From the NCBI GenBank assembly GCA_019671135.1, contig JAHRHY010000012.1, forward strand, positions 1,736,001 through 1,800,000: a stretch of 64,000 bases of DNA. Reading direction: 5' to 3'. This document shows, piece after piece, positions 1-64,000 of the stretch. The stretch is from Linnemannia hyalina (lineage: Eukaryota > Mortierellomycota > Mortierellomycetes > Mortierellales > Mortierellaceae). Position numbers and translations under genes: made by a program. Every line of letters starts with the position of its first letter. Positions within the stretch are counted from its first letter, which is position 1. Under the pieces are notes generated by a model that saw nothing but the letters and a program-made list of their open reading frames with translations, was not told the origin of the DNA and ran no database searches.

Positions 1-3000
1 GGCATTGACGTCATTATCTCGAAGGACAGTGATATGACGGCGTATCAATCAGTCACGACCCTCTGGCGTCCAGTCTCCAATAACCTTATCCTCGTTTACA
101 AGATTCCCGATGTCCTCGCAACTCTTGGTATCTCTCGGACGCAGCTGACGGCGCTCGCGGTAGTATCTCGAAATGACTATCACAAGAACATCTACTCGCT
201 TGGGCCAGCAACCAACTTCAGCATTATCAAATCGATTGGATCAAGACCAGGTAATATCGCGTTGAAATTGAGTGGCGACTTCATTTTTTTGGCATTCTCA
301 GCCAAATATTTTACAAAGCTGGTTCTCATTCTGATTACTTTTTTTTTTTAAAAAATAGACGCCCGAGAGATTGTCGCTGCCTACCTTACTCACGGCCAAG
401 TCGTGGTGAAAAACACGAAAGAGGAGACATTCGAGAACTCGATCCGGGTGTTCATTATTTTACAGCAAGAGCCAATCCAGCCTTTAGTCCAAGAGTCGCA
501 AGCCCTGCAGCTCTTCCGTGTATTGCAGCACAGGTTCAACGAACTTTACATCAAGCACCAATCCACAAAAAATATTCGAGCGGCAGGAGTCAAAGAGAGG
601 TAATTGTACAACGTATTTTTTGAGGATTTTTGTACTTTGCGGAGAGTTATTTATGAACTACAGTTCTCATCATATGCTTTTGTTGGTATGTAATAAATAG
701 GCCCAAGGATGACATTGTACGGCTACCCTCGCCAAAGACCTTCAACCGGTACCGGACGGTCGAGTCACCCGCTGCTATCTCTAAGACAAAGACCGTCACT
801 ACACCACAACCTGCGCGTGGTCCTTCACAACAAATCTCTTCTGATTCCAGTCCATCTCAACAGTCTACTTCTGTGATGTCTGCCCCAGATGCTGACGGCC
901 ATCCACCCTTATCAAGGACACGGATCCCGCGGAACCGAGGACGATTCTCGTTCAAGGAGAGAACCCGCAAGGTTGTCCATGCTCCACCTCCCAAGGCTAA
1001 GCAATTCAAACTGAAGTTTTACCAAGAACGACCGGAGACTGTCAACCCCACCCCAGCCAAAAAGACGACGTCAAAGGCCAACAAACCACCACAACCCAAC
1101 ATGAAACCGATCGCCGACAAGGACAAGAGTGGATTATTGCGATCTCTTTCTTGGCACCATCCTACCGCATGGCTGGAAATTGGCACCTTGGAGGCGAATT
1201 TTGGACGTGTATCAGGAGATGGAGCAACACTCGGAAACCCGGAAATCCCACTGAATCTTAACATTGTGCAGCAGGAAGTGGTGGATTGCCTACAGGAGGC
1301 TGTCCAATCAGCAGCAACTGTCAAACGGAATGCCCAGAGGCTGATCGGAGAGTTTGTTGAGACATTGGCTGTCAGGATGCACGCCGCAGAGGAGACGAAG
1401 AGGGCAGAGTTGCAGAAGCTCTCCCCGCCAATGACCATGACCAACGTCGAGCGTCGCAAAGCCAAGCGCGATGCTGTCACAAAGGACGAGCGAGAAATCC
1501 TTGCCCATCTATGTGTGCGTATCAAACCCAATGCTGCCGACAAGGAGCAACAGGATGTTGAGCAGAAGGAGGAGGACAACACCGACCTGGACGACAAGGG
1601 CAATCTCGAGCAACAATTTCTGCGGCCTTTCCTGGCATATCTCTATTCCGGGAACTACCCGAGTAAAACAAGAGTGGGTGTCGTTGTGAACAAGCTCATT
1701 GACTGGTTGACAGATCACGGGTTCCATCACCCTATTCGGGCTAGGAGAGACCTCAACGAGACTATGCCGTTCACCCCTTCCATGCTTGTTCGCTCTGTCT
1801 CAGTACAACTCGCAGTCGAATTACAGCGGATCTATGGACATGGCCCCCATGACCTTCACAAGCAGGTATGAATCAAAGCATCAGTACCTACTTATTATGT
1901 ATTTCAATTTAAATCACAAAGTTAACATTCTCACTCTTGTTTTTCATTTTTAGGCCACAGCTATGGTGGCGAAACATTTATTGCCACCAGAGGCCGACAT
2001 TGGTATACAGGACGACATCTCCGCTGTTGAGAACTTTCTTCAACTAAATCGAATCACTGGCAACAGGCGTCGGATCATCCCTCTCACCTCGTTCGAGTTA
2101 CCATTCGTGTCGTTCACTGAGCCTGAGCTTGCTTCGTTTTTCTGGAAGAGAGAATCGCTCAAGACGCGACTTACGGATCTGGTTGCAGAGGATGGATCTC
2201 CTGCCAATACCTTATTCGATATCACGAGCTGGATCGCTGGCAAGGGTCCCGGGATCATTATCAAGCAGTTCATTGCTGATGTCGCGCCTCAGGTTAAAAC
2301 GAGCCGTCAGCGGAGGAAGGCCGGTCATCGCGGGGCTGTCAAGCTTCTCACCTTAGAACAGATCAAGTCGCATTTGACAGCTGTTCAGGACAAGTGGGTC
2401 GATCCGATCAATTACGCCACAAAAGGATACATCCTGCGTGGCTCCATTCGCACGGACGGATTCCGGCTTCAACTTCCGGCCTACAAGCTCCGTGAGTTGC
2501 ATTCAGTACGGTACCGTCGGTTGGAACCTACCAAGCTGCCACCCAAGCTGACGTCTACGGTTGGAGGCACAGACTACTATCTCCAAGAAATCCGACGTGT
2601 GATAACCTGCAAGGAGGATATCGAGAAGCTTTGGCCAGGTGTCCCTGTCGAAAGGATCAAGACTTTGACATTGGACGGTGGACAAGTATGCGTTATTGGT
2701 GCCTTCGCGGATCTTGCAGAGGACGTGTTGAGCCAGTCTAAGGGCAAAGATAATGCGAACGAGTCATCTATGGAAGACGTCACCACCACCACCGTCGCCA
2801 CTACCACCGCCACCGACAATCAGCAATCGATTAATGCAACTACCTCCGTATCGACCAAAGTCCCCATCCCGTTGCCACAGTCACAAGGGTTACCTACCTT
2901 CTCGTCCAGGACAACATTTCTGAACCTGGCTGTCAAACAGAAAGCCGTTTACCAACCTACGTTCAGATTCCGGCGCTGGCTTGAGGACACAAAGCAAGAG

Positions 3001-3886
3001 CAGGTCTCTGTGGATGGACAGCAGGTATCGATATCCGACATCGAGTCTCGACTTCCGCCCCTCAAAGGCCAAGGCTCGAGCGTGATCAACTATGTACAGG
3101 AGCTGAAGCGGGTGGAGGAGTGTCTCCAGAAGTTTTATGCTGGCTCGGGAAATCTGTACAAGCGGCAGAAGTGGGACATGGAGAGGGCCCGCGATTATGA
3201 GTACCAGCTTATCGCAAATCGGCTCCTTGGGATCGTGGGAGGAAGTCTTGGCGAGCGATATGACCCATCAAATCCAGTTCTCATTGGCGTCGGTCTTGGG
3301 AACTTCTCTATCACAAGCGGACTGTCAGCCCTCAACTCGACCTTTCTCAGCTACTTCATTCAAAAGGTAACCATTGCCTTGAAAGTGTCCATTAGCGGAG
3401 AGTACCCCTTTATGGGTCTCCGTGTGTTAAAAAAACTAATACGTATGCTCCTTTGATTTTTTTTTCTGGAATTAGGCCCGCTCTCTCGGTTACATTATCG
3501 TCGGTCTGAACGAGTACTACACGAGTAAGAAGTGCCCTCACTGCGGCCACTTTATCGCCCAGGTCACTCTCCGCCGCTTCTACTGCCCCGAGTGCCAAGT
3601 ATATCATCATCGCGACGTTATGGCAGCCGAGAATATGGCGAACATTGTGCGTGGATATCTGGAAAAGCAAGAGCGGCCTGAGTATCTACACCCCGTAGCT
3701 GCTGACGGCTCTCTCCCATGGATGGCAAAAGCCGGCGCTGGACCCGCTACAAGTTCCACCGCCGCCTCCTCCAGCAGCAACACCACCACCGCCATCAATC
3801 GACCAAAGGGATCGCGCAAGAGGGCAACTTCGACCTCCAGCTCAAGTCGGGGTCGTCGTGGGAAGGTGGCTCAAGAGGATAAATAG
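1..3886 (+). CDS. FEN1/XPG-like nuclease fused to Fanzor/TnpB-type RuvC nuclease, copy A (5' end outside window)
   Basis: Exons 1-250, 359-599, 701-1865, 1954-3366 and 3476-3886 join in one open frame (1159 residues visible). The window opens inside an XPG-I-like segment with the acidic pair in ISKDSDM. After a linker and a helical region come a RuvC-I-like LTLDGG (Asp codon at 2674), a RuvC-II-like strand (LIGVGLG), then NEYYTSKKCPHCG...CPEC (zinc ribbon) and RuvC-III HHRDVMAAENM (Asp codon at 3614). The NEYYTSKKC stretch resembles the Fanzor motif that, as I recall, supplies the relocated catalytic Glu. A Thr-rich insert follows RuvC-I. All visible exons are intact. The family knowledge is that TnpB/Fanzor proteins are RNA-guided DNA nucleases of transposons; activity here is inference. 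The C-terminus is Ser/Arg/Lys-rich and could carry a nuclear signal. The tail and 3' flank match the relic at 6955-7735. Confidence 0.85.
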
Positions 3887-3963
3887 AGCAGCTATACATA
3901 GTTTGTGTGACGGTTCGCCCACACACATTAATGCAGATAGGAGGGTGTGGTGCACATATGCGT

Positions 3964-3990
3964 CTTCGGTGACGTAATTTAGGCGCCCAT
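3964..3990 (+). other. Conserved 3'-flank box of copy A
   Basis: CTTCGGTGACGTAATTTA (3964-3981) is identical to 14992-15009 behind copy B, and the following bases (GGCGCCCATT against TGCGCCTATT) are also close. It lies about 80 bp after the stop codon, against about 135 bp in copy B. The flanking sequence between each stop and its box is not similar, so the box stands out. It could be the end of the mobile element, the 3' end of a guide-RNA-like transcript, or a shared regulatory site, since it contains a TGACGTA CRE-like core. Confidence 0.55.
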
Positions 3991-4143
3991 TCTCCTCTAG
4001 TCATGCACCCATTGTTCAATTACGACGAGTAACATTTCACTTCCAAGCTGATTCACAACTATCAACCAAGGTACTGCCCCCAATATGGCGAGTGTGATGT
4101 CGCGTAGAGATTATGAGGATTTTTGCCTATTGATCTCTGCATA

Positions 4144-4462
4144 TCCTGATGTGCCATTGGGCTGCAGGAGAAGACATCTTGATGCGTACTGTCATTGGAT
4201 AGGCGCATCCCACTCGCCTCATTTGATACATAGCAACATGCACTTTACTTTTTCCCCTCTCTAGCATCGAGGCAGTGGTTGTTTTAAAGAAAGAAAGAAG
4301 GCTTAGTAGGGGTGCGACGAGAACCTTGCCAGTTGCTCTGATCCCTACACTCCTGATGTGCCATTGGGTTGCAGGAGATGCCACCTTAACGTATACTGTC
4401 ATTGGGCGGGTGCGTTACCGGTTTTGTATCCGGATATGTACTGTCATTGGGCGGGCATATCC
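4144..4462 (+). repeat. Array of five hairpins with a common CATTGG loop
   Basis: Two hairpin classes alternate. Class I: 4144-4169 (stem TCCTG/CAGGA) and 4350-4377 (CTCCTG/CAGGAG), both with loop ATGTGCCATTGGG(C/T)TG. Class II: 4181-4209 (GATGCG/CGCATC), 4387-4417 (TAACGTA/TGCGTTA) and 4432-4462 (GGATATG/CATATCC). Each class II stem is closed by a T.G pair over loop ACTGTCATTGG(AT/GC)(A/G)G. Stem sequences differ completely among class II members while pairing is kept. The I+II pair is duplicated about 206 bp apart. The rest of the 3887-4569 interval shows no gene. Confidence 0.7.
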
Positions 4463-4569
4463 ATGCTTTCTTTGTTATGACTAATGATGTAATAGAACCT
4501 AAACAACTTTGTAATTTATTCTCTTTTAATGTTTGCCATGCCTTTGCGTGTCCCTGAGTCTGCACTCCG

Positions 4570-6782
4570 ATGGGCCTTCGGCCTATATTGGACGCCGACA
4601 CTCCAAATCCTTTGATTCGCGAGAAATCATCAGAGCTGGAAGTTTTTTTTTACGATGAACCTCCAGTCCGATGGCTACCTGAAGTCTATGCTGAGCTTCA
4701 TGGCGGGGACACTAAGGGCTTTGTCGATGGCGTAAGACATATGTCCACCTGGGGACGCTTCCCACTGCGATCGTCGACACGCACTCTGCTAGAGCACTGT
4801 GAGTCGGACTATGGCAAAAAGCAGCTTGCCCTTCTGGTTTCATTCTTTACCTTCCAAGTTGTGTCTGACTACCTAGCAATCAATGCTGGCTCATGCTCGG
4901 CGGACCAACTGAAAGATGACCTGTACCCATCAGGCGCGAGGAAAGACAGCGGAAATCCAGGCAGTCATACAACCGCCGACATTGACTACGAAGACCAAGA
5001 GACACCACCTCCAAAGAAAGCTCGCGTCGGGCAGGTCACCACGCATCGGTCACATTTATCTCCCACTACTGAAGATGGCTACAACACGACTGGTATGTTT
5101 ATAATTGTTTTGTTGTAATTTTCTGGATCGAAATTTGTAAACATTTTCCTGATGTACTGAATATTATGTGAATACCTAGGTTCTCCACTGGCACCCCGTG
5201 CACGATCCTTGAAACCTATCAGCCCCGCAGCACTTCTTGCTGGAGGATCAGCTCCAGCATCGCCAGATTAGTCGACGCTCGCACCGCCCTCGCCTCCGGA
5301 TTTTAACAAGGTTATGGAGCAGGAGGCTCAGTCCTTTTTAACTCCGCTGGGTCCTTGCAAGACATTCTCCTCAGCAATCTTCGTGACGGCTACACCTTAC
5401 CTCCGTGGGCTAAGGACCGTCCCTTGCACACATTCAAGTTACAGCTACTGGATGATTGGGGCCCTCGATTGACAGGTCTATATGAAGCAGCCAAGACTAA
5501 ACCTGTCCTTGATCATACTCATGTTGATGAAATTGCGTACGTCCCACACACTATTCTTGACTTTTGCATATTATTTTTATCGTTATTTTCTCTCTTCTCA
5601 TGCATTTTCTTAACTTTGTAATAGCTTGCTATCTGGCATACTCCACCTCAACAAGAACCACGTTGGGTTCACTGGCCAGGAGGTAAAAAAGATCTCCAGA
5701 GAAGTTCTCCAAAAATTTTACAGTCGAGAGAAAGAGGACGAGGATATTCAGCGGTCTCAGGATGCTGCTCTCCTCTGGACAAGCTGGGTTCAGGTTAGTT
5801 ACAGTTGGGTTCAGTCGAATTATTATAACTCTTGGCCTCAAGGAAGTACCTTAACCTCAGCTCCATGTGTGGGTTTGTACGTTTAGAAATGGAAGTCGCT
5901 TCTTCTGAACGAGAAGGTTGCGGCACAGAGAGATGATCGGGATCCAGCCAAGGTGGTTAACACAGAACCAGTTGTGGAGGCGATACTGTCGTCCTATGCT
6001 GATTGCAGGAGCAAAAACATCACGTCAATCTTTTTCATTGCCTTGCACGTGTTTCGTGAATACAACAACTGGGCTGCTATGGTTTCTGAGTCGGATTGTT
6101 TGATGGCAGTTGTTGGTCCGATCTTGAAAGAGATCATGTCTCTCCAACACAAAATCAAGTTTACATGGTAACATTCATTATAGTTGCAGCATGATATACT
6201 ATTTACTTTACTCACTTCCCTAACTGGGTTGTATTGGTGTATTCATTAGTGCCAACGCTTGTACATCCGTCGGAAAGACCAGAAAGGCCACGCTCAAACA
6301 AGATGGTCAGTCCCGCCAACCCGATGTCATAGGGCAGACGGAGGACAAAGATGGAAGTGTTTTATGGTGAGCTCAAAGGACTTCATCCAAAAATAGAGGC
6401 TGTCAATACGGATATCCTCCGCCTTGCAATCTTTTCCAAGGATTCTCTGGACGTGTTACACAACACCTTGGAGCAAGGCCCGCCACTGCTGACCTTCCAG
6501 ACTGTTGGTCTCGATGTTACCTTCTTCTTGGGAACCAAGATCAACAACACTATTGTTCACATTCAGCTATCGACTGTCAAGCTACCATCACGTTTGACTG
6601 AGCTGGATCTGGACCACGATTTCTTTTTTCACCTATTCCAAGTCCAGACCTTGATCAATATCACAAACGATCGCCTTGAGAACAAGAGGGATGAGCCACT
6701 ACAAGAGATCTTTTTCCCGACCCTTGGGACTCCAGAGCGTAATGCAGCTTTGAAGAGTCCGCTTAAGAGAGCTACCGCATGA
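4570..6782 (+). pseudogene. Decayed multi-exon gene with PD-(D/E)XK-like motifs
   Basis: Exons can be traced at 4570-5092, 5180 to about 5537, 5625-5793, 5887-6167 and 6250-6782, with usable GT-AG sites between them. The frame is broken. A TAG falls at 5268 in the second exon, that exon needs a frame change to reach LQDILLSNLRDGY, and the last exon needs another between RQPDVIGQ and FYGELKG. The pattern PDV then GELK resembles the D...ExK core of the PD-(D/E)XK nuclease fold. I recognise no named family beyond that. A basic PPPKKARV stretch near residue 150 could be a nuclear signal. The gene lies between copy A and the inverted relic, so their 3' ends face it from both sides. Confidence 0.5.
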
Positions 6783-6954
6783 CGGAGTGGGATGCGAGCT
6801 AGCCCATAAATAAAGTAACAAATATGATGACCTCGATATAGTGAAGCAAGGATCTTTAATCGGTCCGCATTGGTTCAACGAATGACACTGCTTACAACCC
6901 TTGATGGCGCATGAGCTCTCCGCAGTCGTTGTTGGACATGGCTGCAACAGATTA

Positions 6955-7735
6955 GGTATAGCTACTCTATTTATCCTCTCGAGCTGCCTTCCCACGGCGA
7001 CCCTGACTTCAGCTGGAGGTCGGCGCTGGCCTTGCGCGATCCCTTTGGTCGGTTAATGGCGGTGGCGGAACTTGTAGCAGGTCCAGCGCCGGCTTTCGCC
7101 ATCCATGAGAGAGCCGTCAGTGGCTACGGGGTGTAGATACTCAGGCCAATCTTGTTTTTCCAGATAACCTCGCACAATGTTCGCCATATTCTCGGCTGCC
7201 ATAACGTCGCGACGATAGTACTGTACACATGGTACTCAGGGCAGTAGAATTGGCGGAAAGTGACCTGGGCGACAAAGAGCCCACAGCGAGGACACTTTTT
7301 GCTGGTATAATATTCGTACAAGCCAACAACCATATACCTCAAGGACCGCCCCTAATAAAAAATAAAGTGATGTTTGAGATGTTAGTGTATGGGTTACAAT
7401 GTTAAAAGTGTCCATATCGACAATGGCCATAACACAATTCTTACCAGTTTGATGAAATAGGAATCCAGGGACGAGAGTCCACTCCTAGTCGAGGATTTGG
7501 CCAGGCTCACTCCCATCAATACGTAGAGGTGATGGTGGTGTTATCCAGAATAGCCAATGTATCATCCTGCCCTTTAAAGGTCCTCGCTTCCAGAAAAACG
7601 CTGCAAGCTCGCGCTCTGAGAATGATACATTGGGTCGTGATGGGGACCATTCGACGGCTGTTTCCTGTGAGCTTGTTCAGGTGGAGGAAGTTTTCGACTG
7701 CGGAAACATGTTCTCGAATCTGAACGTCGACGTCG
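6955..7735 (-). pseudogene. Fanzor-like relic with internal deletion
   Basis: Read on the minus strand, about 7735-7535 matches the start of exon 4 of copy A (VSAVENFLHLNKLTGNSRR against ISAVENFLQLNRITGNRRR). The match then jumps to the RuvC-II end of that exon (LMGVSLAKSSTRSGLSSL), so several hundred residues including RuvC-I are missing. After an intron-like gap, exon 5 continues (VGLYEYYTSKKCPRCG). The last zinc-ribbon Cys is changed to Tyr (FYCPEY), and a frameshift follows before the RuvC-III block. The Ser/Arg-rich C-terminal tail and stop (6967-6969) and a few flanking bases still match copy A. It is non-functional as a nuclease. It ends just beyond the 3' end of UBE2S. Confidence 0.8.
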
Positions 7736-7977
7736 CGTCGCACTGTTTGGTCTGAACGAGAGAAAGTGTCTCTGGCACGTGGGTCCTGGATGGAGTTTGA
7801 ACGAGGATGTGAATGTGATGGAAAAGGACGGAAGAAGAAACCGATGTCTCTCACCTGAACCATGGCGCAGACAAAGTAAAGTGGCGTGTGATTTTCAAGT
7901 ACGAGTTGATAACGGGTAGGTTTATTTTGTACAAGATGTGTTCCTCCATCCGAAAATGACTCTTCTCTCACCACCCT

Positions 7978-9800
7978 TCAGAGTCGACGCAAGGCCCGCT
8001 TCTTGTCCACATGAAGCTCCGGCCGAACATGGTTCAGGCTGCTCAGGTTATGAGGAGCCGCCTGACATGAGGGCCGAAGCATTGACGCCGCTGCCGCTGC
8101 TGTCGTTAATATAGAGGTTGTCGTGGTCGAGTGTTGAGTGAGCGAAAGGCTGCTGCTACATGAACCCGCAAGTACCGATTGAAGATGATGCTGGCCGACA
8201 GTCGAAGAAGAAGTTCCCGCTGTGACGGTGGTGGACCTGGAAGTAACTACAGCCACAGATGTCATGACCGACGTTGCAGTTGTGGTAGGTGTACTTCCGA
8301 GGAGGGTATTATGCGCCATTTTTGGAGAAAGCATATGGTAGGTATTGCTGCTGTTGCAAAGCTCATCCTTTGGGAGCTGCTGTTCTTGTTGCTGTTGGCT
8401 ATTGTATTGGTCACTGACAGAGGCTGACTGTTTCTGCAACATGTTGAGGCCTTGGCTCCGATGTGCCAATGGTGCTCCCTGCAATGTTTGCCGTGCAAGA
8501 AGGTTCAGCTGGGTTTTGGCTTGCGCACTGGCAATCGTTGTCGATGTAGAATTCCGCTGTGCAGTCAGGACGGTCCGTGATTGCTGTTGTTGAGCTGCGG
8601 ATGGTCGTCCATGGCTGTTGGTTGTGCTCGTACTTGAGCAAAAGGGTGAGGAGGATGGACATGTTGCAGTTGACAATGATGACGAGGCTGGTTCCTGCTC
8701 TACCCGGTTCTCCGCAGATCCTAGTTTCCGTTTCGTAGGGATTGTAGTCGCTGTCGTAGATAAGCTGGGTTCCGCCAATGAAGAAGACGATGACGATGAG
8801 GCGGAGGAAGCAGCGGTCGAGGCTTGATCCTCGCCTTGAGGCGCACGTTCAGGTTTTGCCTTAGGTGTATCCTTCATCGCTAACGCCGCCATCATCGCCT
8901 CCTTTGCTTCACCATCAGTCTCTCCTGTGACACTAGCTGATGATAAAGTATCACTGTCCTTTGAACCCTCCTGCGCGTCCGCTCCTGGCGGTTTGGGTGG
9001 TGGGAATGCATCCTTTCCAGCCGACTGAGCATGGATTACCGTCATCAAAACGGCATGTCGTGCGTAATCGTCGTACCGCTCCAAGAGCAACCGTCCTGCC
9101 TCCTCGTTCAACGCCGATTCTGGGTTCGGATAGATCAGCAGGCACTTCACCACCTATCGTTGCAAATAAAAAGAAATAAGTAATTAGATAAATTGAATAA
9201 CGCATCTTCCTGTCGTTTTCATGGTAATGACATTATGTTCAAGGTTAATAGCAAACAAGGTTGTGAGGATATGAAATAATTACCAAAAGGATATGCTTGA
9301 GTCCGAGAGTCTTCTTCCAGTCTTTCTTGAGTGTACTGACACACACCTCGCCTTGTTTGGACACGTTGGGGTGAAATATTTTTGTCACAAAGAAGCCTAA
9401 TTACATCGTGTTCGGGTTGATATCAACGTTAGACCTCGAGAACATCCTTAAAAACCACAAAACGCGGACAACCGAAAAAAAAGGAGGGCAGTTACATTTG
9501 GGCGGTGAATTCGGAAAGTCGGCATTCAGCTGGACCCGTAGCCGGAAGTAACCCCCTGCATACGGGGTCCCCTCTATTCACAAACAAACAACATGCGTAC
9601 AGTTAACAAACAGCACTTCTCCAATGCACTTGACTGGTAACATTGTTGTTAGTATGAGTCTAACCTGGTCCCTGAATCCAGGCCTGGATGTCACTCATGT
9701 CCTCGCCGAGGATCATCCGAATCCCCTCTGGAGGGTCATTGACCATCGCATACACCTCGCGGGCGATCTTGCGGAGTGCTGCTGGCGGAGGGATATCCAT
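7978..9800 (-). CDS. UBE2S: Ubiquitin-conjugating enzyme E2 S (UBE2S-like)
   Basis: Exons 9800-9665, 9573-9496, 9396-9284 and 9153-7978 give 500 residues. The E2 core occupies about residues 1-150, with GTPYAGG, the HPN motif (FHPNV), the catalytic Cys (about residue 90, GEVCV) followed by LKKDW, and [20 protein letters not shown]. The protein ends in KKRALRRL, matching the C-terminal tail by which animal UBE2S docks on the anaphase-promoting complex. The known role is elongation of Lys11-linked ubiquitin chains on APC/C substrates. Between core and tail is an unusually long Ser/Thr/Gln-rich linker, making it over twice the human length of about 222 residues. The start is the ATG of [11 protein letters not shown]. 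Confidence 0.93.
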
Positions 9801-10408
9801 GGTGGAGAGCAAAGGGTGCACCGGATGAGTTGCAAAGGTGGCTGTGAGGGTGTTCAAGTGCGAGTTGCGAAAGAAAGGAAAGGTTCTTTGCCGCTCAAAA
9901 ACCATGGGCGAAGTACAGCTAGAGCTTCCTGGAGGGCAGGAAAATATTATACCACGACGTCACCTTTATTTTTGGATATACGCTTATTGAGGCGAAGTAT
10001 AGTTTCTGGTTTCATTGAGGATCGCGTGTACCGCTAAAAAAAGGATGAAGGGAAATACAGAGCCATTTATTGACCAGGTTCCTGAGTTGACGTACCAAAG
10101 TCTTGGAGGAGGCAACTGCAAGGCCGTAGGTCATCCACGCTGCATGTCTTTGACTTTTTGTTCATCAGCTCGATAATCATGCGCCTATTGTTGCAGAGCT
10201 AAATCCTTGGTGTCAGGGTCGTTGGATCAACGTGAGAAAAGCCATAGTGGAAAAATATGAAGTAACTACACTCACCGTCGCAGCCCTTAAACACTCGAAC
10301 CCCTACATAACCGAACACCCTCGTCCCACCAATTGTTATTCCCTCTTCTCAATTCTACACATCCCCCCCCCCAACCCCCAACCCCCATCTCATCCATCAC
10401 TAACCAGC
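9801..10408. other. Divergent intergenic region between UBE2S and copy B
   Basis: About 600 bp separate the two divergent starts. A C-rich run (near 10365-10390) lies just upstream of the copy B ATG. A direct-repeat copy lies at 10179-10192. No other gene is seen, and open frames here do not resemble known proteins. Confidence 0.6.
10179..10192 (+). repeat. Left 14-bp direct repeat flanking copy B
   Basis: ATGCGCCTATTGTT here is identical and in the same orientation to 15009-15022. The two copies lie 230 bp before the copy B start codon and about 150 bp after its stop. They could be a target-site duplication or element ends, giving an element of about 4.8 kb. Flanking sequences outside the repeats differ. 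Confidence 0.5.
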
Positions 10409-13400
10409 ATGGGACTGAAGGGGTTCTACCCTTGGCTCCGCAAGAAGAGAGATTACCATCCCACGCTTCGTCACCCCATGCACCACCACCTACCTGACGG
10501 CGCCACTATTCGCGTAGATGTACTGTCCTTCTTCAATAATATTCGCGGGATCTACACGAGGCATGCAGACAACAAGACAAGGGCGCATGCTATCCTCTTT
10601 GAGCATCTTAAGAAATATGGGAACCCCTCGCGCATGGTGTTCTATGTCGACGGCGCCCCTGCTCTCGAGAAGAAGGAGACTCACCACGAGCGAAACGAGA
10701 AGCGAGTCAAGGCCCTCAAGACCGCCAAGGTCGCCGTCGAGACGCTCAGCAACCGCGTCAGTCAAGGCAAGCCGCCCACCAAGCAGATGTTCAAGAATGT
10801 CGAAAAGAGTCTCCGTGGAGGATTCAAGTGGTCCCTCCGAGATCGGGAGGACTTCATCAATTTTCTGCAAGGTCAACAGCTTGACGCGCGCCTGTGCAGA
10901 ACCGAGGCCGACATTGACATCGCTGCAGAGTGCCAACCCAAGGACGTTGTTCTATCTCAAGACTCGGACTTCTTCGCTTACGATTCGGTCACGACGTTCT
11001 GGCGTCCTGTGGGCAAGCGGTACGAGGTCAAGGTCCTCGAATACAACATGGAGGCGGTGCTGGCCCAGATAAAACTGTCGACCACCAAGCTCACTGCCCT
11101 GGCATGCGTCTCGAGTAATGACCAGAACAAGAATATCCCGTCGATGGGAATTGCCACCAACTACAGCATTATTAAGGATCTACCCGATGCAGGTAAGAGC
11201 AAATGTCTTGCCAGCATGCCCATATCGCCTCTATTCCTTGTGGACATGGCCAGACTCATCATGACTCCTTTTTTTGAACCCCTTCTCTGTTAGACGTGCC
11301 GTCCCTGGTGAAGGAGTATCTCGAGAGTCCACGCGTGGTCTGCAGCTATCAAGAAGGCATCGACTTCACGGCCTCTATTCTCGTGTTCACTACAATGACT
11401 CAGGAGATTGCTGTTCCAGCGGGCGTATCCTCTGTTTCGTTGCCGTCATCACAGCCAGCGACGCCTTTGACGACCTCCCCTGCATCTTCCCTGTCCTACG
11501 AGCTGCTCTGTCAGCAGTACAAGTCGGTCAAGGACCAGCATGCCAGAGCCAAAGAACAGAAGAGCCAAGGGAATTTGGGCATCAAGAGGTAACAGATTAG
11601 GTGATATGTGATTCTCTCACATGACCCCTGATCTGACTTTCCCATCACTTGCAAAAAGTCTAACATGTTGTTTGCCTATTATCACACTCTACGACATGCT
11701 CTAGCGACGCCAAACCCAATCGGCAGGGCAAGCACAAGGAGTTTAGAAGGCACCGTGTGATCGACCGGCCAGCTCACCAGCCTGGAGTCTCGCGACAGGT
11801 GCACCGGCCGCGGCATTCGTACAAGACACGCCCAGAGCCGCAGCAGCACGAGCAACCATCGATCTGCAAGCAATACCAGCGAAAGCCCTACACGGCGGAG
11901 CATGAGGCACGGTACCGGCAGTCGATAGCTGAGGCCAAGGGAAAGAAGGCGAAGAAGAAGCAGCAACGAGAGGCTCAACGACTCAAGAAGGAGAAGGAAC
12001 TAGCCAAGAAGCCACCGCTCAAGATCGACGAGATGGACAAGATGCACCTGATCAATGCCATGGTGTGGGAGCATCCCCTTGTCTCCCTTCCCGTCGGCAC
12101 AGTCAGCGCTAACAGCAAGCGGGCAGCGGCAGCAGCCACCACCAACGCCAGTCAGCTCCTCTCATCTGAGCAGCAACAGCAACATCAGCAGCAAGAGGTC
12201 TTTGCATGCATCCTGGAGGTTGTCGGGCAAGCTCGTATGACGAAGAGACACGCACAGGAGTTTCTGGGAGCATTCATCGAGACTGTCTTTGAGCGTGGTC
12301 TGACCGAAGACGACCGAACCATCCTGTCCTTTTTGTGTCCCGCCGTCGAGTCCAAGATCCGTGTGATGCCCCAACCCAACCAGGGCTCTCAGGCAACCAG
12401 CAGCAGTCCTGCTGGCACTCCCACTGGCACTCCCGCTGAGGATGAAGACGAGGGAGACGCGGAAGTCGATGGCAACGAAGACATGGAGGATAATGGGGAC
12501 GAAGATGCCGAGCCATCCGCAATGGACAACCCTTTGTCGCCTTCTACCAGATCCTGCTGGCACACATCTACTCCCGCAAGATCAAGTCCAAGACGGTTGC
12601 TGAGCGGCAAGTCGGTCAACTGCTTGCACGTGCCACCTCCCTGGACATCACATTGCCCCCTGTTCCTCAACGTACCGTCTCCTACCCAACCACCGGGTTG
12701 CTCGAGTCGACCACCACACAACTTTACCGCTCAATCAAGATGATGTATCGCAACGGCTCGGTCGCCCTTGAGAAGAAGGTAATGTGAAGTTGTCAATCCA
12801 AGCTTTGTCACGGACGAAATGCGAAGAGAGCAGCACTCATCAAAACTTGTTTCGAACCAATGTCTATTTTTCCCCTTTACAATAGATCAACTCACAAGCG
12901 GATGGCCAACCTGGCACGGTACTTCCCAAGATCGACTCCAAGCTGCCTGCCATCGAGAATTACCTGCTTCTGAACAAGGCCAGTGGCGGATCGAGACGTA
13001 TTGCACCCCTCTCACCCCTGGCAGCTCGCTACGTTGGCTTCTCTGAGCGGAATTTACTCCCGCTGTTCTGGCACTGGCCAACCCTCAAGGACAAGATCCG
13101 GCGTATGATGGTCGAGGATCGCTACTTTCAGGATCCAGCCATAGTTCCCTCGCAGGCTGACGCTATGGAGTGGCTAGCCAGGACGACGCCTGGCCGCCTT
13201 GTCACCACTTTCCTGACGGATGTCGGTCTCCCGCCAGACAAGCACGACAAGGGCTACCGCAAGGTGACAAGAGTCATGGATATGGACGGCAAGGAAGGGC
13301 TCCGGGAACACCTCGGATGTCTGCGGGCCGAGACGTTTGACCCCAAGGAGTGGCACAGCAAGGGTTATGTTCTCAAGGGCTCGATCCGGACCAATGGCCA

Positions 13401-14857
13401 TTTGCTACAGCTGCTGGCATTCAAACTGAAGGAGCTCCAGTCTGTCCGGTACCGCCGTGTTCCCGAGGACAGGTTGCCCAACCCGCTCGTCACCACCATT
13501 GGCGGCACCAACAGATACCTGACCGAGGCCCGCAATGTCCTCTCCACAACTGCAGATGTGGAGAGCCTGTTGGCTGCTGATCCGAGTCAGGTCGCGGTAC
13601 TGTCGCTCGATTTGGGTACCTCCTGCATCGTCGGCGCCACCGTCTCCCTACCACTTGGCCAGACTCCTGCCACATTGAAGCGACCCCTCGGCAAGGAGGG
13701 CGACCAGAAGAAGAAGAAGAAGAAGAAGAAGAAGAAGAAGAAGACAAGGCGTGCCAAGCGGAAGCCCGGTGATCGGAAGCGGCAGAGGAAGAGGCAGAAG
13801 GCGCGCAAGTTGACCAAGCAGCCTCAGACGACTCGATACTTTGATCTGGTGGTCAAGCGCAACGCCGTGTCGCGGCCAACGGACAGCTTTTCCAACTGGC
13901 TTGAGGACCGGAAGGTGAACACCACCGGAGCATCTACCGGCAGGACCATCCAGGATCTCGAGTCTGCCCTGCCACCGCTCAAGGGAGAAGGCGCCTCGTT
14001 TTGCGAGTACGTTGCAGCGCGTCGGGGTTTTGAGGGCGACATGAACGACTTTTACAACAACACCAACTACTGGAAGCACCAATGGGATGCCAACGTTTGT
14101 CGGAAGGAGGAGTTCTGCAAGGTCGCCGAGGGCTTGCTAAACATGATAGGTGGATCTGTCGGACGGTCAAGGATGCCGCACCAACTTGTTGTGATCGCGA
14201 TCGGTCTAGCCAAGTTTACTGCTGTGAATGGCCCGCCATCACTCGACGGCACGTTTCAGACATTTTTCGTCAATCTGGTAGGGCACATCTTTGCCACGAC
14301 TATTCTGTAGGATCATTTCTTTACAGCGACATGCTAAAAAGGCCTCTATTTTTGTCTTGACTTAGGCTCGTTCGTTGGGCTACCTGGTCATCGGGATCAA
14401 CGAGTATTACTCGTCCAAAAGATGCCCAGACTGCCATGACTTTGTTTGCGCGACGTCGGAATGGCGGACCCTGTACTGCAAGACCTGCAAGCGCTTCCGA
14501 CAGCGCGATGTGATGGCGTCAGAGAACATGAACAATGCCATCAAGGACCACCTAATCCACCAGCAGCGGCCGCTTTACCTCCAACCTCGGCGTCAAGACG
14601 GATCTTACCCATGGATGGATGTCACTGCTGGTGGCGGTAGTGGTGATGGTGGAGGAGAAGCAGGCGGACCATCAGCTGAGGCCATGGACAGCAGTGGAAA
14701 CGGAGCAGGCGGTAGTGGTGGCGGAAGAGCAGCAACAGCCAGAAGGAGACGTGCCGCTTCGATCGTCTCGGTCGAGGCCCCCAACACCGACGTCAATCCC
14801 ACGGCTAATGCACCCAATTCTTCATCCAGCCACACCAAGAAAAAAGCAAAGATGTGA
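10409..14857 (+). CDS. FEN1/XPG-like nuclease fused to Fanzor/TnpB-type RuvC nuclease, copy B (one probable frameshift)
   Basis: Exons 10409-11192, 11294-11588, 11705-12778, 12886-14277 and 14366-14857 parallel copy A, giving about 1345 residues once a one-base loss near 12525-12531 is allowed for. Residues 1-260 are FEN1/XPG-like: MGLKGFYPWL start, acidic residues D37 (IRVDVL), D81 (FYVDGAP), E166/D168 (RTEADID) and D185/D187 (SQDSDFF), matching the metal-binding set of FEN1. The C-terminal half has RuvC-I LSLDLG (D960), the NEYYSSKRCPDC motif (E1195, C1202, C1205), CKTC (C1220, C1223) and RuvC-III RQRDVMASENM (D1230). A run of about 12 Lys and more basic residues follows RuvC-I, where copy A has Thr-rich sequence. 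The start was chosen because it opens the conserved XPG N-motif. The gene may be dying, or the frameshift may be an assembly error. Confidence 0.85.
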
Positions 14858-14944
14858 GCCCAGGAGTTTCACTAAGTATGATGCACTGTAGCATCCATAA
14901 TTAGATATACATGCTTGCCAGCATGTTCCATAGTGTCGGGTTAC

Positions 14945-15009
14945 GTGAGCTCGGTTACTTCATTGTAGGCCGAGGGGGCAACGATTACTCACTTCGGTGA
15001 CGTAATTTA
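14945..15009 (+). other. Structured 3' flank of copy B with conserved box (guide-RNA-like candidate)
   Basis: An outer stem GTGAG (14945-14949)/CTCAC (14988-14992) encloses an inner stem CTCGG (14950-14954)/CCGAG (14970-14974). The inner stem is closed by a T.G pair over loop TACTTCATTGTAG, which aligns with the class II hairpin loop behind copy A (ACTGTCATTGGATAG). The identical 18-nt box CTTCGGTGACGTAATTTA follows at 14992-15009. A further perfect hairpin ACATGC/GCATGT is at 14909-14926. In TnpB/Fanzor systems the guide RNA scaffold is encoded at or after the 3' end of the gene, so a structured conserved 3' flank fits. Expression is unproven. Confidence 0.45.
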
Positions 15010-15022
15010 TGCGCCTATTGTT
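15009..15022 (+). repeat. Right 14-bp direct repeat flanking copy B
   Basis: Identical to 10179-10192 (ATGCGCCTATTGTT), and it directly follows the conserved 18-nt box with one base shared. Copy A has a related but not identical sequence after its box, so part of this repeat may belong to the element rather than to the target. Confidence 0.5.
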
Positions 15023-15115
15023 CCGTAGCCTTATTTTATTTTATTTTTATGTCGCGACGCGTTTAATACGGTTCAAGATATTATGTTATTCGTAGATTGT
15101 GAATGTCCAGATAGC

Positions 15116-17693
15116 CTATATATCGTCTTCAGAGTCGTCGGCCCACTCCATGTCAAGGTCTTCACTCTCTTCCTTCATTTTGGTTAGCCCAGTGACATTC
15201 TCAAGGTGCGTTGCATCCTGGAAGACCTTGAACAAGAACCCGAACCCCTCCTCCTCATACGCAGCAAGGATAGGATCCGAACAGGCGGTGCATCGATCGT
15301 AGGCTTGACCAGAGATCAACATGTTCTTGAAGCGAGACAAGAATCCACGGATCTGGTGAGGCAAGAGTCCCAACGCGGAACCTTGCTGCGCAAAAGTATC
15401 CTGTTCAGCCTCTGCGTCAGCCTTGTCAGCCGGGGCGCGGACGCCCTCAGGGTGGTGAAGGAGCGACACCATCATCTCCACGGCCATGGCACTTGCAATA
15501 GCTGACAAACCAGGTCTCGTCACCGTGCACTGCTGATCCAAAGTTCGGTCGGAAAGAGAGTCGGTGGGGGCAACAATGTCGTTACAGAAGTAGCATCCCA
15601 ATGGCGTGGTTCCGTTGGGTGCATGGTGCTCCTGGTCCTGACCAACTCCGTGTCTCATGACCAGGAATGTGTCGAATCCGAGAGCTGCATTAATTACAAC
15701 CTTTTTCATCCTGGCACCGAGCACAGTAGGAAGCCAGCGACTCTCGCGACTGTCCATAAGCAAGAAGATGGCGTCGTGCTGCTCAAACAACTCCTCCAAC
15801 CTGGCAATATCCTTCTGTGCGTTCTCTACCAATTGTGGACTGATGGGGTGACCTGGCATAGGAATCGACATTGAATATCCATTCGCATTCTACTCAATGG
15901 CAATAAAGCGGAGAAAGGATGTTAGCAGCGGCTCACTCAAACTTGCCGCATTTCAAACACACGTCAAAGACTAACAGGAAACAACGTACCACGCCGGGGT
16001 AAACTTTGCGAAGACTGGCGGCTGCAGTCTCAGCTTTGGCTTTGCCACCCTCGAGACAGTCCTCGAATTCAAATAATGGTTGGCGGACAGGGTTCGAGAA
16101 CGAGACTTTGGCATTGTCGACGAACGTGATGTTGCGGACACCCCAACCCAACAAGGATCGCGCCACATAACATCCTAATGTTCCTGCTCCCAACAATAAG
16201 CAGCGAGTATTCTGCACCTTCTCCAACTGCAAATCCGGTAACAGTCTCCAGCGCATCAGCTTCAAGTTTAAATCCACTGCAGTGTCAGCCAAGCGCGCTG
16301 GGTCCATCAAGGGGGCCAGGTCAGCGAGACGAGGCCCAAGTTTTCCCTGAGCGTTCTTCTCCCATCCCACCGCCTTTGGACACACTATTATTATCAAAAC
16401 GTAGCGTTAGCATTTAGCCATGCGCCACATGCATCTTCATAAGACAGCGAAAGAAAAACAAAAAAGGAATTACCTGTCACAGGAACGTAGGACGGAAGCT
16501 GCGCGGTAAAGACTTTGCTGGCACTGATATCTTGCTTGCCGAGAACCTCACGGAAACATAACACGCGGACCTTGGTCACCTTCCAACGGTATTGCAGCAA
16601 TGCCAACAGGTTGCGCAATGGCCACCCAGGGTTACTGTCCAACGACGAAGGATCCGCAAATCCGACAATCACCTGCGATTGTTGAATGAGATAACAATGG
16701 TTAATATGGTGGACTTGATAGAAGTCATTTACCACACTACTAGATTCAAGATCGACATGCGTACCTGGCTCTCGTCATAGCCTGCATAGAATTCGTCCCA
16801 GTCCTGGAGGCGCGCCACCGAAAAACCTTCCTGACCCTCCTTGACAAGGAAGAATCCTGACTGACCGGGTCCAAAATTCATTTTGTATTGATCGACCTGC
16901 TCTCGAAGCTGGTTGATGGCGGGTGGTGACCAAACTGCGCCAATCCCCTGGATAGCTTCTATGGACCATGCTGGGTCTGCCTGGAGAGCAGGGAAGGCGA
17001 ACCAGTAAAAGAACTTGAACTTTTTCAAGTCGGCAAAGGTGACTAAGAGAAAGCGGTTGAGTGTTGATGGATCCAGGACCGCCTTTCCTGATGTAATATC
17101 ATCCCAAATCTACACCATATGGAAGGTGTGTTAGGATGAGAGTGCCAATGAGAGAGAGAGATGTTGACATACGCTGACAAACCAAACAAACCACGTGTCA
17201 AACTGGCCATACCTGGTCGACGACCATCTTGAAAAGTGCGGGCCTGTCAATAGCTTTGAAATCTTCAACCGTGTTCGTGTTCTTTACGACACCTGGTGCG
17301 GGGAATGTAAACGCTGGCGTCCTATCAAACACAAGTCAAGAACAAGAATTGCCGGTCAATTGACGTTGGTTTATATCGAGGAGGAATTGCTTATTTTTTG
17401 TTTCTTTGGTAGACCAGTAGTGTACAAGGAGGTGTCGTCTCTTACTTGTTCAGGGGGTGTTGGTCAGAGCCATTTTCATCTGGGAAGGCCCCAGTTCCGA
17501 GACAGAGTCGAGCGGGGAGAGCGACGGAGGTGTCCTTGCCGGGGACACGGACCTGCTGACCTGTGGAGTAGTAGCCGAGGATAGGTTTGGGGGAGTCGTC
17601 GAGTTTGAAGATGTCCATCTTGCGCTGAGTGAGGACCTGCCAGAAGGGTGCCTCGACTGCCGAGGCCCAAGGATGAAACTGTAGCAGTGTCAT
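15116..17693 (-). CDS. ATG7: Autophagy E1-like enzyme ATG7
   Basis: Six exons (17693-17446, 17321-17213, 17109-16765, 16672-16474, 16384-15990, 15889-15116) give 689 residues, close to the animal and fungal length. The N-terminal ATG7 domain starts [18 protein letters not shown]. The ThiF/E1 nucleotide-binding site is [10 protein letters not shown], followed by [20 protein letters not shown]. The catalytic Cys is at about residue 553 in [10 protein letters not shown], and CNDIV with CTACSD provide zinc-type Cys pairs. The C-terminus is acidic, as in other ATG7. It activates ATG8 and ATG12 by adenylation and thioester formation in the cytosol, for transfer to ATG3 and ATG10. It is transcribed divergently from the dioxygenase-like gene. 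Confidence 0.95.
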
Positions 17694-18498
17694 TTTCTTG
17701 ATAGCGCGTCCTGGAGTTGTAAGTCGCGTTGTTGTTGGTGTGTGTGTCTGAGTGCAGTCGGCAAGATAAGTCTGCTTACGTTGCTGGTTGTGAAAAAAGA
17801 AAAGTAGGAAAGCGGTGGCAAAAGAAGGAAGTGATGTGTTGGGTGAAAAGAGTGAATGAATAAGAAAACGAAAAGAAAGAGCACTGCGGCGACTTTAACG
17901 AAAAGTAAAAAAAAAGTACCGCGTGAGAAGTAAGAAAGGTGCGCGTGGATTCGACAGGTCCAGTTGAACAAGGCAACCTTGGCACGCACGACCCACACGC
18001 TGACCTTACTACTCTCTCTCTCTTTTGAGGTTCAGAGGTTCAAGTATGTGTCGACTTTGCGATTTGTGCAAGTTTCGGTGACGTATTTTTCCCGTTTTTT
18101 CCCCACCTCCCCCTCCACTCGCATCTCACAGACAAGACATTCCCAGGGAGCATACCGTACACTGTTGAAAGGCAGTGTGTGACCTTGACCCTATTTCATA
18201 CATAAGAGATCTCTTGCTTTTAGGACTCCTATCTTCATTCCCTCTCCTTTCGTCAACCCTCGTTACACACATCGCCTTGACGACCTACATCCTTTGATAC
18301 CAATAACAACACGGCGCACACACAACAAGACCGAATGCACCTGCCAGTCTGAAAAGGTACAGACAACGCAATGCGCCCTTTGTCTCCAGTCGGGAAAAAA
18401 ATACTCAAAATACCTCCAGCGCCACGAAATAATAGCCTTTCGTGAATCAAGGGAAGAAAAGGCTAACTGACATTCTTCTCTTGCCTTGCACCTTCCAC
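17694..18498. promoter_or_regulatory. Divergent promoter region of ATG7 and the dioxygenase-like gene
   Basis: No gene is seen in this 0.8-kb interval. It is C+T-rich near the plus-strand gene. TTCGGTGACGTA at 18074-18085 matches 12 bases of the box behind copies A and B and contains a TGACGTA CRE/ATF-like core, here in a likely promoter setting. Confidence 0.4.
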
Positions 18499-21166
18499 AT
18501 GCAAATAGCTGCGAACAACTACATGAAACCAAAGAACAGGAACGGATCAAAAAAGTCCGCCGCACATGCCAACACCTCAAAACAACAACAACAGCTGCAG
18601 CAACAAAACACAGTGGAATCGCAACAAAAGGATCTACCCCGCCCGACTCCAGATCTCCCGTCAAAGCCAGAGACTCCCCAGGAGATAGCAGCTGCAACCC
18701 GACCGCGCCCAGAACCAACATCAACAACAATAACAAGGTCAACCGCCTCAGGACAGTTGTCTTCTGCCTCACCCTCACTGAAGGGAAAGCAACAACAGGA
18801 CTCCCTTCAAGCAACTAAACTCTATGGCGAATCAAACCTTGCACGACCCACTACTTCAACTTCTAGTACCAGCAACTACCCCCAGCCCGAGAGGAGAATG
18901 GCGCCAGCGACATCTATGGAAACCGAATATATCGAGGCACTCTACGCAGAACACTCGCAGCCTTTGGCCATCAGTCTTAGTCAGACTCACGACAGCCTGT
19001 TCTCGCATTTGGCGCAACTCGGCGATCTCCCTCCCAACTCCTCATCCGAATCAGGCGATATTGACTTTGACGACATCGACAGCTATGACGAACAAGGAGT
19101 GGACGGCGACTGCGAAGACTTTGAGGACGATCTGGACGTGTACGAGCACGACGACTTCTTGTCGTCCCAGGAGGCCATTCTTCTAGAGCTACGACGCGAG
19201 CAGGTCGAATTCGAGGAGAATGTCCGGCAATTACAGCAGCAACTTCAACGCCAGGGATCGCTTCTTCCTTCGTCTTCCTCCTATGACGGCATCGACTACG
19301 AGCATGCCGACCAACCTGACACAAACTCTGGTGCGGTTGGTGAACAAATCAACACGATCGACACCTCAAACTCGCTCTCCAAGGCTCGGAAAGGACAAAT
19401 TTGGACTGGACACGACTGTCGTCTTTGCGATGAACCTAGGTCGAACCTCTGTATCGGGAAGTATGGTTGGTACTGGCGGCCGATTATCATTGAGGCTCTT
19501 GCTACAGCAGCGGCAGCGATCGCCATTTTCAACTCTCGCCCAATGGACTCTACACAGGGATCAACGCTCCAACAACCCTACAGATTCAGTGAATTTCTTC
19601 CACGACCCAACAGCATACGAAGTCAGTCTCTTCAGGAGGCGCAGAGTCAGCTCTCCGACCCTGACAGGACGTACCCCGCGAGGATGCCTTTCTTCAACAG
19701 GTATGCCGTCTGGAGAATTATGTGGATCTATCTGTTTGGGCATGACCTCTTCTCCACTCTGCACGTCAATGCTGACCGGTCGCTTACTCGTTCGTTCCTG
19801 CTGTATAGTGTGAGCGCTGTATCAACGCCAAAAGGACAACATCCGACAGCACAGTCGGTTCCGATAAGTCACATGTACCGCGGGACAACTCCACCACCAC
19901 CGGCCATGGTCTACCCATTACCGCCCAACTCTCCCTACAAATTCGGACGGAAATCGAGCGAATTTCTGGAACCCGTCGGAGAGACGCATGAGTTCCAGTC
20001 GGCAGAGGGCAACTCTCGTCAGGTCTTGCTGCATGTCTGGCCACCGGATGAGCTCGATACGAACCTATTGCAGAAACTAGAGGCTTGTTGTCGAGAGTTT
20101 CAGAATAAGGACGTGGTTCATGGACACAGCGGAGATGGCTTCTTGAACGGATGGCGGCCATCATGGAAAGACCCTCAACAAACGGGTGTCTTGCGGTTTG
20201 GCCATTGGCGTGTCAGGGCTCCTCCAGAACAAGGGGGACATCTCTACGTACGTTCCATTTCTTTATTTGTTTTCCTTGCTTTTTGTGAGCACCAGGTGTT
20301 TCATTGAGGAGAATGCGATGCAGGCAGAGAAACAGGTTGGCGTATGCTAACCTTGACAATTTACGTCTTGTTTACTGTGTTTTCTTCTTTAGCCTCCGTT
20401 CCAGACGCCGTTGACACTTGCTGCAGGAGGAGGATCGGTTCTAGGATCAACCGCCAATGTAATCGCCAACAATAACACCAACAACACGGCCAATCATCAA
20501 CAAAATGTGAACGCTGCACCTATCAAGGATGCCTTTGCTCAGAACGGAAAAGGCGGCACTCAGGCGACATCCAATGGCCAGACCAACCAGACAAATGGAG
20601 CTTGTGCGGTTCATGACCCACCTCGACAGCGCGCAATCGAGAACCACCGTGACATCTGCCATGACCCTGACTGTCCGCATAGGGACGACAAGCAGCAGCA
20701 GCAGGATGACAATCGACCTCGTGACTTGCAGCTGGAATCGGCGACTCAGGGACGGCTTCTGCGACTTGTGCGGGCGATCCAGATGGTGGAGAAAGGGATT
20801 ATTGCGCGGCATTTGAAGTTTCTGTTCCCGACGCTTTATGAAAAGTACCACGGACTCCAGTTTGGCACACCGCGACTGTTTGATGCCGTGGCGACGGTTG
20901 CGCTGGCGATGGACGTGTCTCCTCGGCTTCATCATGATAAGGCGCACACGAAGCACGGATTCTGCTGGATCGTTGCGTGTGGCGACTTTGTTGGAGGCGA
21001 TCTATGCATCCCTGAGCTGGGCAAGCGTGTTGTGATGCGTCCTGGCACGGTGGTTGCGATCCGATCGACTGTGGTTGCGTATTATATCGAGAGGTACGCC
21101 AAAGACACCAGCATGTACGTCATGTACGCGTACACCAGCGACAACAACTGGCCTCCCGCCGCGTAA
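18499..21166 (+). CDS. Large protein with C-terminal 2OG-Fe(II) dioxygenase-like domain
   Basis: Two exons (18499-20247, 20393-21166) give 840 residues. Residues 1-400 are mostly low-complexity and acidic (Gln-, Ser- and Asp-rich) with a possible coiled coil. A Cys-containing patch WTGHDCRLCDEPRSNLC follows, then variable sequence. The last 150 residues look like a double-stranded beta-helix dioxygenase: SPRLHHDKAH (HxD at about 763-765), GDFVGGDLCIPELG, then MRPGTVVAIRSTVV. This layout recalls fungal TET/JBP-like oxygenases, but the assignment is tentative. The expected distal iron-binding His appears to be Tyr (VVAYYIE, about 813), so catalysis is in doubt. Another Cys/His patch, ICHDPDCPH, precedes the domain. 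The first in-frame ATG was used as start; upstream sequence stays open but lacks ATG. Confidence 0.6.
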
Positions 21167-23770
21167 AGGATTCCATTTTCTCTTTTTTCTTATCAGCGTG
21201 TCATTAATTTCCGAGAATACGAACTACATTTATGCCTCCCTTGTTCCAGTGCGCTCTCTATGAAAAAAACAAGCGCGAGAGCCCGCTAGGCTTTGTGGTT
21301 CCCTCTCTCACTTCTGTAATTAGTTCTTTCAGGTCCAGTCAAAATCCTATTGAGTGTCGAGTTGCTTCTTGAATCTAGTGGCGTGGAATCTCCCTTTTTT
21401 TTTCTTTTTTCTTTTTTCTTTTTTTTTCTCCTTTTTTTTTTTTTTTTTCTTTTCTTTTATGCTCAACTTCAGCCGAGAATTAAAAACGATTGGCACGCAT
21501 GGGACAAAAACATGGGATTCATCACGCCGTATAGTAGATAATGGACCAGAGTAGTTTCTTTTTGGTTTCTTTACGCCCAAAAAGAAGAGCGATGACCTAC
21601 TTTTGTCCTGCTCATCTTGTGGAACCGAGATGAAATGGAATTGAGGGTTGGAAGAAAGAAATCTCTTTGGATAGCCAACCAGCATAGAGTGAGCCCATTT
21701 CTTTTTTCCTCTCAACACAATTGAGCTTTTTTGAATTATCTCTTCCCTTCCTTTCCCTTCGTCAACTTTTTTTTTTGGTTTGTCCATGTCTGAGGGCCAT
21801 GATACTATTTTTTTTCTCTCGTCTGTTTATGTCTCGTTGGCTCTCAAGGCACTAAAGAAGAATTATGTTTAGCTAAATGCCTGCTCGCAACATGTTTTTG
21901 CTCGCAAAAAGGAAAACAAGAACACAAAAACGATGAGAACATAACGGAGGAAAAATAAAACTTAAAGGACATACTAATTGTCCGTTATCGCCTTCTTTCT
22001 CTGCTTCTTCTTCTTCCTTACACTTTTGGTTGTTAATTGTCGACATGTTTGTTGGATAGTTGGATTGAGTTCTCGAGAAATGAAAAAATAAGGTAGTCGA
22101 GAGGAAGTACAAAATACGGCTTTTCGCCCTTTTGGCGATTCATCAGGACAACAAAAACACATAGTAAAGCACACAGGAGTATACTGGGAGGGGGTGTGCA
22201 AACAGGGGTTTGTGTCAAAAAATAACGGAAAATTGGCGGGAACCTTGTTTTCTCTTCCCTTTTTTCCGTTCCCCTTACATGCGTGGCAAGGTTCGTTGCT
22301 ATACAGTAATTGATTGCATTTCGAACATTGTAGACCTATGAGAGGTACAGTAACTAAGCAAATCTGTTTCTCATTAAACCAAACCATACCATGCCGTGTC
22401 TCTCGACTACACCTTTCTATTATACGCTCCATTGCATCTCGTTAGTTCTATTATCGCCCAGTCGCTAGGAACGACCAACGAAAAGAAATAAGTACCTTCT
22501 CGCCACTCGTCGCTTAGGTGTTTTTTGTTTGCGTGCATCTACAGTATCTCGCTTTCGAAATGTTGGCGTTTCTTTTGTTTACTATTGACTGAACTCACCC
22601 CCTTTTTTGATGCAGCACAATTAACTTTCGTTGGTTGCAGGCCTAGAAAAACGTGGTTTAATTATTGCGAAATGCGAAAAGTTAAGGCAAAGGAACAAGG
22701 TGCAGGTGGATGTCGTATTCTTGTTCGAGATGCTTGTGTTCATGCACGAAAGGAGATATAATAATCAACAACGAAGGGTGTCAGGAGAGAGAGAGAGAGG
22801 ACGGGGAAATCATCTATGACGGGATGAGAGACGGCATCACATCTAGAAAAGGAAGGGAGGAAAGTAAAGTGACAAAGAGAACGCGGGGTGGGGGTTATGT
22901 ATGAGTTGAGGCAACCACACGGGTACTGATGGCGATGGCCATTGTCCCCAAACAGGGTAACCACACACAGACACACACAGAGATGTACGCCTTTTTTTCT
23001 GGTTGAAGCTTGAGTGATAAGGTTGTTCCTTGAGAGACTAAGCTAATCGTAAGCGCTGCTTTTTTGTTTGTTTTTTTTTTTGTTTGAAGGAGGTGGTAGG
23101 TGGATAGTGATCCTTGGGCTATCGTCCGTGATGAAGGTCATTCGGAGATGCTCAATTGTTTTGATGGTCCGTCAAAACCAAACCGTACTAAAGCAAAGCA
23201 ATGGTGGATCGATGGATGGGCATGAACAAGGCAGGGAAGGCGAGGGGTGATGACCAACAACAGACTGACACCATCTCGGACTTTGAGAGAAGAGATTAGA
23301 GATAGAGAAGAAGGGAAAGGCGGACGCAAAACTTGAACAGGGGTAATAGTGTATGTAAGGGAACGGCGTCGGAGGGGAAAAAAAGTAAGTGAGTGAGTGG
23401 GTGAGAGAGAGAGATAGAGCAGAAGGCATCTGGAGAACAGGCGGTGTCATCTGCTTTTCTTGTGAATGCTGTGGTGTATCCATGATCATGTACTCTTGGA
23501 TGTGTTTAAGAGACAAGGAGTTAAAAGAAAAGAAAAAAAGAGGGCGCTCTATAGAGTCAGGAGGTCGATGATGATGATGACGATGATGAAGTTTGGATGT
23601 TACTAAAAACAAGACCATCTGCTGGCGAGGGAAAGAGGGATAGGTGAGAGGACGTAGGGTATGGACTTACGAGACATAGTGACATTATTGTTAATGTAAA
23701 GTGAGAGAGAAAACTGGGCTCACATTCGTTTTAACGGTTGTTTGTCTGTCTGATTTTTCTGTTACCATTT

Positions 23771-23810
23771 GTTGTTGCTGTTGTTGTTGTTGTTGTTGTT
23801 GTTGTTGCTG
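23771..23810 (+). repeat. GTT trinucleotide microsatellite
   Basis: About 13 units of GTT with two GCT interruptions. On the minus strand it reads as CAA/CAG, but no gene context supports a polyglutamine protein. Confidence 0.85.
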
Positions 23811-24053
23811 GCCGGTACCATGGTCGTTGTCGAGCAAGGCTATTGTCTTATTACTTTTCTTTGTCTTCACTCGTTCATTCATTCGTTCATTCGTTCGTTC
23901 GTTCGCTCGTTCTATGAGGCACCATACCTTACCTCCTATGTACTTTTGAGTTTAGGATAATATGGATTGATGAGGCAGGGTGTGTTGTACGTTAATGAAA
24001 ATGATTGCCCTCTGTCCGTTTGGCCACCACTCCATCCCCACTCCAATGCAACA

Positions 24054-24083
24054 GCATCATCATCATCATCATCATCATCATCA
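24054..24083 (+). repeat. CAT trinucleotide microsatellite
   Basis: About ten CAT units in non-coding sequence. Confidence 0.85.
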
Positions 24084-25183
24084 CAATGATCAACATATCA
24101 TAAGCACAAGTAATGATTGCGAGACAATTCCAGGAACCATCAACGACTGGTTCCATCACTCGGTCTCTATCAGTCTCGCCCTTGTCTCGTCCTTCGTTCC
24201 TCGTTTCTGACTCCTCCTTGCCTTTGCTTAACCAATCTTTTTTATCGTATTTCACCTTAGAAGAACGAAGTATAAAAAACCCATTTAACATTCAGTGGCC
24301 GCCAGACGAATATACGGTTCTTCTTATTAGTATTCTTCATCTTATTATTGTTTCTCCATCTTCTTCGTTTCCTTCTTTGTCTGTCTTCATTCTCGGGCAA
24401 TCTCACTTTCTGTTCGTCTAGCAATTGATCCCCTTTCCCCTGCGTGCGAACATCGTGTAATCAGACTAAATAACACAAGCAAGGCACAGAACCCCCTCTT
24501 GCTTTTTTTGCCGCTCAACTTTTTTTTTCTCTTGTCTCGTTCCCTCTTTCCCTCGTTTTCCTTCCTCCTCTTCCTCTTACTCTTCTTCTCTCTCTTTCAA
24601 CCCTCCTTTTCCTCCTCTTCGCACGATCATCCCTTCCACTCTCTTCTCTTTTTCTTCACACCCTTCCATCTCCTTTACGTGACTCGCTCGTCATCATCTT
24701 CGTCTCCTCTTGCATCTTTCCTTCTCGACTCCTCTTCCCTTTCCCTCTGAATCATCATCATCCTCGATCATCCCCCCACACCCACTCTCACTTACTCTCA
24801 TACTCTCGCTCTGTCATCATTCTCCCGAAGAACATCACCCCCCAACCCACCAAAAGACATCGTCTCTTCTGCCAAACTATTTTATGACCCTTCTCCCCCT
24901 CCTACTGTCCATTCCAGTCTTCTCCCTTCGTCCTTGACTTCTTCGTTTTCGACACCCTATTCATTGTTGTGCCTCGCCGTCTTTGTCACACATATATATT
25001 ATAACGCCCTAAACAATATACCCGTTTTTGGTTGTCTGCACACGTTTTTGAACACTCTTTTCATACACTTCACGCACACACACATACACATACACATACA
25101 CAGACACCTACACAGACACCAACCAGCCAACCAAAACCAACCAACACTCTTTTTTTAATAATCAAAAAAAAGGCAGAGTCAAG

Positions 25184-27187
25184 ATGGGGTCAAACCAATC
25201 GTCCATGCGGATCCCAAAGAAGCAACAAAAAATGACACAGCAGGAACTGCAGCGTCAATACCAGCGGAACCTGAGCGAGGCCCAGCTGGCAGAGCACCAG
25301 CAAGCACGTATAGCCCTCGAGAACAGCGCCTCCTTCGCCCGCTCGCATCACCACTACCAGGATGTGAAACAAATACCCAGCGGTATCGTCAACGGACACG
25401 CTCCTTCCATCATCACCTCGCACGCTAACAACGACAGCTTCTACCACCAACGCGCAACCACCATCCACTCGACCATCGACACGAAAGCGACCCGACAGAA
25501 CTACCGCTGGATCGACGGCAGGCGCCATCATAATACTGATGGCGCTGCTTATATCATGCCCAACGATATCGATGAGATGGACAGGTAATATGCGCCCTTC
25601 TTTTGGTGTCCTTCCTTTTTTTTTGGTCTTCCACTTTCGACTCTTTTGCTCTCGTTTCTTTTGAATGCACTATATGGCTATTTTTCTCTTTTTGCACTGG
25701 AACTCTTTTCTTCCTCTTCCTCGTCATCCTCCTTCCCCCGTCCCCCTCAATGATGCTCTCGATATTTCTTGGTGCCCTAGTGGGAAAAACACCATGAAAA
25801 AAAGCAATTGCATAATTCCTGTCACCTCCATCTGCCAAACCTCCTCTCTCCCCTTTTCCCTCCACAAAATTACATGCAACAGTAATCATACGAAAACGGT
25901 GGGGTTGAAATAGGTCTATTCATAACGAAGAAAGCCTAACAACGAACATCATCCCTTCCCTCTCTCCACACACACTAGACTCCACTTGCAACACTTTGTG
26001 ATTCGACACGCCTTCAACGGAAACACGCGCGCAAAGTTCGACAACAAGATTCACAAAGATGTCCTTGACGTCGGATGTGGCCCCGGAACATGGATCTTAG
26101 GCAAGTGCTCTAGCATATCTTTCTATTTTCTTCTCTCTCATTCGCTCTCGTTTTGTGGGCTATTGTTGTTTTCAAGGCTCTGTACGACAATGACGAGAGA
26201 GACAGAGAGACACAAGATTGGATGGATGGGCCATAACAATACAACAAAAAGGACAAACAGTGAATGGCAAAACAACAAACAACAAACAACAACAAAAGCA
26301 AAAGGCAAAACGACAACAAAAGCGGCAAGGCAAAGCAAAGAACGACGGACATCCATAACATAGATCACTTGATACCAATGATGTTGGCCCAGCTAACCAT
26401 GGACCATCTATTGCTTTATCCTTGTACCTATTGTTCAACACCTACAACAGAAATGTCGACAGAACACACAGAGACCAACTTTACAGGAATCGATATCTCT
26501 GCTGTCTGGCCCACCGAAATTCGTCCTCGCAACTGCCGCTTCCAGGTCGTCAATGCCCTCCAGGGTCTCCCCTTCGAGGACAACACCTTTGACTTTGTCC
26601 ACCAGCGCTTCTTGATTATGGGATATCCCGCCAAGGACTGGCCCTTTGTCATCAAGGAACTCATTCGTGTCACCAAACCTGGCGGCATTATCGAACTCAC
26701 AGAGATCCCCATCGTCTCGAATGCGAACGGACCCGAGCTGACAAAGTTGATGGAGGTGCTTGAACAGGGCTGCCTTGCTCGAGGACTCGATACCACTGCG
26801 GCCAAGAAGCTCGAGGGTATGATGCGCGAGGCGGGCATTCAAGAGGTCAAGGCCTGTCATGCGTCGATCCCAGTCGGTGCGTGGGGAGCCAAGGTCGGCC
26901 AGCTGATGCGCGAGAACTTTGCAGGAATTTGGTCAAGTCTGAAGGGCCTTATCAAGGAGCTGACGGGCATGAACGATACCCAGTACGAGGCCATGATCAA
27001 ACGGATCTTTGTCGAGTACGAGCACTACAAGTGCTATGTCAACTGCTATTGTGCCTGGGGTGTCAAGCCCCACCCCGCTCTTCGCCCTGAGGAATCATCG
27101 TCGCCATCATATAGCATTCCACCAACGCCGTCTTCCTCTTCAACGACATCCCCGCCTTATCCCCAACATTCTCATCCTCAACACTGA
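25184..27187 (+). CDS. SAM-dependent methyltransferase, possibly N-myristoylated
   Basis: Exons 25184-25584, 25979-26100 and 26451-27187 give 419 residues. After a variable N-terminus comes YRWIDGRRHHNTDGAAYIMP and LHLQHFVIRHAFNGN, then motif I VLDVGCGPGTWIL, motif II FTGIDIS, LPFEDNTFDFVHQRF and ELIRVTKPGGIIEL, the order of a class I methyltransferase in a large fungal family. The substrate is unknown. The N-terminus MGSNQSS fits the N-myristoylation consensus (Gly2, Ser6), suggesting membrane attachment. The second intron starts with GC (G then GCAAGT at 26101) and ends in AG. This is the only splice that restores WILEMSTEH, and it keeps the frame divisible by three. The tail is Ser/Pro/His-rich. 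Confidence 0.85.
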
Positions 27188-28139
27188 CACACGGGAACAG
27201 GATTGAAACCAGCCAAGTCAGCCAACCCATCAACGTCGAGTCGCGGTCCAACGAAAAATGTGCGACGCTTCATGAACGATCGAGTCGACGGTGGATGTTA
27301 AATGCGGGAAGACGGCGAGAGGGAAGGACGAGGGTGACTATCATGAAATGGTCTAGAGCAATGTACACTATCACAATAATATCATGCATTTTTAAAACAA
27401 AAAAAAAAACAACTACAGAGACATCATGCTACAATGCAATACTGTTACATTCGCCTTCCTCTTGTCAAGAAACAAATGATTATGTCAAATGAACACTCCC
27501 ATATGAGTCTAACCTCCTACTACTGCCCGTTACTGTCTCGGGGTCAAATGTGGTTTACACACACAACTTTTAGCACAGGACGGAACAAAATACAAAATCA
27601 CATACAGATAAAGCAAGCCAACGGGGCTGACAGCGTAAGTAACAGAAACAGAGCTTATATATTCTGGGTGAACTGGAATCTGACCGATTACATGAACCCC
27701 GTCCTGTTAGTGATATGAGCGCACACGGATCATGTCTCTGTGTCGGTTTTTACCCTTTCTTTCCTTCTTGTTTTTTTCTGTCGCTCGCTCACACCCTCCA
27801 CTCCGTCATTGTGTTAGAGTAGCTAGGGCTTGTTGCTGAATGTGGCATTCGCATTCTCTTTGTTCCATTCGACATCTCATTCCTCTCTCTTTTTCTTTCT
27901 TTTTTATTTTTTTTACTCAACATTCAACACTCTCTAATTAACACCCTAAAACGTTTCTCTCGCCCTCTCTCCCCTCGCTTGCAGATTTTTTTGTTTCTCG
28001 TACCCTCTTAGAGAACACCTCTACTCTCTCTTTTTCTCCTTTTCCCGCCTTCCTTCCCTCAACCGCACGCATCTGCTCAAACTCCCTTCTTCACCCCGAC
28101 TCCGTCTCCGTCAGTCTTCAAAAGCTGATTGGTTGCCAC

Positions 28140-28173
<34 letters not shown>

Positions 28174-28255
28174 GCGTCTCCCCCCCTCCAACCATCAGTA
28201 ACCCGCCCAGTGCCAGTAATTTCGCGTTTCTTTTCTTTGTCCTTCAGACACCAAA
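27188..28255. other. Intergenic region with long poly-A tract
   Basis: About 1.07 kb without a recognisable gene. An uninterrupted run of 32 A lies at 28141-28172, about 85 bp before the FAM72-like start codon. CT-rich tracts are at 27880-28060. Confidence 0.6.
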
Positions 28256-30353
28256 ATGCCACATTCCTCGGATCAGAACAATAGACTTCCTCGACGCTCC
28301 ATCTTCCAGAGCCCTCGACACCCTGCCGCCCAGTTCTTGGCACGGACGGACTTACCAACAACGTCTACACTGACACCGCAACACTTCTCGGACGGCTCGC
28401 ATAGTCTACGACGATCTTTGAATGTTGCCCAAAACCTGAGTCGACTGGCGGAGACTCAGCCCCCCATGGTCCCTCGGATGATGTCTTTGGGAAATAATAG
28501 CGGCAACAGCAACAGCGGGACTCGAGTCTTAACGTGGTCGCAGCAGCCGAGGATTGGGCATAGTCAGGCGATTATTGGGTTGACGACTTCTTTGGTTGGG
28601 TCGACAAGTCACGGCGGTGATGGTGGCTCTTCTTCGTCCTCTTCTACGCCTTTGTCTAGCATACAGACATCTCAACAGCATCATCCGAATATTGTAGTCC
28701 GCACTGCTACCCCTGTATATACGAATAGCTATAGTGATCGGATGGCGTCGATGAGGGATAGTGTCGTGGAGCAGATGAGGTCGCATGTTCAGAGTCAACA
28801 GCAACCTCACCAACAGCAATGGCATCGAGATGATAACAACAATACCTACACCATGCCCAGAGATGACTCCGAGTCCCAGGATCTTGATACTGAGAGCGAG
28901 GAAGAGGAGAGGGAGCAGGAAGAGGAGGATGAGGAGCAGGGAGAGGAGGATGAGGAGCAGGGAGAGGAGGACGAGGAGCAGGGAGAGGAGGATGAGGATA
29001 TGGACTTGGATGAGCATGAGCATGAGCATGAGCATGAGGACGATCGGCACAACTATGGACAATCTCAAGCGCTTGACGTTTATGGCCAGCGACAGTACTA
29101 TGCCCAGGTCTCGTCTGGTCGATCCTTTTCGTTGAATGACACTCCACCTGTGGCCAGGGGTCAGATCTATGCGTCTCCTCAGGGATCGTCTCCATCCTCT
29201 CAGCAACAGCAACAGCAACAACAGCCGAGCCATCGTCACCCACAGCAGCTCCCATCCTCTCGGCGAATTATTCTCCCACCCCAGGAGATGCCACCCCTGC
29301 CCTGGTCTCGCCAGCCATCCGTCTCTTCTGGCCACTCCTCTCACCCATCACGGTCTCAAAACCAACGACACCCTCAAGAGATGAATCGACGTGACAGCAG
29401 CTACCGCCAGCAACAGCTGGTCATACCAGAGTATCAGTCATTCAACAGTTCTCGACAACAGCAAGGTGGGCGACAGAGTATGTCAGAGGGCACAATGACC
29501 GTTGAAACGCCAAGCCAACAGCAGCAGCGACCTGCGTTCTTGAGTCAACCCGTCTATCAGCTGGCCTGCGCTGCCTGTATCCGTCCACTGTGCCTGCGTG
29601 CCATGAAGGCTGTGATGTTGAGCGACTATTCCAAGGAGTTGTACTCGACTGATATGCCGCCTGCAGGTCTGCAGCTTGTCAATGATGATCGTCAAGTCCG
29701 TCATTGTGCCTGCCGTATTCGTGACAGCGCCTGCCTTGGCTGGTGAGTTCGCCTCTCTTTGCTTTTCCTTTTCGTATGGTTATTTGTTTTTTATATGTGC
29801 ATGTTTCTAACGATAATCATTCCCTTTTTCCTGAATATGCTTGTGTATGGAATAGTGGTCAAGTGGCGGGATACCATGTCACGCAACCGTGCTCAGACTG
29901 CCTCAAGGACCAGAACAATGGTCATTTTTGGATGTTTTACTCCTCTGCCGTCGTCCACTACAAGCGCCTCCGTGTCGGTAAGTTCTCTTCTTTCTTTTTT
30001 TCCTCACAGCAGCCTAGTCAATTGAGTTTCTTTGAAACGTTCACTCACCCTTGCCTTTCACTTTTCTTGTTAATTCCCCGAAAAATGTAGATGGACATGT
30101 GGGAGATGTGATGCTGTGGGCGAACGTGCCATCGATCAACTTCGACCAAGTCCTGGCCCAACAACTGCGTCGCGAAGTTCCCAACCTTAGTGTCCGAACC
30201 ACCGCTTCCTCTTCCCAGTCCTCCTTCTCTTCCTTACGCGACCAGTACTCTTCTTCGAATCACAATAACAGTATTGATGGGCGGCCATTGACGGCTTGCG
30301 TAGAGATGGAGGAATGGCTCAACTCCCCCAGGGCTGAAGTCGTCTGTCGCTAG
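28256..30353 (+). CDS. FAM72: FAM72-domain protein with long disordered N-terminus
   Basis: Exons 28256-29742, 29856-29977 and 30091-30353 give 623 residues. The last 190 or so match the FAM72 family: Cys pair CAACIRPLC, then AMKAVMLSDYSKELYSTDMPP, CACRIRDSACLGCG, GYHVTQPCSDCL, NNGHFWMFYSSAV and a late VMLWANVP. Splice joins fall inside this domain and rebuild it exactly. The first 430 residues are Ser/Gln-rich with a tandem acidic repeat (GEEDEEQ, about 28915-28990) and an EH run. Animal FAM72 is about 150 residues, and human FAM72A binds the uracil-DNA glycosylase UNG2. Whether the fungal protein does so is unknown. The conserved Cys residues suggest metal binding. Confidence 0.85.
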
Positions 30354-31057
30354 AAAACAGGAGGAGCTCCTTTTATTATTTTCACATACATATCTTATCT
30401 AGGCTTTTCTTTCATCTAATAATCATTCCTACTTGTATCATACACCTTCACGCGTCTTGCAGCTCTGATGAGAGTGAACACCACGGCTCGGTTATTTTTT
30501 CATGTTGTTTGTTGTTGTCAGTTGTTGTCAAGTGCTTGCTGGCGATCCGTTCAACACAAACCCTGAAATGCCTGGTTGTAACTTGTCGGTCTTGTCTGTT
30601 TTGTTTTGATTGTTTGTTGATGTGCACCTGTACCCCAGTTTTTTTGCCCCTCAAGGGCGAGAAGGAAAAAAAGCGATCGATCGCTTCCTTCTTTAGTTTG
30701 TTGTTGCAGGAGTGCGGAAGAGAGACAGAGGGAAGAAGTAGGATGAAATGAATCGGTGGATGGATATTCGAGTGTGGGGACGACCAATTGAAGCCAATTG
30801 GCGCATTCAAAGCGAGCCGAGCGGTTCTTTGATTATCCAAGTGCATAGTAACTGGCTGATGGTTTTGTGTGTGTGCTTTGGAGAGAAGAGATAAAGAAGG
30901 TTCGGTCCCTTCCTCTTCCTCCCTCCCGCCGTGTCAGTTTCTGTCGCTTTAGTACTTTTCTCCTACTCTTTTCTTTACTTCTTTGCCACTCTTCTCTCTC
31001 CCTCCTTCTCTTCTCCACAACCCTCCCCTTCCTTCTCTGGCACACCCTTCCAACCCA
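30354..31057. other. Intergenic region between FAM72-like and acyl-CoA oxidase genes
   Basis: No gene is seen. It contains a perfect 16-bp palindrome AAGCGATCGATCGCTT (30671-30686) and a double CCAAT/ATTGG arrangement near 30785-30800. CT-rich sequence then leads to the oxidase start. Confidence 0.5.
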
Positions 31058-33790
31058 ATGGCCCAAACACAACAAGTCAAGGACCTGGCAGCTGCTAGGG
31101 CAAAGACCACTTTCCCCGTCATCGACCTCACCCGCTATATTCACGGCTCAGACGACAAGATCGCCCGTCGCAGACAGCTTGCCTCCATCGTCTCCAACGA
31201 CCCCGTCTTCTCCAACGACACCAGGCACGTTCATTCATTCTCGCTGTATTCTCTTTCGCGCATTCAAGAAAAAAAAAAGAAAAAAAAAAAGGATGAAAGT
31301 GAATGCCCTTACTAATTCCCTTTTTCTGTTGTTTGTAACTGAAATGGCAAAATGAATAGGGTGGGACTGAGCCGAGTTCAGGATGTGAAGCAGGGTCTTG
31401 CGATGAGTCTCCGACTTTACCAGTTGAAGGAGGAGCATAACCTTACCCAAGAGGAGATGCTTACTTGTAAGTCTTTTTGACCACTCTCATTGATACTCAT
31501 ATGTGCTCCCTGGTATCATACAATGCCAGCCCCTGTCACTTCACCTTCTCACCAACTCTCGTTCTATCGGATCACTTCTTTCGCTTCCCCGTACGCACAG
31601 GCATGGACTTTATCGACGAATTGCTTCCTGTAAGTCCACTCGTGGCACGCAGCTACTTGCACCTCCTTATCTACCAACGCCTCTCTCGTCCTTGTTGTTG
31701 ATCTATTCACTAACCAATGCCTCATTTACAGGTGGGACTGCACGAGACGGCATTCATCCCCATCATCTACGCACAGGGATCAGATGAGCAAGCAAAGTAC
31801 TGGGGCCCGCTCGCAGAGAAGCACCAGATCATCGGATGCTACGCCCAGACCGAGCTCGGCCACGGATCTAACCTCTCTCAGCTCGAGACTACCGCCACCC
31901 TCGACAGAGACACCGACCAGTGGACCATTCACTCGACCACTTTCACGGCCTCCAAGTGGTGGATTGGAGGTTTGGGTGCTATCTGTACCCATGCCTTGAT
32001 CCAGGCTCGACTTATTATTGATGGCAAGGATTATGGTGCCCATGGATTCATTGTTCCTATTCGTTCGTTGAAGGATCATCGTCCTTTCCCTGGTGTCAAG
32101 GTTGGAGATATTGGACCCAAGTCCTATGGTGGTTTCTCCAAGATCGACAACGGCTGTAAGTTTATGACCCCTTTTCTTCAATCATATGTCTATAGTCGTG
32201 TTTATCCTTCATTCCTTCATTCATAGTCAACAGAGTACTAACTGTAACGCATTCGTTCTTGACAAACAATAGTTGTGAGGTTTGAGAACTACCCCATTCC
32301 TCGTGAGAACATGTTGATGCGTTTCGCCAAGGTGACCCGTGATGGACAGTACATCAAGCCCCCACATAGCAAGGTAACTTGTCGCATGTGATCGAGCAAT
32401 GGGTCCACATGAGAGCCCGGTTCCAGTAACCCTTCCCTCACTTAAATCCCATGAACAATACTTAACAACGCGTCTTTGTGAAAATAGTTGGCTTATGGTT
32501 CGATGGTTCTCCTTCGCTCGCACATGGTTCGCGGTGCTGGAATGACCCTGGCCCGCGCTGCCACGATTGCTACCCGCTATACCACGGTCCGTCGCCAGTT
32601 CAATGTCCCCACCAGCCGCAAGGATGCTGCCAACCCCGCCTTGGAGACCCAAGTCATCAACTATCCCATGGTTCAGTCGCGTCTCTTCCCCATAATTGCC
32701 CAGTCTTATGCCATGCTTGCTGCTGGAAACAAGATGCGCTCCATGTACGAGAGTATGCTTTCCGAGCTCATGCAGGGCGACATCTCTTCCTTAGCTGAGG
32801 TCCATGCCATTTCTTCTGGATTGAAATCAACATGTTCGACTTTTGCTGCGACTGGTGTTGAGGACTGTCGCAAGATCATGGGTGGACATGGTTACTCGTA
32901 CTTTAGCGGCATCTCTCACCTCTGGTCTACCTACGTCCCCTCCAACACCTACGAGGTACTTTTTTTTTTTTCCCTTGGCGATTTGCCATGGATTTTGCGC
33001 GCCGTTCAACAATTGAGGAAACTAACTCACTATTCTCATTTCATATGTGACACAACAGGGAGACAACTTTTTGTTGACGCAGCAGTCGGCGAGGTACTTA
33101 TTGAAGCAGATCAAGGTAGCAACAACCAACCCCGAGAAGGTGACCCCTTTCTCCAAGTACGTGATCAAGACCATTGACCAGGAAGCCTTCCAGGCTGAGC
33201 GCTGTTCGGTCGAAACAGTCAATGACTGGCTCAGACCCGAGGTCCAATTGGCCGCCTTTGAGCACCGCGCTGGCCGTCTTGTCGGCGACCTTGCTATTGC
33301 AGCCATGCAGGCGGGTATGGTCTGGAGTGACCTCAACCTGGAGTGCTGGAGACTCTGCCACGCCCACTCGCAGTATGTCCTTGCCCGCTCCGCTGTTGAG
33401 GGCGTCGCTGGTGTCCGTGACCAGGGCGTCGCCAAGGAAACCGTCCGTGTCCTCAAGCGTCTCTCGGACCTCTTTGCACTCCACACCATCCAAGCCTCCT
33501 TGGGCGATTACTTGGAAGACTATTATGTCTCTCCCGCTCAGTGCCAGTCTCTTCGTCAACAGATCAAGAACCTGCAGGATGCCCTTGCGGATGATGTTGT
33601 GGGTCTGATGGACGCGTTTGATTTCCCGGATCACTACTTGAACAGTGCTTTGGGCGCTGCTGATGGTGATGCGTACCAGCATTTGTGGGATGCCGCTCAG
33701 AGGGAGCCTATTAATCAGGTCGAGGTTGTTGATGGCTACAAGGAGTATATTGTTCCAATTCTTAACCAGCACGGTGCCGCCAAGTTGTAA
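31058..33790 (+). CDS. ACOX1: Peroxisomal acyl-CoA oxidase
   Basis: Seven exons (31058-31224, 31360-31466, 31601-31629, 31732-32155, 32273-32373, 32488-32955, 33059-33790) give 675 residues, the usual length. Signatures are CYAQTELGHGSNL, TASKWWIGGLG, RFENYPIPRENML, YTTVRRQF and KIMGGHGYSYFSG, then the alpha-helical C-terminal domain with WLRPEVQLAAFEHRAG. The protein ends in AKL, a type 1 peroxisomal targeting signal. It catalyses the first, FAD-dependent step of peroxisomal beta-oxidation, making trans-2-enoyl-CoA and hydrogen peroxide. The first intron appears to use a GC donor (AG then GCACGT at 31225). The nearby GT at 31229 puts the next exon out of frame and into a stop. Confidence 0.94.
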
Positions 33791-34227
33791 CCTTGTCTTC
33801 TCTAATTAAAATAAAATACCACGACTCATTGTCAACTCTTGTTCTTTATTCTCGTCCTCGCCACTGTAAGACTGAAAATCAAATCAAAACTGAACTTGTA
33901 CACAATTGAAAGGCCATCAACACTACTTACCAGCAGTTACCTACTCATCGCTACTAAGGTGTATCCGAAAGGCACTGGAGCTGACGAGAGTGCAACGCTT
34001 CCCCGCCATTCCTCATGGCTGTCGACTACCTATGCTTCGAACTGGGTTGAGACACAAACGCAACAGGCAAAAGAAAATGAAATCAAACAGCCGTCATGCA
34101 TACCACCCATCGCACCCTTCAAAAACTAGATAAAAAGAAAGCAGAAGCCCGGGACGTCGCCCCCGGGTAGCTAGCTAGTTCTTCAAAAAAAAAAAAGATG
34201 ATGCTCATAGAAAGGGCAAAAGATAGC
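33791..34227. other. Intergenic region downstream of acyl-CoA oxidase
   Basis: No gene is recognised. Two CCCGGG sites flank GACGTC near 34149-34167. An A-run at about 34184-34196 reads as a T-run on the minus strand, consistent with a Pol III terminator for the adjacent tRNA. Confidence 0.5.
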
Positions 34228-34307
34228 GTCAACAGCAGGATTTGAACCTGCGCGGGAGAACCCATGTGATTTCGAGTCACACGCCTTAACCGCTCGGCCA
34301 TATTGAC
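34228..34307 (-). tRNA. tRNA-Ser(CGA)
   Basis: On the minus strand the acceptor stem GTCAATA pairs with TGTTGAC. The A box is TGGCCGAGCGG, the anticodon loop CTCGAAA gives anticodon CGA, there is a long class II variable arm, and the T arm is GCAGGTTCAAATCCTGC. No intron is apparent. A T-run follows on the transcribed strand. Confidence 0.93.
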
Positions 34308-34488
34308 TTCTTGATTGATTTTCATTTCTTTAATTAACCTTTGAACACCATGCCTCGCAATTATCGCAGAATCGTGTCACGTGATGAAAAGTAAGAAGGC
34401 CCAAAATTGGTGGCGTTTTTGCCCCCAGAGGCGGCTGGAGCCTGTGTGAAATGTGTCGGATCTCCTCCGCGGCATCACCCCCTTGAGC

Positions 34489-34890
34489 ATGTTGACTGAA
34501 TGGTCCGCGGTCTTCCGGACCCCAATGTCCATCGCCAAGACAGTCCTTCACAAGTTTGTTGGCTACCTGGAGGCGCAGGCCTCGGAGCTGATCTGGAAAC
34601 CTCGGTGCTCCGCGACGATCTCGTGGGAGCAGACCCAGGGTATCTCTGCCAAGAACAAGACATCCAAATACACAGGCCCCCGAGGTGACTGGAGTCAAGG
34701 ATACGGTTACATCACGCACGATGGTTTCTGTCCGTGTGGCGCTTCGCTAGCCACACATGATGAAGGAAGGTGCCCTGGAGCGACCAAGGACCCACGCGCT
34801 GCTGACGAGCGGTTGTTGGAGAGTTTGTTAGGAAGGAGGAGGTTGTTAATGATGGAGAGGATGGGAAGAATCCCCTTCATTCGTATCTAG
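34489..34890 (+). CDS. Doubtful small ORF with CPCG-type Cys/His motif
   Basis: The frame from the ATG at 34489 gives 133 residues, and it remains open upstream to about 34453 without an ATG. It contains FCPCGASLATHDEGRCPG, a Cys-x-Cys...His...Cys arrangement like the ends of some retroelement or DNA-binding proteins. A basic C-terminal helix RLLESLLGRRRLLMMERMGR follows. I do not recognise a family. It may be a mobile-element fragment or chance. Confidence 0.3.
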   Translation: MLTEWSAVFRTPMSIAKTVLHKFVGYLEAQASELIWKPRCSATISWEQTQGISAKNKTSKYTGPRGDWSQGYGYITHDGFCPCGASLATHDEGRCPGATKDPRAADERLLESLLGRRRLLMMERMGRIPFIRI

Positions 34891-35867
34891 TTTTATTTTC
34901 TTCCGTTTAAGCTGTGAAGAGCAGCGACAATTGTTGCGCAGAGCCAGGTTCTGGACCGGACTGCAAACCGGTGGGCGGCGTACTGAAGAGTTCAATCTGT
35001 AGTCCCCTTTATCTCCAAATGTGGTCTTTGTGTTGTTTCTCAGAAAATGAAATTGTGTACAAGAAAAGAAAAGCAACTCTTTTTTGTGAGAAAGCGGTTG
35101 TGGTTGTGGTCTTTGCTAGCACAGGGTTGCTTTGTTGCGACTCATTTAGACCCATTGTATAAGATTAGGTGTCTTTAGATGATCTGGTTATCAGGTAAAC
35201 TACAAGGAGTTCAAGGTGCGAAGAAAATAAAGTAGTAGGAACGGTGGGATGCAAGAAAGGAACAGAAAAAATTATTGAGTTTGTCGAAGTAAGATTTTCA
35301 ATTTTTTTTTTTCTTTTTGCAAGACGACCCAAAGAGATAAGGATTGCGTTCATTAATCCATATGTCTACAGCAAGAAGGTAAGAAATAAGAGATCGTTGC
35401 TAGTGAAATGAATTCAAAGCTGAACCCGAACCATCCATCCATACATGTGGAGAGGCGTGATCTTGATATCCTGCCTCACCCCCAACTCCATTGGACTCCA
35501 GTACCCGCAGTCATTTGCTACCAAATCAAAACCAGTGGTGGACAAATGAACCGTTTATGTGTCCAAGGAAGAGTGCTTGAGAAGATAGAGCGATAACGGC
35601 AAAAAGAGAAGAAAAACGACGGTGAGGGTCAAAGCACCTATTTCACTTTGGAAAGTCGGTGCCGTGTGGCTGAACGGTTGATTTTTATTTTCAGGTACGA
35701 TCAGTCATCCATCACAGTCAATGATCACCTCTCGAACGATAACTCGTTTTTCTTTGCAGCTTCTCTTTATTTTTGTCTATTATAGGTGGCAAGAATATGC
35801 TAGAGAGGGTATCAAAAAAGAAAAGAAAAGAAAAACAAAACCAGAAAAGAAAAAATAAATTGCTACA
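34891..35867. other. Intergenic region downstream of the MFS gene
   Basis: No gene is seen. It holds the left arm of the inverted repeat (35463-35531), a tRNA-A-box-like sequence GTGGCTGAACGGTTGA near 35667-35682 without a matching 3' half, and A-rich sequence just before the transporter stop. Confidence 0.5.
35463..35531 (+). repeat. Left arm of inverted repeat around MFS gene
   Basis: It aligns, with scattered differences, to the reverse complement of 37926-37995. The best block is AACTCCATTGGACTCCAGT followed by ACCCGCAGTC, about 29 nt with three mismatches. Confidence 0.55.
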
Positions 35868-37664
35868 CTAGGCAGCAAGAGTACCACGACGGCGGATGAA
35901 CAAGGAGATCACAAACGCCAACCCCATGATGGGCGCCAACACCGTGAACATGACCTTGAACGCCTTGGCATACGACAGGATCACCTCTCCATACACCCCA
36001 CCCGTCAACTCGCCAATCGCATTGATGTTCTCCACCACATTCAACTCATCCACAATCCTCCGAGACTCCAAGGGTAGCTTCTCCAACTGGTTGACAAGAG
36101 CATTGTTGAGGACCGTTCCACAGATGGCGACACCGACAGAATTGCCGATACTGTTGACAAATGCCACCAGACCTGTGGCGACTGCTCGCTCTTGCGGCTC
36201 GGTGCAGTCCTGGCAGGCGAGGATGCAGTTCTGGAAGATGAGACCTTGGCCCAATCCCATCAACAACACAAAAATGAGCTGCTCGGCGAGGGATGTGTCG
36301 ACGTCAAAGAGGATAAACAGACCAACAGCCAAGGTAAAGATCGCGCAGCCCGTCGAGATAAAGACACGATAGTCCCTGAACCGTTTGAGAAGGACCGAGG
36401 AGACGGCGGTACTAAAGACCAGACCAAAGATGCAGGGCATCAGACGCAGACCCGAGCCGGTGGTCGAGACGCGCTTGACAATTTGCAGATAGACGGGGAC
36501 ATAGTATGTGCTACCCATAAAGACAACGCCCATGAGACCAAGGACAGTGGCCAGACAAATAACTTCCCGGTTGAGAAATAGGCTCATAGGCAAAATCGGC
36601 TCTGCAGCTCGACGCTCGACAATGACCAGGACAACGACCAACAATGCAGAGACGATGAACAGGGCAATGATGACACCAGAGTCCCAGGCGTATGTGGTTC
36701 CGCCCCAGGCCAGAGGGAGCAACAAACACAACACCGCAGCAACGACGATTGTCACACCCGCATAATCAACTCGCCTCAGCTTCTGACCAAGATCCGACCG
36801 CTCGAAGGGGACGTCCAGGAACTTGGCGATCAACCCAAACGCAACAATAATCAACGGCAGGTTCAGGTAAAAACACCACCTCCACGTCGAATGCTCCACA
36901 AAGACACCACCCAACAACGGACCCACAACGCCTGACACTCCAAACGCCAAACTCACAACTGTCTGGAACCTTGCCCGCTCATCCAACGTCTCAAACAAAT
37001 CCGATGCAATGATCAACATCAACGAGAACAGGCCTGAGCCACCCATTCCTTGAACCGCACGGAAAAGAATCAACATGGTCATCGACGAGGCGGCGCCACA
37101 GCCAACGGAGCCCACGAAGAAAATGATGCATGCAAAGAGGTACATGGTCTTGCGTCCAAAAATATCTGAGAAGCGACCATAGATCGCTTGGAAGGCAGTG
37201 TAGGCGAGGAGGTACGCGGTTGCGACCCAGGACATTTGACTCTGAGCGTTGAACTCGGAAGCGATGCGAGGCAGAGCTGTCGCAATGATCGTCAAATCCA
37301 TCGACGCCAAAAAGCATCCTATGAACAGACTGTTAGGACGGAGAGAAATGTAGAGAAAGGAAAGAAAAAAGTGTTAGATCTTATAATGCGTGGAAAACAA
37401 TATGAAGGCAGAAAAAAAGTGTGTATAAGAAGGTACGTACCCAATGGATAAGAAGACAAGGCGGATGCCTCGGATAGGAGGAGGCTTGGAAGCAGCAATT
37501 GGTTCAGGCTGCTGCTGCTCAAGGTCATTCTTCTCTTGATAGTCGAACCCAGAGTTGACGGTCGTGACAGAAGACGCTTCAAACATACCCTCTGCTTTAT
37601 GAGAGGAGGGAGAGGGAGGGAGGTTTGGAGCAACAGGTCCTGGTGGGGGTTCAGATTCTTCCAT
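35868..37664 (-). CDS. MFS transporter, DHA2 (14-helix) type
   Basis: Two exons (37664-37441, 37329-35868) give 561 residues. A Pro/Glu-rich cytosolic N-terminus precedes the first helix FIGCFLASMDLTIIATALP, a hallmark of drug:proton antiporter-2 transporters. Loop motif A is YGRFSDIFGRK, and the antiporter motif C region is GVSGVVGPLLGG. About 14 hydrophobic helices follow, to a short basic end. The likely role is proton-coupled efflux of small molecules or toxic compounds at the plasma or vacuolar membrane; the substrate is not predictable. The acceptor at 37330 was chosen because it alone keeps the helix in frame. Confidence 0.9.
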
Positions 37665-38818
37665 GTCTTTAACGCAGTGGTGGTACAGAAATCAAGTGAG
37701 ATGCGATCTGTGAGATAAGGTTATTTATGGTTATGAATGTGCTTTTTTCTTGGTATTTATCCTTGTGCGTCCTGGTCCCCGAACGACATTTTCAATGGAG
37801 CGATTGGAGTAATAAACACCACTGCGGTCAAACTGGAGAAACATAGATGAGTTGGACGGGTAAAAGAATACTCTCGATGTGCATTGAGGAGCGGGGCTAA
37901 GATAGAGCTGGTTTAGATTGAAATTATGATTTTGCGTCAAGACTGCGGGCACTGGAGTTCGATGGAGTTTAGGGTAAAGTATGTAGGACATCAAGGACAT
38001 ACCCCTCCTCAGTATGAGTGAATGGTATAAGGTTGGTTAGAGTTCTTTTCACCAGCGACAATCCTTTCCCCTTACTGTAGACGCATGGGTAACTGAATGT
38101 CTTGCCCGGTCTAGCATGCAAAGGAAAAAATATCGACTTCGACAGACACCATTTTTTCAGTCGTTCCTTTCGTAGTACACCTTCATGCACCACTCCACTT
38201 CTGTATCTTATTCCTTCCACTCGTCGGATCCCCTGAACTCTCATCGACTAGAGCACCTAAGGATACTCGCTATCAAAAATGGCTTAAAGCATGCTTCGAC
38301 TACACAGATCAGTGCTAGTCGAGGCTACAATCACATCCATTCTTTGGTTTTTCAAGTACAAGAACAAAGAAAACAAACGCTGCAAATTGGAACTCCTTCT
38401 TTTTTCACACGTGATACAGGCCAGGCGATAGGCCTTTGCGCTTGCAGAAGCAATCGAATCCATCAAGCAACATGTCTATGTGGTCGAACGGTTAAGGGGA
38501 CTTCTTTGGCATGTAGTGGAGCATGGCATGGCATGTCCTTTTGTCTTCCAAGGACAGGTGTGTGCATGGTGCATGGCAGGAGTGCGGACATTTTTTTCTT
38601 TTTGTGGTTAGAGTTGGATGGGAATCAATCCGCACGTGATGTATGCAAGGACTGATATGGGCGAATGTTTTTGTTTTGACGTACGTCGCCGTCCCTTTTT
38701 TTTTGTTTTGTTATCTCACTCAACTCTTCCAACTCACATACACATACCCAAGGATCCATTTCTTCACCACAAGCACTCACACAATTTACCAGCATATCAG
38801 CAACGCACGACCATAGAT
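37665..38818. other. Intergenic region upstream of the MFS transporter and small methyltransferase
   Basis: About 1.15 kb without a recognised gene. It holds the right arm of the inverted repeat (37926-37995) and, near 38474-38500, a sequence like the 5' half of tRNA-Ser (GTGGTCGAACGGTTAAG) with no 3' half behind it. A CT-rich stretch leads into the methyltransferase start. Confidence 0.5.
37926..37995 (-). repeat. Right arm of inverted repeat around MFS gene
   Basis: The reverse complement reads CTTGATGTCCT, then AACTCCATCGAACTCCAGT and GCCCGCAGTC, matching the left arm at 35463-35531. The arms enclose the transporter gene. Confidence 0.55.
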
Positions 38819-39445
38819 ATGACCTCTGCAACTACCAACACAGCGTCAGGATCCGCACAGTCAAAGATCGCTTCCTTTTCAGCCGATCAGATCGAGCAAT
38901 TCCGGCACCAGTATCCAGACTACGACGAGCATGAATCCGAGTTCCCCCTCTGGATCGAGGGCGTCGATACAACCTATGCACCATTTATCCCCACTTCCAC
39001 CCGCCGAGTCTTGGTTGCTCTCGACATGGTCCGTCTGTCAAGCACCGACAAGGTCCTCGACGTCGGATCAGGAGACGGCCGGTTCTGTTTCGCAGCAGTC
39101 TCGTTCTTTGGCGCTCAAAAGGCACTGGGCATCGAGTACGAACAGGATCTGGTCGAAAAGTCTACAGAGTTCGCACAGGACCTTGTCAACCAGGGCAAGA
39201 TCTTGTTCCAGAAGGCCGATCTGACCAACTGGAGGGATTCGCTGACGATGCAGTCCAAGGAGTGGACCGTAATCGTGGTCTTTTTGTCGCCCGAGGGAGG
39301 AACTGATATGGAAGAGTGGCTCGTTCAGGAGTTTGAGCGCGGTGTCAGGATCGTTGCCCTGGTGTTTGATCTCAAGCATCTCAGGGGTCTTCGCTGCAGT
39401 GTCGAGGACACCGAAGAAGGCATCTGGGTCTATGAAAAGCAGTAA
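38819..39445 (+). CDS. Small SAM-dependent methyltransferase
   Basis: A single exon of 208 residues. TYAPFIPTSTRRVLVALDMV precedes motif I VLDVGSGDGRFCFAA and motif II ALGIEYEQDLV, then KADLTNW and VVFLSPEGG. The spacing of a short lead, FxPT, then DxGSGDGR resembles the FAM173/ATPSCKMT-type lysine methyltransferases, but there is no clear membrane anchor and the substrate is unknown. The ATG at 38819 follows a CT-rich leader; the in-frame sequence upstream is open but composition suggests it is non-coding. Confidence 0.8.
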   Translation: MTSATTNTASGSAQSKIASFSADQIEQFRHQYPDYDEHESEFPLWIEGVDTTYAPFIPTSTRRVLVALDMVRLSSTDKVLDVGSGDGRFCFAAVSFFGAQKALGIEYEQDLVEKSTEFAQDLVNQGKILFQKADLTNWRDSLTMQSKEWTVIVVFLSPEGGTDMEEWLVQEFERGVRIVALVFDLKHLRGLRCSVEDTEEGIWVYEKQ

Positions 39446-39538
39446 CAGTAGTCTACCCTGTTACAATTCTTATATTAGTTTGAGTAAATAGACAAAAACA
39501 TTGATCTCCTTGTTTCTTTCTTCATGGAGTGGATGGTT

Positions 39539-40993
39539 CTACAAGAGTTCAGGGTCGACTTCACGGTCAGCGAGGTCAACGTCTGGGAGTTTCTGATCTG
39601 TTGGAAAGCAGTGGAATCCGAGGTCGTTAAAAACGGTGTTGTCTTCAAACTTGATGGCGGGTAGCAGTGATATCCGTGCAATTGACATTCCTGGGAGAAT
39701 AAACGGTGCTTGTTTTGCTACTTGTCTGAACGAGGGGCTAAAAAGACGGCAGAATGTATCCCTGGTCAGCGCTGTATATATATAAACGAACTTTGTGAAC
39801 ATAATAAAGTGGAGATGAAAGAAAGCCGTCAGTGTTCTTACCTTTCGTCATACATTGTGAAGCGGTTGCCGAGGATGGCGAGGTTGTCCAGACATTGCCG
39901 CGACCAATTTGTTTCCAGGATGAGAGAATAGAGACCCTTAGGACAATGAGGCATGTAATAAAGCGTCTTGACCTCGACTGGTTGCCTTGACCGACCGTCT
40001 CCCGTCAGTACTTCCATCCCGAGATGCTCCATTAATTGACAATCATAACTCGTCATGACGGGGTCAAATATCGACACCGTTCCTGACAGCTAATACATTG
40101 TGATATGTCGTCGTTAGTCAAAGCGTCTAACTCGTGCGTTGTGACCTAGCGCAACAAGGTGAAAAGTAGTACCTGCAAGATCTCCTTTAGACAAAGAGCC
40201 ATGGCAAGTTGAAACTGGGCATTCCGCGACGACTCAATTGATCCGATCCCGTAGCAAATCATGTCGACAACATCACTTCTGGAGATATCCTCATCAGCAG
40301 AGGCGCCAGCTGTGGTTGTATCTGGTTGAGTGGGGTCGTCTTCCTGTGGTTGCCTGACCAATGATTCCTTGTCTTGACTGTTCTTTGATTCTAATTGGGG
40401 TGCAGTATCCTTGGATGTCAATGGCGATTCTCGCTGGGTATCGTTATGAGTGGATGGTTGCTGTTGCTTCTTGCAAGGCGGACACAACGTCAACTGAACC
40501 AGATCTATAGAGCAATTGAGTGATATGGATCCAATGTCAGTCATCAAGTCGAGACAATGTATCCTATGATCACAGGCGAAAAAAGAGAAAGCGTTATTGT
40601 ACCTTGGAAGGCCGTGTAAAATTTTGATTGTTTGAGGGTCATAACTCTGTCATCCATCAAACGTTGACCCCACTCCAGTGTCCGTTCCCCTTGTTCGACG
40701 CCTCTGGAACCCATCATCTTGGCGCGCTGGCTGTTCTTCTTGATCTTCCCTGGTTTCCTGCTGGGCCCCCAACCGGGAAGACTGGTCTCTTTGGGCTCTT
40801 CCAATATGGTCCTTGACGAGGGAGAGGCAACTGGTCGGGGTGGAGTTGTGGTTGTTGTGACTGAAGCACCGTTCTGTCGTCTGCCGTTCTTCTTTCGACT
40901 GACGAATGTAAACTCTTCTTCTTTTTCCTGTACAACAGGGGTGCCAGCGTTGAGTCCCATGTCTGAATGCAGCTCCTTGTCCATGTTGTCCAT
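39539..40993 (-). CDS. SRR1: SRR1-domain protein
   Basis: Exons 40993-40603, 40504-40173, 40089-39842 and 39737-39539 give 389 residues. The SRR1 domain runs from ICYGIGSIESSRNAQFQLA through VSIFDPVMTSYDCQLMEHLG and TLYYMPHCPKGLYS to NLAILGNRFTMYDE. The first 200 residues are basic and low-complexity with two Cys pairs (TLCPPCKK). Plant SRR1 acts in light signalling and clock function. Fungal and animal members are linked to growth and heme-related regulation, but the biochemical role is unsettled. Its start faces that of the INTS4 gene, 254 bp away, suggesting a shared promoter. Confidence 0.88.
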
Positions 40994-41247
40994 GCGTTGC
41001 GCGTTGATGTTGATCTTCTTTCCCACCCTCTACGCCCGCTTGCAAATTATTACTTCCCTCGAAAAAAAAAAAAAAAAGAGAAACGGTCAAAAGTGAAAAA
41101 GCCACCGAGCTGGAAAGGTATAAAAAGACCATGCGAACCTTTTCCTCTCTTCCATGTTTCCTCTTGACAAACCAAACTAACCAAACCAACCAACTCCCTC
41201 TGCATCACTCACATTCGAGTCCTTTTTTCCTCCATCCTCATCCACAC

Positions 41248-44200
41248 ATGAAGCGACCCAACCAGGACGACTCTCAGGATGCAACCGCTCGCGGGAAACA
41301 GGCAAGGACTCATGGCCAACCCGCCGTTTCCGTGTCAGGGTCGCACACAGTCGTCCAACCCGCGTCCGTCTTGGCCCTCCAACCCCACACAGACGGCGAT
41401 GATATGAACGTCGACTCAGACTACGAGCTCGACCGCGAGGACGCTACCAGCATGGACGAGGATCTCGATCAAGATAGCGATCTGGAAGGCGAACCTACCA
41501 CCCAGGTATGTATTGTGTCTTATGCCAAGGAATACTTCATTGCCTTGACAAGCACCTCAATTGACTCGTTTTTTCCTTTCTTACAACCTCGATAGGATTT
41601 GCTACGGTCTGTGGAATCTCGCTCGGCGCGTACCCGGACAAGGGTAAGCACGATTTCTTCTGGGACTGTACGCAAGAACCAGTTCATTTACACCCAACGA
41701 AAACATCCTGACTATATTCAACCTTTGTCAAACAACCATCTAGGCGCTCAAACTGCTTATCAACCGCCTCGCCGATCTCACCAGCGCAGAGCGGGAATCA
41801 TTGCTGAAAATCGCGCGGAAAAATCTGTACACTGAGGCCGACAAAGGAGTCAAGGTATGGACAAACGCACGCACATAAAGCAAGGAACTGGATCGCTCAA
41901 TGCAAGCTGTCGACAAATATACACCCGATTTCATCCTCTCAGCCCATCCTTAACTTTTTGCCGCCAACATAGATCTTGCTCATTCAAATCCTACAAAACG
42001 CTCTGGAGGCTACAACAGTTGACGGGAGAGGCGTTGTCGAGGACTTGCTCAACCAGGTTCGTTGATCAATTATTGCCATGGACCATTTCAGACGTGTCGA
42101 CAACTCTTGAGACTATTGCATATGGCCATCTGTCTGACTGAATGTCTACTCTCCTTCACCATAGCTCCAAGCGGATTCAACAGAAGTTCGAGTTCAGGTG
42201 TACGATGCCATTGCCTATATCATCAAGGTATGTTGGATCGCGAATGAACTGCAGTCGCGCTATTTGTTTGCAACCGCAGTCTTGTCCACCAACAATGTGC
42301 CTAACCCGGTTTCGTTCTCTAGATTGGCAGGTTACAACGGAACAGCAACTCAGACATCAACACCATTAGGGCGCTTATCACCATCTCTATCGCAGAACTG
42401 AGTGACCGTCATCATAGAGTTCGATCCGCATTGCTCCAACTCGTCTCACAACTTGCTCCATTACTAAGGACATCCGATATTCAGACTAATGTGTCTGAAG
42501 GCAAACAGGCTGGATATTCTCAACATGACATTCAAGTCATCATCAGCAACTATGTCACCGATCCAGAGCCTCGCGTCAGAAAGGTACGGACATCTCGCCT
42601 GCAATTGTGCCGCTTATACGAATGACATGGAACCTTACTTTTGACCCAGCTGCTGACTTTAAGTTCTGTTGCAATCAATAGAATGCACTCAAGGCCTTGC
42701 TTGGACTGCATCGGGAGGGATTCAAGATTGGATTGGTCATGTACGACGTTGCCATCTTGGCTATCTTGGATGACTATCAGGAAGTCCGCATGGAGGGTCT
42801 CGACCTCATCTTGTAAGTGACATATATGTACTTACTGCGTAGGTACGAGTAACATGCCATATGCGACTAGAAAAACATGCCCTAACTTCATATTCCATCG
42901 ATGACAATTCCCAATAGCATCTTGAGTCGACTCTATCCTGACCAGATTGTCCAGAATCCAAAGGAAGACATAGAACAGAGAACTCGACTCGCAGATGACG
43001 CCTTCGTCCGGATATGTGACATGATGAATGATAGCTCCATGGTAGTCCGCGCAAAGGTAACAATACTTCACGACATTTCAAAGATGAGTGATGTCGATGC
43101 ACCAAAGTTAATGCAGGGAAACTCACAAATCTTCCGATCTGATATTATTTAGGCATGTACGCTTCTGGGACGATTCAGAAAGGTCAACTACATGTTTTTG
43201 TCACAGACATTCAGCAAGCAAATCATGGCCCGCCTCAAAGTTGACCAGTCTGCAAGGAATATCGCATTGGGTCCAGCGCAAAAGCAAGCTCAAGTAAGTT
43301 GAAGAATCGCTAGCAGGAATCTCGGACGCTTGAAGGAGGCATGGATCTAGAACAACAACTGATCCTCGACTGTATTCTCGCATATCCCTATTGCCGATAG
43401 AGGGCGAAGTTGATTGCGACTCCAGAGGGAGATCAGGATGTCACAGCACAGCAAGTGCGTTTGCTTGATTCTGGCGCCTGCGGTGCTTTTGTCCATGGAC
43501 TGGAAGACGAATACCAAGATGTCCGAAACGCAGCCATCAGTAAGGCGCACTTTCATCTACTGACGAGAAGTATCGCAGGCGTAGTGCCGAAGTGGATGAC
43601 AAAGATACTGACTACTTCTGCCTTCGCTACATAATTAGACTCGATTTGTGAGCTCTGTCTCCACAACCCAGGGTTCGCCGTCCTCGCCCTCGACTACCTA
43701 GTTGGTATGTACTCTGCCTAAACTGCCCCCTTTGCTTCCATTGGTTGTCCATTCCGAGTTGTCTACGTCGTTCTGATCACAAATACTTTGGTTTCTAGAT
43801 ATGTTCATGGATGAGATCGACTATGTGCGTATGAACGCGTTGACGAGCTTACGCAAGATTGGAAACAGAGGACTCATCACCTTTGACACGGAACAGCTTC
43901 AAATCGCCCTTGGAGTTCTGGAGGATGCCGATCGGGACGTCAGAGAGGCTGCGCATAGAATGCTTGAGTACGTGCCTATGTCTAGGCGCCATTGTATTAT
44001 TCTGGCACTGCAAGCTTCAATTCATTTTCTAACCACGCCCTGGTTCTCTTTGGATTTTCATAGGGTTGTCACAATGTCCACAGAGGATGGAATGACATCT
44101 TTCCTGGAAAGTATCGAGACGAATATGAGGCGGTTTCCAGAAGACCAGCTTTCGATCTACCAATGCTTGCGATATGTCGGAAGACATCATGGCGTCTTTC

Positions 44201-46506
44201 TTGGTATGTTCATTTTACGCGCAAGGAACAAGGACTTGCGTATGTTTCAGGTTATCGAGCTGTCTGTGTAACATCTAACATCTTGATTTTTCGTTAACCA
44301 ATGTTGCGTCCATTAGAGAACATGCTCGAATCCATGCTCCAACTAGACCGCACCTTCTTGGCCAAAGAGAAGAACGTTGAAGAAATGACATGTAAGTTTC
44401 ACTTATAACTGGTTTTCGCGGCGTGTATGTTGGCGGCAGTAGATCATAACAAACATCTCACTGTCTTACAATCGTCATAGACTGCGGGCACATGGTTCTC
44501 TTGTTCAATGCTGCCACCACGAACCCAACCATCTTGAATATGCTCCCAAAGTACACCTTCAAGCACTATACCTATCTACGCGACGAGTACCTCAACTGCT
44601 TCCCTGAGCCAACAGTAAGTCACCAAGATATTTGTATGTTTTCATTGAATACTCGACGCACATATCGGCAAGTATGACTAACGTTGATTCGCTTTGCAAA
44701 ACTGTAGGAGATCCCATGTCCAGGAACTCAGTCGTTGCGGGATCTCGCGGCGGCTCTTACTATGACAATCACTAATGATGGACCGGATGGCGCAGGAATG
44801 AATATGGACTCGATGACTAGCGCTCAGGATGGCGCGACTTCTGCTTATGCCACGACGATTGCAGCAATGCGTATCCAGACGGAGGAGGATGCCGAAGCCT
44901 TCTATGAGCAGGCACTTCGAAATCTGGATCGCATTCATGTCCTCCTTCGACAACAGACTTCTTCAAATCAATCACGGGCGCGGCCAGACTTGACCAAACG
45001 GCATCGAGAGGTGCTTTTGCGCCAACTCTCAGCCTGTCAGCGTGACCTCGAGTACATTGTGAGCGTGCATACCAAGCAAGGAAGGAACGCCGAGTTTGCA
45101 AGTATGTACCTGGAGTGTTGCCAGTTGCTAGTCCAGATCCAAGAGAGCTATGATTCACCGTCGTTTATCATGCTGGCGCCCATTTTGTCGGCACAGCTGT
45201 TCCGCCTTTCGTACTATATGGACCATATTTTCTTGGGTCTTGATGCCACCGCCAAGGTCTCGGTGGGATACTTTCGCATTCTGGCAAATTTGGTTTGGTT
45301 CTTTGGCATGGTACAAAAGAAGGCTGGTACTTCTGCATCATCTTCCTCATCTTCCTCCTCGGCTGCTGGTCCTCGGGAAGACGGTTTAACGCGTGAGTAC
45401 TTGCAGTCGATGCTACAGCAGGCTATTAAGAGAGTGACGGATCTTCAGGCCCAGATGGACCGACCAGAGGTTGATCTAGTCCGGATTCAGGGTTATCGTG
45501 TCATCCTGGGAGATCTCCGTGTTGCACTCCTTCGCGCCTTTAAGTCGCCCTCCACCCTCGAAGTCGTCCGTCTCCTCGCCAACATCGTGGTAAGTATCTA
45601 CACTATTAACTTTTTTGTAGTTTGTCGACGGAACCTAGAAAACAATCAGTTATTGACACTCTTTTCATCTCTTTATTGACAATAAAATAGAAATTCAGGC
45701 CGATGGAGATTGATTTCAGGAGCCTGGTTTTGCATAGGATTAGTGCAGAGGTGACGCGACCCACCACAAACCGCGACCGGCCAACAGACATCCACCCTTC
45801 GTTCCCGTTCTTGGTCCCAGTCGAAGGTGTGATCCGCCATGCCAGGGATACAACAGGCGTTGCGATTCAAGTGACATTTCCCAATGGCAATGTTCGTCAT
45901 TATTATCCTCCGCCAGATCACTTTATTCCGGTTGAGGATGGCGAGAGCAAAGACAAATCTGATGAAGCAGAGGCCAAGCGGGAATCAGAAGATTCTGGAG
46001 CCATGGATGTTGTTCCCTCAACAGCAACAGGAGAGACTCTGTCCACCCCAAGTACATATCGACTCCGGACGTCGATCGAAATCTACCCCGAGGCTAGTTG
46101 GGGTACTTCCTCAGCAGAGCTGCGGATCACGCTGTCGAGGTCGTTCCAGCCAGATCTGGTGGGCCATGACGAGTTTATCTGTCGATTCGCTGAAGAGATT
46201 GCGACGGAGAAGCGGCAGCAGCAGGCGTTGCAACAGAGAGGGATGTTGACGGATCCTAACGGACAAAGTCAATCATCATCTTCTTCTGCGGCTTGGGGTT
46301 CGGCGTCTAATGGTCTGTTGAGCCACCCAAGGGGTCTTTTGGCACTGGGAGGAAGCGGAGGGGGAGGAGGTCAGATGTCGTCGCGTCGTCTGCAGTCTGT
46401 GGCGACTCCAGGATCGGAGGCTCATGTCATGCAGAACCAGAGTACGTTGGAGATTTCCAAGAGTATTAATTACTATGTCACACGACGCGCCATGTTCAAC
46501 TCTTAG
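41248..46506 (+). CDS. INTS4: Integrator complex subunit 4-like HEAT-repeat protein
   Basis: Seventeen exons, starting at 41248, 41596, 41744, 41973, 42165, 42323, 42682, 42918, 43153, 43401, 43639, 43799, 44064, 44317, 44481, 44708 and 45691, give 1218 residues. After an acidic N-terminus come many HEAT repeats, for example RTRALKLLINRLADL, EVRVQVYDAIAYIIK and VRMNALTSLRKIGNRGLITF followed by LEDADRDVREAAHRMLE. A beta-rich C-terminal part follows (FPFLVPVEGVIRH, VTFPNGNVRHYYPP, RLRTSIEIYPEASW). Animal INTS4 scaffolds the cleavage module with INTS9/INTS11 for snRNA 3' processing and promoter-proximal attenuation. Human INTS4 is about 960 residues; here low-complexity inserts (poly-Ser, Gly-rich) add length. 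The assignment rests on domain order and motif recall. Confidence 0.75.
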
Positions 46507-46708
46507 GTACCTCATCCGCCCATAAAGGGACCATGCTCATCATTGGAAAAAAATATTGAGAATAAAACCAAGAAAAAAAACCCCCCCAAAGGATGATCTG
46601 TCTACTCCGTTTGTGTACAAAGAAAAGCAAGGACTATTTATTACAAGTAAAAGGGAGTGACAAAAAAAACTTCTAATGAGAACGGTTGAACCTACGAATC
46701 TTTTTTTT

Positions 46709-52421
<5,713 letters not shown>

Positions 52422-54213
52422 CTTTGGTGTATGTGTCTCTGCGGGTTGGAGTGGTCGGTCCTTGCTGAAGGAGAAAAAGAGGTTGGTGGCAAAGGTGTCA
52501 GAGGAGAGTGCGGAAAAGTAGAAGAGAGAGAAGGAAGAGAAGGAAGAGAAGAGAAGACAGGAAGTGGGTGGAAGGAGAAGAGGTGGTGCGAGTATGTTTT
52601 CTAATATATTATGCGTGGTAGCATGCGGTGTGGTTGCATCCTTTCCTGCAAGCCACAGCAAACGGCGGAAGCAAGGGAAGCAAGGGAAGGGAGGAAGGGA
52701 GGAAGGGAGGAAGGGAAGAAGGAAGGAAGGACGTAGCAAAGAAAGAAAGAAAGAGAGGCGGGCAGAGCGAGAGAGCGAGCAGAAAAGGAATGCGAGAAGG
52801 TGAGTGAAAGGGAATGAATGGATGCGACTAGGAAGAGGGTATTAGAGTGGAGAGTGGAGAGTGAAATGGCACAAAGGTGGAGGGGATGGAGAGGGTGTGA
52901 GTGTGTGTGTGAATGGGAGAATGGGAGTGTGTGATGAGGAGGAGTGGGATGGAAGTAGAGAGAGGGATAAAAGAAACAATGGGGCAGAGGGAAGGAAAGG
53001 AAAAGCAGGTGGCACACATACATCATACATGACATACATTAAGTAAAATTAGTAGGCGTGCTAGGAATGAGACAACCAAAACCTCTTGGTGTGTGGATAC
53101 ATTTGCATGCGCATATACGGCCCGGTGTCATGTTAACCCTCCTCTACAGTAAAAGCGTCTCAATTGAACACATTGCCCCTGCCACCACACCCATACACCA
53201 TTGCCATCGCTCTCTCTCTCTATCCACTCTACTGACGACATCGTACATCTACAGACACATTTCCGGTGTTGTCTCCCCTCACGACTCACTTTCTACTGCT
53301 CCTCAAACCCTTTTTTTTGCTTCTTTCGTACCACGCTGACAGAAATGCCATGCACCATGTCAACACCACATGTCCGTATGTACTTAATTCTCTTCCACTC
53401 CCCTTTCTCCTCTCCTCTCCCAACACTGCCATCAACCACACTCGCCCTCGTCCAACTCACCCCTAGAAAATCTATTGCGCTCATTGCTCCAAACTTCAAC
53501 TCCACACATTACAAACCCCTAGCAGATCTATCGTTATTTTGACATCAGAATCGTACTCGAGTACTAAAAAAAACAAGGGTGACATCTGCGTCTGTCGCCG
53601 CTTCCCTCATTTGGACTATTCTCACTTCGCTGAATGTCTAATGTTAGAAGAAACAATCACAACAACCACATTCCTAGAAAAAAAAATGGTAACAGCCAAT
53701 GGCCTATTTTTCCGTAGACCCAAAGGGTATTTACTCCATGGACCTCAAGAATAAAATGGGGAAGCTGCTGTATGGTATGCTTTCGGAGAAAATAAGCATT
53801 CTCGCTTTACTTGAGAGTAGCGTTTGATTGTAAGCCGTCTACACCTCGTTGTTTCAAAGAATGATCGATGAGACGCGTCCATTTTTGCGACGCTTTTTGT
53901 CAAAGTTACCCAAAAGAAAATATGTCAAACTTTTCAGACGCACTCAGAACAATTTTTCTACCGAACTATCGGCTTTTCAGCTACATGAAGCTTTTGCCGT
54001 TCTTCAATTGGAAGGATGCAAGTTGACGTGGAAAATAAAAACGCGTCGCGCCTTTTCTTTCATTTCTCTTCCCTATCCCATTTTTTTAACAGCACTTGTA
54101 AGCACGTGATTGCACGTGCCTATATCAGTTAAGGGTGGCGAGATTGGTGGCGTAAAGCTAGGAGATGAATAAAAAGGTGTTAAGTCAAGCAACATACAAG
54201 AAGCAATCAGCGA
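52422..54213. other. Intergenic region upstream of muskelin
   Basis: About 1.8 kb with no recognised gene. It contains GGAA/GGGAAG repeats (52640-52745), a purine-rich stretch to about 53000, and CT-rich sequence at 53200-53480. The first part is the likely muskelin promoter and leader. No open frame here shows known motifs. Confidence 0.55.
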
Positions 54214-54287
54214 GTTTGTATGGTGTAGTTGGTTATCACGTCTGTCTAACACACAGACGGTCCTCGGTTCAAGTCCGAGTACAAACA
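54214..54287 (+). tRNA. tRNA-Val(AAC)
   Basis: The acceptor stem GTTTGTA pairs with TACAAAC. The A box is TGGTGTAGTTGG, the anticodon loop CTAACAC gives anticodon AAC, and the T arm is CTCGGTTCAAGTCCGAG. A TTTT terminator follows closely. Confidence 0.95.
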
Positions 54288-54714
54288 CTTTTGTCATTTC
54301 TCTCTCTCTCAGAGAGTTTTTTTTTTCTTTTGCTCTTGTTGCCCTCATGGCTCCTAAACCTGGAGGCGCATCATTTTTTTTTGTTCTTGTTAATATTGTC
54401 GACCTCCGCCATAGATTTCAATCTAGACCCTCAGCCTTCGCCTGCGGCAGGTTGAAAAGGGGTCTATCAAACTAGAAGGCGCGGTTTAATATCCAAGCAA
54501 AACGCTATGACAATGCATGAAAAGCTATTACAGCCGCGCCACCAGACCAGACCAGACCAAACCAGTTCAGTCCAGTCCAGAGATAGTGAGCGAGAAAAAA
54601 ACTTGCATAAATAACAACGCATCGCGGTGCTCTTCGCGTGCTTTCCTCTTTCTTGCACCAACACTCACACTCTCCCTTCGTTCTCACACTCACTCTCAAC
54701 GCAAACTCACGACT
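54288..54714. other. Interval between tRNA-Val and the DUF2828 gene
   Basis: No gene is seen. It contains T-tracts, a direct run of CCAGA/CCAAA units near 54541-54570 and a CT/CA-rich leader before the start codon at 54715. Confidence 0.5.
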
Positions 54715-56904
54715 ATGCCTCGACAGGACTACTCCCTCCCCCAGGTCGTGCCTCTCCCCAAGTTGGCTCAGCCCAAGGCTCCCGTCGTCGTCGACAAGTC
54801 TACAGCGAAGCAGGAGCAAGAGTCCCACGACAAGGATACCGTCATGGTCGAGCCCAACAACCAAGACAGCGACAACGACAGTGAATACGATATGCTTGAT
54901 GACGATGAAGAGATTCTCAAGCTGATGGAACCGTTGGAGAACAACCTAAGCGAACTGAACCTCAAGGGCTCGACCCACCCCACCACTGTCAATGCTGCCG
55001 ACACCACCACCACCACAAGCTCATCAGCCTTTGTCGACATGCTCCTTAACACTACCCAGCCACAGCCGGATCCCAACATGACAACAACTCAGAATGGTGC
55101 GCCTACTTTTGCCTCGACCGAGAATGCCTGTCTCGATTTTTTCTTTGAGGTTCTCAAGGGTACCGATGCGGACACCGTAACACGCCTTGCCCGTGCTGCC
55201 TGGGCGCAGTCTCCTCTCGATACTCTCCGTCTCATTTTCCAGTTGAGGTCCATCATCCACGGCAAGGGAGACCGCAAAGAGTTTTACTACTGTATGGACT
55301 TTTTGCGTCAGGAACACCCTCGGACACTTCTCTTCAACCTGCGGTACATCCCCGACCACGGCTACTGGAAGGACTTGCTGAACTGGCTTGTCTTTGAGGT
55401 CCGTCAAGACCGCACCGATTTCGTACTGACCACACGGCCTGCCAAGACCAAGAAGGCACCCCGCCAAACTATCACGCCCAAGCCTCGCCGACACAGGATC
55501 CAGAATGCCGACAAGGTCCAAGGAGAGGTCAAGGCGCCGACGACAAAGGTGACCAAGACGGCCGACGACCGCAAGCGCGCTATCGAGGCGGCGGAAGAGA
55601 GGAACCGTCAACACTCTTTCAAGGCCAGGGAGGAGCGACTTGCTAAGATTGAAGCCCGCCTTGGTTGCGCCAGAGCCGCCTTCAAGGAGTACGACTTTTA
55701 CCGAGTCCTGCATCTCGAGGTGGCGCGTTTGTTTGCGAATGCCCTCGTTCGCGACAAGGTTCGCCTGCAGAAAGGTCAGTCGGTCTCGCTCGCTGCCAAG
55801 TGGTGCCCAAGTCTCAACCAGTTCCACGACAACCAGACCTTGATTGCCAGCACGATTGCCCAGATCCTGTATCCGACGAAGCTTGCAGGCGAAGACCATG
55901 CTACCTATGTCAACCGTGTCCGTCAGCTCTATCGCCAGGAGTACTATGTCCCCTTGCGTAAGGCGACACCAGTGCTGGAGACCTTTATGACTTCCGACCG
56001 CTGGAACGAGATTATCTACAACCGTGTGCCAGCCGTCGCGATGAAAAACAACAAGGAGCGGTTCGAGGCCCATGACAAGGAGCGCTTTGCCGAGTACCTT
56101 GGGTCGGTGTCCAAGGGGGAGACCACTATTGCTTCCCAGGCTCTGTTGCCACACCAGCTTGTGACCGAGGCGACGAGTCTCTTGAGTGTTGATAGAGAAG
56201 AGTTGCGTGTCAAGACTGTCGAGGCCCAGTGGAAGTCGTATGTCGATCGGTTGGCCGAGTCAGGAAAGATGGACTCGACGATTGCTATCTGCGATGTCTC
56301 TGGATCAATGTCGGGTGAGCCCATGGAGGTATCTATTGCATTGTCATTGCTGCTGGCCCAGTTGAGCCGTCCTCCGTTCAACCGTGTGGTACTGACCTTC
56401 TCGGCCGACCCTGAGATCCATATCATCAAGGAAGGATCGCTAATCGATCAAGTGGAGTCGCTGAGGAGGATGAGGTGGGGAGGCAACACAGATTTGCAGA
56501 AGGCGTTTGGGCTGGTCCTTGAGCGGGCGGTGGCGAACAAGTTGCCAAAGGAAGACATGGTGAAGACGATGTTCATCTTTTCAGATATGGAGTTTGACCA
56601 GGCTGTGCGGGGGGTGTCGACGTCGACAGAGTTGTTTACGAATTATTCGGTAGTGAAGCGCAATTTTGAGACGGCGGGATATGAGCTGCCACAGATTGTG
56701 TTCTGGAACCTTGCGGGGTCAAGCCGGGGAAATAAGCCAGCGAAGGCGAACCAGAAGGGGGTTGCGATGGTGAGTGGGTTCAGCGGGATGTTGATGAAGC
56801 TGTTTTTGGATGGGTCCGACCTTGGGGCTGGTATTGACCCTGTGGTGATTATGCGCAAGGCGATCGACGACAAGTCGTTTGCGCGTCTGACTGTCCGGGA
56901 CTAG
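54715..56904 (+). CDS. DUF2828 protein with VWA-like domain
   Basis: A single exon of 729 residues. The N-terminal 130 residues are acidic and Thr-rich. The DUF2828 module follows: LDFFFEVLKGT, SPLDTLRLIFQLRSIIHGKGDR, HPRTLLFNLRYIPDHGYWKDLL. The second half has the VWA fold with MIDAS motif DVSGSMS (about residue 527), GGNTDLQKAF and FIFSDMEFDQA. DUF2828 is related in layout to TROVE/Ro60 RNA-binding rings; its function is unknown. An ATG-led frame upstream is open, but the sequence before 54715 looks like leader. Confidence 0.88.
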   Translation: MPRQDYSLPQVVPLPKLAQPKAPVVVDKSTAKQEQESHDKDTVMVEPNNQDSDNDSEYDMLDDDEEILKLMEPLENNLSELNLKGSTHPTTVNAADTTTTTSSSAFVDMLLNTTQPQPDPNMTTTQNGAPTFASTENACLDFFFEVLKGTDADTVTRLARAAWAQSPLDTLRLIFQLRSIIHGKGDRKEFYYCMDFLRQEHPRTLLFNLRYIPDHGYWKDLLNWLVFEVRQDRTDFVLTTRPAKTKKAPRQTITPKPRRHRIQNADKVQGEVKAPTTKVTKTADDRKRAIEAAEERNRQHSFKAREERLAKIEARLGCARAAFKEYDFYRVLHLEVARLFANALVRDKVRLQKGQSVSLAAKWCPSLNQFHDNQTLIASTIAQILYPTKLAGEDHATYVNRVRQLYRQEYYVPLRKATPVLETFMTSDRWNEIIYNRVPAVAMKNNKERFEAHDKERFAEYLGSVSKGETTIASQALLPHQLVTEATSLLSVDREELRVKTVEAQWKSYVDRLAESGKMDSTIAICDVSGSMSGEPMEVSIALSLLLAQLSRPPFNRVVLTFSADPEIHIIKEGSLIDQVESLRRMRWGGNTDLQKAFGLVLERAVANKLPKEDMVKTMFIFSDMEFDQAVRGVSTSTELFTNYSVVKRNFETAGYELPQIVFWNLAGSSRGNKPAKANQKGVAMVSGFSGMLMKLFLDGSDLGAGIDPVVIMRKAIDDKSFARLTVRD

Positions 56905-57455
56905 GCTAGGATCGGCTAGGTAGTAGGGGTAGCAGAGTAGGAAGAAAAGGAGAAGAAGAAGAAGACGGGGATGAGAGGCATGAACGCGCCTGGAGTGTGT
57001 TTTTAATAAAAAACAGAAATGCAAATTAAATGGAACACGGTACCTGTGCTGCGTAGTGGAGGTGCTAGGTTAGACATGACTACTTTTTTTCGCGTTTCAA
57101 TGATTTTTGCAACTCCACGCCTTTTCTTCCTTCACAAACAAACAACAAACACACACACTCACTCATCCCGCACATCATCTCACCGCAATAACTGCAACCA
57201 TCAACCACAACTCCACCCACCCTCCTCCCTTCACCTACAAAAACAATACTCGCACTCTCACGCACTAACGCCCACACACACCTACAATACAGACGCAGAG
57301 GAGGATAGCCCATCCGTCTTTATCCCCCCTTCTTTCCTCTTGATGTCGCCTGTTTTTTCTTCAACAGAAAAAAATAACAATCAATAATCCCAGGACACCA
57401 AAATAACAACAGCAACAACAATAACAACAACGACAACGATTGCATTCAATTCAAC
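56905..57455. other. Intergenic region before the AT-hook-like gene
   Basis: About 550 bp without a gene. A CA-rich leader with CAACAA and AACAACAAC runs precedes the start codon at 57456. Confidence 0.5.
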
Positions 57456-60400
57456 ATGAACACAACCGCCAACAAAACCACAAGCGACTTCCTCAGGCGG
57501 CAAAACGCCCTTCGCATGCTAGATACCATTCTATCGTCCTCCTCAACCCCGTCCTCTCTACCACAACAACAACAACAACCCTCACATCCGTCGTCGTCGT
57601 CCCGTCGCCAGAAGCAGCCGTCACCACCCAGCAGTCAAGACACCCTGGCAGCATTTGCCCCTCATATGGCCGACAGGGGATATCAGCCTGACACGGACGA
57701 CATTGGCAGCAACGACGACAACAACAGCGATAGCCACGACGACCTCTTTTCTGCAAGTGACTTATCCGCACTCATGATCGAGCAGGATCTTCGGCGACAA
57801 CACGCTGCCAGGAAACTTCAGTCTCACCAGTTGAAGCAACGACAGCTCCTCATGGAGCAACATCAGCGAATCTTTCAGGATAACCAGCAAATGCACTCGA
57901 GCTCGACTTCGACCTCAGACAGAACTCTTCAAAGCCCAATAACCTCCTCACACATACCCGGCCAAGGCCACAACAACAACCTCGCAGAGGAGGAAGACCA
58001 TGAAGATGACGATGAGGACGACGACGACGAAGACGAGGAGGAGGATAGTAGTCAGGTCACACCGCGACACCCTGTCAACACTCCCAAGCGCGAACAGCAG
58101 CACCAGTATGATAGTATCCGCCTGGCCAGATATCAAGAGTCGGACGAGGACAACAACGCCAATACTCCAGCTCTTCCCAACAGCGACAAAAAGCCCAAAG
58201 CGAGAGGTCGACCCAAAGGAACAACAGTAGACACTACACCGTCTAAAGCAGTCAGTTCTAACAATCGAAGCCCTGACAAACCAAAGCGACAATACAAAAA
58301 GACGATCCTTCGTCAGCAAGCTGCCTTGCTTGCTGCTCAAATCAAAGATGAGAACGAGGCGCGCGACACAGAGGCCACCCGACGGGTTCTTGCTAAAACT
58401 GGTGTCATCAAGGTACACTCGAATTCTAGTTGATTTTCCCTTTATGCATTTTGTACTAATTGCCACATTACTGACCCCTTCCTTCCTTCTCTCCCCTATT
58501 CTTATTTTTCCGGGGCACGTTTTCGATACTGCAGCACCTTCGCACCCTCAAACATCGCCTCGGATTAGCCCAGTACAAGATTGACAAGGGACTTCAGGAG
58601 CAGCCTCTACATATGGTGGTGGAATTATTTGAGGACAGTATCGAGGAAGATTATTACAGCGACGACGAATGCACCGACAACCAAGCTGGCGACCACCTAC
58701 CCGGTAACCCCAATCCCTCAGCGACGCTTCTTTCGACCCCAAAACCTCAGCGCTCTTCCAGACAGAGTCCAACGGTCGGGCGGACGAAATTATCGGCCTC
58801 ACCCGGATTCGCCCAAAGAGACACTAAGGCAGGCGACATTGTCAGCAACGCAGGACCCTGGAGCGCTCTCGGCGCCGCCGATTCGGACGCGACAGACTCG
58901 GAATCAGAATCAGACCAAGGATTTCCCGACACGCCTACCAAGCCTCGTGGTAGATTCGCCATCCCTCGGTCGTCGACCGATCTCAGCACGAGAACGCCGC
59001 CACCAAGAGTTCGCCAACTGACTGGGAGCGCTGTGCCAAACCAGCGCTTGACTACGGCCGCAACACCAACACCCATCGCCCAATCAGTCATTGCGCCTCA
59101 GAGAGAATTTGGCGCCTCAAGTTCGGACCAGTCAGACTTTGAAGGAACTGACGAATCGGACTCTGCGTTCGAGCAACCTATCACAACTCTACCTACCCCG
59201 CCCAGTTCTATGTCCATCACGCTTGAGACGTTGAAGAGACAGCAAGAACTGCAGATGGAAGAGTTCCAGAAGCTGCAGCAGAAGCAGCTTCAGGCATTAA
59301 TGGAGGAGCAACAGAAGACACTTTTGCAAGCTCAAAGTCAATGGCCACTACAACAAAAGACGCCTTCACGCGTCACCGCATCATCTCTCAACCCAACATC
59401 TATGCCAGGACCTAAGGCAACCGTTGCATCTAAGGACAGGAAAGCAACGACACCAAGGGCCAAGGAGAACCGCAACCCCTTCCAGGAGGCAACATCTGAC
59501 CAGGAGCAGCGACCGCGGCAGGCGCAAATCGCGCCCATCTCCAAACCATCAAACGCCAAACCCCCATTGCCTCTGGGTCTGCAGCAACGCAAGCCTCTCC
59601 AGACGTCAACGCGCTCAATGACGCCAGATCATGGTCCGGCAGCTTCGCCACGTCTTACTCCCGCTATCTCTTCGCGGACTGTTGCGCGGGTGACACAGGA
59701 TACTTTCGTAACTCCTCAACGCCGTCCAACCAAGAGCCCATCACCAGCATTGCAGCGTCAGAGAACTGTAGACCTCGCGAGCGATACCGAATCGTTCCAT
59801 CGGGCCAAGTCGGCTTCTCCTTTCACACCAAGACAGCTGGAGGAGCGGGAGCGACAAAAGGAGCGGATTCGAGAGAACCAGCTGAGAGAACGGGAACTCA
59901 TTCGCAAGCAACGCGAACTGGAACACCAACAACGTCAACAGACGCGACGGAAACAACTTCTCCTTCAGCTTCAGTATCAGCACTTGCAGGAACAGGTTCG
60001 CCTTCAGTCTTCAGAGTCTGGGAATCAAAAGAATCGACCAGAGCCTTCTAAGCCTGCTGAGCAGCCCAGGACCGCCGAGGGACCATCACGCCTGCTCTTC
60101 CCGCCCGCCGCCAACTCGATGGTGACGCCCAAGAAGAAGAAGCCATTGAACCCAGTCCAGAAGGCACCCAGCACAGAGAATATTTTGGCTTCGGTTCGTT
60201 CTCAGCAGGGAATCCGATCGACTATCATCGCCGCTTCCTCCGCGTTGACCTCGGCCAAAACTGTTCTTCTGGGCAACAAGCGTGTTTTGTCGACAACTGA
60301 GGACAAGGAAAATTCCGCATCCTCTCCCTTCTCTCCTGCAGCTCGTGGTCAGTCGATGGGTGGAAGTCAGGGTCTGGTGGCGAATCGACAGCTCCAGGAG

Positions 60401-61621
60401 AAGACCTACAAGCGCCAAAGACCAGCAGCCTCCTCATCACCATCCCCCGTTCCACACCCTCGACATGCGCCTGCAAGTTCAGTCCAATGGACTAGTTCGC
60501 CTCAGCCAAAGGCTACGATGCCCTTGCAGCCAGTTTCTACCCCTACTCACAAGCCGCTCAAGGAAAGATCTGTTGATCCACTGACTCCAGCAACACCGGT
60601 CAGACTATCCCCAAGTTCTTTGCAGACGCCAGTTTCGATTAGAGCCCCAAGCGGAGCGATGAACCAGACGAGCAAGGAGTTCTTGAATTGTTTCGACCAG
60701 TGGATGTCGGATCTTGGGGGCGAGGATGTCCAGGGACAGGGGCTGCCGTTGAATGATACGCCAGTGACGCTGACGGATTCCACTTTGGACTCTGTCGTGT
60801 CACCCTTTATCATGGATCAGAGTCAACACCAAGGATCTTTGGGCGACGTGTTTTCGAGTCAAGGAGGGTTCCTTGGACAGGACGATGGGACCGGAACCGA
60901 GCCAGACGAGTCGGAAATTGATCAGTTACTGTATTCGGATTTCGGCGATGACTATGGAGTGTATGGTGGCAGTGGTGTTGGTGTTGGTGTTGGTGGTGGT
61001 GGACAGGGGAATATTGGGACGCCAGTTTCCGAGACTGGCCAGGTGGATCTGACGGCCGATTTTATGAAGGCCGACTTTTACGACTGGTTCCCAGATTCTT
61101 TCCGCGAACAGGCTTCGTCGACCGGACCTTTGTGCGCTGCGACTCCTCCTACACCGAGCGAGCAGCGTCTTTCGTTGCTGTCTACGGATCCGATTCTGTC
61201 GTCCTCGCCGGCGGAGCTCTCTCAGGGCCTTGAACTGGATCTGGACTTTGATACGGCAGCGGCTCTTTCCTGGTCGCAACAATCATCACGAGCTCTTCAA
61301 TCGCCACAACAGAATTTTTCACAACAGTTGCTGCAGCAGTCGCCACTTCGTGATCGGTCGACTCTGTCAAGAGCAGGAACACCGCAATTGGATTCTTCTG
61401 GGTCGCTGTTGTCATCTGCCTTCACCGAGATCTTGCCTCCTGTGGTGGACGTAGTGGCGGCGCCGCCAGCAAACCATTATGTGCCGATGGGGCTGGGAGG
61501 AGGTCAAGGGATCATAGCAACGAGCGCCGCGGAGGACGAAGAGGATGGTGTCCATTTGGGTAAAGAGCATGATGTCCTTACAGCTCACCAGCCCGTCGAC
61601 CTTGCTTTCTTTTTGCAGTAA
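57456..61621 (+). CDS. Large disordered protein with AT-hook-like motif
   Basis: Two exons (57456-58412, 58535-61621) give 1347 residues. I do not recognise a family. Residues about 175-200 are a long Asp/Glu run. KPKARGRPKGTT at about 247-258 is an AT-hook-like DNA-binding motif in a basic context. The splice joins a short conserved-looking helix (GVIKHLRTLKHRLGLAQYKI). A Gln/Glu/Arg-rich coiled coil (QLEERERQKERIRENQLRE) lies in the second half, and acidic/aromatic patches (DFYDWFPDSF) near the C-terminus resemble activation segments. Many SP/TP sites suggest phosphorylation. A nuclear chromatin or transcription role is a guess. Confidence 0.7.
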
Positions 61622-61827
61622 AAGCTCTCTTTCTTTTTCTTGACAGATATTCGTACAGCATATTATAGCATATCGCGTCAACAACAACAAGAACAACAAA
61701 CAAACAAACAAACAACCAAGAATATCGTGAAAAAGGATGTCATCCTTTATTTATGTAGTCATTTTTTCTTGAGGAAAGGATTGAAAGAAAGGAAACTCGT
61801 AAAAAGGTTCAGTACAAAAAAGTGTCT

Positions 61828-64000
61828 TTACTTCTTCTTGAGGGAGGAGATCTTGCGCACGCGACCCTTGTCAAAGGCAGTCGAGTCCTTGAGGTCACGG
61901 CCCAAGATATCCAAGTCCTTGACCTTGTAGATACGGACAAGCCAGTTCTCCGTCGTGTAGGCCTCCTCGAGGACACTCAGGGTGGGGCCCTCGGCAGGCA
62001 TGCGGGCGTTACGGACATGGTCGACCGCGTTACCGCTACCGTAGAGCTCGGCGAAGCGGTAGTACGACATCTTGTACATCAGCGACTCGCGCATGGTCTT
62101 TGTCGCATCATGATCAACCTTGTACTCGCCGCGGGGCGTGAAGAAGTTGGTCTCCTTGACGTCGTTGGGATAGACTCCCTCGGCGATACGGATCATCCAC
62201 AAGAACTTGTTGATGTCGTCGCCAGAGTATCCAATCACTCCGCCAAAGAGAATGAGGACATAGTCCACATCGTGCTGGCGGAGGACCTTGTAAGAGACCT
62301 CTTCAGAGGTCGACATGGCCTTGCCAACGGTTGCAATGTGGGTGTTGTTCCAGGTGTTGTTATCGACCAAGGTCGTGACGTTGGCCATACCGGCCATCTG
62401 GTAGCCGTAATCCCACCACGACATGACCTTGGCGTCCTCCTTGGTGTTCTTGCGAAGCCAGTAGTACGCCTCACGGAAATCGTCAATGATCATCTGGGAT
62501 CCATCTTGCTGGCGGGACGCAAGAACAATCGAGGGGGAAGAGTACGATCCAGAGGTGACGTAGGTGCAGTGCCAGGCAAACATGAACAGGAACCAGGTCA
62601 ACTGGAGGATAACCAGCAGGCGAGAGTCCAAGTTGAAGATGGGGAAACGCTTCTTCTCGCTAGAGGCGGCAGACTTGGCGTGGGTCTTGGCTTCAGCATC
62701 GGCCGACTTGGCAGCGGCGGCAGCGGCAGCAGCAGCCTTGGCGGCGGTTTTCTTACCGGTGGCCTTGGAATCGGAGGTGGTAGCCTCAATGACGACAGGG
62801 GCGGAGGTAGCAGCAGCAGCAATGGCAGGCTTGGTGGAAGCCAAGACGTGCTCCGAGGTCTCGAGGTAGGTGTCCAACAGAGTTGAGTAAGCAATGGCAG
62901 CAGAGACACAGACGACAGGAGTAAGGGTCAACATCAAACGGACCATGACACCGGCAAAGTAAGAAGCAAAGACAGAGTAGAGAATGATAAAGACGTGCTC
63001 GTCCTTGAGCTCCTTGAAGCAGAGGTACACTCCAGCAGGGAACAAGAAGATGAGCATCTGAAGATCAAAGAAGAAGGAGGTCCAGGCGGTAGGCTGATGT
63101 TCCGAGACCGAGGCAATGATAGGGATGTGGATCTTGGCGTAGCCAGTATCGTAGAGCGAGTAGAAACGGCCGGTGAAGGGAGCAATGACACCCGAGAAGC
63201 TGAGGATGGTCAAGCCAATGGAGGCAATGACGGCGACAGCAACAATACCACCCTTGAGCAAAGCCCTGAACTGCTTGGGGGGGATATAACCACGGACGAG
63301 CTCGGCAAAGGCATAGAGCTGGAGAAGTCCAAAGACACCCAAGGCGGCCATATGCTCACTAGTGCGGGTAGGCTGGAATCCGACAAAGGGAATCTGCATG
63401 GACAGCAATGTGCCGACGGCACAGAAGGTCGAGTATGAGACGTAGAGGCGGTTCGAGTAACGACCCATCAGCAGCAGAGTGAACGCGTGCAAAGGAAGCA
63501 AGTTGGTAATGAACACGTATCCTCCTATTAGGCGAGGTAAATAATAGAAGGGAGATATCGCGTTAGTTAATACATTCGGGGGGGGGGTTCCTTTTCATTT
63601 TTTTCCCTTTCAAGCTGTCATCCCTCCAATCCTTTGATTCGTCGCAAGCAAGCGAAACGTACCCCAGGCAGAGACCATGTAGAAGTAGAAGAGGGCGGTC
63701 AAGAGTCCAAAGAAGGCGCTTCCAGTCTTGACAGCCTTGATCCACAAGTAGAAGGTGAAAACCAACAAGAAAATGGCGATTCCCTCGTTATCATACGATC
63801 CAGCAACAGAACGCGAGATATAACCGGGTGCAACGCCCAAGAACGCAGCAGCCAGCAAACCAGCCGAGGAGTCCTTCAATTCCTTGGTAAGAAGATAAGC
63901 CGAGAAGGCGGTCAGGCCGGAAAACATGGGGGCGAGGAAGACACAGACGTTGCGAATGTCGACGGGAAAGTTGAAGAAGTGGAGGACGTTGTGGATGAGG
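61828..64000 (-). CDS. STT3: Oligosaccharyltransferase catalytic subunit STT3 (5' end outside window)
   Basis: Exon 63524-61828 and the visible part of the preceding exon (64000-63663) join as [18 protein letters not shown]. Family signatures are [36 protein letters not shown] (WWDYG) and [11 protein letters not shown]. About nine hydrophobic helices are visible, then the lumenal C-terminal domain, ending in a basic RKISSLKKK. It transfers the oligosaccharide from dolichol pyrophosphate to Asn-X-Ser/Thr in the ER. An Ala/Lys-rich insert of about 60 residues (around [19 protein letters not shown]) lies in the region before RFPIFNL, longer than I would expect. Confidence 0.96.

What the first reader, a model, noticed from the sequence alone, without database searches (positions are those of the whole stretch)
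10409..14857. Fusion of a FEN1/XPG-like flap nuclease with a Fanzor/TnpB-type RuvC nuclease
Seen: one gene model carries the complete FEN1-type acidic set (D37, D81, E166, D168, D185, D187) and, 800 residues later, RuvC-I D960, the NEYYSSKRC motif, a four-Cys zinc ribbon and RuvC-III D1230. Copy A (1-3886) has the same exon plan, with splice phases that match at each junction. Known: Fanzor proteins are eukaryotic relatives of TnpB and RNA-guided nucleases. As far as I recall they are not described with an N-terminal FEN1 domain. Inference: the flap nuclease could trim strands after guided cutting, process the guide RNA, or aid transposition or homing.
Basis: partly seen in the sequence, partly recalled or inferred. 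Interest (0 to 1): 0.95.

Follow-up and report, generated by a model that had tools for sequence, protein, structure and literature searches.

The report
FEN1-Fanzor fusion nuclease in fungal transposons
In soil fungi of the Mortierella family, jumping DNA elements carry one protein that joins a DNA-end-trimming nuclease (like FEN1/EXO1) to a cutter of the RNA-guided Fanzor type, a combination that could couple guided cutting to trimming of the broken ends.

The parts
10409..11192 (+). Copy B exon 1: FEN1/EXO1-like 5' nuclease core (D37, D81, E166, D168, D185, D187, D238)
11294..11588 (+). Copy B exon 2: end of the 5' nuclease half
11705..12778 (+). Copy B exon 3: linker and start of the Fanzor half; frame break at about 12490-12533
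12886..14277 (+). Copy B exon 4: Fanzor half with RuvC-I aspartate
14366..14857 (+). Copy B exon 5: NEYYSSKRC, C4 zinc ribbon, RD motif, stop codon
14962..15030 (+). Right end of element B: conserved motif and terminal inverted repeat; hairpin weak in this copy (z -1.8)
1..250 (+). Copy A, 3' part of exon 1 (exon begins 528 bases left of the window)
359..599 (+). Copy A exon 2
701..1865 (+). Copy A exon 3, continuous open frame joining the two halves
1954..3366 (+). Copy A exon 4 (Fanzor half, RuvC-I D969)
3476..3886 (+). Copy A exon 5 (NEYYTSKKC, C4, RD1246)
3934..4002 (+). Right end of element A: hairpin (z -4.3) and terminal inverted repeat; left end lies left of the window in L068
6970..7734 (-). 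Remnant of a third copy (pieces matching residues 741-831 and 1170-1335 of copy A)

Best explanation
A MULE-like TIR transposon of Mortierellaceae carries a Fanzor1-type nuclease that has gained, at its N terminus, a complete FEN1/EXO1-type 5' nuclease. Supported here: both folds (predicted), both sets of active-site residues, purifying selection on both halves, inverted repeats, 8-bp target duplications and a structured right end directly after the gene. Inferred: the transcript of the right end is the guide RNA, with its scaffold ending at the inverted repeat and its guide in the flanking DNA; the Fanzor half cuts matching DNA, for example the empty site left after excision or the empty allele; the FEN1/EXO1-like half then removes 5' flaps or resects 5' ends at the break or R-loop edge, leaving 3' tails that favour repair from a copy that still holds the element. 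Excision and integration themselves would be done by the MULE-like transposase, encoded in the same element or elsewhere.
Against: No transcript, guide RNA or activity was seen. The hairpin is weak or absent in copy B and in L022, L029, L031 and L075 and could serve the transposase as DNA; RNAalifold on the MAFFT alignment found only 5 pairs. Relatives P0011 to P0014 lack the fifth FEN1 aspartate and the NEYY-type glutamate. Copy A shows no target duplication. Many copies are broken or partial. The MULE match is below Pfam's cut-off (E=0.048). No tree placing the C-terminal half inside Fanzor1 was built.
Confidence: 0.45

Rival explanations
1. The 5' nuclease serves transposition itself: it trims flaps or 5' ends of intermediates made by the MULE-like transposase, or gaps at integration, and the Fanzor half acts independently of it.
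For: A transposase-like gene lies beside fusion loci on C1, C8, C9, C5, C25 and C19, and insertion follows a strict site rule, TGACGT-N5 then an 8-bp duplication.
Against: FEN1 enzymes of the host could fill this role; both halves are kept in one chain in relatives of eight genera, which suggests joint use.
Confidence: 0.2
2. The 5' nuclease half processes the guide RNA or its precursor (structure-specific cutting of the right-end hairpin).
For: The gene ends directly before a hairpin with a conserved CUUCGG-like loop; a guide RNA must be released from a longer transcript in most models.
Against: FEN1/EXO1 family enzymes act mainly on DNA (recalled); described Fanzors obtain their guide RNA without such a domain (PMC10432273 section 7).
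Confidence: 0.12
3. The two halves are separate genes or a prediction artefact.
For: No RNA evidence is available here; most FEN1-half matches and Fanzor-half matches are found as separate exons, and 43 of 70 Fanzor-half loci showed no FEN1 half in this search.
Against: Copy A exon 3 is one open frame from the end of the nuclease half into the Fanzor half; exon plan shared by copies with 30-40% identity; fused gene models in many species.
Confidence: 0.04
4. The copies are dead relics and the fusion has no present function.
For: Stops or truncations in many copies; frame break in copy B.
Against: Copies on C1, C8 and C21 are 99-100% identical in exon 4; perfect 8-bp duplications; low dN/dS in diverged pairs; copy A fully open.
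Confidence: 0.12

Closest known systems
Fanzor1 (SpuFz1, GtFz1, PpFz1)
   Same: Predicted fold of the C-terminal 2/3, TnpB/Fanzor motif with the published spacing (against PMC3627910), presence in TIR elements, structured right end, many ends without the gene (146 motif sites against about 70 Fanzor-half loci).
   Different: An N-terminal FEN1/EXO1-like nuclease and about 1300 aa in all; most Fz1 proteins are 600-700 aa (passage of PMC11423790). No guide RNA or cleavage shown here.
MuDR-type Fanzor1 elements ROr-4, PBl-3, MCi-4 of Mucoromycota (PMC3627910)
   Same: Fanzor1 gene in a Mutator-like TIR vehicle of an early-diverging fungus (section 4 part 3 read).
   Different: Those have 9-bp duplications and no transposase; here 8-bp duplications, a transposase-like gene beside several copies, and the nuclease fusion.
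FEN1/EXO1/XPG/GEN1 5' nucleases
   Different: Encoded by a transposon and followed by a Fanzor half; not a housekeeping repair gene.

Membership tests
Fanzor1 | D-X(125,275)-[TS]-[TS]-X-X-[C4 zinc finger]-X(5,50)-RD (PMC3627910) | tested here: met
   A: D969 to T1215 245 residues between, C1239 to R1245 five between; B: D959 to S1197 237 between, C1222 to R1228 five between.
Fanzor1 | Glycine and glutamate reported as extremely conserved in Fanzor1 (G500, E536 of SPu-1-1p, 36 apart) | tested here: inconclusive
   Probable counterparts G1157 and E1194 in B, 37 apart; E kept in 20 of 25 relatives. Equivalence is my inference from spacing; no alignment with SPu-1-1p was made.
Fanzor1 | Fanzor fold (REC, WED, RuvC, TNB) | tested here: met
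Fanzor1 | Placement in the Fanzor1 clade of a tree | not tested
   No tree was built; sequence profiles alone match TnpB L79 (9.5e-7) better than GtFz1 (0.019) or SpuFz (0.51).
Fanzor1 | Guide RNA from the right end and RNA-guided cleavage | not testable with these tools
   Only a conserved right-end hairpin is seen; no Rfam match in window 1-16000.
FEN1/XPG 5' nuclease superfamily | Seven acidic active-site residues | tested here: met
   All seven in A and B; over 28 rows kept in 11/13, 19/19, 21/22, 23/23, 17/22, 20/21, 20/22 of those with a residue there.
FEN1/XPG 5' nuclease superfamily | 5' nuclease fold | tested here: met
FEN1/XPG 5' nuclease superfamily | Flap or exonuclease activity | not testable with these tools
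   Needs protein.
MULE/Mutator transposons | TIRs and 8-11 bp target duplications (range recalled) | tested here: met
   TIR pattern 58 sites vs 1 control; perfect 8-bp duplications in 4 of 6 elements.
MULE/Mutator transposons | MULE transposase in the element | tested here: inconclusive
   Transposase-like gene beside fusion loci, MULE E=0.048 below cut-off; not found in the window or in L068.

The most novel reading that the evidence does not exclude
A natural RNA-guided cutter with its own end-resection enzyme: the FEN1/EXO1-like half turns guided breaks into 3'-tailed ends within the same protein and so forces homology-directed homing of the transposon. Because the elements insert at TGACGT-N5 sites and their own right ends contain such a site, flank-derived guides of nested copies (copy A, L018) resemble sibling right ends, so the system may also cut or recombine its own relatives.
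Probability: 0.3. Interest if true: 0.92.

Novelty: new variant of a known kind. Interest (0 to 1): 0.8.

Why it matters
Described eukaryotic RNA-guided nucleases are single-activity cutters as far as I recall. A family-wide, repeatedly amplified fusion with a structure-specific 5' nuclease suggests that evolution has tied guided cutting to control of the broken ends, which genome editors attempt by adding exonucleases to Cas enzymes (recalled). It gives a directly testable protein family, with two diverged lineages in one genome, and a handle on the open question of what Fanzor does for its transposon.

Tried and rejected
Chance resemblance of either half: rejected by the predicted structure and by recurrence in eight genera. 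An intron explaining the frame break of copy B: rejected because the C12 relative reads through there. RNAalifold on the MAFFT alignment of right ends gave a poor consensus of 5 pairs; the 5' arm looks misaligned, so copies were folded one by one. Rows dropped: alignment A3 had 23 right ends, A4 21; L021 (short deletion) and L027 (near-identical to L026) were left out; other right-end-like hits that do not directly follow a Fanzor-half copy were not used. One search used all 105 Fanzor-half rows and 79 of 80 FEN1-half rows (one overlapping row left out); one merged cluster on C44 with a FEN1 half inside it counts as a miss. Rfam: no match at gathering level in window 1-16000. MULE by Pfam in the genome: 23 matches, none at the C6 TIR pair or beside the partner-gene loci. 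Phage records: only zinc-ribbon matches in 2 of 50,697. Left end of copy B: not found. The 43 Fanzor-half loci without a detected FEN1 half were not examined one by one. In the PDB profile search with the Fanzor half one designed helix bundle also matched (0.0019), taken as spurious. Literature: ten full-text searches of the held open library. Fanzor+XPG 0 papers, Fanzor+Mortierella 0, Fanzor+FEN1 1, TnpB+XPG 1, TnpB+flap endonuclease+transposon 2; of these hits I saw only listing and start of abstract, which do not point to such a fusion. Subscription papers, preprints and supplements were not searched. No library of predicted cellular structures was on hand.

Full report
WHERE IT IS. The window is bases 1736001-1800000 of contig C4 of a 51.5 Mb genome held in 50 contigs. 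Database proteins on contigs of the same lengths (748208, 885205, 2328321, 2214925 and others) are named Linnemannia hyalina, a soil fungus of the family Mortierellaceae ('soil' recalled).

GENE MODELS. Copy B has exons 10409-11192, 11294-11588, 11705-12778, 12886-14277 and 14366-14857. Exon 3 changes frame between about 12490 and 12533; the relative on C12 is open there. Copy A begins 528 bases left of the window; its five exons give 1335 aa without a stop, phases 1, 2, 0, 0, and P0001, a database protein on a contig of C4's length, is identical. The claim should rest on copy A and its relatives.

RELATIVES. A full-length search listed 40 proteins and a profile search 46, copy A included in both; both scored only the candidates sharing most words. 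Those that carry a name are from Mortierellaceae; the lineages of Benniella, Haplosporangium, Gryganskiella, Dissophora, Entomortierella, Podila and Gamsiella were looked up. Relatives covering 88% or more of copy A come from Linnemannia, Podila, Haplosporangium, Mortierella, Dissophora, Benniella, Gryganskiella and Entomortierella. A search with the Fanzor half alone gave 185 proteins, the best 120 listed; named ones are again from this family (Actinomortierella, Lobosporangium and Lunasporangiospora looked up), the others are unnamed metagenome proteins. P0004 and P0005 carry both PF00867 and PF07282; in P0028, P0001 and P0004 the NCBI models fen_arch and guided_TnpB both match, below their strict cut-offs.

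ACTIVE SITES AND SELECTION. Over 28 aligned relatives (gene models of mixed quality, gaps set aside) the seven FEN1 residues are kept in 11/13, 19/19, 21/22, 23/23, 17/22, 20/21 and 20/22; RuvC-I D 25/25, NEYY-type E 20/25, RD aspartate 25/25. P0011 to P0014 have lost both the fifth FEN1 residue and the E. dN/dS for the printed pairs without stops: exon 1 0.087-0.318 (A vs C13 0.123, C1 vs C8 0.158); exon 4 0.085-0.559 where dS exceeds 0.1 (A vs C13 0.110, B vs C12 0.25, C12 vs C14 0.559). dS is above 2 in the more distant pairs, and pairs with dS under 0.03 give 0.31 to 0.97, which says little.

COPY NUMBER. Six-frame searches gave 105 matches to the Fanzor half and 80 to the FEN1 half, merging to 70 and 74 loci. 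27 of 70 Fanzor-half loci have a FEN1-half locus upstream on the same strand within 5 kb, 25 of the 27 at 1640-2318 bp; random placement gives 0.5 on average and at most 4 in 1000 trials. The other 43 were not resolved.

A SECOND LINEAGE. Further FEN1-half matches form groups with equal scores and open-frame lengths. One, on C6, was read in full (L075): a 5' nuclease half, a RuvC half with GIDPG and a C4/RD zinc ribbon, aligning with the Fanzor halves of the window family (27% identity to P0028) and followed by the same right-end motif. Its domains give no Pfam match at cut-off. L072 and L073 were read only in the 5' nuclease part.

THE TRANSPOSON. Copies end in CTTCGGTGACGTAATTnnnGCGCCCATTGTCC plus a few bases; the left end starts GGnnnCAGGACAATGGnCGC. 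Several copies lack a recognisable left end, copy B among them. The TIR pattern occurs 58 times against 1 for the reversed control, the right-end 16-mer 146 times against 1, so many ends stand without the gene, as reported for 'ghost' Spu-1 elements (PMC10432273, section 7 read). Of five elements with both ends in hand, three have identical 8-bp flanks: ATTTGCAT (C13), AGGCATCC (C22), TCCCTCCA (C17, whose left end has an internal deletion so that its edge was set by eye); copy A (4 of 8) and C48 (5 of 8) do not. In the three, TGACGT stands exactly five bases before the duplication; TGACGT occurs 30 times on both strands of the window. The C5 element showed the same left context, though no clear left TIR, which pointed to ACTCGCGT as its duplication; the far end, fetched afterwards, begins with ACTCGCGT. 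So 4 of 6 have duplications, all 4 after TGACGT-N5. The longer context GCAAGGAAATA-N(3-12)-TGACGT occurs 10 times in the genome, 3 of them directly upstream of fusion genes.

TRANSPOSASE. A TIR pair on C6 without a detected fusion gene encodes a protein with relatives at six other loci, five of them beside fusion loci: divergent on C1, C8, C25 and C9, same strand on C19; the sixth, on C13, is not. A further exon maps to C1, C8, C9 and C5, each beside a fusion gene. The one family match is MULE, E=0.048, below cut-off. No such gene was found in the window or next to copy A in L068. MuDR-type Fanzor1 elements are known from Mucoromycota (PMC3627910, abstract and section 4 parts 1 and 3 read).

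RIGHT-END HAIRPIN. Of 21 right ends folded one by one, 10 are more stable than all 200 dinucleotide shuffles (z to -8.0; copy A -4.3); the rest are weaker (copy B -1.8; L029, L031 and L075 between -0.1 and -0.6). Several paired positions change identity while staying paired. Five left ends show no such structure (z -1.5 to 1.6, mononucleotide shuffles). In Fanzor1 elements of insect viruses the TIR and target duplication are predicted to be part of the guide-RNA scaffold (PMC10711439, section 27 read, passages elsewhere), which fits. Strand and function are unproven here.

NESTING. The right flanks of copy A and L018 match the right-end consensus from the first base (13 of 17; 5e-5 per random window position; 2 of 22 flanks examined), and the C22 element sits inside a sibling right end.

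MECHANISM. Supported: fusion, predicted folds, residues, selection, TIRs, duplications. Inferred: guide RNA, guided cleavage, 5' end trimming and its effect on repair. My odds: about 0.95 for the fusion, about 0.75 for guided cleavage by intact copies, about 0.45 for end processing coupled to it.

NOVELTY. Ten searches of the held open library found no paper on a FEN1/XPG-Fanzor fusion (calls listed under Tried and rejected). The gene models are public as hypothetical proteins, some labelled XPG-I or Cas12f1-like TNB domain-containing. I rate it a new variant of a known kind: a Fanzor1-type nuclease with a second nuclease attached.

Noticed in passing
window 6970-7734, minus strand: Remnant of a third fusion copy, with residues 741-831 and 1170-1335 of copy A recognisable and the middle missing.
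   Followed up: partly
L075 (C6:26000-32000), L072, L073: A second, diverged multi-copy lineage with a 5' nuclease half; in L075 a RuvC half, C4 zinc ribbon and the same right-end motif follow.
   Followed up: partly
L071, L056/L032, L044/L036, L047/L078: Insertion exactly 5 bp after TGACGT in all 4 elements with target duplications; in 3 of them within GCAAGGAAATA-N-TGACGT, which occurs only 10 times in the genome.
   Followed up: partly
window 4003-4019 and right flank of L018: The DNA just right of copy A and of L018 looks like another right end beginning at its first base, as if the elements had inserted into sibling right ends.
   Followed up: partly
window 10177-10195: ATGCGCCTATTGTT, as in the right end of copy B, also stands upstream of copy B in the same orientation; perhaps a leftover end of another element.
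   Followed up: no
P0011 to P0014: Four relatives have lost both the fifth FEN1 aspartate and the NEYY-type glutamate, possibly a subgroup losing both activities together.
   Followed up: no
window 15116-17900, minus strand: Copy B ends about 85 bp from the 3' end of a host gene that reads like ATG7 (E1-like; identification recalled from the translation).
   Followed up: no
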